Shown here in pieces: positions 1-64,000 of a stretch of 64,000 nt of DNA (position 1 is the stretch's first letter; every line of letters begins with the position of its first letter). The notes under the pieces were generated by a model. The model did no database searches. It worked only from the letters and a program-made list of their open reading frames with translations, and was not told the origin of the DNA. The position numbers and the translations under genes are program-made. Origin of the DNA: Rugalucina vietnamica (lineage: Eukaryota > Mollusca > Bivalvia > Lucinida > Lucinidae); the NCBI GenBank assembly GCA_964017185.1, contig OZ024876.1, positions 16,194,226-16,258,225 of the forward strand, in the 5' to 3' direction.

Positions 1-51
1 ATTGGTATGCATATAGACAATTTAAGGAAACCGCATGTTTTTTTTTATATG

Positions 52-777
52 AAAAGGTACACGTAGGCAATGATCAGGAAATGGTGCAATCAGAAAGAAG
101 TCCACACTCAAAACCCGGAGGTGGGAAAAGAATTGACAATCATGTACTTATACTAAGAGAACATATCTTTAGCCAAGTGGACAGCTATTTCCCAATAGGC
201 GGCCACTCAGTTCCCGGAATTTAAATATATGAAAACGTATATAAAGTGCAAACAGCACAAAAATTCAACACCAAAACATAAAACAATTAGAACCACAACA
301 GAAGTATCACCTTGGAGCGGTCAGTAGTAAAATATTACTGGGGGCTTAATCCGGTTTTACATAACCTCGCCCTCCGCGTCTGAGTGGTTCACACCGGTTA
401 AATATTTGTTCGGTCCTCGTGGTGAATCTCTAACTAGTCAATAAATCATCAAGGACAAACAAATAAATCATAATAAACACCATGACGAATCAAAAACGAA
501 GACTCATACATACAATAAGCTGCCCATCAGCTTGAGATCCCTGTCAGAGTGCTAAACAAAATCACTGAAAATCTGGAGCAAAAGAAAAAAAAAAACATCA
601 GTTGAATCCCGGTGGGTCGAGCAACAGACAAGAAGCTCCGGCCTCAACCAACTAAAATGAATATAGCTTTATGCCGTGGCCATCATAGAGTCGGCGGCAT
701 GCAATTAAAAGAAGTATAGTTATCAACCGTGATTGGGTTAAAAACTAAGCATGAAAGACTGTCGCATCACATTTATA
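52..777 (-). mobile_element. 3' end of YLDD-RT retroelement (copy A)
   Basis: Read on the minus strand, this stretch matches the copy at 29092-30800 from the last codons of its coding region (about 690-777) through the conserved 3' part: the segment around GCCGGAGCTTCTTGTC, then the GGCGCC and GTGGCCACCTATTGGG motifs, ending near TTGCCTACTTGTACC. The coding part is truncated and not open. It is a 5'-truncated, diverged copy in the upstream intron of the Ig gene. Confidence 0.7.
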
Positions 778-926
778 TTACATCCTATAAGTTTGTGACG
801 TATGGTGATTTTTCTAATTGGAAAGGAAAAAATCCTTCCTTCCTATAAGTTTATTAAATTTGTAAACCAGGTCACCATACATTTCTGTACAACATTGCAT
901 GAATGGTGATGCCTAACAAACTAGGT

Positions 927-1205
927 CATTACGAAAACATGCCCATGCAATATAGAGAAATTTTTTTGGTTGTGAAAATGGAAGTTTTCGGTAGAAAATG
1001 TTTGATATTTTTCTTATTTTTGCTCAAAACATAGATTGTGGGTACACGTTAGTACCGCCTCGCCGAGGCGGTTCTAACGAGTACCCACAATCTATGTTTT
1101 GGAGCAAAAATAAGAAAAATAGGTATACCCCTGCACACCCCAGTTTTTTCTATATAAAAGTGGGGTTTAAGGGGGTATACATTACACGGGCATGTTATCC
1201 TGATG
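927..1205 (+). mobile_element. Palindromic element P1, copy 1 (full length)
   Basis: This is a type copy of the most frequent repeat here. The left end reads CATTACGAAAACATGCCCAT and the right end is its near inverted complement (CATGTTwTCCTGATG). The centre is a self-complementary block of about 70 bp around AACCGCCTCGCCGAGGCGGTT, flanked by CATAGATTGTGGGTAC and its complement. The right half carries TATACCCCTGCA and TATATAAAAGTGGGGT. No transposase is encoded, so it is a non-autonomous element of unknown superfamily. It ends 50 bp upstream of the first microexon. Confidence 0.85.
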
Positions 1206-1255
1206 AACTCGGCAGTATAATGTGAATTAACTGTTTTTATTATTTTTTTTTGCAG

Positions 1256-1279
1256 ATTCTCCACTTCCTAGAAAAGAAG
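1256..1279 (+). CDS. 24-nt microexon of an Ig-domain cell-surface protein gene
   Basis: A pyrimidine-rich tract ending TTTTTTTTTGCAG precedes this segment and GTAGGT follows it, so both splice signals are good. In phase 1 it encodes the eight-residue linker (x)SPLPRKE(G), whose last codon is completed as GGA by the next exon. Phase 1-1 matches the Ig exon at 1669, which is why I accept so short an exon. Upstream exons lie outside the window. The call rests on splice signals and phase continuity only; a cDNA would settle it. Confidence 0.6.
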
Positions 1280-1418
1280 GTAGGTTACATTTCTTTCATT
1301 TTTCACCCATTGCAAAAAGGTAGATCTTATTTTTAAATGATTTCCTTAGTTTAAAACATATTGTATTGTCAATCTCAAAAATGATTTTACCCGTATTTGC
1401 CATTGTGCTTATCTTTGC

Positions 1419-1635
1419 CATTCCGAAAACCTTCCCATGCAATATGTAGGGGATTTTTCAGCTGTAAAAATAGAAAATTTCATCCGAAAAATTTTGATAG
1501 TTTTAATTTATTTGCTCAAAACATTGATTGTGGGGTTCTAACAAATTCCATGTTTTGGATCAAAAAATAAGAAAAACTGTATACCCCAGTTTTACTGAAA
1601 GGGTATATACATTTCATGGACATGTTTTCCTGATG
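1419..1635 (+). mobile_element. Palindromic element P1, copy 2 (degraded core)
   Basis: Both P1 termini are recognisable but most of the central palindrome is lost; only ATTGATTGTGGGGTTCTAAC and a trace of the right arm remain. The right end lies 33 bp before the Ig exon, so the element abuts, or contributes to, the acceptor region. Confidence 0.75.
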
Positions 1636-1668
1636 AATACTGAAAACTTATGTTTATTTCAATTTCAG

Positions 1669-1959
1669 GAATTGTTATTACGGGAAAACCTTTTGTGGAA
1701 AAAGGAGAAAAAATAGTATTGACTTGTAATGCAACTGGGGAACTTTTCCCACCAGAGGATATTGACTGGTTTAAAGACGGATCTAAAGTTAAACAAGACC
1801 AGTTTAGAGGAATTAGCATTTCTAAGTTCCGTTTATCAGAGACTAAGACTCTGCATAGTAAATTAGAAATAGACCATAGTGATATGACGGACAGTGGCAA
1901 TTATATTTGTAGAAGCTCTGACATTTCCATTACCAGTAAACAAGTTATGGTTTTAAATG
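1669..1959 (+). CDS. Immunoglobulin-domain exon of a cell-surface protein gene
   Basis: The exon is bounded by TTTATTTCAATTTCAG and GTAAGT, is 291 nt long and has phase 1-1 boundaries, the usual arrangement for a shufflable Ig exon. It encodes a complete Ig fold of about 97 residues: Cys20 in IVLTC, the core Trp34 in DIDWF, Leu66 in KLEID, and Asp75, Gly77, Tyr79 and Cys81 in DSGNYIC, so the intradomain disulfide is intact. One N-glycosylation sequon (NAT) follows Cys20. The domain probably mediates extracellular adhesion or recognition. With the C-terminal exon at 12627 it resembles GPI-anchored Ig superfamily proteins of the lachesin/IgLON kind, but one domain cannot assign an orthologue. 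Confidence 0.88.
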
Positions 1960-2122
1960 GTAAGTAGATCTTTTATCAACGTTTTCAAGATATGGTTTTA
2001 GTTTTTGTGTTTTATGTAATGATGTCACTGGTTGAATAGTTTTAAAACATATTACGTCAAAATCCGCGCATTGCAATACCAGTGAGGTCGACGTGTTTGT
2101 GTCAGATGATTTATGAATTTCA

Positions 2123-2400
2123 CATCACGAAAACATGTCCGTGTTATGTATACCCCCTTGACCCCCACTTTCATATGCAAAACTGGGGTATGCAGGGGTA
2201 AACCTATTTTTCGTATTTTTGCTCCAAAACAGATTGTGGGTACTCGTTAGAACTGCCTCGGCGAGGCGATTCTAACGTGTACCCTTAATCTATGTTTTGA
2301 GCAAAAAAATAAGAAAACTGTCAAAATTTTTCGGCTGAACATTTTCAATATTTAAAACTAAAAAAATCTCTGTTTATTGCACGTGCAAGTTTTCGTAATG
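2123..2400 (-). mobile_element. Palindromic element P1, copy 3 (full length)
   Basis: It has intact termini CATCACGAAAACATGTCCGT and TTTTCGTAATG, with the central palindrome around ACTGCCTCGGCGAGGCGATT. It lies just inside the intron after the Ig exon. Confidence 0.85.
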
Positions 2401-2487
2401 ATAAACTACCGTATAATCCAAATCAGAATAGAATGAGTAATTTTTTAAAAATCAGCCTATTTAAGGTTTTATCTTACACCATTCAAT

Positions 2488-2727
2488 ATGAGCCGCGACG
2501 CGAGAAAACCGGTCTTCGGGGTTTCCGACCAGGTCCGACACAAACCGGCCTGTACAAGCTCAGAAAAGAGCTAGAATCTTGAAATTTCGGATTTAAGTAG
2601 AAGAGGAATTGTACTATCCGAGTAGCGAAAACAAAGGCGCTGATCAGCTTCGCGGTTACCGCGAAGCTGATCTGCGCCTTTGTTTTCGCCTAGGCAAAAA
2701 TCCGGTTTTCTCACGATGCGGCTCATA
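2488..2727 (+). mobile_element. Palindromic element P2, copy 1
   Basis: The ends are ATGAGCCGCGACGCGAGAAA and TTTTCTCACGATGCGGCTCA. The core is a near-perfect hairpin: GCGAAAACAAAGGCGC, then ATCAGCTTCGC, then the complementary half. The left flank carries TTTCCGACCAGGTCCGACAC, shared by the other P2 copies. There is no coding capacity. Confidence 0.85.
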
Positions 2728-3388
2728 TATGTTTATAGATAAGAACAGATGGACCAGGAACCGATGCAATTAAATTTAAAGTCCCAACATAGACAGCGGG
2801 ACTCACTAATATATAAGTCTCACTAATTTAAAGTGTGCCTGCCCCACTAAAATGTCTAAATACATGTTCGACGCCATCATACGTAATACTGTAACATTAA
2901 CCGTTTGTATGCCATCCCTGGAGGACCTCAGGGTGAAGTCCTCCTTAACTCACTCCGGTACAGTGTCTCATGATAAAGATAAATAGCTGACTCCAGCACC
3001 CAATTTACGAAGTACCAGATCTCATGATTCACAATACACAAGATATATGACCTATAGTGATGTTCTGAAGATTTCCCTAGGACTATCCCATAATGAAATA
3101 GTGTTCCCTCTTCAATGGTCTCATCAAAGAAGATCCAAGGCTGTTATTTAGTTAGGGGTTCAGAGGTATACATTTTAGTATGCCTTTGTCTAGCTTCTTG
3201 TAAATAGTTTTAATGTCCCATCCCAAAAGTTTCTCCTCATTTTGCTAAATTTGAAATTTAGCCACCCACCCAACACCTGAGATGATGATCAGAAATTGAT
3301 CGACACAGTATATGAGGATAGATATATGTTTATTTTCCCTCACCCACCAACGTTGTAAAGATCGCCATTAACCCTTGATCCACCATTA
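2728..3388. other. Intron sequence without recognised feature
   Basis: No open frame with a family motif, no strong inverted repeat and no splice-flanked coding block was found here. Confidence 0.5.
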
Positions 3389-3666
3389 CATTACGAAAAC
3401 ATGCGCATGCAATGTACAGAAAAAATTTTGGTTGTCAAAATGAAAATTTTCTCTGGAAAAAATTTGATATTTTTCTTATTTTTGCTCAAAACATAGATTG
3501 TGGGTACACGTTAGAACCGCCTCGCCGAGGCGGTTCTAACGAGTACCCACAATCTATGTGTTGGTGCAAAAATACGAAAAATAGGTATACCCCTGCATAC
3601 CCCAGTTTTACTATATAAAAGTGGGGTTTAGGGGGGTATACATTACATGGACATGTTTTCGTGATG
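3389..3666 (+). mobile_element. Palindromic element P1, copy 4 (full length)
   Basis: The termini are complete and the central palindrome is unbroken, with CATAGATTGTGGGTACACGT facing its complement. It is the cleanest P1 copy together with those at 927 and 19922. Confidence 0.88.
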
Positions 3667-3794
3667 GTTATGAATTGTGGGCCTCTATATGTAGCCCCTA
3701 CCTTCAACTATCAATTTCTGGTAGGCAGAATGAATCTGTTAAACAGCTACACAACTGAGGATGCACCATGATGCTGATATTTGTTACCTTAACT

Positions 3795-4010
3795 TTTATA
3801 AGCCTGACGTCCTTTTTATAGGACATATCCAAACAGCATAGCCCCAGATGTTACGCCGCAGAACGTGACGTCCCATCTGGGTCTGTTCTGTTTGCTCAGA
3901 GGAATTTCTTCGCCAAAAATGGAATAAAATTTTAAAATCACACCTGAAGCCCCTAAAAATTAAAGTGGACTAACCGAAATGATAACGATGGGTGAGTCCA
4001 TTCGTCAGTA
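3795..4010 (+). repeat. Hairpin repeat P3, copy 1
   Basis: The segment GCCTGACGTCC, then AGCCCCAGATG, CGCCGCAGAACG and the complement CATCTGGG form a hairpin followed by TAAAATCACACCTGAAGCCC. The same order recurs at 11468-11680. Confidence 0.7.
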
Positions 4011-4094
4011 AATAAAAGGGTTAATATTATTGCAAAGTTTGAAGGAAAGTTTAAGTTATGTTTACTGTAATTGGTGCGCTAATTATTTTACTGA

Positions 4095-4332
4095 AATTTA
4101 TACAAGGTCGGTTTGATTGAATGAAAAGTTTACAAAAAAGCATATTTACATTATTTTATCTTTTAAAAACAATAAAGGTAAGAGGCGGGGCGAATACCAT
4201 ACAGGAGACGAGCTTTATTTAGGTATACTTTTAGGCCAACTATAACTGTGTTCCTTTAGATTTGATTTATAGTTTTATCTTCAAAAACCGACCTGTTAAA
4301 CGTTCAGTAGTGGCCGACCTTGTATAAGTTTC
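4095..4332. mobile_element. Short TIR element (about 240 bp)
   Basis: The left end TTTATACAAGGTCGG is matched inverted by CCGACCTTGTATAAG at the right end. There is no open frame; it is a MITE-like element. Confidence 0.55.
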
Positions 4333-4972
4333 TGATTAAAATGTTACGCCAACTTTTTTCTAAACTCTTAATTTATTTCTCTCGGCTAAATATGAAAAAG
4401 TCAAAAGCCTTCATATTATTTTGTTGATTTTTGAAATATTCCTCGCAAGAATAATAATGTTTCAATATTTGATTCAGTCAAAATGTCGGTTGAATGAGCG
4501 GACTGTTTGTTTAACAAGTCGGTTCAAACGTTTCACGCTTTTTGGTCTTGTGTTTGCTGCCAAATTGACCACGGTACTTGCTTTTGTTGTATTCTTAGAA
4601 ATATTAGAACTGTTTCCTAGATGTTTGTCATGACTTTCTTAAATGCGCCACACTTATTGTGATCATTCTGGAAAATTTCAAGCGACAAGCGGTCATGAGT
4701 CTGTGGTTTGAACCCCTTGTATTCTACATTTCATTTTCTTGTAATTTTGCGTTTGCATCTTTCTTATTGACTGATTTATTATCATTTAACATGCTAAAAT
4801 CACCTCCAGGAAGAACGAATGCTTGTTCACATGTTGCAGCCCCCTTATTTGCATCAGGCTCACCTCTAAAATAACCACAACCATAAAAAATGTTCCCAGT
4901 TCTTAAAGACAGGGCTGGGGTATAAAAGCCCACACAGGTATACATGGATTAATCGAAATATCCATTACATAT
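4333..4972. other. Intron sequence without recognised feature
   Basis: Short open frames occur but show no domain motif and no splice context; I see nothing else. Confidence 0.45.
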
Positions 4973-5255
4973 CATCACGAAAACATGTCCGTGTAATGTA
5001 TACCCCATTGAACCCCACTTTTATAAAGCAAAACTGGTATACGTAGGGGTATACCTATTTTTTTTTTTATTTTTGCTCCAAAACATAGATTGTGGGTACT
5101 CGTTAGAACCGCATCTGCTCTGCAAGGTGGTTCTAACGAGTACCCACAATCTATGTTTTGAGCAAAAATAAGAAAATAAGAAAAAATCTATTGAAAATTT
5201 TCATTTTTACAACTTTAAAAATCACATTTTATTGCATGGGCAAGTTTTCGTAATG
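4973..5255 (-). mobile_element. Palindromic element P1, copy 5
   Basis: It is full length and minus-oriented. The central palindrome has a changed loop (ATCTGCTCTGCAAGG) in place of CTCGCCGAGG. Confidence 0.82.
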
Positions 5256-5337
5256 TAATATTTGCAAGTTGATCGCGAAATGTTATGATGCAATTTCATT
5301 TATCATGTGTTTTAATTGGTCACCGCACATGAAGTCA

Positions 5338-5605
5338 CATCATGAAAACATGTCCGTGAAATGTATACCCCATTAAACCCTACTTTTACATAGCAAAACT
5401 GGGATATGCAGGGGTATACCTATTTTTCTTATTTTTGCTCCAAAATATAGATTGTGGGTACTCGTTAGTACCGCCTCGCCCAGTGTGCCCACAATCTATG
5501 TTTTGAGCAAAAATAAGATATATATAAAAGAAAAATCTACTGAAAATTTTAATTTTTTAAAACTTTAAATATCTCTGTATATTGCATGGGCAAGTTGTCG
5601 TAATG
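5338..5605 (-). mobile_element. Palindromic element P1, copy 6
   Basis: It is minus-oriented. The right arm of the central palindrome is partly deleted after GTACCGCCTCGCCCA. Confidence 0.82.
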
Positions 5606-5760
5606 AAATCATGTCTTTAAACGGGCAATTATCATAGAATCATACAAGATGATTAAGAATATACAGTAAACATAGAATATGATTTTAACCTGTTTTTTGT
5701 CCTTAAAAGTCTTTGAATCTTCTCACTGGATAGCACTACCTTAAAACAAGTTTTGTTTTT

Positions 5761-7273
5761 AGCTCACCTGAGCCGAAGGCTCACAAATGAGCTTATAGTA
5801 TACCCGTGCTCCGGCGTCCGTCGTCCGTCGTCCGTCCACAATTTCACAGATCTTCTCCTCTGAAACCATTAGGCCAATCAAAGCCAAACTTCATGTGGAG
5901 CATCCATAAAAAGGGGAAACGAAAGTTTATATAAATGGTCCAGGTCACATGACCAAGATGACCGTCATGGCTATAAATAGCATAAACCTTTAACATCTTA
6001 TTCTCCAGAACCAGAAGGCCTATGATTTTGAAACTTGACATGAAGCATCAGGCAATGGAGCTCTACAAAGTTTATATAAATCATGACCCTGGGATGACCT
6101 TGACCTATTTTACGGCAAGGTCAACTTAGGTCGCCCATGCATTTGAATGGGAATAAAATAGGAAAATGTCATTTAATGGCAGAAAACTTGCTAGGAATGA
6201 GCAAATGGACAGAATATTTATGTTTATGAAAATATTTTGGGCCCAGGGGGTTGTCTGCCCTTGCCCCGGGGCTATATACATGTATATGACCATAATATTC
6301 AAACAATTCTTCTCTGAAACTACTTGGCCAGTCAAAGCAAACTTTATGTGGAACATCCTTAGGAAGAGGGAGTGAAAGTTTATAAATGGTCAAGGTCACA
6401 TAACCAAGATGGCCGCCATGGCTGTAAATAGCAAAAACCTTTAAAAATCCTCTTCTTCAGAACCAGAAGGCCTGTGATTTTGAAACCTGGCATGAAGCAT
6501 TAAGGATTGTAGCTCTACAAAGTTTGTATAAATAATGACCCTGGGATGACCTTGACCTATTTTACGGCAAGGTCAACTTAGATTACCCATGCATTTGAAT
6601 GGGGAAAACTAGGAAAATGCCATTTAATGGCAGAAAACTTTCTAGGAATGAGCAAATGGACAGAAGATTTATGTTTATGAAAATATTTTGGGCCTAGGAG
6701 GTTGTCTGCTCCTTCCCTGGGGCTATGTACATGTATATGACCATAATATTCAAACAGCTTCTTCTCAGAAACCGCTTGGCCAATCAAAGCCAAACTTTAT
6801 GTGGAGCATCCTTAGGAAGAGTGAATGAAAGGTTATATAAATGGTCAAGGTCACATGACCAAGATGGCTGTCATGGCTATAAATAGCAAAAACCTTTAAA
6901 AATCTTTCTTCTTCGGAACCAGAAGGCCTATGATTTTGAAACTTGGCATGAAGCATCAAGGAATGGAGCTCTACAAACTTTGCGTAAATCATGACCCTGG
7001 GATGGCCTTGACCTATTTTACGGCAAGGTCAACTTAGGTTGCCCATGTATTTTAATGGGGGAAAATTGTTAAAATTCATTTGAAGGGCAAAACTTGCAGT
7101 AAATTGGCAAATGGACTGAATTTTTATGATTTGAAACAATAAATTGACTCCAGGGGTTATTCTGACCCTGCCCTAGGGCTATATACATGTATATTACCAT
7201 TCTGGTCAAACAAGTTTATTAATATATATCTCAGGGCTCAGGTGAGCGTTTACAGGACCATTGGTCCTCTGGT
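5761..7273. mobile_element. AGCTCACCTGAG element with three internal 452-bp units
   Basis: The left end AGCTCACCTGAGCCGAAGGC is answered by CTCAGGTGAGCG near 7232, followed by a short hairpin AGGACCATTGGTCCT. Near the left end is a GTCC-rich run (GTCCGTCGTCCGTC). Inside, a unit containing GGCCAATCAAAGCCAAAC recurs at about 5873, 6327 and 6778, a period of about 452 bp. No protein is encoded. The terminal hairpin and tandem body suggest a Helitron-like non-autonomous element, but that assignment is inference. Confidence 0.7.
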
Positions 7274-7528
7274 CTTTACGAAAACATATCCATGCAATAT
7301 TCAGAGATTTTTAAAGCTGTAAAATTTAAAATTTTTGGTATATATTTTTTTATATTTTTCATTAGTTTTAGCTCAAACTGTTGATTGTGACTGCACTTTA
7401 GAACAACCTCGACAGTGCGGTTTGAACGAGTAAAAAATAAGGAAAATCGGTACACCACTGTACACCCAAATTTTACTATATAAAATTGGGTTTAAGAAGG
7501 TATACATTTCACGGACATCTTTGCATGT
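7274..7528 (+). mobile_element. Palindromic element P1, copy 7 (diverged)
   Basis: It is recognisable from TTTACGAAAACATATCCATG to ACGGACATCTTTGCATG; the core arms are diverged. It directly abuts the preceding element. Confidence 0.7.
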
Positions 7529-7789
7529 TGATTGGGTTATTCTAATAAAAAATACGTACATATCACGTAATTCGAGGTTAGTTCAACTAGACCTTTTTCT
7601 TCGGTCAGGTTCTGCCAAAAGGTCAAGAAAAAAGATTTTCAGTGATAAAAATGGCCGATGGAAGGATTATGGTAAGAAAATACACGAACACGAATAGTTA
7701 TGCGTTTGTCCTGCATGTTAGAAAAATAGCCTGGCTTAGTTTATGCTCTGTTAGGATCGTGGACAGCTTGTGGAAAATTTGACGAAAAG

Positions 7790-8337
7790 ACTACATAACT
7801 ACTGATGTCGAACGCCCCGGTGATGCTCGGATTGGTAATGTAGGCCCCAGTGAGAACATTGATTGGTTTGAGTTTCAAGATGGCGACAGTTAGATTCAAA
7901 TTTGTGCACACTACCTTTCTAAAAGGAATGGATACAAATGACTTAGGTAGGCTTACTTAATTTCGCATACGAAATAAGATACCCAGACATTACATCTTGC
8001 ATTAATTTTAGCATATCGATACCTGTATACGAAATACTTCTTAATTAACTATGCCCACGAAAAACAAAATAGTCCGTCAACTTGAAAATAAAGTAAGTAT
8101 TTAGCCATAGCCATATTTTGTACATGTGCTCCTTTTCTTAGTGCAAACCAGCAAAGCGATATTACCTTTACTAAATGTAAAGTTCTATCATTTGTTATCA
8201 TATAAAGGGTTTTCCTAGCTCTCGACCCAACTGTTTAGCACCGGATCGGTATTTTGAAACTCAATCCGATCAGTGTTCTCACTGTGGCCTACGTTACCGA
8301 TCCGAGCACCACGCAGGCGTTCGACAACAGTGATAAC
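7790..8337. mobile_element. TIR element with about 80-bp arms
   Basis: The left arm (GTCGAACGCC, GTGATGCTCGGATTGGTAA, GTAGGCC, CAGTGAGAAC) is repeated inverted at about 8252-8335. The internal 380 bp is AT-rich without an open frame. Confidence 0.7.
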
Positions 8338-8531
8338 GAACCAATAATACAGTTTCAAATTTGTTTAAATTCAATGTTTTAAAAACCGACCCCTCGAATT
8401 TAGGCTTTTATGGACTTTTCTCGCCTTATCCGTAGAGTTCCTTTAAATAAGCGAAGAGGGTTTCATATGTGACATTTCTTAAAACACACTTGAGCATATA
8501 ACGTTTAAGCTCAGAACATTTGAGAATTGAC

Positions 8532-8939
8532 ATTCAGATTTTAGCTTTCACTGGATGATGAAAAACATTAGGCTGTTTTTAATTTCCGTGAAGCCCGAAG
8601 GGCTTCTCGGAGACATTATAACAGCTTATGTTTTTCATCATCCAGTGAAAGCTAAAATCTGAATTGCAATACTTATATTTACATTTTATATTATCAATCA
8701 AGTCTCATATTTTTAATTGCACGTATGACCGCTTATTTTCATGTTATTTGACATTAAATCCGACTTAACGTAATTTTGGAACAGCCAAAACGTCAAATTT
8801 TCGCGCCTAACGTCATGGCGATACGCGACCAATGTCACGACAATAAGAGTAAACAAACAACGTCACTGGCTTGTTTTGACGTCGTACCGCCTATGGGCGT
8901 GGCCTCTAGATCACGTGACGTAATGTTTTTCATTGGGAA
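8532..8939. mobile_element. Hairpin-plus-tail element
   Basis: Arms at 8532-8568 and 8628-8664 (ATTCAGATTTTAGCTTTCAC and complement) form a long hairpin whose loop holds GAAGCCCGAAGGGCTTC. A tail of about 270 bp follows, rich in ACGTCA/TGACGT, and ends with another arm-derived motif, AATGTTTTTCATT. Confidence 0.6.
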
Positions 8940-9013
8940 ATGAAGAACATCAAGAAATATACTTTCATCTAGGGCGATTGCAATAAAAATGTAAATATAC
9001 ATTGTTCGTATAC

Positions 9014-9147
9014 CTTAGACGAGTACCCACAATGTTTCTTTTGGATTAAAATTAAGAAAATTAGGTATACCCATGCAAACTCCAGTTTTTCTAAATTAAA
9101 ACTGGGGTTTCAGGGGGTATATATTTCACGGACATGTTTTCCTGATG
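9014..9147 (+). mobile_element. Palindromic element P1, copy 8 (right half only)
   Basis: It starts inside the central palindrome (GAGTACCCACAATG) and runs to the right terminus CATGTTTTCCTGATG. Confidence 0.75.
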
Positions 9148-10488
9148 TATAGTCAAAAATGTGGGTTAAAGAGTTCAGTCTTTACTTACTTACTTAGTCT
9201 CATCGAACATTCATCTTCTTTTGGTGTAAGTTCAACTGTGTGTCATTATCCATAATGAAGTTGTATATGGCTGAAAGCTCTATGCTAGTGGTCTAAATAT
9301 TTATGTGTGAAATCAAAAAAAGGTTGTAATTTCTAACTGTATAATATATCTTCCTTGAAATTTTCGCGGGCACCAAGAATAATCCTTTTTACTCAGTCTC
9401 ATGACCACAACCATTCGTTATTTACCGTGTGATGCAAACCATTCCTAACAGAGCTTGTGAGCATGCTGAAAAATGTTCGTGAATAGCAAAAAGCGAATGA
9501 ACTCCTTGCCGACAGTAGCGCACTGTATACCATTTATTACGTGCCCGTTCGTTTCAGTTCTTCGGCGTTTGTGTTGTTTCATTTCTCTGTATATATAACA
9601 ACCGCATTTATTTTCTCAATTTATAACTTGCATGATGTTATGATGTTGTGTTGAAGAAGTGTCTGTCTCTCCTAAAATTGTGTTTTGCTTTATCATAATG
9701 GTTTACTGGCTAAATACAAAAAAAAAAAAAAGAAAAAAATGGCGGGAAAATATTTGAGTGTTAAGAATTCCTTTATGATATGGAAACGATACATAAAAAC
9801 AAATTGGTATGTGTTTTTACTTTTTGGCAGCAAACCAAGATGTATTTACTTTTTTACAATTTTATTCCATAATTTGCAAACGCAATCTGTACTGACCGAC
9901 AAAGAAACCTGACACATTTTGATGTCATATAAAATTTTATCCTTTGTCACGGGCGATTGATGTTTTACTATTTAAGCGTACCTGACTACTGTCTCACGCA
10001 ATTTCTGCAAACTGTGATATTGCAAAGTGCATTTTAGGCATCATTTGCACGTGCAATGTCATGGTTCGATGGATGCATTTTAAAGTCTGTACATGTAAAG
10101 TGCAGTGTTAGTCGCACATTTCGCCTTCGTAATTTCTATAGAATTCCTTTTGCCACCCCTAAATATGGACAAAAGAAATCGGAACGTTATCTACAAATGT
10201 GTTCGCCAAACGTTATTTCAGTCAGTGTGACCTCTTTTTGAGGACGCAATTGATAAGGTTAAATGACCACTCCCGCTTCAAGAGTTTCGCGACTTCCTGT
10301 TTGGACAATTCTTTTGGTTGACTTCTAAAACTACTCTGTTTGGTTTATTCTTCATTGCATCTAGATTTATATCCAAGAAAAAAGGAAGTTTTACAGTATA
10401 CATGTTAGGTATTAAGGACCCAACGTACTGATGTCTGTTACTGAAGTTGTTTAGACTTTGATTTGAGATTTTAGAAAATGACCTCTAC
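9148..10488. other. Intron sequence without recognised feature
   Basis: It contains an A-rich run near 9718-9738 and short unsupported open frames; I see no repeat unit or splice-flanked exon. Confidence 0.45.
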
Positions 10489-11230
10489 AGAAAGGGATTC
10501 CATTGAACAGCTAATGCATTGAAAAGCTATTGTGTGTTACAGAAAGGGGTTTCATTGAAAAGCTAATGCACTGAATAGCTACTGTGTGTCCCAGAAAGGG
10601 ATTTCATTGAAAAGCTAATGCATTGAATAGCTATTGTGTGTTACAGAAAGGGGTTTCATTGAAAAGCTAATTCATTGAATAGCTACTGTGTGTTACATAA
10701 AGGGGTCCCATTGAAAAGCTAATGCACTGAATAGCTATTGTGTGTTACAGAAAGGGGTTTCATTTAAAAAGCTAATGCATTGAATAGCTACTGTGTGTTA
10801 CAGAAAGGGGTTCCATTGAAAAGCTAATGCATTGAATAGCTATTGTGTGTTACAGAAAGTGGTTCCATTGAAAAGCTAATGCATTGAATAGCTATTGTGT
10901 GTTACATAAAGGGGTTCCATTGAAAAGCTAATGTATTGAATAGCTATTGTGTGTTACATAAAGGGGTTCCATTGAAAAGCTAATGCATTGAATAGCTATT
11001 GTGTGTTACAGAAAGGGGTTTCATTGAAAAGCTTATGCACTGAATAGCTATTGTGTGTTACAGAAAGGGGTTCCATTGAAAAGCTAATGAATTGAATAGC
11101 TACTGTGTGTTACAGAGAGGGGTTCCATTGAAAAAGCTAATGCATTGGAAAGCTATTGTGTGGTACAGAAAGGGGTTCCGTTGAAAAGCTAATGCATTGG
11201 AAAGCTATTGTGTGTTATAGAAAAGGGATA
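10489..11230 (+). repeat. 52-bp minisatellite, about 14 units
   Basis: A unit of about 52 bp (AGAAAGGGGTTYCATTGAAA, AGCTAATGCATTGAATAG, CTATTGTGTGTTAC) repeats head to tail with few substitutions and no spacers. It lies in the intron between the Ig exon and the second microexon. Confidence 0.93.
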
Positions 11231-11467
11231 TCAATTAAAAATATGTAATAATTGAATAAAATGGAGTTAAAATGATTTGCCTGAAATGTTGTAGCAAGCA
11301 GTTTTTCATTATACATTTGCTTTTTTAACTTTAACCTATAAATGTAGGTGTCGCGTTTCTTTTGTCGGTCAGTATATATTTTCAATGTTTTATAGAAGAA
11401 TACTGAATAGAATTCATTATTTATTTGGCATTACAACTTGTATTATCATCATTTACAGCTACTGTAA

Positions 11468-11680
11468 CTCATATCAGCCTGGCGTCCATTTTGTGGGACA
11501 TAGTCAAACTGTATAGCCCCAGATGTGACGCCGCAGAACGCGGCGTCCCATCTGGGGCTATTCTGTTTGCATAGAGAAACTTAATCGAAAAATGAGATTA
11601 AAAATCACTCCTAACCCCCCTAAAAATGAAAGTGTATACCATTGGCAAATCTATTCGTTAGAAATTGTTAATAAATAAGT
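11468..11680 (+). repeat. Hairpin repeat P3, copy 2
   Basis: It has the same order as at 3795, here with a stronger stem: AGCCCCAGATGTGACGCCGC against GCGGCGTCCCATCTGGGGCT. It ends about 20 bp before the second microexon. Confidence 0.75.
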
Positions 11681-11700
11681 TTTATTTATTATCGTTTCAG

Positions 11701-11724
11701 CGGAAACAAATCCAAACAAGCGTG
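11701..11724 (+). CDS. Second 24-nt microexon of the Ig-domain gene
   Basis: TTATTTATTATCGTTTCAG precedes the segment and GTAAGT follows it. In phase 1 it encodes (A)ETNPNKR(x): the first codon joins the single base left by the Ig exon and the last base opens the GAC/D codon of the terminal exon. It matches the first microexon (1256-1279) in length and phase, so the Ig domain appears to be bracketed by two eight-codon linker exons. Evidence is splice signals plus phase; transcript data would confirm or remove it. Confidence 0.62.
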
Positions 11725-12626
11725 GTAAGTAAGAAATAATGTAAAAACCAAGAAGAAATGCTGTCCATTTAATTGATTTTATTGGTATATTTCACTGATG
11801 AACTGCAAATTTCACATTTCACATTTCACACCTATGTTATAAAATGGTACCATTATGTCGCTTTTATGAAATGCGACATTTGCGTAAGTTCAATTTCGAT
11901 AATTTTGATGTTAATTCATTCTCAAATTTCATATTTTTATGGTTGGCTTGTGAATCGTTGGTACTATGTGAAAAATCGGTACCACTATTTAAAGTATAAG
12001 AAAAGTTCATAACAGTTTTTCATCGATCGGATGGAAAAGCATAATATGTTGTCAGAAAGGGAAATGCTATAAATGGGTGGTTTTTATCAATGTGTATTTA
12101 TTACAGTACGAATGCTTTATAAAAGTTTCATGCGCATTTCTCACAGACGTGTGAAATAATTATTGGAATGTAAGTCGTGGCATACTGGTACCAATTGTTC
12201 ACGGGTTGTAAGGATCTGGTACCAATGATTCACAATGTAAAATTGGCGGTTCAACATACCGCAGTGATGTTGACTGTTCAACCGAAAGTCAGAAATTTAA
12301 TTTTTATTATAAAAACGTTCATTGCGATGGTACATGCACAAAATCTGGTATCCAGAAGCTTTTCAAGACAGTATTTCTTCGTTGCATTTTTGTCTTTTGC
12401 AACGCTGTCTAAATCTGATAACTTACTATTCTGAATCGGCTTTGAAATGCGTCAGTATGTTTTAATGAAAATTTTGTTATTTTAATGTCTTACTATGTTT
12501 TGGATTTTAAAGACGTTTTCCCTCTGTTTAAAAGAATCAATACCAATACATGTAACCTACATGTAACAATTTTGATTTGTGTTGACAGTGACGTTACGTT
12601 TTACTGTTTTACGTCATTCTTTGCAG
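11725..12626. other. Last intron of the Ig-domain gene
   Basis: AT-rich sequence between a GTAAGT donor and a TTCTTTGCAG acceptor; no repeat or additional exon is evident. Confidence 0.5.
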
Positions 12627-12760
12627 ACAATCCTGACGTAGACCTGGAAGCCTCAAGGACGGGCAGCGGTGCAACAAGATCGACTGTTTCTCCATTTTTG
12701 AACATTATTTATATCATAGTATCTCTGTTGACATTAACAAATATCTTGGAAAACCATTAG
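12627..12760 (+). CDS. Terminal exon of the Ig-domain gene: GPI-anchor-like C-terminus
   Basis: The acceptor is TTACGTCATTCTTTGCAG and the reading frame is phase 1, continuing from the microexon at 11701. The exon encodes 44 residues: an acidic start (DNPDVDLEAS), a small-residue stretch (TGSGATRS) suitable for a GPI omega site, then a hydrophobic run from residue 24 to 41 (FLNIIYIIVSLLTLTNIL) and only three residues before TAG. A hydrophobic tail with no cytoplasmic part is the usual form of a GPI-attachment signal, so the protein is probably anchored on the outer cell surface. A very short single-pass membrane anchor is the alternative. Confidence 0.72.
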
Positions 12761-13245
12761 CACTGCCAAAGTTGCAACCCAGCAGGCACATGACGTCATA
12801 ATGACGTCAGATCGACGTCGATGCGACGCCATGCACGTGACGTCACAATGACGTCAGATCGACGTCGATCTGACGTCATGATGTCGCATCGACGTCGATC
12901 TGACGTCATTATGACGTCATGTGCCCACTGGGAAGATCAGTATCAATTGACGTCGGGTTCCTAGCATTATGAAACTCACAAGATATTTGTGCAACCGACT
13001 TGTTTACGAAGTTACTGGAGTATGTCATGTACATCACTGTTAGATATTATGATTATATGTGACAACTCTGGGTAAAGTATAAGAAGTGGAAAGCACAATC
13101 AAATGCAATGTGTAACTGTTACTACGAAATCGGCTACCAGCATAATGTTTGAGCACAAATGACCAATAACGGTTAATTGTACTTCTAAAATGTAGTGGTA
13201 TCGGTACGGGTTTTCCTTTTAATAAAGGATAATCTATATTTTATA
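12761..13245 (+). other. 3' untranslated region of the Ig-domain gene with poly(A) signal
   Basis: The region follows the TAG stop directly. AATAAA at 13221-13226 is the first canonical poly(A) signal, so cleavage is expected near 13240. It contains a palindromic mobile element at 12778-12932. Confidence 0.5.
12778..12932. mobile_element. TGACGTCA-rich palindromic MITE, copy 1, in a 3' UTR
   Basis: The termini are CCCAGCAGGCACATGACGTC and its inverted counterpart ending GTGCCCACTGGG. The body is an extended palindrome of GACGTC blocks with seven perfect TGACGTCA octamers (12791, 12802, 12838, 12849, 12871, 12901, 12912). A related copy lies at 14137-14246. Confidence 0.85.
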
Positions 13246-13658
13246 TCTCCAGACAAAGCTGTGTATAGCGTGTTACGGCACAGACTTGTTACAATGTTAT
13301 GATGAATAGAAACATATAAATGATTGCTGTGTGATGATAGACCTCATATATGCTGGAACTGATAATTTTCGTGTTTCACACGACAGACTATTATTCATAT
13401 TGAAATAGCTGTTTAATTTTCGCCGTATGACAGTAAAGACTAAATGCATGGGTATGAAAGAACACACAAAATGAGTTGTGTCACAAGAAAATCTGACTTT
13501 GTATGTTCCCAAAAGCAAAAGCGTGGTCAAAATTTATTTAGCAAAGGTTTAAAAAAACAACATGTTTTTTTTTAAGTTTCTGTTGTTTTGGCATCTCTGA
13601 TTTCAAGTCTTAAGCTACGATTTTGTAAGACAGTCAAATTTGAATTGAATTCGTTTGA
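13246..13658. other. Intergenic sequence after the Ig-domain gene
   Basis: No feature recognised. Confidence 0.4.
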
Positions 13659-14052
13659 TTATTAAAACATGCCCATGCAATATACAATATCCAAATGTTA
13701 AAACTGAAAATTTCATTCGGAAAATAATTGATTTTTTTTTATATATTTTTGTTCAACGTTGGTACATGTTAGAACCCGCAATCTATGTAAGAAAAGTAGT
13801 ATACCCCTACAGTTGTTCAAAGCTTCGTTAGCTTAACGTCATCGTTAAGACCTCAATTTGTTAACTATATATCAACTTCAAAGGCAAATACGCTGTTATT
13901 TTTTTTGTTGAAAAAATGTAAGAATCCTTTGCATTTAGGATTCTCACATTTTTTCAACAAAAAATAGCAGTGTATTTGTAATTTTCATGATTGAAATAAC
14001 TAACAACATCGCTAATTTTGAACAACTGGCCCATGTTTTACTATATAAAAAC
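13659..14052 (+). mobile_element. Palindromic element P1, copy 9, split by an insertion
   Basis: The left part (ATTAAAACATGCCCATGCAA) runs to about 13810 and the right part (CCATGTTTTACTATATAAAA) resumes at about 14029. The 13811-14028 segment is a separate element. Confidence 0.65.
13811..14028. mobile_element. Nested TIR/hairpin element inside a P1 copy
   Basis: The termini CAGTTGTTCAAAGC and TTTTGAACAACTG are inverted. The middle contains a long hairpin with arms around GTTGAAAAAATGTAAGAATCC and the complement near 13945-13965. Confidence 0.7.
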
Positions 14053-14136
14053 GATAAAGTCAGATTTCCTAGCGACGTGGTTCAGAATTATCTGTGATAT
14101 TTATGTATGTGATCACCGTCAAAAATTACATATGAT

Positions 14137-14246
14137 CCCCAGCGGGTACATGACGTCAGAATGACGTCATATCAACGTCGATGCGACGTCATGACGTCGC
14201 ATCGACGTTGATCTGACGTCATTCTAACGTCATGTGCCTGCTGGGG
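14137..14246. mobile_element. TGACGTCA-rich palindromic MITE, copy 2
   Basis: The ends are CCCCAGCGGGTACATGACGT and GTGCCTGCTGGGG. It is a shorter, diverged relative of the copy at 12778 with three perfect TGACGTCA octamers. Confidence 0.8.
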
Positions 14247-14277
14247 AGTTTGTAATGCATCGAAGTATTCAGAAGAA

Positions 14278-14524
14278 ATAAGCCGCGTCATGAGAAAACG
14301 GGTTTTTCATCTATGCGAAAACAAAGGCGCAGACCAGCTTCGCAATAACTGCGAAGCTGATCAGCGCCTTTGTTTTCGCTACACGGATACAATGTAGTAC
14401 AATTCATACTCTACTTATACACACACTTGCAAGAGTCTAGCTGTCTTCAGTGACTGTACAGGTCGTTTTGTGTCAGGTCATGTCGGAAACCCGAAGACCG
14501 GTTTTCTGGCGTCAAGGCTCAAAT
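14278..14524 (-). mobile_element. Palindromic element P2, copy 2
   Basis: The ends GCCGCGTCATGAGAAAAC and GTTTTCTGGCGTCAAGGCTC flank the core GCGAAAACAAAGGCGC hairpin; the TGACAGGCCGG-type flank lies on the right, so the copy is reversed relative to 2488. Confidence 0.82.
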
Positions 14525-14803
14525 TATCTATGGTGACGGTTACTCACTAAATGCTAGGGATGGTTGGAAGTTATTTTTCCTGATTCGTATTATCGTACAT
14601 GTACAATACATGTACAATTTTGAGTATTTGTACTAAAAAAGAGGTGTCAATGGCCACTATGTTTCTCGAGAAGTGTTGTATGGCTCTAACATGTCAACCC
14701 ACTAGAATTCATTCCATTACCACGGTGATTTCTCCAACCCTTTATATGTACATATTTGTGTCATGCACGTGTATATATCGATTAACTGTTGTTGTTTTTT
14801 TCA

Positions 14804-15082
14804 CACCATGAAAGCATGTCCGTGTAGTGTATATCCCGGTAAACCCCACTTTTATTATAGAAAAACTGGGGTTTGCAGGGGTTTACCTAACTTCCTTATT
14901 TTTGATCCAAAACATACATTGTGGGTACTCGTTAGAATCGCCTCGCTGAGGAGGTTCTAACGTGTACTCCACAATGTATGTTTTAGCCATAAATATTAAA
15001 AATATCAAAATTCTTCTGGTAAAATTTTCAATTTTTACAGCTGAAAAAAATTCTGTATATTGCATGGGCATGTTTTCGTTTT
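14804..15082 (-). mobile_element. Palindromic element P1, copy 10
   Basis: It is minus-oriented and nearly full length; the core arms read ATCGCCTCGCTGAGGAGGTT. Confidence 0.82.
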
Positions 15083-15144
15083 TCATACACTTTGAAAAGT
15101 TGGCCAGTAATATAGCAGTATAACAACGTGTAAGAAGATAACTG

Positions 15145-15379
15145 AATCTGTGCGTGAGAAAACCAACAGTTTGGGTTGTGACCAGGTCCGACACAAACCG
15201 GCCTGTACAGTCACAGAAGATGGTTAGAGGCTGGAAATTTTGGATTTAGAAAGTAGAGAAATCGCACTATCCTTGTAGCGAAAACAATGGCGCTGATCAG
15301 CTTCGCAGTGACTGCGAAGCTGATCTACGCCTTTGTTTTCGCTTATTCAGATTGTTGGTTTTCCCATGCGGCGGCTCAA
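15145..15379 (+). mobile_element. Palindromic element P2, copy 3
   Basis: GCGTGAGAAAACC at the left and GGTTTTCCCATGCGGCGGCT at the right enclose the standard GCGAAAACAAtGGCGC hairpin. Confidence 0.82.
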
Positions 15380-15571
15380 ATTCGATTTACCCTTATTGCT
15401 CGGTTTTGACCCTAAACGGATCAACTTCTAACCAGCATGCGAAAGATGAATACGACAATTAATAAGATTATCACGCCGATAGGTGATGCCTAGACTAGCT
15501 GTAGACAAAATCATAAAACGCGTCCATACTCGTCCATGACTTATTTACACTTTTTGGCAAGTTTCATTTTG

Positions 15572-15610
15572 CTAAAATTCATTACCAAAATATGCCCATG
15601 CAATGTACAG
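15572..15610 (+). mobile_element. P1 fragment (left terminus)
   Basis: Only CATTACCAAAATATGCCCAT and the following TGCAATGTACAG remain before an unrelated repeat begins. Confidence 0.6.
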
Positions 15611-15845
15611 ATAGAAATAAAGCCGAGATCCTTTAATAGCAGTGAGCATATTGATGAGAAAAATGATGGGCTATACCGCGGTTTCGGCTACTTAAGCCTC
15701 TTCAGTGACCCTTTAGATTTGGCAAAATGGAGCCAATGAAAAATACTGCAGTTTTGCAACTTTCAACAGGATAGTCGATACAAATATTAGTATTATCCAA
15801 ACATAACCATATATTTATAAAACGTTGGTTAGAAAATGAATCTAA
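15611..15845 (+). repeat. Repeat of the GGCTATACCGCGGTTTCGGC family, copy 1
   Basis: This segment (GGGCTATACCGCGGTTTCGG, then CAGTGACCCT, then CAACTTTCAACAGG, then ATTAGTATTATCCAAA) recurs at 54196-54430 in the same order. It is of unknown class; the flanks do not define termini. Confidence 0.65.
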
Positions 15846-15914
15846 ACCGATAATAAATTTCAGATTTCTCAGAATACCCTCGCTGATCTCAAAGCACCAA
15901 AACGAAAATATAAT

Positions 15915-16146
15915 CACTATGATATTTTTTCACTCTTGTTCGAAGTTTCGGCCCTTGGCCTTCATCAGGAAAACAAAAATTCAATTCTCCAACTAAGTGG
16001 CATCCATACTGAACTTCAAACAGTTAGTTAACGATTCGTTAAAATTTCAAATTTGAAGTTCAATATGGATGCCACTAAGTTGGAGAATTAAATTGATGAA
16101 GGCCAAGGGCCGAAAATTCGAACAAGAGTGAAAAATTATCATAGTG
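15915..16146. mobile_element. Hairpin element, about 100-bp arms
   Basis: Arms from CACTATGATATTTTTTCAC to AGTTCAGTATGGATGCCACT-type sequence pair with the right half through 16146 across a loop of about 35 bp. It includes GGCCCTTGGCCTTCATCA and complement. Confidence 0.75.
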
Positions 16147-16254
16147 TTTATCTTCTATTCCCTCCGGGATTTTCATTTGAGAATATTTATGAAAATATAA
16201 TCTGCACCATGAATGATGTACGGTGAGACTTTTTAGGGTCGCCACACGGTACAA

Positions 16255-16465
16255 CCCCAGCTGCAGATTTTTCAGCCGTAAAAAAAATGAAAGTTTCATT
16301 GGAACACGTTAGAACCACCTCGCCGAGGCGGTTCTAACGAGTACCCCTAATCTATGTTTTGGATCAAAATAAGAAATTAAGGTATACCCCTGCAAGCCCC
16401 AGTTTTTCTAAAAAAAAAAAAAAAAAGTGGGGTATAACGGGTTTCACGGACATGTTTTCCGGATG
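16255..16465 (+). mobile_element. Palindromic element P1, copy 12
   Basis: The left terminus is missing. The central palindrome ACCACCTCGCCGAGGCGGTT and the right half are present, and an A17 run lies in the TATATAAAAGTGGGG region. Confidence 0.75.
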
Positions 16466-16477
16466 TTTGGTTTAAGA

Positions 16478-16953
16478 AATAGATCAGCTCTAGCAGTGAA
16501 TTGTTGAGTATTAATTCACTGTTTGGAGGTCAGTTGTAAAGAAGATCAACTCACGAGCGCATAGCGCGAGTGATTCATCTTCTTACAACTGACCGACAAA
16601 CAGTGAATTATTACTCAACAATTCACGCACTTGAGTTTATCTATTTCGATTCTAACACACAATAAACGGAATAAATACTGCTGAAACCGTCGATATCGTT
16701 CAGCTTTCCGCCATTGCACTGCAGATATCCCGCCAAATATTTGACTGTAATGCTGGTATTTACACACACTTATTACGTTTGTTGTGCGCTAAAACTACGT
16801 TTCACCGTCTAACGCTGCTTTGTGGGATAGCTGACGTCACAAATGCCGCAAAGTAACGTCACACTTATTCGCCCAGTGAAATTGTTGCACAATATAACAC
16901 GATTTTTTACCATTGACCTTTTAGGCGAGGTGTGTTAGAATACAAAATAGAAT
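16478..16953. mobile_element. Hairpin-plus-tail element (TTCTAACACAC ends)
   Basis: A hairpin with about 75-bp arms (GTGAATTGTTGAGTATTAAT and complement) is followed by TATTTCGATTCTAACACAC. A 300-bp tail with GACGTCAC and AACGTCAC ends in the inverted GTGTGTTAGAATAC. The related motif TTCGATTCTAACAC also follows the hairpin at 20534. Confidence 0.68.
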
Positions 16954-17182
16954 CATTCTTTGTCCGTTTTTGCTATGCATAAAGTTGATTCATTGTTGTC
17001 GTTGATAGTTAGAAAACTAGAAACCTAGTCTTTGACTTCAAAATGCAACGTCTTATCAAATCTTTGACCCGTCTTTGGCCATTATCGAGCTAAAACCTTA
17101 TAGAATTACATGTTCCCTGTTAATCAAAATACGTATTTATAGTTCCTAATCAAAGTATCATGGTAACGCTTCATGAAAAGAA

Positions 17183-17384
17183 CGCGAAAACATGTCCGTG
17201 TGATGTACACCCCTTGAACCCCACTTTCATATAGCAAAACTGGGGTACTCGGCGAGGCGGTTCTAACGTGTACCCACAATGTATGTTTTGAGCAAAAATA
17301 AGAAAAATATCAAAATGTTCAAAATTTTCAATTTTTGCTTTTGAAAAAAATCTGTATATATTGCATGGACAAGTTTTCGTAATG
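17183..17384 (-). mobile_element. Palindromic element P1, copy 13 (internal deletion)
   Basis: Both termini are present; the left arm of the core is deleted so that TGGGGTA joins CTCGGCGAGGCGGTTC. Confidence 0.78.
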
Positions 17385-17810
17385 ATCGTGACAATGCAGT
17401 CATTCGCTTATGCGTACCCCTTCTTCATTTTGTTTTCTAAGCCTAAATAAACCAACACACCAGCATATAATTCATTATATTCATAATGGCTAGAATAGAA
17501 TAAAGTTTCACATATGTTTCTCTTAATTTAATTTGCGAAAAAACGTGTATTCATCGAGGTGTTTCTAACGTCTACCCCTCTAACGTATCTTGGATATTGC
17601 TAGACAAATATAATACATGTATGCATTTAAAATGATTATAGTGTCGTTATAGACAGTAAAATCGGTATTTGGCATCGACACTTAAGCCAATTGGCTATTG
17701 CAAATTGTGTTGTTGACGTTATATTTCACCCATTATCAGATGTTCAAGCATAAAAATAAATTAATTTCAGGAATTTGTTATTGACAATATGTTTGTACAG
17801 TGTATATATA
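17385..17810. other. Sequence without gene; one P1-like scrap
   Basis: A short GAGGTGTTTCTAACGTCTAC piece near 17558 resembles half of the P1 core; nothing else is recognised. Confidence 0.4.
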
Positions 17811-18044
17811 ATTGAGCCGCCTCATGAGAAAACCAACAATTTGCAAAGGCGAAAACAATGGCGCAGATCGCAGTAACTGCGAAGCTGATAAGCGCCTTTG
17901 TTTTCGCTACACGGATAGTGCAGTTCCCCTACTTTCTTTATCTAAAATTTCCAGCCTCTAACTATCTTCTGTGCTTGTACAGCTCGGTTTGCGTCGGACC
18001 TGTACGGAAACCACATGGTTGGTTTTCTCATGATGGGGCTCATA
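17811..18044 (-). mobile_element. Palindromic element P2, copy 4
   Basis: ATTGAGCCGCCTCATGAGAA and TTTTCTCATGATGGGGCTCA are the ends; the core hairpin has lost part of its left arm. Confidence 0.82.
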
Positions 18045-18134
18045 TATCATCGAACTACAGCACGTAGGGGTTAAGTCAAAAGTGACAAATAAGAATATTA
18101 TGATAGTATGATACACATGTAAATATATAGAGGA

Positions 18135-18625
18135 TATTCAAGTTTTTGGAGTGAATATGAGTTTTATTTCATTGAGTGAAGTGAAAAAATTTTATATTTC
18201 ATGAGTGCCGAAGGCACGAATGAAATATATAATTTTTCACTTCACGAGATGAAATAAAACTCATATTCACGACAAAAACTTGAATTTTCTTTTTATTATA
18301 TTGCATGTAGTCATTGTAACGTTGCGCGCTAAAGCATATGACGTCAAAATCATAAATGACGTCATTACGTCACGTCATTACGTCGCTATTGTGTGTGAAC
18401 GTTCATCGCGTCAACAATAGCATAGATTATAAAATTTAGTTATGTATACATTAGAAATAAAACGGTGGAATCGTAATTTGCGTATTCCCAAATCTTATAT
18501 TTTCACATGTGAAAATATAACTTTTTTATATTTTCACATGTGAAAATATAACTTTTTCAAATATTGGTTATATTTATTACATATTTCTCTATATTTCATC
18601 ACTTGCCATATAATAAAAATGGAAA
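18135..18625. mobile_element. Hairpin-plus-tail element
   Basis: Arms of about 70 bp (ATTCAAGTTTTT, GAATATGAGTTTTATTTCAT and complements) close at 18286 around GAGTGCCGAAGGCAC. The tail carries several GACGTCA/ACGTCAT motifs and a direct pair of TTTTCACATGTGAAAATATA, and ends with the inverted ATATAATAAAAATGG. Confidence 0.65.
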
Positions 18626-19002
18626 TCGACGTCAACGATAAAAAGTGTTAATTAATACATGTATGTGTTTTAAGTCAAGTGTATTTGCATTTATTTCATT
18701 CATATTCTAAACTGTGTTCTGAGTCTACGCGTAAAAAGGTCCATTTATACTAGTCCATTGTTGTGAATAAGTAAAATTAACAACTGTATAGCTCAATTTT
18801 GACCTTAGGTGGATCAAATGTCAGGCGAGTCTTAAGCAGCACATGAAAGTGGGTGTAATAAGACACGAGTAATCCGCTAAGCGTTGGTAGCGCGAGCATT
18901 AAATAATATTTCATTTGCCACTAGGTGGACTCGTCAGTTCTTTGATCCGCTAGGTGTCTAAATCGAGCCATATATTATGGTTTTCAATGTCGCATACATT
19001 AT
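18626..19002. other. Intergenic sequence without recognised feature
   Basis: No open frame or repeat family recognised. Confidence 0.4.
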
Positions 19003-19241
19003 ATGAGCCGCCTCATGTGAAAACCAGCAATCTGCATAGGCGAAAACAAAGACACAGATCAGCTTCGCGGTAACCGCGAAGCTGATAAGCGCCCTTGTTT
19101 TCGCTACTAGGATAGTACAATTCCTCTTCTACTTAAATCCGAAATTTCAAGCTTCTAGCTCTTTTCTGCGCTTGTACAGGCCGGTTTGTGTCGGACCTGT
19201 TCGGAAACCACATTGTTGGTTTTCCCACGAGGCGGCTCATA
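19003..19241 (-). mobile_element. Palindromic element P2, copy 5
   Basis: The ends ATGAGCCGCCTCATGTGAAA and TTTTCCCACGAGGCGGCTCA surround a complete GCTTCGCGGTAACCGCGAAGC core hairpin. Confidence 0.85.
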
Positions 19242-19299
19242 TTATAAATGACATTGTTCTCCCTGTGTCCCCAAATTATTTCACTGCATTTTTATACTG

Positions 19300-19470
19300 C
19301 AGTTATTTTTTCTTTTATTCTTTCAACATAGACCGTGGCTACTCGTTAAGACCTTTGTGAGGCGGTTTTAACGGGTACCCACAATTTATAATTTTAACCA
19401 AAAATAGGAAAATTGTATACCCGTGTACATCCCAGTTTTAGTTTATAAAAGTGGGGTGTAGGGAGAGTTT
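19300..19470 (+). mobile_element. Palindromic element P1, copy 14 (partial, diverged)
   Basis: The core (CAACATAGACCGTGGCTACT) and the right half are recognisable; both termini are lost and a T35 run follows at 19493-19527. Confidence 0.65.
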
Positions 19471-19488
19471 TAAATCGCACATATTCAT

Positions 19489-19527
<39 letters not shown>

Positions 19528-19666
19528 CTGGTGATTCATCTCCTACGTGCTGTACGAGTATATGTGTCATTGATAATAAAGTATTTGTAAAATTGTTAGT
19601 GGTTTGTGTAATCCTCAGTTCCCTGCATAGAAGCCTTAAAGGTACATGATAGTACCATGACAATTA

Positions 19667-19905
19667 ACATCAGGATAACATCTCCATGAAACGTATACCC
19701 CCTCATTCCCCACTTTTATATAGTAAAACTAAGGTTTACAGGGTATACCTGTTTTTCTTGTTTCTGATCCCAAACATAGATTGTGGGTACTCGTTAGAAC
19801 GTGTACCCACAATCAATGTTTTGAGCAAAGATATTAAAAAAAATCAAAATGTTTCTACGGAAAATTTTTATTCTTTACAGCTTCGGAAAATTCTACATGT
19901 TCATG
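19667..19905 (-). mobile_element. Palindromic element P1, copy 15
   Basis: It is minus-oriented. The centre of the palindrome is deleted so that GTTAGAAC joins GTGTACCCAC. Confidence 0.78.
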
Positions 19906-19921
19906 GAATCATTTTAGTAAT

Positions 19922-20200
19922 CATTATGAAAACATGCCCATGCAATATACAGAGATTTTTAAAAGTGTAAAAATTGAAAATTTTCAGTAGAAAAAATTTG
20001 ATATTTTTCTTATTTTTGCTCAAAACATAAATTGTGGGTACACGTTAGAACCGCCTCGCCGAGGCGGTTCTAACGAGTACCCACAATCTATGTTTTGGAG
20101 CAAAAATAAGAAAAATAGGTATACCCCTGCATACCCCAGTTTTGCTATATAAAAGTGGGGTTTAAGGGGGTATACATTACACGGACATGTTTTCATGATG
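19922..20200 (+). mobile_element. Palindromic element P1, copy 16 (full length)
   Basis: Termini and central palindrome are intact. It lies head to head with copy 15, separated by only 16 bp. Confidence 0.88.
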
Positions 20201-20210
20201 GATACTTTTG

Positions 20211-20500
20211 AGCGTGGTGGCCTGGTGGTAGAGCATCAGACTCCGGAATCGAGAGGTCTTGGGTTCGATCCCAACACGGGCGCCGTATTATGTCCTCATG
20301 TTCTTGAGCAAGACACAAACTTCAATACAAACAAACAATACCTTTTTTGCACGAACAAATAAACAACGGTCACAGTGATCTTAACCGATCTTCTCTATCA
20401 CCTCGGATTGAAAGAATCTATGATCGGCACTGCCTCGGATGAGACTTGAATAATCTGAAATCTAACCTGAAATTTCGTTTTCTCGGCCTTAGAGCCTTCA
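20211..20500 (+). mobile_element. tRNA-derived SINE
   Basis: The head has a pol III A-box-like TGGCCTGGTGGTAGAGC and a B-box GGGTTCGATCCCAAC, with the anticodon arm GACTCCGGAATC. The 5' and 3' acceptor strands do not pair over all seven positions, so I do not call a functional tRNA. It is followed by TTCTTGAGCAAGACAC, resembling the conserved central segment of metazoan SINEs. Confidence 0.65.
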
Positions 20501-20533
20501 TTGATTATTTTTCTTACCCAACTTTTAATTAAG

Positions 20534-20845
20534 AAATAATTTTACTTTACGGTGAATTATCGTGATTAACGCGGGATGTTGGAGGGCAGATTGCGATGTA
20601 TTAATTCACGACGGCGCAGCCGGAGTGAATTAAATATCGCATCTGCCCGACAACATCACGCGTTAAGCAAAGATAATTCACCGTAAAGTAAGATTATTTC
20701 GATTCTAACACGACTAATAAGTAAATGGTCACATTTTAAAACGTTTTCCAGTGAACTCATTCTCGACGGACATGAATGTTTATGTGCGACGTCACAAAAA
20801 CGCCACCTTACGCGCGTTATTTTGTTTACGGTGAATTATTTTTAA
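20534..20845. mobile_element. Hairpin-plus-tail element
   Basis: Arms AAATAATTTTACTTTACGGT and complement span 20534-20699 with the loop GACGGCGCAGCCGG. The tail has TGCGACGTCAC and ends with a further TTTACGGTGAATTATT. Confidence 0.62.
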
Positions 20846-21700
20846 TTTGCACACGGCGACGTTTCCATTAGGTTCAAGCTCGAGGGCCAGCCATATAATC
20901 TGTCGAGGGTGAACAAATGGTCATGTCACCGTCACTCAAGGACAACAATTGTTTTATTACATCGAACCACTTTTGAAACAGATTAGCGACATGCCACATG
21001 ACAAACGCATGTGACTACACGTGCAACTTCAAATTCAGGTGGATATGACGTCAGAGGGTAATATGATCATGCGACATGACAGAATAGCACCCTCCGCGTG
21101 ACTTGCTCTCGACCAATCAAAATCCACCGTCGGCCAATGAATATTTCTGAGGTATAATAAATGTTTTTGAAACAACCTTGTATTTGTAATCTTTGAACAT
21201 TGGACTACTAAATCAATATTTGGAATTATCTGCCCATGTTTTAGCCCATAATATACTTATTTTTCTATATCTACCGTTAAACGGTAACCATAGCAACAGC
21301 ATAGTCATAAAATAAGACAAAATAATTTCGACAGATTGCCTGTTAGGATGATGTGATTCTATCTAAACATTAGGTTCTGACCAGTGTTTCTTTAAAGTAA
21401 ATGCATCGATTTCGTAGTCTATACTGACACGCAGAAATGAATTACGCAACTTTGACGTCATTTTTCAGGACAATGACGTCTGTAGGATTCATATAGTAAA
21501 TTGGTCATAACTCGCAAAATAACTTTAATAATCCGGTCAAATAAAGACTAACATACTCTTGAAACATTATACATTCACAGTAACTTTGTTTTTCTAATAC
21601 TCAAAAAATTGTCCGAAGGTACATTTTCTCACGTTGTGGCCCATATATATTAATGAAAGGAAAGTCATGTATTAATATGGGGATCAAACTTGTAGTTTTC
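20846..21700. other. Intergenic sequence without recognised feature
   Basis: No coding or repeat structure recognised. Confidence 0.4.
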
Positions 21701-22368
21701 CATTCAATAACATTCGCTAGGTCCCGAGAGGTGTTGAAAACCGAGGGCTGTTCCCCGAGGGACCTAGCGTATGTTAATGAATGACAAAATCATTTTTGAT
21801 CGCTATAATTGCATGAATTCTGCAGAAACGGAAGAAATGATGGTGCACTATATTTTACAGCCTCATCACATTTTCATACGCGTAAAACCTTTCGTTTTTA
21901 TGCTCGTCCCGGGCGGACTTCAGTTTCTCATTATTAGCACGTGCTTTGCGTGGCGCCCGGTAACGAGCATAAGTAAAAGCCATGTATTAACAGCACGTGC
22001 GTGCGTGAATTGCAATATTAATGCATGGCTTTCTTTTCATTAAAAAACAGCTGTTAATATCGTGTGACACGGGTATTTATGCAATAATATAGCATTTGTC
22101 GTGCGAACGTGCTGTTAATTTTATTTATGCTCGTTCCCCGGTAACGAGCATAAATAAAAGACATGCAAAGCACGTGCTGACGAGAACTAAAGTCCGCCGC
22201 CGGAACAAGCATAAGAATGAAAACTTTAACACGTATGAAAATGTGATGAGGTAAAATATAGTGCACCATTATTGTGCAGAATTTATGCAATAATAGCGAG
22301 CGGCAAAAATGATTGTGTCATTCATTAACATTCGCTAGGTCCAGAGGAGAGTGTTGAAAACCGAGGGC
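21701..22368. mobile_element. Palindromic element with terminal hairpin, about 670 bp
   Basis: The left end is a hairpin (CATTCAATAACATTCGCTAG and complement, 21701-21783). The interior is itself a broad inverted repeat: ATGGTGCACTATATTTTAC and CTCATCACATTTTCATACG near 21840-21880 face their complements near 22235-22270. The right end repeats the hairpin arm and half its loop in direct orientation. Confidence 0.72.
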
Positions 22369-22460
22369 GTATATATTTATTTTGAATTGGATTCAGGTAT
22401 TGTTCAGGCAGCCATTTTGTTTGCACATGAAACAATATGCAAATTAACCATTTTTTGAAA

Positions 22461-22640
22461 ATGTCCAATATCAAAAATAAAATTATAGTATTTGTTTTGA
22501 AAGCCTGACGTCGTTTAATGAAACTTCGTGATGTATATTTTTGAGCCACCGGTCATTTTAATGAGATCATTTGGTTCAGTTAACAATGTCAGGCTTTTAA
22601 AACAAATATTGTTTTTTTTTTTATGTTTGATATTGGACAC
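22461..22640. mobile_element. Short TIR element (180 bp)
   Basis: The 50-bp arms run from TGTCCAATATCAAA and ATAGTATTTGTTTTGAAAG to their inverted counterparts ending TTTGATATTGGACA. Confidence 0.72.
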
Positions 22641-22802
22641 CTTAAGGCAAGGAAACTTTAATACTGGGTCACGCCAAAAGAAACCATGATGTATTGTCGG
22701 AAACGATACATTCTCACCGTACGGAATCGCTACTAGACTAGTGATTAGACTGTTTGAAAGTTACAGAAAATGCAGCGACTTCTGCACCGTGGCCACCAAA
22801 TC

Positions 22803-23206
22803 AAGGACGCTTAGGCGTAAAATTAGCTGTGTTTCCGCTAACATGCCGAAAAAATCAGGGTCGGTAGGTAGGCAAATCTTTTTATTTTTCTCTAATTTTT
22901 ATTTGTTGAAAACAGGTAAAAATTGATAATACGCAACTAAATCCATCTCAAATACTAGAAAATGACAAACATTGAAGTTTAAGATATAAAGAAAGTTAAA
23001 TAAAGTGATTTTAAATATTATTTTTGCAGTTTTGACTTAATTTTAAGTCATATGTCCATTTACCTGAACATTTCAAGGGTCAGTAGAGATGAAAAATCTT
23101 TTCTTTCAAAATGTCGATAAAATTAATAATGCAGGGTTGGCACATAAAATCTGGGCCAGTCGGGTTAGCGGAAACACAGCTATTTTTTTTTTTTTTCGTC
23201 CTTAAC
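22803..23206. mobile_element. Short TIR element (about 400 bp)
   Basis: The left end CAAGGACGCTTAGG, then TTAGCTGTGTTTCCGCTAAC, is inverted at the right as GTTAGCGGAAACACAGCTA, then a T14 run and CGTCCTTA. The centre is AT-rich and non-coding. Confidence 0.72.
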
Positions 23207-23335
23207 TGTGCCTGCAGCATTGCAGCTCAAATGTTCCATGCATATTAAAAAAAACAACGGAATGCAGTGGCTCAAATATCTACTTTGTTTACATATTGTA
23301 GGTCACCTGTAACATGTTTGTCATGCAACCATTAG

Positions 23336-23345
23336 TATAAAATAG
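23336..23345 (+). promoter_or_regulatory. Probable TATA box of the signal-peptide gene
   Basis: TATAAAATAG lies 66-75 bp upstream of the ATG at 23411, leaving room for a start site near 23365 and a 5' leader of about 45 bp. Confidence 0.45.
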
Positions 23346-23410
23346 ACGCCACGTTCATTTCAAAGACTCTTTTGCAAGACTTCAATTTTTGAACACACCG
23401 ATTCTGCGAG

Positions 23411-23572
23411 ATGCTCTCAATACGCATTGATTGCAAAGTCGTTTTTGTGTTGACGGTAATTACGACTGTCTGGGGCGTTCCGCGCCCAGAATGCTCTTAT
23501 CCTCAGCCGAGCGATAGTATTCTATTACCAAGGACTAGTGATTCCATACTACTCAGGGAATTTGACTCTCAG
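23411..23572 (+). CDS. First exon of a predicted secreted or membrane protein (signal peptide)
   Basis: The ATG opens an N-terminal signal peptide: a short basic start (MLSIRIDCK), a hydrophobic core (VVFVLTVITTVWG) and likely cleavage after about residue 22, followed by a Pro/Ser-rich segment with a direct repeat of SDSILL. The exon ends CTCTCAG|GTATGT, a strong donor, at phase 0 after 54 codons. Sequence beyond the donor runs into a P2 fragment and is not coding. The next phase-0 exon I can find on this strand is at 49980. Function unknown; the ectodomain pieces downstream do not match a family I recognise. Confidence 0.55.
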
Positions 23573-23598
23573 GTATGTATTAATGTGACTAATTTCTC

Positions 23599-23642
23599 GC
23601 CTATGCAGATTGTTGATTTTCCCACGGGGCGGCTGATATCTG
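23599..23642 (-). mobile_element. P2 fragment (terminus only)
   Basis: CGCCTATGCAGATTGTTG and TTTTCCCACGGGGCGGCT match the outer part of P2; the rest is gone. It lies 27 bp inside intron 1. Confidence 0.55.
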
Positions 23643-23774
23643 TTTTAAAACCGGCATATCTTTTGCTAATGCTCACACTGATGTTGGACAACAGAATTCA
23701 TTTTCCCCCATTTAATTCGACATACACGGTGATTAATAAAGGAAGCGCTTTTTGCACCCGATTTACCCACATAG

Positions 23775-24395
23775 CATAGTTGATTGGGGCCGGAGCTTCT
23801 TGTCTCTTGCCTGGCCCACCGGGGTCCAACTGGTGTTTTTCTTTTGCTCCGGAGTTAGTATGTTATTCGGCGCCCAGGGATCTCCATCGTCGGGCAGCTT
23901 ACTCAATCTGTGAGTCCTGGTTTTTGATTCATCAGGATGTTTATCATGATTTATTTGTTTGTTCTTGATGATTCATTGACTAGTTAGAGATTCACCACGA
24001 TGACCGAAGAACCACTGCAGAAGCTGAGGGTGAGGTTAGGCGCCTGTAAAACCGGTTTAAGCCCGCCAGTGACTTTGTGTTACTGATCGTTCCAAGGCGA
24101 TACTTATGTGGTGGTTCTTTTTGTTTTATGTCTTGGTGTTTAAAATATTTTTATGCTGTTGGCGCCTTATGTGTGTTTTCATGGTTTTAGTTAAGTTAAG
24201 GTAACTGAGTGGCCACCTATTGGGAAAATAGCTGCTCATTCGGCTTACGATATGTTTCATGGTATAAGTGCCTGATTGTTGGTTTGGTTTTTTCCCACCT
24301 CGGTATTTGGAGTGGGAATCTTTTTCTGATTGCGCTTTTTCCTGATCTTTGCCTACTTGTACCTTTTAATAGATTAGTCTGTCGTAATGGAACAA
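23775..24395 (+). mobile_element. 3' end of YLDD-RT retroelement (copy B)
   Basis: It matches the non-coding 3' part of the copy at 29092-30800 from GGGGCCGGAGCTTCTTGTC through TCCGGAGTTAGTA, CGTTCCAAGGCGATACTT and GTGGCCACCTATTGGG to GCCTACTTGTACC. No RT codons precede it. Confidence 0.72.
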
Positions 24396-25310
24396 TCCAA
24401 AAGTGCACCTGCTGGAACGAGTATAAAAGGCGAGAGCAGGGACATTTGCGGTTCAGTTTGTGCTTGAGACCATAAGAGGTAACATTGTTGGTTTTCCTGT
24501 TGAGTAACACTTTGGGCCGAAATGGTAACAAACTATTGGCACAGTTCTCTGAGTGTAACCTAGCTGTACGGAGAGGACGAGATAGTAGTCTACAATTAGT
24601 TGTCGGGCTTGTTGCTGTGTTACTCTTTATGTGCAGCTCTAGGTTTGTAGAGAGCCCGTTGGGCTAATCAGTTCAGGTACTTTGGGCCAGAATGACAACA
24701 GACTCTTTGTGAAGTCTCGCTTCACCAAGATGGAAGTACATCAGCTTGTTATTAGAGCTCGGGAAGCTGACTGTGTGTCCAGAGACAGCGTTGGGTCTCT
24801 GTGGTAAATATAAGTGTGAAAGCTAAGGGCACTGAGAAAGGGAGCTGGAACATAGTTGTATTTTGTAAATTGTTCATACTTACGTTTAATACTAATTCCT
24901 ATTGATTCTTTGGTCAAAGCAAAACATTTTTAAATCATTGGTAATAAAAATAATTGTTAGATCCTTTGGAAGCAGTAAAACATTAAAAGCGAGAAGATGG
25001 GCCATATTGTACAATTTCGGGTAATGAACCTTCATCAGTGACCCTTTACAAAACTGGCAGTGAAAGCCAGACATTTTTGCTGCAATTTCAATAATTTACA
25101 TCTGTGTAGCCTAAATCAAAGACTCATAATCCCAAAGGGACCAAATAATCGAAATACAGTTAAGAAGATGATTCTTAACGAACAATATATTTGAAATACT
25201 CCAAATATATTCACATATCCCAAAGGATCAAAAGAAAAATTATCGTAAGGCAAAGTAGCCAAAAAGAAAATAAATATTATCTAATTTTCACATCAGTTTT
25301 AATGTAAGTA
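24396..25310. other. Unassigned segment with a promoter-like TATAAAAGG
   Basis: TATAAAAGG at 24422 with GC-richer downstream sequence would fit an LTR or retroelement promoter, but I find no second copy or TG...CA boundaries. The remainder to 25310 shows no domain. Confidence 0.3.
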
Positions 25311-27735
25311 AGTAAGTAAGTAAGTAATAGTTTATTAATGTGTCACATATTATTATATACAGACATACTATACATATAAAACGTTACTTATGATAATAAC
25401 ATCCAGCCATAAAGGCTTATGAGACACGCTATAAGCTGTGCATTGCATTAAAACTCTATATTAAAATGCATGTAAAACATGTTCTAGTTTAAGATAAAAC
25501 AATTTCAATCCGCATTATTGAATGGACATGTAATGTAATCATAGTTTTAAGACGCATAAGACCATTTTAGTTAAAAAAAAGAATAAAATGTGTATAGAAG
25601 TGTATTCATTTTATACATATTCAAAATTAGAGTGACATATTGAACGGACAACGGTTCACTGCATGCGCTTTCTTCGAGCGATCATTTGTAGTAATGTAGA
25701 GGAAAAATATGTTGCATATTGACGTAATTCATAATAAAGATGAACTTATCATCCATTGATAGGGTGTGAAATGCTGTATTACAAGTTTGAGCCTTTTCAA
25801 ACAACGGACGTCTGAGATCGGAATAAAATTCACATACCATCAATAAATGAATTTCATCTTCTACGCAGTTATTCTGACAAAGTTTACATGTTCTTTCTAA
25901 GAGCGGCACCTTAGGTTTAGCGTAGCGACCAGTCTCAATATTAAGTGGTAAACTTGCACTTCTGAATTTGGCGGTGAGTCCTATCCATATTAATTTTCAC
26001 ATATGGTTCAGGAATTAGATCCGACTTATAAAGCCTATATGTACGCAGTTTATTGCCATTTTCTTGGCCACGATCATCCCAGAGATTATTTTTCCAACAA
26101 TCAATGTCTATAGCTTTCAGTTTTTCTGTAGCACATACCACCTTTTTCTTCGAGGAACAGTTTTTCGTTAAAAGGTCCTGGAGATCATTTTTACTCAAGA
26201 AATTTCTAAAACGACTCCCATGCTTTACCATGTGTACCTGACCATTGGAACACCTTTTTTACCAATCTTGCATCATCAGTGCTTTGAATTCAATTTTCTG
26301 TTTCATGTAACAACAGGTCCAGCCCATGTCGCCCCGCGATGCAATATTTGCAGCATTTTTACCTAAACCCGGAAAATACCTACATGCTTTGTTTTGTATA
26401 GTATTAATTTTCGATTGCTCACTCAGACCTCAAATACCTGCCCCGTAGAACAACACTGGATCGACCAGAGATTCACACAATTTGCTAAAAACACTGTAAT
26501 CCATGCCCCCAACATTCAAAAATTTAGTATACAATGCAGACAATGCCCTGCTTGCCGATTTAGCAAGTTCACAGACAGTAAATTTCATGTCGAGGTGCTC
26601 CTGGAACCACATTCCTAGGTATTTATACGAGTTTGTTATCTCTAGGTTTTTATTACCACATGTAAATTCAAAATTACATTGGTCTTTACCACTAGGTCGA
26701 AAGTGAATAACTTTAGTCTTGTCTTGATTAATTAGAAGTCTCAATTTTTGACACCATTCATTAAGAGTATCAAGCATACGCTGCAAAGACTGTTCAGTTG
26801 GTGCAATAAAGATAACATCATCTGCGTACAACAGAAGAGAAAATTGTTCACCATCAATATCAACACCGCACCCACGAGCATTTATATTTTCTGCTTAATC
26901 GTTCACATACAGGGCGAAAAGCGTTGGCGATAACCGACAGCCCTGCTTTACGCCAATATCAACATCTAGAAACTGAGTTATAAGACCGTTTACATTTATG
27001 GCACACTTCACATCACTGTAGAGCGATTTGACGGCATTTAGTATTCTACCATTAAGTCCCATTGCGTATAGTTTATACTATAAGCACTGGCGGTTAACGG
27101 TATCAAACGCCTTTTTTTGCGGCAACAAAGCAGGCGTAAGTTGGTAGTTTACGTTTAATTTACGTTTGTTGATAACGCTATACAGTGTATAAATGTGCTC
27201 CATACAGGACCTGTTTTGTCTGAAACCGTTTTGTTCCTCGACAAGAAAACTATTTTCTTCAATCCAATTTGACAACCTAATGTTTAATATATCCGCATAA
27301 ATTTTGCTTGTAATAGATATCGAAGTAATGCCTCGGTAGCTCAGAGGGTCACGTGGGTCTTTACCGTCCCCTTTTGGTATAGGTTTAATTAGCCCAATAT
27401 TCCATTCACTAGGCACAGTACCCGACTGAAAACAGAACGTTATTATTTTATGTAATGATTCGACACACACTGGATTTCGGAGAACTTCCGCGGGGATATT
27501 ATCTAACCCTGCGGCCTTCCGTAATTTCGCCCGCATAACACATTTCTCGACCTCCTCCATGGTAATATCTGCATTTAACGCTGATAAATCGACATTGTCA
27601 CGTTGAACGGTATTATTTTGTAATGCTTCTTTGACATTACGGTGATGAGTCTCATCGAACGTAACATCGCCGCTGTCTTGGAATAAATTTTGGTTGTCAT
27701 TTTTCCAGCGTGTAAGAACATCGCCGACATTTGTG
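25311..27735 (-). pseudogene. Decayed LINE, minus strand (LINE-B), 5' truncated
   Basis: Read on the minus strand, this is the ORF2 of a non-LTR retrotransposon broken by frameshifts. From 27735 it gives the RT approach segment (AGLDNIPAEVL, LIKPIPKGDGKDPR, SYRGITSISITSKIY, EEQNGFRQNRSCMEHI), interrupted near 27100 at KAFDTVNRQ. The catalytic box MYADDVIFIAP lies at about 26800-26831, followed by INQDKTKVIHF and SYKYLGMWF. The C-terminus has a CCHC finger (CKLCQN...HLLMVC) at about 25830-25895. The 3' end has TTTATTA-type poly(A) signal sequence and a (TTAC)n tail, visible as GTAAGTAAGTAAG at 25311. The endonuclease region is absent. It lies head to head with LINE-A. Confidence 0.85.
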
Positions 27736-28149
27736 TATTACTATATAAGGCTTTGGCAGCGGCTAGCCCTTAAGCAATGGCTGCACGAGCCAGTAGTTCT
27801 ACACAAGTAGTGACCGCTCGGAGTTGTTTCCTTGATATTTCGTTACACTACGTAACAGTACAATTCACGCACAATTCTGGACATATCAAGTTTTGTTCTA
27901 TGTAACGTTGAGCATATATCGCTTGAATGCGCTTTGACCCAGTCAACAATGCTTAAGCTATATCGCTTTCGGCTATCATGACCAAGGACACATTTTAGCC
28001 TTCGTTGAGTTGGAATAAAAAATGAAGATTTTTAATATACGAAATCTAAAACTCCATGTATCATATTGTGAAACTGGGGAAGGGTCGTTGTGTTGCAGTT
28101 ACCATCATTGTCGATTAATGTATAAGCATTCTTATTTTTTTAGTTTACA
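27736..28149. other. Spacer between two divergent LINE remnants
   Basis: No repeat family or convincing coding sequence; the open frame starting at 28022 becomes LINE-like only after about 28150. Confidence 0.4.
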
Positions 28150-29091
28150 AATAAGCTTTATCCCAAACAAATACAGCGAATTACTAAGCGAGTTTTTGAT
28201 AAATATGAATTGTTGCATACTGAAAGGTAGAAACATGTTGTCAAACGATTTTACTTGTATAAAAGGTCAAGCTGCCTCTGTGGTTGACTACTGTTTGATT
28301 CCGCATGAAGATCTCAATAAATTCTCAGAATTCAGTGTTCATAAAACGACAGATCTTATAAATGACATTAACATTATTGACACATTAGAACCGAAAAACT
28401 CTAAACCAGACCACTCTATTCTAACTTGGAAAAAATTATCTGCAAACCTGACAGGCTCCTTGACGATGATCCTATTGAAATAACTAAGTTCATTAGTGAT
28501 TTCACAAGTGATTTTTGTTAGATAAACGCGAAGATTAACAGATTTTATAGAAAAGCTCGAAAATGGTACACGAAATCAAAGTGACGCAGGTTTTGAAAAT
28601 TTATTAAATTGTAATAGTAATTTTTCTAACTTTCCTGATAAATCGCAAGAACACAGAGACTACATTTATTTCTTTTATGCTGGCATTAGTACGGCAGACT
28701 TAATATTAGCAATACGGAGTCTAAAAATAATATAGAGGTAGGCATTGGTGATTTACCAGCAGAAGTTTTAAAGAGTGATAATTTGCTCGATACATTACAT
28801 GCATTATTTAATAAATGTTTCACTACAGGTATAATACCGAGCGCTTGGAAACAAGGCATCATCAATCAAATTCCAAAATCAACAATGGCTGACCGAACAG
28901 ATCCATTAAACTACCACGGCATCACACTAACGGCATCTGTTTATAAACTTTACTGTATAATTTTGAACAATAGGCTAAGCAATTGGGAAACTGAAAACTC
29001 AGTGATAGCAGACAATCAGAATGGGTTTAGAAAGCAACGCAGCACGATAGATCATATTTCTTCACTAACCTCAACTACAGAAACACGAAAA
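28150..29091 (+). pseudogene. Decayed LINE, plus strand (LINE-A), segment 1: endonuclease end and RT start
   Basis: The end of an APE-type endonuclease is visible at about 28262-28440 (ASVVDYCLIPHEDLN and PDHSILTW, the SDH-box position). After a degenerate stretch the RT begins at about 28740 (GDLPAEVLK, TGIIPSAWKQGIINQIPKS, NYHGITLTASVYK, DNQNGFRKQRSTIDHI). The frame stops at 29097, where an RT retroelement is inserted. The rest of LINE-A continues at 30800. Confidence 0.85.
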
Positions 29092-30694
29092 CTTTAATCT
29101 AATGAAAGAAAAACTTCTGGATTTGATAGAGTGGACCTTCAAAAGGGCATTAAAAAACTATGGTTCACTTTATTTGGCATGTAATGACAGAAAGGCTTTT
29201 TTCACTTCCTCTGACCAAAGTCGGTATACACTTTGGTCATGTCAGAATATGTGCGACGCCTTATCCTATCTCCTGGATAATATCTATATTAGATTTAGGA
29301 CCAAGTTATACAAACAAATTGTTGGAATTCCGAATGGTACAAGTTGCGCACCTCTCGTAGCTGTTTTATTTTTATACCACTACGAAAGAGATTTCATGGA
29401 TTCTCTTAACCATGATAATCAAGCTGATGTTATCGAGGCTTTTAATTCCACTTCTAGGTACCTCGATGACCTTTTGAACATTGACAACCCTTATTTTGAA
29501 GGTATGGTCAATCAAATTTATCCATCTGAACTACAGTTGAACAAAGCCAGTATCTCGGATAACGAAGCCCCCTTTTTAGATCTACATCTTTCTGTTGCAA
29601 ATGGATTTGTTTCTTCTAAAATTTATGATAAACGCGATGACTTTGATATTGATATAGTAAATTTTCCGTATTTGGATGGTGACGTTCCTCGTCGCGCTTC
29701 TTATGGTGTATTTATTTCGCAACTTATTAGGTTAGCTAGAGTCTGCAATCATGTTACAGACTTCAACGCTCGAAATAAATGTTAAACGGCCAAACTTCTC
29801 AAACAGGGCTATCGGTATCATAAACTTCGAAAAACCTTTTCTAAATTTTATCGTAGACACTATGAATTGATTTCCAAATACAATGTTGGGTTAAAGACGC
29901 TTTTAAATGAGGGTCTCTCGGAACCAGAATTTTATGGTGACTTGGTTTACAAATTTAAGAAACTTATAGGAAGTAATGATTTTTCTTTTCAGTTTAGAAA
30001 AATCATAACACGTTACAGACGTATAGGTTATAACTTGAATGTTATGCGACAGTCTGCATGCTTAGTTTTTAACCCAGTCATGGTTGATAACTATGCTGCC
30101 TTCTTTAATTGCACGCCAGTGGGTCGGGCGTCAGACTCTATGATGGCCCCGACTTAAGGCTATTCATTTTAGTTGGTTGGGGCCGGAGCTTCTTGTCTGT
30201 TGCTTGGCCCACCGGGGTCCAACTGATGTTTTTCTTTTGCTCCGGAGTTAGTAAGTTATTCGGCGCCCAGGGATCTCTATCGTCGGGCAGCTTACTGAAT
30301 CTGTGGGTCCTGGTTTTTGATTCATCAGGACGTTTATCATGATTTATTTGTTTGTTCTTGATGATTCATTGACTAGCTAGAGATTCACCACGAGGACCAA
30401 AGAACTAACAAAATGTTATGAGACACTGCAGAAGCTGAGGGTGGGGTTATGGCCATGTAAAATCGATTTAAGCCCGCCAGTAACTTTGTGTTGCTGATCG
30501 TTCCAAGTCCATACTTCTGTGGTGGTTCTTTTTGTTTTATGTCTTGGTGTTTAAAATTTTTGTGCTGTTGGCGCCTTATGTATGTTTTCATATTTTTTGT
30601 TAAGTTAAGGTAACTGAGTGGCCACCTATTGGGAAAATAGCTGCTCATTCGGCTTACGAAATGTTTTCATGGTATAAGTGTCTGATTGTTAGTT

Positions 30695-30733
<39 letters not shown>

Positions 30734-30800
30734 AGTTGGAATCTTTTTCTGATTGCGCCTTTTCCTGATATTTGCCTACTTGTACCTTTTTATAATAAAG
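29092..30800 (+). mobile_element. YLDD-RT retroelement inserted in LINE-A (copy C)
   Basis: The element interrupts the LINE-A RT just before its motif A. It has a coding part (29102-30157) and a 640-bp non-coding 3' part shared with the copies at 52, 23775, 37760, 51205 and 54990. A T-run of about 39 nt lies at 30694-30732. The 5' end is truncated because the RT begins mid-domain. Class is uncertain: the YLDD box and the FLDL segment suit Penelope-like RTs, but no GIY-YIG endonuclease is present. Confidence 0.75.
29102..30157 (+). pseudogene. RT fragment with YLDD box (one in-frame stop)
   Basis: The reading frame starts mid-RT with a weak finger region. It then shows VGIPNGTSCAPLVAVLFLYH (primer-grip-side motif), the catalytic box STSRYLDDLLNID, and the following APFLDLHLSVANG strand. 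A long basic C-terminal part (YHKLRKTFSKFYRRHYE, RYRRIGYNLNVMRQ) ends SDSMMAPT. A single TAA at 29783-29785 interrupts an otherwise continuous frame of about 351 codons. The GTSCAP motif and YLDD are intact, the N-terminal fingers are missing and no endonuclease is seen. Probably inactive. Confidence 0.78.
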
Positions 30801-31830
30801 ACACCTTTGCTGCATTTATCTACTTCACAAAAAGCTTACGATAGTATAGATAGGGGAATCCTGTTCGCAAAACTTTCAAATTTAGGCATCTCGGGATTAA
30901 TGTATAATGCACTATTATCAATTAATGACAACGTCCGATGTTCCGTGAGAATAAACGGAAAACTCACTGAATTGTTTAATGTAAGCTGTGGCTTGAAACA
31001 GGGTTGTTCTCTTTCCAGCATTCTTTTTAATTTATACATCAACGATTTAATTATTAAGATAAACTCTTTAGACATTGGCATTGAAATTGACGGGGAAAAT
31101 GTAGGCATTTTAGCCTATGCGGATGACGTTGTCTTACTCGCAGAAAATGAACATGAACTCCAACTATTAATCAACGAACTTAACACATTTGGTGCGATAA
31201 TAATAGGTTGGAAGTAAACGTCAGCAAATCCAAATAATTAATTTTAAAAATCGATCAAAACCTTTAAGCACTGTAGAATTTAGATACGGACATAAAACGC
31301 TAGAAACAGTATCTATATTTATCTTGGTTTACTTTTATCAGAACAGTTAAAGTACGCGAAAAATGGCAAAACAGGTCGCAAACTTAGCAAGCAGGGCGCT
31401 GAGCCTTCTCATTACAAAATTCAAAACGGCAGGCGGATTACTTTTTTCGACGTTTACAAAGTTATACAACAGTACAGTATTGAGCGTAATAAACTACGGT
31501 GCATCAATTTGGGGGTGTAGACAATTTTCATTCGTTAAAGCAGAACAAAACCGCGCACTTAGATTCTTTCTTGGTGTCGGAAGATACAAATGTATGCACC
31601 TAATGCTGCCGTTAATGACGATTCAGGCTGGGACTCGATATACCCAATACAATGGCGATGCGTAATGAATCAATGGTGTAGAATAAAGCTCATGGATCTC
31701 TTAGAATTTACCAATAATCCGTAAACTACGGCAACTTCCGAAGTAAAAACTGGGCATACAGAATTAAGCAACTGATGGATGATTACCTTACGGGAGATTC
31801 TTTACGGGAGATATTTTTCCTACGGGATCA
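30800..31830 (+). pseudogene. LINE-A segment 2: RT palm and thumb
   Basis: LINE-A resumes with motif A (AFIYFTKAYDSIDRG, one frameshift), where the usual Asp of the F-I-D-F motif reads Tyr. It continues with LKQGCSLSSILFNLYINDL, the catalytic AYADDVVLLAENEHE at about 31107-31150, then a frameshifted thumb (KQVANLASRALSLLITKF, YGASIWGCR at about 31495). The frame then decays until the next insertion at 31848. Confidence 0.85.
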
Positions 31831-31847
31831 GAAAACATAAATATATT

Positions 31848-32825
31848 TAACGACACTTCCAACGCTACCAATATAGTTTTGCTGTAATTCCAAAACTGCT
31901 TGAGATATTAAAACGAAATTTGCAGGGACGTTAGAAAAATTCATAAGACGTCTATCGAGGTCACATTTGTGCCTGCAAACCTTTATTATCAAACGTCTCG
32001 GGCGTTTGAACACACCAAACCTCATTTTCAAAAGTCGCAAAACGAGGGTGCTTGAAAACAACATTATTTCATTGTTTATAGTACATCCATTCATGGAAAA
32101 AGTTGAAAGCTACAATATCACAGCAAATTATTCATTTGATCCAATCAACTAATATTGAGTATAACCGACATAGAATGACGGACTGGTGGCGTCTACGCAT
32201 CGAAGCCACGACCGCATACAAGTACACTGCGAAATAGTGTTCCACACATCCCTAACAGATTGCTCAGACTGTCTTACAATGGCAGTGTTTCGTCTATTTA
32301 ATACTCTAAAGATAATGGCCCAGATATGCTTGTTTGGATTTTGAATCAGGCAAGTTTGCCATGATGGTCACGGTAAAATAATCACTCTGCTTGGCAAAAG
32401 GTTTACAGTCATGGACGCATGTATATATGCTGTATGAAACATCGCAACGTCGTGCATCAAACGCATACCCCTATGATTTCTTTTAGATATTATGCAGTCC
32501 GTGTATGTAAGTTTTCTTCTCAGACCTGTTATTCTTTTATGTGTGGTGAAAACAAAAGAAAAGAAAGAAACAACAGAGAGTGAAAAACGGAGAAACTTTT
32601 GTGAAGACCAGTTTTTGCATCATGTGACTTTTGTGACTTTTAAAATTATGGGTTGTCTAGTATACAAACGAATAACAACAAAATGTCGTAACCATTTTCG
32701 ATAAACTTTACATCAATGTTTGTGTCATTGGCTGATGAAACTATGGCAAAAATTTCAAGAAAATTGCTTTGTCCGTTTTCGAGATGTTGAAAATTCTTTA
32801 TCGGTAGCGTTGGAAGTGTCGTTAA
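31848..32825. mobile_element. TIR element (978 bp) inserted in LINE-A
   Basis: The left end TTAACGACACTTCCAACGCT is inverted exactly at the right end (AGCGTTGGAAGTGTCGTTAA). The interior has no transposase frame. The LINE-A C-terminus lies beyond it. Confidence 0.75.
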
Positions 32826-32878
32826 GTATAAAAACTTTATTATAAATCGAATAAGTGAGTATATAAAAACGCAGGATA

Positions 32879-33155
32879 CATGAGGAAAACATGCCCATGT
32901 ATTGAATACCCCCTTAAACCCCACTTTTATATAGAAAAACTGGGGTATGCAGTGGTTTACCTTTTTTTCTTATTTTTGCTCCAAAACATAGATCGTGGGT
33001 ACTCCTTAGAACCGCCTCGCCAAGGCGGTTCTAACGTGTACCCACAATCTATGTTCTGAGCAAAAATAAGAAAAATATCAAAGAATTTCTGCTGCAAATC
33101 TTCATTTTTTACAACTTTAAAAATCTCTGTATATTGCATGGGCTTGTTTTCGTAA
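32879..33155 (-). mobile_element. Palindromic element P1, copy 17
   Basis: It is full length and minus-oriented; the core reads ACCGCCTCGCCAAGGCGGTT. It lies between the 978-bp TIR element and the LINE-A C-terminus. Confidence 0.85.
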
Positions 33156-33164
33156 AAATCAAAC

Positions 33165-33700
33165 ATGGATACACGACATAACAAGGCTCGAAGCAAGATG
33201 TGGGAATGGACGAAATAAACTAAGAACGTATAAACTTTTCAAAATCGCATACAAAGAAGAAAACTATGTTAAAATAATCATGCAGAGAAATCATAGAAGC
33301 GCGTCTGCAAAATTTAGAATGGGAATAGCACCTTTGAGGATATGAACGCTTAAATGAAGAAGAAAGAACATGCTTTCATTGCACGGATACCATAGAATCA
33401 GAAGAACATGTCTTGCTAGATTGTCCGTTATACCATTAAATTAGGGAGCCTTGGTTTGCAAAATTAAGTCAGCATGTACCAGACTTTTATACAAAAACAA
33501 GACAGAATTAATTATTTTGCATTTTTAGCTGTGAAATAATTCCAGTAATAAGGTTAAATGCCAAAATCTGCAGCGGCATTTTATCGGAAAGACGCAAAGA
33601 ACTATATAAATAATCATTTACCATTTCAGAAGGTTGTACATATTAGGATTCATGTACCTTTTTGTTGTTTTGGTGAATTGTATATAATTATTTGTTATGT
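33165..33700 (+). pseudogene. LINE-A segment 3: C-terminus with CCHC finger
   Basis: Plus-strand frames give NGRNKLRTYKLFKIAYK, then FRMGIAPLRI, a stop, and a CCHC finger CFHCTDTIESEEHVLLDCPL at about 33370-33430. The order matches the C-terminus of LINE-B and of the intact LINE at 48.2 kb. A/T-rich trailing sequence follows; the exact 3' end is unclear. Confidence 0.78.
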
Positions 33701-33784
33701 GTTTTTGAATGGATGCCTCCATATGTCTGTAACGTTTTTTTGTATAACTGTAATAGTTGAGGCTTTTTGAAAAAAGTAACTCAA

Positions 33785-34110
33785 CTGCACGGGTTGTGCA
33801 CCTCTGCGGCAGTCGGTGTGGGGGTATGCTGTCTGGACATCGGTTTCCGCCACATGTTCCTCGCATTTGACTGGCGTGGGTGGTGCATGGGTCGTTCGGC
33901 TGATATCATTTCCACTGACCACATCGGCGGTCGTCCGGACTAATGGCTTTCGTAGGTAGGGAAAACACCCAGCCACTTGAGTTGTCGGCGCCATCGTGGG
34001 TGGTGGAAGCACCTTGATTGATGTACATATAGTTTGTTTTTGAACACCAAGACATAAAACAAAAAGAACCACCACAGAAGTATCGACTTGGAACGATCAG
34101 CAAATATACA
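33785..34110. other. GC-richer segment ending in a retroelement 3' scrap
   Basis: 33785-34030 is more GC-rich than its surroundings but shows no motif. 34038-34110 matches, inverted, the ACCACCACAGAAGTATCG and TTGGAACGATCAG part of the YLDD-RT 3' region. Confidence 0.4.
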
Positions 34111-34520
34111 TTAATATATGTCACTCTAACGTTTGTTACTCGAACCTTAATGTATGGTATGGACATATTAATATTAACATATATAGATACTTATTGTGTA
34201 ATGTTTTTTTTTTTTTTTTTTATTTATTTATTTATTCAAGAAGTCTCTCATAATTCTTAATTAGAATGAAAGTTTCTATCATATATTGCTGTTTGTACAT
34301 CTATATATGTGGAAGTGAGACCATAATAGACATTTTTCACTTTTGAACGTAAATGCTGCTGGTGCGTGCGGTTACCACTTTCTGTGTGATGGGGGACGAC
34401 TCGTGAGGGCATATATGAGACTAAGGCGAGGGGCAATATGAAGAATTACACAGTCAAAACTACCAACAGCCCAACGGAGACAAATTAAATAAGACATGCA
34501 ATAAATGTTATACTGTAGGA

Positions 34521-34597
34521 CGTCTAGCTTTGTAGCTCTGTAGGTAGCGTGCTAGGATTCAAAACGAAAGGTACTGGGTTCGAGTCCTGGACGGACC
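34521..34597 (+). repeat. tRNA-like SINE head in the left arm
   Basis: An A box TAGCTCTGTAGG and B box GGTTCGAGTCC are spaced as in a tRNA and followed by a T-run. The acceptor strands do not pair. The mirrored copy in the right arm is at about 49345-49430. Confidence 0.6.
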
Positions 34598-35440
34598 GCT
34601 TTTTTTTCTTTTCTTTGTTTGTCTTCCCTGTGACAATAAAGCTAAGGAAATAAAAAAAATGTATTATCAGCTAATTATATTTATTGGCGAATGCAAGAAT
34701 CAGGAAATGCCCTTGTGCATAAAATACATAAATCGTAAAGGAATTGAAGTGCGAGACGGCACCTCACTTTTAACCTATTGAAATCGACAGCTCGATCGTA
34801 TTTTTTGGTAGAAGAGCTGATCTTCGAGCGATCCTCAGGTCAATATTTCTTTCTTGGAGACATAAAAATGTTCATATTCTGAAGGCTTATACAGGAATAA
34901 TGTGGCTATGATAAGTTAGCCACTCTGAATGACTTAAATATTTTCCGCGGACGTAAGGCACTAACTCAAATAGTATAGTGTACATCTACAGATATATGTA
35001 TATTTATAAGGTGTAAAAACTACAGTTTCACGTGCTGTCTCGTGAGCGAACATAATTCATTTGGCATGTTTATATATGTATTTCAAACAGATACTCGAAA
35101 TATTTGGTTGATGTTTCGTTTTCGGATCCCATTCAAAAGCCATCTGCATGTCATAAGTGCGATATCCTAACTACATTATGCATAGCTATACAAAAAAATT
35201 GAGGTTTTGTAGACCTTCAACAGTATTTCAGCCATATCGAGTGCGATAATTACGAATTTTAGATGATTTTTGCAAGCCACAGCCTTTCTTTCTGATCCTC
35301 ATTTATTCTCTTGTAGTATGCGTGCTGTTTGTCTGGTTGAATTCAAATAAATATAATTAAACTAACATAATGATGTTATTTTCTAGTAAATAAATGATTA
35401 TAAAACTGAGAAACATCTTGTCCTTTTTTTTCATTACATG

Positions 35441-35549
35441 CTGCTAGACGGAATATTTCCATCGGTATTCCGTTAGACCGCTCCATACACAAAAGAGGGG
35501 CGAGGAGTGAAGTTTATCGGAGTGCAGGTTAGCCAGCTGATCAAACGTG
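35441..35549 (+). mobile_element. Short AGACGGAATATTTCC element, deleted copy
   Basis: It starts AGACGGAATATTTCCATCGG, forms a small hairpin with TATTCCGT and ends GTTAGCCAGCTGATC. TGCTGC flanks both sides, and the mirrored position in the right arm (ATGCTGCG, near 41805) lacks the insert. The longer relative is at 62634-63156. Confidence 0.65.
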
Positions 35550-36375
35550 CTGCGAACCTTGCTGAACCCTAAAACAGGACAACATTTTTTCTAAATTTTA
35601 AGCGCGCATACATCCTCAAACTCACAAACACACACTCATGCAAACACGTTCCGTAGAGGACTTTGTCTCGCAGTGGCTCAGTAAGTCGCGGCGAGAATAA
35701 ATACGTAGTTGATATAAGACAGCGAGAACGAAAGGCCTAAAAATGGTAATTGTTGTCTTTCCGTTAAACTGTCAAATTATAATGGAACAAAGAACCAGAC
35801 GTGACCTTTGACACGAAATATTTTCTAAAATCGCATCATATAATATCACTTATCATGTTTGTCATTGAAGATGCGTCACTCGTTCAATGCGAGTCGGTTT
35901 AACAAATGCTTGGCGCGAATAAAATGTCTCCATTTTAACAGCTTCCAATGCAGAATTCGATTATTTTAGACACTCGTGTGTATAACTAGGCGTCGCTCGT
36001 TCGATTCTGAGCTGTTCATGCCTTTATCGGTGACACAATAAACCGAGGTCCCATCTTCATATGACCATAACTGTTGGTGGGAAAAACCAATATCAGCTAT
36101 TTGTTATCGCCATACTGTCTTATGTATATACGTACATTGGTTCTCCTAAACCAAAAAAAAAACTGCACATAAAATTAAAGATTAACTTAATGTTTCAAAT
36201 CGTATATCATGCCATGTATACATGTATAAAGTTTTCTGTGCGTTCACGAAAAACACGTGAAAATGTAGCTTAGGACGTTTTGACATATTTAAAGTCATAT
36301 CGAGCATGGTCGGTTATCCATATCAGGATAACATGTGCGTGACATGTATACCCCTTGAACCAAACTTTTATACGA

Positions 36376-37759
36376 TGGAATATAAAATTATTTTTTTCTG
36401 AAACATCGGAGAAATTTTGCTATCTGTTACAATGCAATTTGGACCCAGAATTACAGTGCTTTCTTAAAGTGTACGCCCATCTTAGGTGACAAACCGCTAT
36501 TTGTTTCTACCATATATGGAGTTCAGTATGTGTAAGATGTATCTTTTTGATGCTGAAATTCGATTCGTCACCTAACAACTGAAGAGAGGATACATAATAA
36601 AATATGTGATAAGTTCTCTGAACCAAAGAAGGCCGCGCTCCCTTGCAGTTTTCGTTTTCACATAGAAGCAATTTTGGACACTACATATTCTGACAAAGTG
36701 CACAAATTATTCATTTGTTCCACAAATGATAATATCACTGCTGGGAATCATGTGACCGCAAATGTTTCCATATATACCAAAATGTAAACAAAAGACGTCA
36801 TCAGTTTTGTTTTCTTTTCAAATAACTTCAAGATACGATTGATGATTTTATGCCACCTAGTGTAGTCCATGGACAACCGTATTTGGAAGAATTTGAGCCA
36901 TAATTTGTGGCATTTACACATAAGCTTTATTTCCTTCAATATTGTAAATATAAAATGTTAATCATGACATTGAAATTCATTACATACTGTTGTGGTATTA
37001 TAAAAAAAATATGGGAAGTTGTTTCATAACGGATAAAACCAAATTCTGCAATTTGACGAGCAGATTACTTTGCTAGATACCATGTACACAGCAAACCAAA
37101 CTGATTCCTTCCACACAAACAAATTGTGTTCTTATTTTCGGTCAGCTTAATATTTAAGTAGACGAATTTTGGCTCTCTTAAATTGATTAGGTCCAATACA
37201 TTGACGGACAAAGCCGTTCAGAAAGTACTAGATCATACAAACTGTTTGACTCTTTACGAGATCATTACTACTCATATCCATCCATGGTTTTTTAAACGTT
37301 TTATGTTGAATACCTTTTCTTTCTTCCTTTCTTTATTTATTTATACCCGACAAAATAAAAAACGCAATGATGCCATTAATCAATGTCCCATAAAGCTCAT
37401 AAGAATTAACAAAATTTTATGGATCCCATTCATAGATATGCTATTCGATCACACTTTTAAACAAGGAGCAAAAACTGTGCTTCAAAAAATAGCCATCAAC
37501 CAGGTGGGGGTCATATGTTAAGTCACGTTAAAATTGCACCGTTGTTCACGCTCACTTTGTTATTTGCTTCAGATGTTTTAGAACCTTTTGAGTACACTTC
37601 AACGACCCCAGACACATACTCTTTGCATCTTTTTTCCTCATTTTGTTCAAACATGGCAGCTCTTGTTTTATCCGCAATTTAAACAAAAATGCTTACTGGA
37701 GCTAAACCGTATAAACCATGAAGACTTTTAGGCTTACTTTTATTAGCTCGATCAAATTA
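36376..37759. other. Sequence between the inverted arms, no recognised gene
   Basis: A 112-codon open frame at 37183-37521 has no recognisable motif and A/T-biased composition, and I do not call it. No repeat family is recognised. Confidence 0.4.
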
Positions 37760-38075
37760 GAAAGGTACAAGTAGGCAATGATCAGGAAAAGGTGCAATCA
37801 TAATGAAATTCCCACTCCAAAAAAACGAGGTGAAAAAAAAATGACAATTGGGTACTTATACTTGTAGAACATACCTTAAGCCGAATGAGCAGCTATTTCC
37901 CAATAGGTGGCTAAGCAGTTACTCGAACTAAACTAAAACTATGAAAACGTACATAAGGTTCAAACAGCACAAAAATTCGACTCCAAAACAAATAGAACAA
38001 CAACAGTATCGCCTTGGAACGATCAGTAATACGAAAACAAATACTGGGGGCCTTAAACCAGTTTTTAGAGTCTCT
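37760..38075 (-). mobile_element. 3' end of YLDD-RT retroelement (copy D, partial)
   Basis: Inverted match to the 3' part only: GGTACAAGTAGGCAATGATC, then GAGCAGCTATTTCCCAATAG, then CGCCTTGGAACGATCAGTAA. Confidence 0.68.
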
Positions 38076-38139
38076 CAAACTTCGGACAAAACGCATTAGT
38101 CAAGTTCACACGCTTCTAAATTAATGCAAAAAGTATACA

Positions 38140-39220
38140 AAAGGTATCGTTTAGCACTTTACACATATTCAAAATTTCAACTTTTGGGAAAAAACTGTCA
38201 GAACGACGAAATCGACATAAAACTATGTTAGAACCGATTTCCGATCGAAATCAAGCGAAAAAATTCTATGTCCGAATTGTCAACTGTCAACCAGTTGACA
38301 GTTGACAATTCAACTTTTGGGAAAAAAAACTAAGTCCGAACGATAAAATCGTCATAAAACTATGTTAGAACCGATTTCCAATAGGAATCAAGCGACAAAA
38401 TTCTAAGTCCGAATTGTCAACTGTCAACTAGAAAAAACTAAGTCCGAACGAAAAAATCGTCATAAAACTACGTTAGAACCGATTTCCAATAGAAACCAAG
38501 CGAAAAAATTCTAAGTCCGTCAACCACTAAGTCCGAACGAATAAATCGTCATAAAACTATGTTAGAACCGACTTCCAATAGAAATCAAGCAAAAAAATTC
38601 TAAGTCCGAATTGTCAACTGTCAACCAGTTGACAGTTGAAAATTCAATTTTTGGGGGAAAAATCGTCATAAAACTATGTTAGAACCGATTTCCAATAGAA
38701 ATCACGCGAAAAAAATCTAAGTCCGAATTGTCAACCGTCAACCAGTTGACAGTTGACAATTCAACTTTTTTGGGGAAAAAACTGTCCGAACGATAAAATC
38801 GTCATAAAACTACGTTAGAACCGATTTCCAATAGAAACCAAGCGAAAAAAATCTAGGTCCGAATTGTCAACTGTCAACCAGTTGACAGTTGACAATTCAA
38901 CTTTTGGGGAAAAAAAAACTAAGTCCGAACGATAAAATCGTCATAAAACTATGTTAGAGCCGATTTCCAATAGAAACCAAGCGAAAAAATTCTAAGTCCG
39001 AATTGTCAACTGTCAATTGACAGTTGACAATTCAACTTTTGGAGAAAAAAACTAAGTCCGAACGAATAAATCGTCATAAAAAATGTTAGAACCGATTTCC
39101 AATAGAAATCAAGCAAAAAAATTCTAAATCCGAATTGTCAACTGTCAACCAAGTTGACAATTCAACATTTTGGGAAAATAAATTAAGTCCGAATCGAGAA
39201 ATCCTAAAAAAATCTTATGT
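38140..39220 (+). repeat. Satellite-like array, about 8 units
   Basis: A unit containing GTTAGAACCGATTTCCAATA and AAGTCCGAACGATAAAATCG recurs at about 38229, 38363, 38471, 38563, 38680, 38815, 38953 and 39085, so unit length varies between about 92 and 138 bp. Most units contain the palindrome TTGTCAACTGTCAAC facing GTTGACAGTTGACAA; shorter units have lost it. Confidence 0.88.
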
Positions 39221-39242
39221 AACAAGCAAATTCAGAGAATTT

Positions 39243-40326
39243 ATGTCCCCCGCCTTAATTGTTTAGTTACACAAATATATCTGACAATAATGTATATCCA
39301 AATCACATGCATTTACTTCATGTCACAGTGTCAAACATTAATCTGAGGATTATATTCAAACCACATGCAAATCTTCAAATCATGGTCAGGACATCTGTAC
39401 AGTTTGAAAAGAATCAGAATAAAACTGAGGGAGGAGTTTGCACACAAGGTGCACAATGTCCATTCACTTTCATTGTATAAATGCCTGAAAAACGACTAAG
39501 TTCAAATTGCAAAAAAGTGTCAAAAATTAACCTGAGGATTATATCCAAAGCACATGCATATCTTCAAAGCATCATCAAGACATCTGTAAAGTTTCAAACG
39601 AATCTGAATTAAAAACTGAAGGAGGAGTTGCGCACACAAGGCACCCACTGTCCATTCACTTTCATTGTCAAAATACCGAAAAACGACTAAGTTCAATTTG
39701 CAAAAAAGTGTCAAAAATTAATCTGAGGATTATATCCAAACCACATGCACATCTTCAAAGTATGATGAAGACATCTGTAAAGTTTCAAAATAATCGGAAT
39801 AAAACTGTAGGAGGAGTTGCGCACACAAGGTACTCTTTGTCTATTCACTTTCATTATCAAAATGCCCGAAAAATGACTAAGTTCAAATTGCAAAAAAAAG
39901 TGTCAAAAATTAATCTGAGGATTATATCCAAACCACATGCACATCTTCAAAGCATGATGAAGACATCTGTAAAGTTTCAAAAGAATTGGAATAAAACTGT
40001 AGGAGGAGTTGCGCACACAAGGTACCCACTGTCTATTCACTTTCATTATCAAAATGCCCGAAAAATGACTAAGTTCAAATTGCGAAAAAAGTGTCAAAAA
40101 TTAATCTGAGGATTATATCCAAACCACATGCACATCTTCAAAGCATGATGAAGACATCTGTAAAGTTTCAAAAGAATCGGAATAAAACTGTAGGAGGAGT
40201 TGCGCACACAAGGTACATACTCCTATAGGGGGACGGAAGGACGGACGGACGGACGGAAGGACGGACGGAAGGACGGAAAGCCAAAAACTATGTCCCTCCG
40301 CTTTTCTTCGAAAAGGCGGGGGACAA
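39243..40326 (+). mobile_element. TGTCCCCCGCCTT element with five 190-bp tandem units
   Basis: The ends TGTCCCCCGCCTT and AAGGCGGGGGACA are inverted. A unit with TTAATCTGAGGATTATATCC repeats at about 39329, 39517, 39707, 39899 and 40090 (period about 190 bp). After it come a GGAC/GGAA microsatellite (40230-40270) and a hairpin CCGCTTTTCTTCGAAAAGG. The layout parallels the element at 5761. Confidence 0.85.
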
Positions 40327-40714
40327 AAATATGTTTCATATCATAACCTGATGGAAAAATGACAAAGTCCGAATTGTCAAGTGTCAACTAACTTAACGTT
40401 CATAAATAATTTTGGTACCACATAGTTCCTTACGTTCTAACTAAGAAAATGAATACCCACACTTTATGTTTTCGTTCATAAATAACGGAGTTATAGGAGT
40501 TTAAATTTCTGAAGTGAGGCACATCTAATGACGTCAAGTAAATGGAAACGTCAGAAGTAATCCAAAATCTACAGTGAAGATATAGGCTGATATCAGTCAC
40601 AAGTGACTTTTGATATCAGTAAGATTTGATATCAGTGAAATGTCATATCAATGAAAATACCAATTTTATCAAGTTTTGATATACATTGGTTTTCACTGTA
40701 AAGTAAAAACTTTA

Positions 40715-41022
40715 TAGAGTTCGTTTGCCAGATGCTTCATGCCACGTTTCAAATCATAGGTCCTCTTGGAGAAGAAATTTCCAAAGGTATTTGCTATTTT
40801 ATAGCCATGTCAGCCATCTTGGTCATGTGACCTGGACCATTTATGCTAACTTCCGTTTCCCTTTCCTAAGAATGCTCCGCAAGCAGTTTAAGTTTGATTG
40901 GCCAAGCGGTTTCAGAGGAGATCATGGAAATTGTTGACGGACGACGACGGGCGAACGACGGGGCATAGCCATCGGATCCTATAAGCTCATTTTTTGAGCC
41001 TAAGGGCTCGTGTGAGCTAAAA
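40715..41022 (-). mobile_element. AGCTCACCTGAG element, inverted terminal piece
   Basis: It matches the first 300 bp of the element at 5761 in reverse: CATGCCACGTTTC, GGTCATGTGACCTGGACCAT, TTGATTGGCCAAGCGG, GACGACGACGG, and the end GGGCTCGTGTGAGCT. Confidence 0.75.
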
Positions 41023-41041
41023 ATAGAAATACACCGGCATA

Positions 41042-41107
41042 CCCCAGTTGTGCTGTATAAAAGTGTGGTTCAAGGGGGTATACATTTCATGGACATGTCA
41101 TCCTGAT
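41042..41107 (+). mobile_element. P1 fragment at the inner edge of the right arm
   Basis: ACCCCAGTTGTGCTGTATAA to GACATGTCATCCTGATG is the right end of P1. The mirrored fragment at 36328-36375 (minus) marks the inner edge of the left arm. Confidence 0.7.
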
Positions 41108-41699
41108 GAGAATAACCGACCATGTTCGATATGACTTGAAATGTGTCAAAACATTGTAAGGCGTAAAATCAAAATCTGCGCATAAAAATAAAGATCAACT
41201 AAATGTTTCAAATCGTAAATCTTGCCATGTTGACAAGTATAAAGTTTTCTGTCCGTTCACGAACAACACGTGAAAATGTAGCTTAACAGAACCAATGTAT
41301 GTATATACAGGTGCCAGTATGTAAAAAGTCACATGACGATAACAAATAGTTGATAATGTTTTTTTTTTCACCAACAGTCGTCATATGAAGACGGGACCTC
41401 GGTTTATAGTGTCACTATAAAGGCATGAGCAGCTCAAAATCGAACTAGCGACCCCTAGTTATACACACGAATTTCATAAAAAATCAGATTCCGCATTGAA
41501 ACCTGTTAAAATGGAGGCATTTTATTCGCACCAAGCATTTGTAAGGCCGACTCGCATGTATCTTTAAAGGCAAACATGGTATAGTTGATATATGATGTGA
41601 TTTTGTAAACATGTGTCAAACGTCACTTCTGGTTCTTTGTTCCAAATAGAATTAGACAGTTAAACGGGAAGACAACAATAAGCATTGCGTGCGTGCGTG

Positions 41700-41749
<50 letters not shown>

Positions 41750-42395
41750 AGCGTAAAATTCAGACTAATAGTGTTGTCCTGTTTTAGGGTTAAGCAAGGT
41801 ACGCAGCATAACTAGGGAGCGCGGTGGTGTAGTGGTAAAGCATCTGACTAAAAAATTGTTTACTCGGACGTTAAGCCTCAAAAAATGTTTCTCAGTTTTT
41901 ATAAACATTTCTTTTTTTTTTTTAAATTAATATTGTGATAGTTTGAGGTTTAATTATATTTATTTGAATTCAACCAGATAAACAGCACGCATACTACAAG
42001 AGAATCATGAGGATCAGAAAGAAAGCCTCTGGCTTGCAAAATTCATCTCAAAAAGTGTTATTTTCGCACTCGATATGGCTGAAATACTGTTGAAGGTCTA
42101 CAAAACTTCAAACGATCTGTATGGCTATGTCTAATGTAGCTAGGATATCGCACTTATTACATGCAGATGACTGATGAATGGATTTCAAAACGAAACACCA
42201 ACCAAATAAACCACATCAAGCTTTCGAGTATGAAATACATGTATAAACATGCTAAAATAAATTATTGAAACTGTAGTTTTTACACACTTTTTATTGAAAC
42301 TGTAGTTTTTACACCTCTTAAATGTACATACATCTGTATGTATTAAAATTATTGAAACTGTAGTTTTTACACCTCTTAAATGTACATACATCTGT
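41054..42395 (-). repeat. Right arm of the large inverted repeat, inner part
   Basis: It is the complement of 34990-36375, with insertions and deletions, a (TG)n tract at 41703-41745, and a local duplication of a roughly 60-bp block (TTGAAACTGTAGTTTTTACA) near 42265-42400, next to the LINE insertion point. Confidence 0.75.
41816..41862 (+). mobile_element. Truncated SINE head
   Basis: GAGCGCGGTGGTGTAGTGGT and AAAGCATCTGACT match the tRNA-derived head of the SINE at 20211; the remainder is missing. Confidence 0.5.
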
Positions 42396-42622
42396 ATGTA
42401 TGAAAAAACCCGGAAGTGACGTTCGTATGTAAACAATGAATTTTGAAATTGTCAAGAATAATTAGAAGATTTTAACCAAATTCAATGTCTACAAGGTCGT
42501 GATTATTGAAAATAATATACAGTCAGGTGAGGAAGAAGTGTCCCTTATAGCCGACGACGTTTGAATTTCGAACTCTTAGCCGTTTCTTAAAAATCAGTGA
42601 ATATCCGACCACCGCAACTGTA

Positions 42623-45001
42623 ATGGATGACTTCATCAGTGTCTTCGTTGATGGGGCATGCAGAAATAATGGACAGGAGGACCCCCAGGGGGGATGCGGC
42701 GTGTTCTGGGGCGAAGAAAACCCTCTCAACGTAAGTGAGTACCTTGTTGGAGAGAAGCAAACAAATAATCGAGCAGAATTGACCGCCGCAATAATCGCAT
42801 TAGTCCAAGCAAAGCACAGTCAAATGAAGCAAGTCCAGATTAGTACTGATAGCAAATATGTTAAAGAAGGGATAACCAAATGGATACTTCAGTGGAAAGC
42901 AAATGGCTGGAAAACTAAGCAGAAGTCAGATGTCCTGAACAAAGATCTGTGGATCACATTAGACAAGCTCTCAAGTCAATTACAGTTGAAGTGGTGCTGG
43001 GTAGAGGGCCATGGTGATGTTGCTGGTAATCTTAAAGCGGATGAGCTCGCGAAGTCTGGAATTTCTTCAGAAAGTTGCCATTGGCAGGAGTTGGTAAAAT
43101 CCATAGAGGAGGAAAGGAGTAGCGAGACAAAATCTACAAGAGAGTCAAGAAGGAGCGATGTTCAGCAAGGAAAGGAGACGCGGAAGAGTGATGTCATATC
43201 AGAGAAGAAATATAACTGCGGAACCTGTAAGAGTCCAGTCGCAGATGATGGTATTCAGTGCGGAGACTGTAAACTTTGGTTTCACTATACATGCTCTAAA
43301 CTGCCAGCCTACCAGTTATACATGTATGAGAAATCACAAAGAAAGTATACATGTGAAACTTGTTCAAATATGGATACAGAATTCAATAGAAAATTTGATG
43401 AAATGATGGCTATGTCAGGATCAGATGAAAAATGCCAAGAACAGAGTAGAGGAGTGAAAGATCTTTTTGAATACCCTGTTGTCCAACCTGGGAAATATCT
43501 TGAATCAGAAACACAAACAGGAGTGGAACATGTGGACAGCTGTATCCAAACAGATAAACCATCAGATGGGAAACAGATGAGTGACAAATGCATCCAGCAT
43601 GAATCAGATAGTGACGGAAAGACAAAAAAGGGAAAGTCAGCTACAACCGATAGAGAGACACAAACACCGGAATCCTTCACTTCCATCGACAAATGCCTAA
43701 CTGATTTCCAAGACGTAACCGTTCAAAGACTTGAAAGTAGCTTTATTAATGCCATCGACAACTTCGCTAAAGTTCACAATAATACTACAAACTTACAGAA
43801 CCAGATAAGAAAATTGACAGAAGAAAGGGACAGTTTGAAAACACAGAATCAAGAGACTTCATCAAAACCTGACAAGAAATGTGATAATTGCCAAACACTT
43901 TCATTGAAAATTGAAAACCAAGACAGAGAAAATAAGAAACTAAAACAGCAGATATTTGAAGTAAACCTCGAGAAAGAAATGGTCGCAGCCAAACAGCAAA
44001 GTGCCTTATCAGTTCTCAACCAGAAATATGAGTCATCCAAAACCCAGGCAGGGATTATACAACAAGATGTAGAAAATATGGAGAAAAGACTGAAAATCAA
44101 ATGTGAAGTTATATTAGAATTGGAAGAAAAAGTCAAGAAACAGAATTCTGATTTGCTACAGCCACAAGATGAAGTTCTGGCATGGAAGATGCACGCATCT
44201 AGAAAAGATGACTCTCTTGTCCAGCAGGGATCTATGAAAGTCCAGGAACAGGTGCAAGAGCTGCCAGCTACTGAATCGCGGGCGAAAGTGAGGAGTCAGA
44301 AAGAAGAAAGTAACGTTAGAGAAAAATCATCTACACCGAGTGAAGAACCTGTTATCGACATTGAAGCCATACCTGACAAGAAGTCAGTGCTGTTGATTGG
44401 AACTTCAAATATCAAATATATCGATGCTAACCGATTGTCCAGCACAGAAGTAGAGGTGCAGAAAACCACGAAATACACCCTCAAAGAAGGACAGGAGTAC
44501 ATAGACCAGATGAAAGAGAATCCTGATGCGGTCGTTTTGCATCTGTTTGAAAACGACATGGAAAAAGAGACACCAGAGGATTGCGCTGCAAAGGTACACA
44601 ACATATGTACAGACATTAAACAAAAAGCTAGAAATACCAAAATAGTCGTATCGATGGGACTACCACGCAGAGAGGAGGGCATTAACCGTAAAGTCATGAA
44701 ATTAAATGTCCTTCTACAGGAGAAGTTGGCGGATATGGAAAGCGTATCTCTGTGTGATAACGGGAATCTGTTTTATCGGGGGCAACCGTCTAAAGGAATT
44801 CTGAACGCTGACGGTAAACATCTGTCGCGCCTTGGCACTCAGAAACTCAGTGCCAACCTGAAGTCTTCGATCCATAAAGCTCTAGGACAATCGAATGGGA
44901 ACGGAAGATACAGGCCATCCAATGGGTTCAATGGTAGACGAAATGGCGGTTCACGGCGGGATAGACCGAGATATGGTTATTATCATGGACGATATAATTA
45001 A
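42623..45001 (+). CDS. LINE ORF1 protein: RNase H, PHD finger, coiled coil, SGNH esterase-like, RG tail
   Basis: 792 codons. Residues 4-147 form a complete RNase H1-like domain: Asp10 (VFVDGACRNNG), Glu52 (NNRAELTA), Asp76 (ISTDSKYV), His130 (VEGHGDVAGN) and Asp140 (KADELAKSG), with the handle-like GITKWILQWKANGWKT at 83-98. Residues 199-247 are a PHD finger (Cys199, 202, 213, 216, His221, Cys224, 244, 247). About 365-520 is a charged coiled coil. About 585-755 is SGNH-hydrolase-like: GTSN with Ser595, ENDM with Asn644, DGKH with Asp730/His733. 756-792 is Arg/Gly/Tyr-rich and could bind RNA. PHD and esterase modules are known in ORF1 of CR1-group LINEs; an N-terminal RNase H is not something I know there. 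Closeness to host RNase H1 suggests capture. Confidence 0.92.
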   Translation: MDDFISVFVDGACRNNGQEDPQGGCGVFWGEENPLNVSEYLVGEKQTNNRAELTAAIIALVQAKHSQMKQVQISTDSKYVKEGITKWILQWKANGWKTKQKSDVLNKDLWITLDKLSSQLQLKWCWVEGHGDVAGNLKADELAKSGISSESCHWQELVKSIEEERSSETKSTRESRRSDVQQGKETRKSDVISEKKYNCGTCKSPVADDGIQCGDCKLWFHYTCSKLPAYQLYMYEKSQRKYTCETCSNMDTEFNRKFDEMMAMSGSDEKCQEQSRGVKDLFEYPVVQPGKYLESETQTGVEHVDSCIQTDKPSDGKQMSDKCIQHESDSDGKTKKGKSATTDRETQTPESFTSIDKCLTDFQDVTVQRLESSFINAIDNFAKVHNNTTNLQNQIRKLTEERDSLKTQNQETSSKPDKKCDNCQTLSLKIENQDRENKKLKQQIFEVNLEKEMVAAKQQSALSVLNQKYESSKTQAGIIQQDVENMEKRLKIKCEVILELEEKVKKQNSDLLQPQDEVLAWKMHASRKDDSLVQQGSMKVQEQVQELPATESRAKVRSQKEESNVREKSSTPSEEPVIDIEAIPDKKSVLLIGTSNIKYIDANRLSSTEVEVQKTTKYTLKEGQEYIDQMKENPDAVVLHLFENDMEKETPEDCAAKVHNICTDIKQKARNTKIVVSMGLPRREEGINRKVMKLNVLLQEKLADMESVSLCDNGNLFYRGQPSKGILNADGKHLSRLGTQKLSANLKSSIHKALGQSNGNGRYRPSNGFNGRRNGGSRRDRPRYGYYHGRYN

Positions 45002-48000
45002 TGACGAATAGACATCAATCATCTATAAACATTGGTTACTGGAATATAAATAAGTTAATTTCTAAACAGGCTGATAAATCAAAAGACATTTTATTTAATA
45101 GAAGTCTTGAAAAATGTGACATTATTTGTTTAGCTGAAGTAAAAAGTGACATCAGTACTTGCAATTTTAGTGAACATATTCTACATTACATAGAAAGAAA
45201 ATCTTCAAAGGGTAAACAGCATTATGGTGGCTTAGGCATATTAATAAAAAGAAATTTAAGAAAAGGTGTAAAATATTTGTCATCTACATGTTCTGAATAT
45301 CAATGGCTTTTAATGGATAAAAACTTTTTTGGTTTTGATAAGGACCTATATGTATGTTTTGTGTATATACCACCACAATATTCCTCTTATTATATTGACC
45401 AAAACATTGATTTTTTAGAAATGGTAGAAACAGACATTGCAAAATACAAGAAATTAGGGTCAGTGATGTTAATGGGAGATTTTAATGCTAGGACAGGTAC
45501 TGAAGATGATTTTATTATGAATGATGATGACAATTATTTACCCCTGCATGAAGATTATATTATTGACTCTAATATTGTTCACAGAAATAGTAAGGATACT
45601 AAGGTTTGTTCAAGAGGAAGAGAGTTATTAGAAATATGCATTTCAAGTAGACTAAGAATTCTAAACGGTAGGAGGTTTGGTGATTTGCATGGTAAATACA
45701 CATCTTACCAATATAATGGTAATAGCGTTATAGATTATGGATTAGTATCTGAAGAACAAATGTCAAATGTATTATACTTCCATGTTGATGAACCTATCTT
45801 AAGACTGTCTGATCATTCTAAAATTTCTGTCAGAATATTTGCTAACTTTTTTCAAGATGAACATAAACAGAATTTAAAAGATTTTCCAGAGCAATTTAAG
45901 TGGGATGATTTTTCACCTCAACTTTTTTATAATGAATTACAGAGTGGAGAAATTATGGATAGATTGCATGATGTTTTAGATATGCAAATAAGCAATGCAG
46001 TTGAAGTTAATGATATTGTAGATAAATTCTCTGAAATATTGTACAGTGCTGGTAATAAGTGTCTCAGGAAAAAGAAAATTAGGAAGAGTAAATTTAAGAG
46101 GAATAAAAAATGGTTTGATTTAGACCTCTTGAAAATGAGAAAAACATTAGATTTCAAAGGTAAGCAATTTGCAAAGTACCCTAATGATCCTATAGTCAGA
46201 GGGAGTTTTTATAGGTACAGGAAATTATATAGTAAGTTGTGTAAATTTAAGCGAAAACAATATAAAGCTAACCTTATTGATCAATTAAATAACCTATTTG
46301 AGAAAGATCCTAAGGCATACTGGTCACTCTTAAATGAACTAAAAGATGATAAAAAATCGACGACAGAAACAATGACTTCATCTGAAGAAATGTCAGAACA
46401 TTTTTCTAATCTTAATACTCTTCCATCTAAATTTCAAGAAAGAGCAAAGGAAGTAGAGGAGTTATTGAAGCAAGCAGAACGCAGTCAATCCTTTAATAAA
46501 CTCGATTTTTCTATCACTGAATCTGAAATTACCAAAAGTTTAAGTGCTTTAAAAAATGGTAAATCATCAGGGTTGGATTGTATATGTAATGAAATGCTAA
46601 AATGTGGTAAATCTATCCTGTTGCCTTGTATCTTGAAAATATTTAATGCAATTTTACAGGTTGGTGTTTATCCCCAAGCATGGAAAAGCGGTTATATTAA
46701 CCCTATTTATAAGTCAGGTTTAAAGTCAGACCCATCAAATTATAGGGGTATCACCATTATGAGCTGCCTGGGAAAACTTTTTAATTCCATACTTAATGCT
46801 AGACTTGATAATTTTTTGAATGAGAATAGGGTAATTAGTAAAACGCAAATTGGATTTCAAAAACAGGCGCGCACATCAGATCATATGTTTGTTCTGCGCA
46901 CATTGATTGAGAAATATACATATCAAAGTAAAGCACGGTTGTTCACATGCTTTATAGATTTCAGAAAAGCATTTGATTCAGTTTTACATCAGGCATTATT
47001 TTTGAAGCTGCAGAACTTAGGCATATCTGGATTGTTTTATAATATTGTTAAAAATATGTATTTAGGAAATAAATTGCGGATTAGAATAGGCAATAGTCTT
47101 ACTGAAGAATTCGAGTCAGAACTGGGTGTTAGACAAGGAGATACGCTTAGCCCTAATTTATTCAAGATATTCATAAATGACTTACCAAGAATTTTTGATG
47201 AAGATTGTGATGCTGTTAGTTTAGGAGATTGTAACTTAAACTGCCTTATGTATGCTGATGATGTTATACTCTTATCTAAAAGTGAAATAGGTTTACAAAA
47301 CTGTCTTGAAAAACTTGAAGCCTATTGTAAGAGATGGTGTTTAGATATAAATATTAATAAAACAAAAACAATTGTATTCAATAAGACTGGAAAATTATTA
47401 CCCTATGAATTTTATTTTGATGGAGAGTTGATAGAAAATGTGAAAACTTATAAGTATTTGGGAGTGGTTTTTGCTGCTTCAGGATCATTTTCACATGCAA
47501 GAACGGATCTGTACAAGCGAGCTCTTAAGGCATTTTTCAAACTCAAAAGTATTTTTGGAGATTTATCCCCGAATATAGATACTAGCTTACATATATTTGA
47601 CCATACAGTTAAACCTATTTTGCTATATGGAAGTGAAATTTGGGGTTTATGTTCGCCATCATCAACAGCTTTAAAGAATGAAACAGAATTCAAGTTAGAA
47701 AAGGCATATTCCAATTATGAATGTGAAAAATTAACAACTAAATATTATAAGTATGTGTTAGGTGTACATAAGAAATCTACTAATTTAGCAGTTTACGGTG
47801 AATTAGGTAGGACACCTTATTTTATAGATATAATCGGTGGAGTTATAAAATATTTCAAGCGCATTCAAAATATGGAAAGTGATAGCCTATTAGCGCAGAG
47901 TCTGAACACAAGTAAAGAACTATTTAATAATGGTAAGCAAAGTTGGTATACAGGATTGTCATTTATTTTTGATCAACTTAATATTGATGATAATATGAGT

Positions 48001-48489
48001 GTGCATGAAATCAAATCATTACTTATTAAACGTTCAATGGGCTACTGGGAAAAACAGATTAAAGAAAATGCAGTTGATAAACAAGGAAAACTACGAACTT
48101 ACTTTTGTTTTAAACCAAAATTCAAGAAAGTAATATATCTCCGCATCATTCAAAATAGAGAGGTCAGAAAATGCTACACAGAGTTTAGAATAAGTGCCCA
48201 CCAATTAGCTATTGAAAGAGGCAGGTACAAAAATGTTAAATCAACTGAAAGAATTTGTAAAAATTGTCACACCAATGAAGTTGAAAGTGAAATGCACTTT
48301 TTGCTACAATGTCAGAAATATCAAGAGGAACGTAATAAATTATATTTGTATTTGAAGAGTACATACAAAAATTTTAATATCTTGACAGATGAAAATAAAT
48401 TTATATGGCTTCTGACAAATGAAAATGAGGATGTCATACAAAAACTCTCGAATTTTATTTTTACCTGTTTGGAAATCAGGAAGCAATAA
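45001..48489 (+). CDS. LINE ORF2 protein: APE-type endonuclease, reverse transcriptase, CCHC finger
   Basis: 1162 codons. Residues 8-280 are the endonuclease: Asn15 (GYWNINKL), Glu46 (CLAEVKSD), Asp160/Asn162 (LMGDFNAR), and Ser270-Asp271-His272 (LSDHSKISV). About 510-830 is the RT: KSSGLDCICNEML, NYRGITIMSCLGKLF, KTQIGFQKQARTSDH, motif A FIDFRKAFDS with Asp653, GVRQGDTLSPNLF, catalytic YADD at 751-754, KTKTIVFN, and YKYLGVVF. A C-terminal CCHC finger (CKNCHTNEVESEMHFLLQC) spans 1086-1104. The start codon overlaps the ORF1 stop in TAATG, which suggests translation by termination-reinitiation. It has no RNase H domain of its own, so that activity would come from ORF1. All catalytic residues are present. 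Confidence 0.95.
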   Translation: MTNRHQSSINIGYWNINKLISKQADKSKDILFNRSLEKCDIICLAEVKSDISTCNFSEHILHYIERKSSKGKQHYGGLGILIKRNLRKGVKYLSSTCSEYQWLLMDKNFFGFDKDLYVCFVYIPPQYSSYYIDQNIDFLEMVETDIAKYKKLGSVMLMGDFNARTGTEDDFIMNDDDNYLPLHEDYIIDSNIVHRNSKDTKVCSRGRELLEICISSRLRILNGRRFGDLHGKYTSYQYNGNSVIDYGLVSEEQMSNVLYFHVDEPILRLSDHSKISVRIFANFFQDEHKQNLKDFPEQFKWDDFSPQLFYNELQSGEIMDRLHDVLDMQISNAVEVNDIVDKFSEILYSAGNKCLRKKKIRKSKFKRNKKWFDLDLLKMRKTLDFKGKQFAKYPNDPIVRGSFYRYRKLYSKLCKFKRKQYKANLIDQLNNLFEKDPKAYWSLLNELKDDKKSTTETMTSSEEMSEHFSNLNTLPSKFQERAKEVEELLKQAERSQSFNKLDFSITESEITKSLSALKNGKSSGLDCICNEMLKCGKSILLPCILKIFNAILQVGVYPQAWKSGYINPIYKSGLKSDPSNYRGITIMSCLGKLFNSILNARLDNFLNENRVISKTQIGFQKQARTSDHMFVLRTLIEKYTYQSKARLFTCFIDFRKAFDSVLHQALFLKLQNLGISGLFYNIVKNMYLGNKLRIRIGNSLTEEFESELGVRQGDTLSPNLFKIFINDLPRIFDEDCDAVSLGDCNLNCLMYADDVILLSKSEIGLQNCLEKLEAYCKRWCLDININKTKTIVFNKTGKLLPYEFYFDGELIENVKTYKYLGVVFAASGSFSHARTDLYKRALKAFFKLKSIFGDLSPNIDTSLHIFDHTVKPILLYGSEIWGLCSPSSTALKNETEFKLEKAYSNYECEKLTTKYYKYVLGVHKKSTNLAVYGELGRTPYFIDIIGGVIKYFKRIQNMESDSLLAQSLNTSKELFNNGKQSWYTGLSFIFDQLNIDDNMSVHEIKSLLIKRSMGYWEKQIKENAVDKQGKLRTYFCFKPKFKKVIYLRIIQNREVRKCYTEFRISAHQLAIERGRYKNVKSTERICKNCHTNEVESEMHFLLQCQKYQEERNKLYLYLKSTYKNFNILTDENKFIWLLTNENEDVIQKLSNFIFTCLEIRKQ

Positions 48490-48661
48490 TCCAGTACTCA
48501 CGTGTTCTAGTCACTTTCATAAAGATTTTTAAGATGAAAATATAAGCAAGCCATTGTTGTAATTATTTTTATTTGTGTATATATGTGTAAATTTGATATG
48601 TTTTCATGTGAATATTTATGAAGAAGACACGCCTACTGAATGCTATAATGATAGGGTATAC

Positions 48662-48693
<32 letters not shown>

Positions 48694-48956
48694 CAAGTTT
48701 TCTTTTTTGTCTACTCAGTAGAAGTTCATGTCTGTAAGGCTCTATTTCTAGAAATAAGATGAAATAGAAAAGAATAATCCATAAAAACTACCTTAATTGG
48801 TTTAACCTATCTTTTCCTAATATATGGTAGGCGTGTTGTCTTGATTGCATGCATTACTGTACATATATGTTTATAAATGCTGTGTTGTATGCCCTATGAT
48901 CGGGCCCCTTGTGGAAATAAAGAATATTCTATTCTATTCTATTCTATTCTATTCTG
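48490..48956 (+). terminator. LINE 3' UTR, poly(A) signal and ATTCT tail
   Basis: A T-run lies at 48667-48694, AATAAA near 48918, then a pentameric (TTCTA)n tract ending TTCTG at the junction with the arm sequence. Confidence 0.75.
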
Positions 48957-49616
48957 TACACTATACTTTTTGAGTAAGTGCCTTACTTCCGCGGAAAACA
49001 TTAATGCCATTCAGGGTGGCTAACTTACGCTTGCCACATTATTCCTGTACAAGCATTCAGTATATAAATATTTTCATGTTTCCATGTTTCCAAGAAAGAA
49101 ATATTGACAAAAGGATCGCTTGCAGATCCGAGCTCCCGATTTCAATGGGTTAAAAGTCAACAACAGAAAAACATATATGTGGGCTGCCGTCTCACATTTC
49201 AATTCCTAAATACGATTTAAGTATTAAATGCAGTAGAGCATCCCTTGATTCTTGCATTTGCCAATAAATATAATCAGCTTATAATATAATATTATTTTCT
49301 AAGCTTTATTGACACAGGGGACACAAATAAAATAAAGAGAAAAAAAAAGTCTCGGCCGGGACTTGAACACAGGCTCTTCCGCTTTGAATGTTAGCACGCT
49401 ACCTACTGCGCTACGGAGATAGACGTTCTAACTTACTACACTTTTTGCCTGTCTTAATTATTCGTCTCTGTTGGGCTTTTGGTAGTTTTGACACAGTAAT
49501 TCTTCATATCGCCCCTCGTCTTCGTCGCAGATATGCCCTCACGAGTCGTCCCCCATCACACAGAAAGTGGTAACTGCAAGCGCCAGCAAAATTTGCGTTC
49601 AAAAGTGAAAAATGTC
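48953..49616 (-). repeat. Right arm of the large inverted repeat, outer part
   Basis: It complements 34329-34990: TACACTATAC, CTTACTTCCGCGGAAAAC, GCCACATTATTCCTGTAC, CTCACGAGTCGTCCCCCATC, GTTCAAAAGTGAAAAATGTC. A tRNA-like head lies on the minus strand at about 49345-49430 (A box TAGCGCAGTAGG). Confidence 0.75.
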
Positions 49617-49618
49617 TA

Positions 49619-49927
49619 ATAAACTATTGTCTGTCTCGTTGCGCATGTCTGTCCGTACAGTTTACTTGTCTTTGTCATTACTATCCGAAAACCTCAATTA
49701 CCCTTAACTTATCAAAAATATCTGACACCTTTTATGTATTTTTTTTTTTTTTGGAAAGAAGTGATTATTAACTTCGCACGTCTATATGTAACAAAACGTC
49801 TGTGTGAAGACCAGGAGCATATAATCTCTTAGATTATATGCTCCTGACAAAGACAAAAAAAATTGTATTCACTGGAAGATTGGCATTCGTGCTGAATACG
49901 AAATTCGCATGAAACATAGCTATTATA

Positions 49928-49977
<50 letters not shown>

Positions 49978-49979
49978 AG
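49619..49979. other. Intron end with a short hairpin and an ATT microsatellite
   Basis: A perfect hairpin CAGGAGCATATAATCTCTTA against its complement lies at 49811-49846. (ATT)n at 49927-49976 ends at the TTACAG acceptor of the next exon. Confidence 0.6.
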
Positions 49980-50107
49980 ATAGATGGTGTCGCATATTAT
50001 AGCCTGTTTCGTGGAACTGGTGAATCCGATGATACGATCAGAGATGTAAAGTTGGTGTGGACGCGAGATACTGACAGCATTGTGTCTGCATCAATAACGG
50101 GAAATTT
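49980..50107 (+). CDS. Predicted exon 2 of the signal-peptide gene
   Basis: The exon lies between TTATTACAG and GTAAGT. In phase 0 it is open for 42 codons plus two bases (DGVAYYSLFRGTGESDD, DVKLVWTRDTDSIVSASI) and has coding-like codon usage, unlike the AT-rich flanks. Start phase 0 fits the donor at 23572 and end phase 2 fits the acceptor at 53646. The acceptor lacks a normal pyrimidine tract because an ATT microsatellite precedes it. Other exons could lie between 23572 and here. Function unknown; the alternating strand-like pattern would suit an extracellular beta domain, which is a guess. Confidence 0.55.
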
Positions 50108-50150
50108 GTAAGTTAAATTTAAGTAAAATCATTTAAACATTTGAGCCGCA

Positions 50151-50365
50151 TCATGAGAAAACCAACATTTTGCATATGCGCAAACAAAGGCGCAGTAACT
50201 GCGAAGCTACTCAGCGCCTTTGTTTTCGCAAAACGGATAGTACAGTTCATCTACGTTATAAATAAAAAAATTCAAGCCTCTAGCCATCCTCTGCGCTTGT
50301 ACATCTAGGATTGTGTCGAACCCGTTCGGAAACCACATTGTTGGTTTTCTTATGACGCGCCTCAA
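50151..50365 (-). mobile_element. Palindromic element P2, copy 6
   Basis: The ends TTGAGCCGCATCATGAGAAA and TTTTCTTATGACGCGCCTCA enclose a core shortened to GGCGCAGTAACTGCG. It starts 44 bp after the exon 2 donor. Confidence 0.82.
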
Positions 50366-50527
50366 ATTTTAAATAACATTTTTTTATTTTTATTTTATTT
50401 ATTTATTTTTTTTCTTTACCAAAATGTGCTTGTAAATATAACCACCAAAGCAAGCAACCAATGCTTATACTGTGTATGGATGATTCGACTTGTATCACTT
50501 TTTGAGGACGGGATCAGACCTCGATAG

Positions 50528-50612
50528 TCAAATCAATGGTCAGTCAGTAAATATTAAGCTTTCCATTGGGACAAAATAAGCCCAGCTTTCATTACGAAAA
50601 CTTGCCCATGCT
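50528..50612 (+). repeat. P1-derived tandem unit, left piece
   Basis: TGGTCAGTCAGTAAATATTA to TTACGAAAACTTGCCCATGC continues after the 2.2-kb element at 52829, where the same units go on in tandem. Confidence 0.7.
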
Positions 50613-51204
50613 TATACACACCCAGGATTACCTGTTACAGGGAACTCGGAGGTTCGGGGAACTCGGAGGTAAACAATGAAAGGCGCCTCAGACTAGGGAC
50701 AGCATTAATCCTATTTTATTTTCAACTTACGTATATTTTCGAAATTTTAACATATCGCATATATAAAGATCAATAGGCGAAGCCCCTGTATGCACCATCA
50801 GTATAAGCTGACACGTCAATTTTCAATCATAAACAAATGAAATAAACTGGACATTGTATGATTGTAAAGCACTTTCAACTCGAACCGGTTATTTTTGAGT
50901 GTTTACGATATTGTCGCATTAAACAGCTGCTGGTTTCTAAAAATACAGGGTCTTTCTGATCATCATGCAAAGTTTTAGCCTCATATATGTAAAATATCCA
51001 GTGTTTTTACCCAGAATAATGTAGGAGGTATCACAATTTTGGGTACGGTAATTATCGGGTGTATGATCTGGATAACTCGGAGTAACGTCAAATTTAGGAT
51101 ATGGTGAAATCGGCGGGTCAGTTCATCGAAAATGACTCGTGAGTTTGCTTCTGGAGCAATTAGACTTTAATTTTATGACATGCAGTCCAATTAATATGTA
51201 AAGT

Positions 51205-51430
51205 AACAAGGTACAAGTAGGCAAAGATCAGGAAAAAGCGCAATCAGAAAAAGATTCCCACTCCAAAAACCGAGGTGGGAAAAAACCAAACTAACAATCA
51301 GGTACTTGTACCATGAAAACATTTCGTAAGCCGAATGAGCAGCTATTTTCCCAACCGATGGCCACTGAGTTACTTTAACTTAACTAAAAATATGCAAACA
51401 TACATAAGGCGCCAACAGCACAAAAATAAA
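51205..51430 (-). mobile_element. 3' end of YLDD-RT retroelement (copy E, partial)
   Basis: Inverted match: AAGGTACAAGTAGGCAAAGA, GTAAGCCGAATGAGCAGC, GGCGCCAACAGCACAAAAAT. It is nested in the 2.2-kb TIR element. Confidence 0.65.
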
Positions 51431-51690
51431 GTGAATTTTGGGATGATTATCATGTCGTCGATTTCATTAAGCACTCTTAATCATTCAATCACTGAACACT
51501 CTTAATCATTCAATCACTGAACGCTGTGAGTTCAAGCCACTCTCAGGGTAACCAGTGGAGCAAGCAAAGTTCTACTGCGGGTGTGTCAAGTATTTAAATT
51601 CTTGGGTTCTCCCGTTTTTCGCCCAACGTATTGATGGAGTCGTCTCTGTATGTCTGAAACAACCTTGGAAAGGTGAAAGGGACATTAGAC

Positions 51691-51729
<39 letters not shown>

Positions 51730-52008
51730 TGAGCGACTGCATCAGAAAATCAACAATTATAGCTTAACTCGTCTGAAAATTTTGCATCATCAAAGTATCA
51801 TCAGCTCTTGAAAGAAAACCATTCTGCATGTACAAGAAAAAACGTGTGCACAAGATTTTTCAGATCGATCAAGTTCAAATATCCTCCTCTCTCCCTATTT
51901 CTTTTCTCCAAATCGAAAGTTGGCAAAGAAAATTCAATATCAGCCATTTTATAAGCTGTAAAAAATGACAAGTTTTCAGGTGGTTTGTTTTTTCATGTGC
52001 ATTATTGA

Positions 52009-52115
52009 AAGGTTCTAACGAGTACCCACAGTCAATAATGTGAATAAAAATAAATAATGCACACAAAATGGGATGTAAGGGGTTTAGATTACACAGACGA
52101 TAGCTTGCTTGTTGA
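52009..52115 (+). mobile_element. P1 fragment (right part)
   Basis: GTTCTAACGAGTACCCACAG to ATTACACAGACG; strongly diverged. Confidence 0.5.
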
Positions 52116-52828
52116 TCATCTCCTTTCCTAGTATATATCCCCCCCCCCCAAACACACACACACAGACACACGTGCGCGCGAATACTTACCGTATCACAAA
52201 ACTCAGAATAAACGTGTTGTGCTTACATTTCCTTTGTTCGTAGGCAAATTAAAGTGATTCATACAAATATACACCCGGATAAGCATTATTAAGAAAAAAG
52301 AAGAGGAAATACAGCTCTTCAAATGTTTAATCTCCTCCGAATCTCCAAAACCGTCCCTCCGAGTTCCCAATATTACATTTCAAAATTACTCCGAGAATTC
52401 CCGTATCAAAAATTGAGACACCATCTTAATGTTTTGAAGCCTGTGGAGTTTATCATTTTGTAATCATACGCAAGGAAGCTTAAAATCTCGAGGAGAAAGC
52501 CTAAATTTTGAAATGCAGCTGCCAGTTTGTTGAAAAATGTTATTGGTCGTCCATTATTTACCTGATAATACAAATTTTCGTGCTGCGTGAGCATAATTCT
52601 GAGTTCGAAATACTTTCACATGTTAATGTGAGGACAAAAACGGTCACACTGTTCATAAATTGTTTGCTTATTATAATACCTTTTAGCCCAAAACACCAAT
52701 AAGTTCTGACGTTACCGTTATGTGTATTATAAATTATATTATACTGACTCTAAGGCGTCTTCCATTGTTTACCTCCGAGTTCCCCGAACCTCCGAGTTCC
52801 CTGTAACAGGTAATCCTGGGTGTATACA

Positions 52829-53192
52829 GAGCTTTTTTTTTTTTCATAAGAAAAAAAAATGTAATTGTTTTTTTTTTTTTGTTTTTTTTTTTTTTTTTTT
52901 TAATACTGTCTCTCAAAAATACATTGTGGGTACACGTTAGAACCGTCAAATGGTCAGTCATTAAATATTAAGCTTTCAATTGGGACAAAAGAAACCCAGC
53001 TTTCATTACGAAAACTTGCACATGCTTATACAGAGCTTTTTTTTTTTTTCATAAGAAAAAAATGTAATTGGAAAAATTAGTTTCTTTTTAATATTGTCTC
53101 TCAAAAATACATTATGGGTACACGTTAGAACCGTCAAATGGTCAGTCAGTAAATATTAAGCTTTCCATTGGGACAAAAGAAACCCAAGCTTT
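52829..53192 (+). repeat. Tandem units built from the left half of P1
   Basis: Two units of about 180 bp, each with GAGCTTTTTTTT, TTTAATAYTGTCTCTCAAAA, GGGTACACGTTAGAACCGTC, TGGTCAGTCAKTAAATATTA and TTACGAAAAYTTGC. They lead into the full P1 copy at 53193. Confidence 0.78.
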
Positions 53193-53467
53193 CATTACGA
53201 AAATTTGCCCATGCTTATACAGAGCTTTTTTTCATAAGAAAAAATTGTAATTGGAAAAAAAAATAGTTTTCTTTTTAATATTGTCTCTCAAAAATACATT
53301 GTGGGTACACGTTAGAACCGCCTCGCCGAGACAGTTCTAACAAGTACCCACACTGTATGTTTTGGATCAAAAATAACAAAAATAGGTATACCCCTGTAAA
53401 CCCCATTTGTTACTATATAAAATGGAGTATAAGGGGGTATACATTTCACGAACATGTTTACGTGATG
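53193..53467 (+). mobile_element. Palindromic element P1, copy 21
   Basis: It begins CATTACGAAAATTTGCCCAT; the core is complete with one mismatch (CGCCGAGACAGTT) and the end is CATGTTTACGTGATG. Confidence 0.82.
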
Positions 53468-53645
53468 TTTTCTCACGACCCCAATTTTAAAATTTAGATT
53501 TATCATATACCGCACAAGTATTCGACCGATTTAAAATTGTGTTGATCTCTTAGATTCAAAAGGAATGGACAAACTCAAGTTATAATATATTCAAAATGTT
53601 AAGTTTTAATCTGAAGTCCCCTTTAACTCTTGGTTTTCTTTCCAG

Positions 53646-53731
53646 TGAAAACGGGACGTGCCTCTCCGTCCGAATACTGTACACAATTCCATTTAGACTA
53701 CCAAGAAGGGCTTTATTCCGGAATAACCAAG
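53646..53731 (+). CDS. Predicted exon 3 of the signal-peptide gene
   Basis: The acceptor TTGGTTTTCTTTCCAG is strong and the donor CCAAG|GTCTGT acceptable. Phase 2 in and phase 1 out match the flanking exons. It is open for 28 codons (ENGTCLSVRILYTIPFRL, PRRALFRNNQ) and includes an N-glycosylation sequon (NGT) and one Cys. If the donor were not used, the frame would stop at 53856, so a terminal exon is the alternative reading. Confidence 0.5.
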
Positions 53732-53913
53732 GTCTGTATAAAAAAATTATGCCCGTAATCCTGATTGTCATGTCAAAAGGTCGCGAGTTCACTTTCAAGC
53801 GTCATGTTTCACTTTTAGGATTAGAAAAAAGTTTTATCAGTTTTATCGTCCTTTGAAAAAGAGAGGAGGATGCATTATCAGCTTTTAAAAAGACTTGTGA
53901 GGACGATTTGTTA

Positions 53914-54180
53914 AATGCCCACATACATAGTTTTTTTAGCATTAAAAATAAAAAATATCATTGGAAAAAAATGCTGTTTTCATTTGTTTAGTTCAAATCA
54001 TTGATTGCGGGTACACGTTAGAACGGCCTCGCCGAGGCAGTTCTAACGAATACCCACAATCTATGTTTTCGATCAAAAGTAAAAGAAACTGTATGTACCC
54101 GTGTATACCCCAGTTTTACTACTAGTATATAAAAATGGGGTATGAGGGTGTATAGTTTTCACGGACATGTCATCCTGATG
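53914..54180 (+). mobile_element. Palindromic element P1, copy 22
   Basis: The left end is eroded; the core ACGGCCTCGCCGAGGCAGTT and the right end CATGTCATCCTGATG are clear. Confidence 0.78.
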
Positions 54181-54195
54181 ATAGGCTTCCTAAGG

Positions 54196-54430
54196 AAATA
54201 AAAGTGAAACTGAGATTCTTTAAGAGCAGTGAACATGGGGATGGGCTATACCGCGGTTTCGGCTAGTACGCAAGCCTTTTTAGTGACCCTATTTAATTGG
54301 CAACATAGCGTTAAAGAGAATTACTGTAATTTAGCAACTTTCAACAGGGAAGTCGATGCAAAGACTAGTATTATCCAAATGGAGCCAAATATATTAAACG
54401 TTCATTAGAAAAGGAAGTCGTTTTCGAAGG
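54196..54430 (+). repeat. Repeat of the GGCTATACCGCGGTTTCGGC family, copy 2
   Basis: It shares ordered blocks with 15611-15845, including GGGCTATACCGCGGTTTCGG and GCAACTTTCAACAGG. As in copy 1, a P1 right or left end lies directly upstream. Confidence 0.65.
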
Positions 54431-54678
54431 AAGGCGTGTCTCTGAAGATTTGAAGCCATATAAGGCTTTTGACCCTGATGCGCTCCATCCTAGAGTTCCT
54501 GTTACGATTTTTGCATATTAACTTAAACACCCCAGTTTTCCAACCATAAATTGGCTCAGGTGAAATTCTTAAAATATGGTATTTGGCAAACATTATATTT
54601 CATATATTTATCAACATGTACGCAAAATCATTTTAGTTCTCTCTATTTTTTCGATGAGGACATTTTGTTCAGTAATAA

Positions 54679-54917
54679 TTGAGCCGCATCGTGAGAAAAC
54701 CGGAATTTTCCCTATGCGAAAACAAAGGCGCAGATCAGCTTCGCAGTAACTGCGAAGCTGATCAGCGCCTTTGTTTTCGCTACTCGGATAGTACAATTTC
54801 TCTTCTACTTAAAACCGAAATTTCAAGCTTCTAGCTCTTTTCTGAGCTTGTACAGGCCGGTTTGTGTCGGACCTGGTCGGAAACCCCGAAGACCGGTTTT
54901 CTCGCGTCGAGGCTCAA
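54679..54917 (+). mobile_element. Palindromic element P2, copy 7
   Basis: ATTGAGCCGCATCGTGAGAA and TTTTCTCGCGTCGAGGCTCA flank the full hairpin GATCAGCTTCGCAGT / ACTGCGAAGCTGATC. Confidence 0.87.
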
Positions 54918-54989
54918 TTGTTCTTAGTCGGCGTGCTAGGTTATAAGGTATGTTTATTTTTGTATGTATAGGGTGACACGAAGAAAACA

Positions 54990-55312
54990 AAAGATACCCG
55001 CCAGTAATTTTATATTACTGATCGTTCCAAGGCGATACTTCTGTTGTGGTTCTTATTGTTTTATGTTTTGGTGTTTAATTGTTTTGTGCTGTTGGCGCCT
55101 TTTATGCTGTTGGCGCCTTTATCATATTTTAGTTAAGTTTAGGTAACTGAGTGGCCACCTATTGGGAAATAGCTGCACATTCGGCTTACTAATTGTATTC
55201 ATGGTCTTAGTACCTTATTGTTAGTTTGGTTTTTTCCCGCCTCGGTTTTGGAGTGGGAATCTTTTTCTGATTGCGCCTTTTCCTGATCGTTGCCTACTTG
55301 TACCTGTTTGCT
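54990..55312 (+). mobile_element. 3' end of YLDD-RT retroelement (copy F)
   Basis: It runs from CCGCCAGTAATTT through GATCGTTCCAAGGCGATACT, two GGCGCC-containing blocks and GTGGCCACCTATTGGG to GCCTACTTGTACC. A second, oppositely oriented RT fragment follows immediately. Confidence 0.7.
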
Positions 55313-55693
55313 GTCGGTTTCCTCTCTCTATTTTGCCTGCTTTGTTCCTGACCATTACATCCAGAAATGGTTGTTCTTGCAAGTCGTATTTCAATTTGAA
55401 ATTTATATCGCTGTGAAAATTATTCAAAATCGAATGGAAAGTTTTTTACTTTTCATATATTGTTGGCATTCTGTGTCAATGACGGTTTCCATGGCAGTTT
55501 ATAATATCTCCTCTAAGAAACCAATAGCTAGGATCGCATATACAGGTGCAAATTTTGTGCCCATGGCCGTGCCTTTTACCTGTCTGAAAAATGTATTATC
55601 GAAGCAGCATATGAAATGACATGTATACGTATGAGCTTTGCCAAGAGAAAAATAAAATATGAAGGTTTGACCCTCTTGAAGCAATAAAAACAT
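55313..55693 (-). pseudogene. Penelope-like RT fragment
   Basis: On the minus strand two frames hold FRQVKGTAMGTKFAPVYAIL (55499-55570) and NFKLKYDLQEQPFLDVMV (about 55345-55420). The KGTAMGTKFAP and PFLDV motifs are typical of Penelope-like element RTs. The intervening YxDD region and both ends are missing or frameshifted, so this is a dead fragment abutting copy F in opposite orientation. Confidence 0.7.
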
Positions 55694-55835
55694 GCCATGC
55701 CAAGACAGACCGTCTCAAGTCATAGCATATATGCACATGACACAGGAAGAAATGCCCCTTTTCTAGTGTTTACAAAACTTTGTCACTCGCGGTCAATCGG
55801 CACGGTCACAATAATTGCACTATATCTTTATTTAG

Positions 55836-55962
55836 GTCGTCGCCTTAGTATTGTGACTTCTGATGCGAGTAGCTACTTCTGGGTAGTAGGGTGCTTAAAC
55901 TACAATGTAGGTGACAGGCGTTGCTCAAGCAGTGACTATGTCGCTGATCTCTACATTAAATC
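55836..55962 (+). CDS. Predicted exon 4 of the signal-peptide gene
   Basis: The acceptor TATATCTTTATTTAG and donor TC|GTAAGT bound 127 nt. Phase 1 in fits exon 3 and phase 2 is left open at the end. It encodes RRLSIVTSDASSYFWVVGCL, then NYNVGDRRCSSSDYVADLYIK, with two Cys. The L-x-I...D...Y spacing recalls the end of an Ig-like domain, but Tyr-x-Cys is not in the canonical position, so I leave the fold open. The next exon, if any, is not evident in the window. Confidence 0.5.
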
Positions 55963-56141
55963 GTAAGTAACAAACTGCTGAGTATCGAACTATTATTATT
56001 ATTTTATACTTGGCGGACCGCCGCACGACTTTTTGACCTGATGATTGTTTTTCACGTTTCATATCACCCCCATCTTCCGAGCGTTCAACATTTTTTAGTT
56101 TTTTAACATCTTAAAGATTTTTCCAGCTATTTTGAATAATA

Positions 56142-57167
56142 TACGAGGTATGGCAGGAAAGTTCGTAGACACTCCAGCTATCAGAAAAAGTAACATGTCG
56201 TTGAAGAAGCATTTTGCATAATTTCAAGCAGCAATATCTTATGAGTATATTTCAGAAATTTTGTGCAATTTGAAGTAATAACACGCTTGGTATGGCCACT
56301 TTTCTGCTTGAGGGTAGGGCCGTGCGGGGCAGGTGTCAAAACGTGATAAAATGTGACGATTTTCACATTCTGATTTTGCTTGTGAAACGGCACGGAAGTG
56401 TTCTGTAAAGTTAAAATATTTTGCTCTTGAAAGAATGTTCAATCAACAACATTTTCTGAATGTTTGGGCCTTTGCGGCAGTACAGTTTGATATCTGTGAA
56501 TAAAATTTCAGATGCAGTACGAAAAAATTGTTTAAAAAAATGGCGTAATTTTGACGTCGGAGAACAGCCGATAACCATAAAATTGTGTGTTTTTGTTATG
56601 GAAATGGCCAACAAACACGATGGAAATGATATAAACAACAATATAAAAGCTATCAGCTTGTCTGTCACTAGTTTACAAGTGGCAGAGTTGATTTCTGGAT
56701 GCTCGATAGATCATCTAAGATGATCAACGGCGGCGGAAGGGCACTCGTCTTACATTCTCAGCGAATGAAAACGGTTTCATATGTTCAATCGGTCATCAGA
56801 GAACCCGAGGACAGTTGGCACAAATCTGCATTTGACAGCTGGATACACATAATAAAATTGCACCGATATCCAAGGAACCTATGTGGAATAACTCTGAAAC
56901 ATCCGTTAAACTTGTTACACATATATAGAGCACTGACAGCAATAAACTTCAAGTAACGTCACTGAGACGTTGACCCTCGCCCCGCTCCCGGTTAGGGAGG
57001 TGCACATAAAAGGCTGTAGAAGATGTCGTGTTGGCCAGATTTACATGAAATTTCGTCTATTTGCTCATGAAATATTTTTGCAAACCCAGATATATTCATT
57101 TTGACAGAATTTCTTTTCCTGTTAAAAATACTAATGGTGTCTACGAACTTTCCTGCCATACCTCGTA
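56142..57167. mobile_element. Mariner-like non-autonomous element with TA duplication
   Basis: The ends TACGAGGTATGGCAGGAAAG and CTTTCCTGCCATACCTCGTA are perfectly inverted over about 30 bp (continuing TTCGTAGACAC) and flanked by TA. The length of about 1.03 kb and the termini suit a mariner/Tc1 derivative. Only a faint transposase-like trace (MFGPLRQYSL on the plus strand at 56460) is seen. Confidence 0.78.
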
Positions 57168-57169
57168 TA

Positions 57170-57831
57170 TACATATTTTTGTTACATGCAGTTATCTTGT
57201 AATTGTCTCTTTTGTACTTTTGATGATTTAAGGAAATGATTTAAGCCATAGGCTTTCGTTTGGATCCTGAATTTTTCTGTATGTATTTATATGTGTTGCT
57301 TATTTGCTTGAGTTCAAATAAATATAGTTGAAACCAAACCAAATTACTGGGGCAAAATGAAAATGTTTCACGCACAAAGACGAACTTTCGGTTTGAGTAC
57401 AGAAGGAACCGTTTTAGACAGTTTAAGCAACGAACGCAAGTTATCAGTTTAAATAGTCTGGTGAAATAACAGGTGACTTCCTTTGTGAAGGTCCAATTTG
57501 AAAATGGGAACCGGGAACTAAATATAATGGGAAACTTAGCAGATAACTACATGTACAGTCGGAAATTTTTCCGACCGTATTTACAACAATATACCACCCA
57601 AAATGAATTATTTGAATATTGTTATCACCATTCTAATGTTATAAATATTTTTAGCTATACCGAAAAAGTGCATCGGTTTTCACGAAATGTGAGCCTCACG
57701 AGCGACGTATAACAACGACGTTCACCAATCACCGGTGACGTTGCTCATGACGTTGGGTTTCCGACAGTGTACCGCAGAATATACTGTCGCAGAATTTTGA
57801 CGTTATCCAATCAGACGTCGCGTTACATTTA
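57170..57831. other. Sequence between elements, no recognised gene
   Basis: An open frame at 57473 has no motif or usable splice signal in phase; nothing else is recognised. Confidence 0.4.
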
Positions 57832-58931
57832 GTCAGGGGTGGTCGGGATTCCCGTTCGACTTTGGTACCGATTTATGGTGACCTATGCCAAATTGTATTT
57901 GAGGGTAAAACTAATGAAAATAGGCTGGTCACCCATCTAGATTTTACTTCTGAACGGAATGATGACGTCATCAAAATGGCGCATATGGCGTATTTACTAC
58001 GTATATGTGTTTTCCATTGTATCTTATGAGGATCGGGCTCTCTTGCAACCTCCTTATGATTACCGATGTCAAATTGTACCTTTGGAGACTACTAATGATT
58101 ATCAATAGGATAATCATCTTGATTGTACGTCTGGGCAGAATTGTGACGTCATCAAAATGTTGTATATTACGTATATATGTCACATATGCATTATTCATTA
58201 AATACTTTTGTGATCGGGACCTCTTGCAAGCTGTTCTTGGTGATCTACGTCAACTTGCACGTTATTGGATAATGTATGAAAAACAGTGGATCAACTATTT
58301 GGGTTTGACGCCTGGACAGGATGATGACGTCATCAAAATTGCCTTAAATACGTATATGCTATATATAATTGTTGCCCATTGTATCCTATGGTGACACTCT
58401 TGCAAGTTGTAATCGCTGACCGATGCCCAATTGTGCTTTAGGAGATAACTAATGAAAATCACTAGGTAATCTTTCTTGGTTTCACGTCTGGGCAGAATGA
58501 TGACGTCATCAATATTGCGTCTATTGCGTAAATGTCATGTGCATGTATATCCATTACAATCCTATGGTATCCGTGACTCTTCTGCAGCATATTGTTTTTG
58601 ATCTATGCAGAATTTCAATTTTGGAAATAACATAAAATCAGCGTGTCACCTATCAGAGTTTGATATCTTAAAAGGATAGTGACGTCATCAAAATTGTATA
58701 TTTAACGTAGATGCCATTTATTTAAATTGTCTATTGTATCCCGTGCGACCGGGACTCCCTCTTTCTCAATTTAACGCAGGTAGATATACCTATTAATACC
58801 TAAAGGCATGTAAACAAATATAACCTGTTGGCGTAATCAAGTCATTCATGTGCTTTCTCAATCGCCAAGTGTTTAACATTGTTCAAAAGTCATACGCTTA
58901 CACACCACCAGCAATATTTTTACACAAATCA
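57832..58931 (+). repeat. Left inverted arm: five 180-bp units with TGACGTCA
   Basis: TGACGTCA occurs at 57963, 58144, 58325, 58501 and 58680, at spacings of 176-181 bp, each in the context CWGRRYRGAATGATGACGTC-like sequence followed by ATCAA. Each unit also has TGTATCYTATG, a C-T-C-T-T-G-C-A-A block and TAATGA. Confidence 0.88.
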
Positions 58932-58935
58932 TCTT

Positions 58936-61519
58936 CAGCTCCACAGCAGCACAAATCAGTGCAAAACAAATTGTTTGCTTTGCACTTGCATCGAGAAGTT
59001 TCGCACGCAGTCTTGTTGCAACCACATTTGACCAGCTGCAGAAGTGTATCGGGGGCTGGAGGCAATGTTGTCATAACGGGAATATATTTACTGTCGAGAA
59101 ATTTTCGATCCGAGTAGAGTCTGCAATATGACAGGCATTGCTTGCTGGCCCCCTAATCGTACAGAGTGTTTCAGTTTTCAGCGATCTTTCCACGTCATAT
59201 CTGTCAAAAATGAGAGGAACCGTTTCATAGCGGTCAAACATCTGTGTGACTTTGGTGCAAAAATGATCTGAAAGGTCTTTGCAAGTTTTGATAGATTTTG
59301 GTTTGTCCAAACTCTGTACAATAACCATTGCATCTACAACAGCAACCCTATCTGTCTTTTCAATATTTTCTGTACAAGCATTTGTCGTCGTCATGTCTGC
59401 TTTCTTTTCTAGAATCGCCATGAGCTTACTCTTCTCGGAACAATGATGCATTGAGCCGTCCGCGGCAAACAAGGCTCTTGGAACAACAGATAACTCATAT
59501 GTACCTATAGTATCTTCAAGGCTGATTTCTGGTCTGGAATTTGCACTAATTAGCATTCTTGCAAAAAGGCCTCTGTCTTCTTTCAGTTCAACAGTTTTGT
59601 CCCAAACTTTGAGCTTGGTTTCTTTCAATGAGCTTTTCCAAGTTTTGAGAGACAGTTTCTTCATAGGGTCCCAGAAAATTGTGATTCTTGTCTTCAATCT
59701 GGATTCAACTAATTCATCAAATTTACCTGATCCTTTTTGCTCAAGGGTTTCAATGTCTCTCTGAATATCAACAGCTACTACTGCTTTTGACACAATATTG
59801 ATAATATCATCACCGTCATATTCAAAGGGATTAGTGAAACCTTGCAGAGTCGTTGTCAGTGACAGAGCTGACACAATTACCTTCGTTCGCGCTGTGTTTG
59901 TAAGTTCATAGTGCTTGGAAGAAAGATTTTTCTCGACGTCAGCGTTCTGTTTTGATTCAACTTTGAGCCTTGCCAATTCAGGGGCCACTAAGAAGAATCT
60001 TGTCCGGGCCGTCTGATTCTTTGTTATCCCAACAATGCACCGGCTACCTTCATCCATCGGTTTACCTGTTCTAACGCATGATCTGCACGTAGCACACAAA
60101 CTGCAATCTTCGACTTATTTACAACCCAATTACCACTTACAAATTCTTCCAGAGTGTAGGATTGATCTTTTGCAGTGACAACATTTCTGACAGGTATAGT
60201 GGGATCATTCTTCCATAGTTCAGCCTGTCTGTTGCAAAGAAGTACTTAGTGAACTGCTCTAGTGCATTCAAATGCATTGCCCAGTCGCCATTTTGAACAG
60301 CCTTGATAAATTCTAGCATCAACATTACCATCCGAATATACCAACATTGCCTGATATATCTTTTTGCCCTCATGTTGAAACTAGAAAATATAGTCTCAAA
60401 GTTCGATGCCGTCATATACTGTTGCAGCACCTCATGTCCCTTAGAAATCTTCTCGATGGAAGAGAGATTACTGCAGTTGTCAATGAATTTTCCAACTTCC
60501 CCATTACTTTCACAGAATAATTCGGCGTTGAGCTTAGAAAAAGCCTCCATGTTCATGGAAAACAGTGATAAGAGGGTGATGGTGTGCGCTTTTACTCCTC
60601 ACTTGACATGATTCCCATCTATGATTTGCTTAATGGTTGTCTGATCACACAAGTCGACATGAAGCCACGCTGCGTCTATTCCAGAACTGTCAGTGTAGCA
60701 TCCAATTGTTCTTAACATTGCAATAACTACATGAAGTTCGCCAGGTCGAAGAATGATGTTGCTACATTCATTTTTATTGCCATTAGCAATTTTTGCGCTG
60801 GCTTATACAGACCCAGGTCAAGTGATATAACTGTTTTTCTTTCTTCTCCTACAATTACTGCACTTATACCCTGTGCTTGTTTGAGAACCGTCAACAGTGT
60901 GGACAACTCATGCGCCGGTGCAGCAATTAATGGTGGGGTTGATACACGAGTTAACGGCAGTAATTTGCTTATAATGGAATTCCAGAACTGTCAGTGTAGC
61001 ATCCAATTGTTCTTAACATTGCAATAACTACATGAAGTTCGCCAGGTCGAAGAATGATGTTGCTACATTCATTTTTATTGCCATTAGCAATTTTTGCGCT
61101 GGCTTATACAGACCCAGGTCAAGTGATATAACTGTTTTTCTTTCTTCTCCTACAATTACTGCACTTATACCCTGTGCTTGTTTGAGAACCGTCAACAGTG
61201 TGGACAACTCATGCGCCGGTGCAGCAATTAATGGTGGGGTTGATACACGATTTAACGGCAGTAATTTGCTTATAATGGAATTCAGAGCTGACCAAGTCGG
61301 TGGACCTGCCACACTTTGTTCAGTGTCTGGTTCCACACTGCGTGTAAGGCCACAGATAGCCGCTAAAAGCCAGCACAGATCGTTAGAATCCGATGTCTTA
61401 TTAACAGATGTTGGAAATTGTCCTAGTTTCGGACATTCTGGCTTTGCATTATTTGAAAAGTTGATATGATTTGTGTAAAAATATTGCTGGTGGTGTGTAT
61501 GCGTATGACTTTTGAGCAA
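58936..61519 (-). pseudogene. Broken transposon gene: possible PIN-like segment and C-terminal CXC motif
   Basis: Minus strand, N to C. 61519-61028 (163 codons) starts inside the right arm and contains PPTWSALNSIISKL; it is frameshifted at ILRPGELHVVIAML. 60556-60137 holds a helical segment ending RLNYGRMIPLYLSEM. After another shift, 60099-59071 gives ITKNQTARTRFFLVAPELAR, EDRGLFARMLISANSRPEIS, VVPRALFAADGSMHHCSEKS, then VAVVDAMVIVQSL and VPLIFDRYD, whose spaced acidic residues recall a PIN/FEN-like nuclease core. Past 59071 a second frame carries TLPPAPDTLLQLVKCGC and the cysteine array C-x-C-x4-C-x4-C-x-C-x6-C-x3-CCC (59033-58936), a tesmin/TSO1-type CXC zinc motif. The stretch expected between FDRYD and CXC looks deleted. 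The overall layout matches a recurrent uncharacterised invertebrate protein type; function unproven. Confidence 0.68.
60680..61281 (-). repeat. 301-bp tandem duplication inside the transposon gene
   Basis: 60680-60980 and 60981-61281 are identical except for about one base (ACACGAG versus ACACGAT). 301 is not a multiple of three, so the duplication shifts the frame. It is flanked by GGAATTC. Confidence 0.92.
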
Positions 61520-62576
61520 TGTTAAACACTTGGCGATTGAGAAAGCACATGAATGACTTGATTACGCCAATAGGTTCTATTTAATTACATGCCTTTAGGT
61601 TTAAATAGGTATATCTACCTGCATAAAATTGAGAAAGAAGGAGTCCCGATCGCATGGGATACAAAAGACAATGTAAATAAATGGCATCTACGTTAAATAT
61701 ACAATTTTGATGACGTCACTATCCTTTTAAGACATCAAACTCTGATAGGTGACACGCTGATTTTATGTTATTTCCAAAATTGAAATTCTGCATAGATCAC
61801 CAACAATATGCTGCAAAAGAGTCACGGTCACCATAGGATTGTTATGGATATACGTGCACATGGCATTTACGCAATAGACGCAATATTGATGACGTCATCA
61901 TTCTGCCCAGACGTGAAACCAAGAAAGATTACCTAGTGATTTTCATTAGTTATCTCCTAAAGCACAATTGGGCATGGGTCAGCGGTTACAACTTGCAAGA
62001 GAGTCACCATAGGATACAATGGGCAACAACTGTATATAGCATATACGTATTTAAGGCAATTTTGATGACGTCATCATCCTGTCCAGACGTCAAACCCAAA
62101 TAGTTCATCCACTGTTTTTCATACATTATCCAATAACGTGCAAGTTGACATAGATCACCAAGAACAGATTGCAAGAGGTCCCGATCACAAACGTATTTAA
62201 TGAATAATGCATATATGGCATATATACGTAATATACACAATTTTGATGACGTCACAATTCTGCCCAGACGTACAATCAAGATGATTATCCTGTTGATTAT
62301 CATTAATGGTCTCCAAAGATACAATTTGGCATCGGTAATCATAAGGAGGTTGCAAGAGAGCCCGATCCTCATAAGATACAATGGAAAACACATATACGTA
62401 GTAAATACGCAATATGCGCCATTTTGATGACGTCATCATTCCGTTCAGACGTAAAATCCAGATGGGTGACCAGCCTATTTTAATTAGTTTAACCCTCAAG
62501 TACAATTTAGCAAAGGTCACCATAAATCGGCACCAAAGTCGAACGGGACCTATTTTTGGTCCCGACCGCCCCTGAC
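61467..62576 (-). repeat. Right inverted arm: five 180-bp units with TGACGTCA
   Basis: TGACGTCA lies at 61711, 61890, 62066, 62247 and 62428, mirroring the left-arm spacing (179, 176, 181, 181). Confidence 0.88.
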
Positions 62577-62603
62577 TAATTCTCAAATGCATTTCAATTA
62601 ATT

Positions 62604-63245
62604 GATCCAAGGCAATACTTCTGGAGTGGTTCTAGACGGAATATTTCCATCGGTATTCCGTTAAACCTCTCCAGACCGACGGAAATGGGATATATTCAGC
62701 CATTGGTCGAAAATGAAAATTCAGCAAAACTGCAAAACTGTGTTAATCTAACTTATTTTAGAACTTTTCTTGCATATATTACATAAATTATAAATGTTCT
62801 AGTTGTTTAACTACGCAAAATCATTTTATTTTTCTATGGAAAATTTCAAAGATGTCTATAAATACATCAAGGGAGACTACTGTAGAATTAGCGACTAAAA
62901 GTCAAAAATCGATTGTTTTTCTACATAATTTCAAATGTTTTAGGCAATTTTATATGTTTACCTGAAGATCTTTGGCGCTGGTACAAATGCATAACAAAAA
63001 TAATACGATTGATGGCAAAATAACATTGCTGCAAGTCGCTTACGAAATCCGCAATTGGTTCGACATTGGTTTAAATGCAACCTATGCTAAGCTGTCTGGG
63101 AAGTTGAACAAGGTACCGAAGTGGAGAGGAGGGACAGTTAGCCAGCTGATCTAAAATGGTTCTAATTGTTTTATGTTTTAGTATTGGATTTTTGTGTTGT
63201 TTGCAGCTTGTGTATGTTTTCATATTTTTAGTTAAGTTTGGTCAG
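62604..63245 (+). mobile_element. YLDD-RT 3' end (copy G), split by a 523-bp insertion
   Basis: GATCCAAGGCAATACTTCTG at 62606-62625 and TGGTTCTAATTGTTTTATGT at 63157-63176 are adjacent in copies B, C and F; here 523 bp separates them. Confidence 0.65.
62634..63156 (+). mobile_element. AGACGGAATATTTCC element, 523 bp, with TGGTTCT duplication
   Basis: It is flanked by TGGTTCT at 62627-62633 and 63157-63163. It starts AGACGGAATATTTCCATCGG, with the hairpin partner TATTCCGT, and ends GTTAGCCAGCTGATCTAAAA. A 60-codon frame at 62972-63154 (YEIRNWFDIGLNATYAKL, KWRGGTVSQLI) reaches the 3' end of the element; its identity is unknown. A deleted relative is at 35441. Confidence 0.72.
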
Positions 63246-63595
63246 ATTAACTGCTACTGTAATATGTAATCAGTGCCACCTGTTGTCATGCGGTGTGGAT
63301 TGGGCTCGTTAGCCTCGGAGGGCAACTCATCTAGGAGTTTCTCTACACAAAAATCTAGCTGGGCAGGGGAAACTCATTAGTCTTGGTTGACAGTCCTCCT
63401 AGGGGTTTACAGGTCATCAAACAAAACCTCAGAAAGGGTAGATGGAGCTATTCAGCTGTGGCCAGCAATTCATCTAGGAAACAAAATCTGTATGTCTGGA
63501 TAGGCCTAGTCCAGATATACAAAAAACTGTTTCATTAGACGGAGCGAAAGAAATCATCTCATTCAACGGTTCGGAAGCGATAAAGCAACATGTTG
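63246..63595. other. Sequence without recognised feature
   Basis: Short direct repeats such as AACTCATCTAGGA/AATTCATCTAGGA and GGGGAAACTCATTAG occur, with no clear array. Confidence 0.4.
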
Positions 63596-63604
63596 TGGAA
63601 GTAC

Positions 63605-63785
63605 GTGGTCAATTCGGACCTTTGCTAATTCGGACCTGATTCGGACCTCAGCTGTGGGATAATTCGGACCTTGGCTAATTTGGACCTCGACCATTGGCCA
63701 ATTCGGACCCCACAAAATTGAGGTCCGAATTAGCCAATGATTCTTTTGAAATAGGGTCCGAATCGGATTAAGGTCCGAATTAGCT
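63605..63785. repeat. Cluster of GGTCCGAATT motifs in both orientations
   Basis: AATTCGGACC or a one-base variant occurs six times on the left (63609-63709); GGTCCGAATT or GGTCCGAATC occurs three times on the right (63721-63782). The two halves can fold into a long imperfect hairpin. Confidence 0.7.
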
Positions 63786-64000
63786 AATGTCAGAATATGT
63801 TTAGGGTCAGCATTTACCACGTGAAACAGAAATAAGATGCAAATCAGCCAATGCTTGAATCGATTCAAGATGGAAGGATTGCCTGCTTCTTCAAATCAGT
63901 AAATAAAAATTGTGGAAAATGCAGAGCGTGACAATGCACTAAAGATGTTACGGTCATCCACTGCATCAAAACCCAACTCCAGACGTTTTGACCTGTGTCT

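What the first reader, a model, noticed from the sequence alone, without database searches (positions are those of the whole stretch)
42623..43063. Complete RNase H1-like domain at the N-terminus of a LINE ORF1
Seen: all expected catalytic residues (Asp10, Glu52, Asp76, Asp140) and the loop His130 lie in the first 147 residues of ORF1, ahead of a PHD finger and an SGNH esterase-like domain. Known: where LINEs carry RNase H it normally sits at the C-terminus of ORF2 (I, R1, Tad, LOA groups), and CR1/L2-type elements usually lack it. Inferred: a host RNase H1 catalytic domain, handle region included, was captured into ORF1, putting RNA-DNA hybrid removal on the nucleic-acid-binding protein rather than on the polymerase. 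I know of no described element with this order, but I cannot search.
Basis: partly seen in the sequence, partly recalled or inferred. Interest (0 to 1): 0.88.

Follow-up and report, generated by a model that had tools for sequence, protein, structure and literature searches.

The report
RNase H1 enzyme inside a LINE's ORF1
An intact jumping gene (LINE) carries what looks like a complete copy of the cell's RNA-from-DNA-hybrid-removing enzyme, RNase H1, at the front of its first protein instead of on its copying enzyme, and a family of related elements keeps it.

Summary
ORF1 (42623-45001, 792 aa) of an intact two-ORF LINE begins with a full RNase H1-type domain (Pfam E 6e-37; best solved relative human RNase H1, E 6e-37). 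A C4HC3 PHD finger, long helices and an SGNH esterase domain follow; the family profile matches the zebrafish ZfL2-1 ORF1 esterase. ORF2 (45001-48489) has endonuclease and RT but no RNase H. It is a family: 24 of 27 ORF1 relatives found, 30-99% identical, list RNase H. 32 of 38 family domains, window included, keep all five catalytic residues, and RNase H is the best-conserved part of ORF1. Trees put the family on one branch, apart from LINE-ORF2 RNase H, but do not identify the donor, and a sister relation to ORF2 RNase H is not rejected; host capture is inferred. Most likely it removes template RNA after first-strand synthesis, in place of the host RNase H2 that LINEs without RNase H need (PMC6068448). 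Ten searches of open-licence papers found no ORF1 RNase H; Repbase was not searchable. New variant of a known kind.

The parts
42291..42406 (+). tandem repeat upstream of ORF1, two copies of 58 nt (a partial copy from 42259), probable 5' UTR
   Evidence: the repeat finder; that it belongs to the element is inferred from position
42623..45001 (+). ORF1, 792 aa
42623..43063 (+). RNase H1-type domain, residues 1-147; catalytic D10, E52, D76, H130, D140; handle about residues 82-98
43208..43372 (+). PHD finger (C4HC3: C199 C202 C213 C216 H221 C224 C244 C247)
   Evidence: weak PHD matches in PDB, E about 0.001
43670..44200 (+). long helices (residues 350-410 and 421-526), probable coiled coil
   Evidence: AlphaFold model; coiled-coil role inferred
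44372..44890 (+). SGNH esterase domain; S595, N644, D730, H733
44891..44998 (+). Arg/Gly/Asn-rich tail of low model confidence, candidate RNA-binding tail
   Evidence: sequence, low pLDDT; RNA binding inferred
44999..45003 (+). TAATG: ORF1 stop overlaps ORF2 start
45001..48489 (+). ORF2, 1162 aa: endonuclease (EEP) and reverse transcriptase, no RNase H
48925..48959 (+). 3' microsatellite-like tail, (TATTC)n

Best explanation
The window holds an intact APE-type LINE whose ORF1 protein carries an RNase H1-type nuclease domain at its N-terminus and an SGNH esterase domain at its C-terminus, joined by a PHD finger and a probable coiled coil. Shown by sequence: intact ORFs, full active site, handle and most hybrid-contact residues, conservation across a diverged family, no RNase H in ORF2. 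Inferred: ORF1p multimers coat the element RNA and travel with ORF2p to the target; ORF2p nicks DNA and copies the RNA; the ORF1p-borne RNase H then cuts the template RNA out of the RNA:cDNA hybrid so that the second strand can be made. The RNP does not destroy its own RNA because RNase H cuts only hybrids. This would free the element from host RNase H2. Also inferred: the domain was gained once, from a cellular-type RNase H1, before the family diversified.
For: Domain identity. Family: 27 of 37 hits are ORF1 relatives and PF00075 is listed for 24 of the 27; the other 3 (P0005, P0008, P0010) are shorter ORFs that begin inside or after the domain (only the 7993 candidates sharing most words were scored). 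32 of 38 family domains (window and 37 relatives, some near-identical) keep D/E/D/H/D; N16, T47, N48, N49 and N106 stand in 37 or 38 of 38, W87 and W91 in 37 of 38, while the five LINE-ORF2 RNase Hs lack most of these. Median identity to the window by part, 16 relatives: RNase H 61%, PHD 49%, SGNH 39%, helices 28%, as expected if the domain is selected for. One branch: 98/96 (without P0155), 95/82 with P0155, 95/78 on the thinned set. PF00075 is listed for none of the 66 nearest ORF2 relatives P0039-P0104 of 103 hits. Mechanism: LINE-1 and ZfL2-2, which lack RNase H, need cellular RNase H2, and RNase H1 overexpression partly rescues LINE-1 in RNase H2-null cells (PMC6068448, abstract and passages).
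Against: No activity, expression or retrotransposition was tested. Five family domains have one changed catalytic residue (P0143, P0145, P0151, P0014, P0155) and P0157 lacks the start. Four contact positions differ from human: K45 for Arg, N49 for Gln, N15 for Ser, K99 for Ser. The donor is unresolved and a sister relation to LINE-ORF2 RNase H is not rejected (p-AU 0.117). ORF1-ORF2 linkage in relatives was not seen in DNA; the only hint is that P0023 and P0042 come from contigs of the same length, 9955. No codon-level selection test was possible because the genome searches did not complete.
Confidence: 0.72

Rival explanations
1. The domain is a LINE-ORF2 RNase H that moved within retrotransposons from ORF2 to ORF1.
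For: LINEs with an ORF2 RNase H are in the same protein collection (P0107, P0118, P0122, P0123, P0129); p-AU 0.117 does not reject a sister relation; domain shuffling of ORF1s is known in CR1/L2 elements (PMC4120745).
Against: The five ORF2 domains form their own branch (100/99), lack the handle and most minor-groove residues and match a family-seeded profile weakly: best E 1.4e-14, against 4e-61 or lower for complete family domains and 8e-54 for the deep member P0155. They sit on very long branches, so their place is unsure.
Confidence: 0.08
2. The RNase H came from a non-animal source (protist, fungus, bacterium or virus) rather than the host's RNase H1.
For: The row that joins the family is P0158, an RNase H1 with its N-terminal hybrid-binding domain from an unnamed organism (87/77, 85/78; not joined); fungal, dinoflagellate and bacterial rows are not separated from human on the unresolved deep branches.
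Against: Human RNase H1 is the best solved match by sequence and fold, above E. coli; bacterial rows stand on a long branch of their own.
Confidence: 0.25
3. The domain is kept for another job: a hybrid- or RNA-binding module in the RNP, or removal of hybrids that would trigger host sensing, not completion of cDNA synthesis.
For: It sits on ORF1p rather than the polymerase; ZfL2-1 retrotransposes in HeLa cells without its ORF1p (PMC3905857, passages), so ORF1 enzymes can be accessory; the deep member P0155 has a changed catalytic Asp (D76 to G).
Against: The full catalytic set is kept in 32 of 38 rows, more than binding alone needs.
Confidence: 0.2
4. Assembly or insertion chimera: a host RNase H1 gene fused by chance to one LINE copy.
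For: None found.
Against: The same order recurs in many proteins at 30-99% identity, some on short contigs of other sources.
Confidence: 0.01

Closest known systems
LINEs with esterase ORF1 (Type IV ORF1 of CR1 and L2, also RTEX; ZfL2-1)
   Same: ORF1 with coiled coil and SGNH esterase, ORF2 with EN and RT; the family profile matches the ZfL2-1 ORF1 esterase 4c1b, E 5e-8
   Different: An RNase H1-type domain and a PHD finger precede the helices. Schneider et al. 2013 call the esterase domains unique among ORF1ps in harbouring an enzymatic function and found no structural RNA-binding domain in esterase ORF1ps of RepBase (PMC3905857, passages)
PHD-bearing ORF1 types of CR1 and L2 elements (Metcalfe and Casane 2014)
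   Same: PHD finger in a modular ORF1
   Different: The terms RNase H, RNH and ribonuclease do not occur in that paper's main text and no ORF1 type in its Table 1 holds RNase H (PMC4120745, passages)
LINEs with ORF2 C-terminal RNase H (I, R1, Tad, LOA groups: from the finding and recall)
   Same: The element encodes its own RNase H with the D-E-D-D site
   Different: Here it is on ORF1, keeps the handle and most hybrid-contact residues, and is a separate branch
Plant and oomycete L1 elements with archaeal-type RNase H
   Same: Gain of a cellular-type RNase H by a LINE
   Different: There archaeal-type (Arg) at the ORF2 C-terminus (PMC5348765, passages); here the His type, at the ORF1 N-terminus
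Eukaryotic RNase H1
   Same: Catalytic domain with handle, 41% identical to human
   Different: No N-terminal hybrid-binding domain (PF01693 not among the hits); fused to PHD, helices and esterase

Membership tests
RNase H1-type (type 1) RNase H domain | D-E-D-D active site plus loop His | tested here: met
   D10, E52, D76, H130, D140 in the window; complete in 32 of 38 family rows
RNase H1-type (type 1) RNase H domain | Handle region and hybrid-contact residues of the cellular enzyme (roles recalled) | tested here: met
   GITKWI..WK.NGWKT; N16, T47, N48, W87, W91, N106 as in human; K45, N49, N15, K99 differ from human
RNase H1-type (type 1) RNase H domain | Cleaves RNA in RNA:DNA hybrids | not testable with these tools
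   needs biochemistry
Eukaryotic RNase H1 protein | N-terminal hybrid-binding domain (Cauli_VI, PF01693) | tested here: not met
   absent from the Pfam hits of ORF1 up to E 1
APE-type LINE | ORF2 with EEP endonuclease and RT | tested here: met
   PF03372 E 1.3e-7, PF00078 E 2.7e-38
APE-type LINE | Target-site duplication | tested here: inconclusive
   no shared word of 9 or more bases between 41700-42420 and 48945-49100; the true 5' end is unknown
Esterase-type LINE ORF1 (Type IV) | SGNH fold with catalytic S, N, D, H, preceded by coiled coil | tested here: met
   S595, D730, H733 in 17 of 17 and N644 in 16 of 17 rows; 4c1b E 5e-8; helices 350-526, coiled coil inferred
CR1/L2 clade by RT phylogeny | RT groups with named CR1 or L2 elements | not tested
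   no clade-named reference RTs were at hand
LINE with ORF2 RNase H (I-type) | RNase H after RT in ORF2 | tested here: not met
   no PF00075 among the ORF2 hits up to E 1, none listed for P0039-P0104

The most novel reading that the evidence does not exclude
A LINE lineage moved hybrid removal from the host (or from its polymerase) to its ORF1 protein by a single ancient capture of cellular RNase H1. This gives a two-enzyme ORF1p (RNase H plus lipid esterase) that makes the element independent of host RNase H2, and means that ORF1p acts catalytically in completing target-primed reverse transcription.
Probability: 0.5. Interest if true: 0.82.

Novelty: new variant of a known kind. Interest (0 to 1): 0.74.

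Why it matters
How LINEs without RNase H get rid of their template RNA was described as unknown until host RNase H2 was shown to serve LINE-1 and ZfL2-2 (PMC6068448). An element that carries an RNase H1-type domain on ORF1p is a natural experiment for that model: it predicts independence from RNase H2 and a catalytic role for ORF1p after reverse transcription. It also extends the known modularity of ORF1 to a second enzyme and puts RNase H gain by a LINE outside the polymerase ORF.

Tried and rejected
Chimera by assembly: rejected, since many relatives share the order. Origin inside LINE-ORF2 RNase H: not supported, although a sister relation is not rejected (the groups tested there were chosen after the earlier trees were seen). 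Host donor: could not be fixed; few cellular rows bear an organism's name (human, the fungus P0161, three bacterial pieces; Racocetra P0163 was left out of the trees). Target-site duplication: none found. DNA context of relatives: three viral-contig scans gave pattern matches (8, 8, 1) but no confirmed relative; a genome-contig scan with A1 could not run for want of a conserved stretch and was not repeated; the own-genome search did not complete. Clade of ORF2: left open. An ORF2 tree (69 rows, quick method, LG+G4, rows of 1080 aa or more only) puts the window's ORF2 among 53 rows without a listed ORF2 RNase H, and no row bears a clade name. In one search the second RNase H model, PF13456, is listed for P0129, P0135 and P0137 only, all distant. 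RNase H-less PHD-esterase relatives: none among the 27 ORF1 relatives except 3 shorter ORFs, but that search used words from the first 500 residues and scored a capped set.

Rows dropped: the domain set took hits spanning at least 96 profile positions (63 rows with human); P0009, P0153, P0037 and P0038 fell out there and P0005, P0008, P0010 had no hit. One search left out P0002, P0148, P0033, P0035, P0157, P0163, P0159, P0031, P0151; one search left out these and P0165, P0166, P0167, P0160, P0164, P0152, P0020 (the last two and P0152 are family or long rows; P0152 and P0020 stood inside the family); one search thinned the family to 15 rows. rest on the window and 16 of 27 relatives. The 38 rows include near-copies (P0002 of the window, P0148 of P0011). 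Alignment A2 holds one domain piece and 17 full-length relatives, so the profile spans all of ORF1; only its positions 578-754 concern the esterase. 4c1b is not in the 50 rows shown; it was found by profile. The full ORF1 model has pTM 0.31, so the placing of its domains to each other is not predicted.

Papers: PMC4120745, PMC11203168, PMC5408684, PMC10294476, PMC5348765, PMC6068448, PMC3905857, PMC8392823, PMC3849965 and PMC9115989 were seen as passages found by term, no whole text; PMC7528939 is not held, so Kapitonov and Jurka 2003 was not read. Of the ten paper searches some listings were capped: 20 of 27, 20 of 36, 25 of 29, 15 of 114. LINE groups with ORF2 RNase H and residue roles in human RNase H1 are recalled.

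Full report
What is there. The window contains an intact two-ORF LINE at about 42.3-48.96 kb on the + strand. ORF1 is 42623-45001 (792 aa) and ORF2 45001-48489 (1162 aa), overlapping in TAATG. Two 58-nt repeats lie upstream and a (TATTC)n tail downstream. ORF2 has an EEP endonuclease and a reverse transcriptase and no RNase H in Pfam; its RT matches human LINE-1 ORF2p and R2 structures.

The domain. Residues 6-147 of ORF1 match Pfam RNase_H at E 6e-37, and human RNase H1 is the best solved sequence match, E 5.8e-37 over residues 1-146. The AlphaFold model of ORF1 has mean pLDDT 69.5 and pTM 0.31 overall, with block means of 77-94 over residues 1-150. It matches human RNase H1 best, Foldseek E 7.7e-17, TM 0.95 by target length, 41% identity; the E. 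coli RNase HI rows listed below it have TM 0.70-0.79. All five catalytic residues are present, as are the handle with its tryptophans and N16, T47, N48 and N106, which in human RNase H1 contact the hybrid (roles recalled). Four contact positions differ from human: K45, N49, N15 and K99.

It is a family. A search with ORF1 gave 37 proteins, of which 27 (P0002-P0028) are ORF1 relatives at 30-99% identity by best local alignment. PF00075 is listed for 24 of the 27; the other three are shorter ORFs that start inside or after the domain. A search with the domain gave 28 proteins, 15 of them further members by my reading; P0155 is a deep one, on a 1625-base contig, with RNase H, a PHD match under its cut-off and helices by eye. 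32 of 38 family domains keep the complete catalytic set; five have one change and one lacks its start. RNase H is the best-conserved part of ORF1: median identity to the window 61%, against 49% PHD, 39% SGNH, 28% helices and 17-20% for the linkers, over 16 relatives. A near-identical ORF1 (P0002, 99%) and ORF2 (P0039, 100%) stand for clusters of 14 and 18 member sequences, which may mean recent copies or merely repeated assemblies.

Where the domain comes from. In trees of 54 and 50 rows the family is one branch (98/96 without P0155; 95/82 with it) and the five LINE-ORF2 RNase Hs are another (100/99 in both). On the thinned set of 33 rows the family has 95/78, under the star. The deeper order is unresolved. 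Holding the family with human and P0156 is not rejected (p-AU 0.238), and holding it with LINE-ORF2 RNase H is not rejected either (p-AU 0.117); the ORF2 rows are on very long branches. The separate-origin reading rests more on discrete features: the handle and most contact residues are present here and absent in most of the five ORF2 domains. The trees hold few named cellular RNase H1 sequences, so 'captured from the host' is an inference, not a result.

How it most likely works. LINEs that lack RNase H need cellular RNase H2, and RNase H1 overexpression partly rescues LINE-1 in RNase H2-null cells (PMC6068448). PF00075 is listed for none of the 66 nearest ORF2 relatives, so in this lineage the enzyme seems to sit on ORF1p, which is expected to be abundant on the element RNA. 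The likely role is cutting the RNA out of the RNA:cDNA hybrid at the target before second-strand synthesis. Every step after 'active-site residues are present' is inference. A binding or anti-sensing role stays possible.

What is known. The ORF1 types described for the Jockey superfamily (with RRM, CCHC, PHD, esterase or transposase-22 domains) include no RNase H (PMC4120745), and esterase domains were called unique among ORF1ps in harbouring an enzymatic function (PMC3905857). Plant and oomycete L1 elements gained archaeal-type RNase H at the ORF2 C-terminus (PMC5348765). Ten searches of open-licence full texts (four listings capped) and passages of ten papers showed no ORF1 RNase H. Subscription papers, Repbase and Dfam were not searched, so a database entry for this family may exist.

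Verdict. I rate it a new variant of a known kind (a LINE with a new ORF1 enzyme), not a categorically new system.

Noticed in passing
protein P0036, not in the window: LINE-like protein of 1310 aa in the order endonuclease (32-249), RNase H (342-478), RT (709-954): RNase H between endonuclease and RT, another unusual place.
   Followed up: partly
proteins P0029 and P0030, not in the window: P0029 holds three tandem RNase H domains in 487 aa, the outer ones weaker; P0030 fuses a cytidylyltransferase-type domain (CTP_transf_3) to a C-terminal RNase H.
   Followed up: no
proteins P0032 (Polarella glacialis), P0034, P0162: RNase H1-like domains that form their own branch; P0032 also lists an RT domain, so this may be a separate gain by protist retroelements.
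   Followed up: partly
protein P0106, Mytilus edulis: One frame holds an SGNH esterase (Lipase_GDSL_2) and a stretch 37% identical to 21% of the window's ORF2 (its endonuclease part by eye), with no RNase H hit: a possible RNase H-less relative.
   Followed up: no
window 27078-27560 (-), 29102-29785 (+), 30753-31217 (+): Fragments of other reverse transcriptases; only the last passes the Pfam cut-off, and the middle one is a weak match (E 0.03).
   Followed up: partly
window 59071-60099 (-): A 342-aa ORF from a TTG start without a Pfam match up to E 0.1.
   Followed up: no
window 41686-41755: A TG-rich microsatellite upstream of the element.
   Followed up: no
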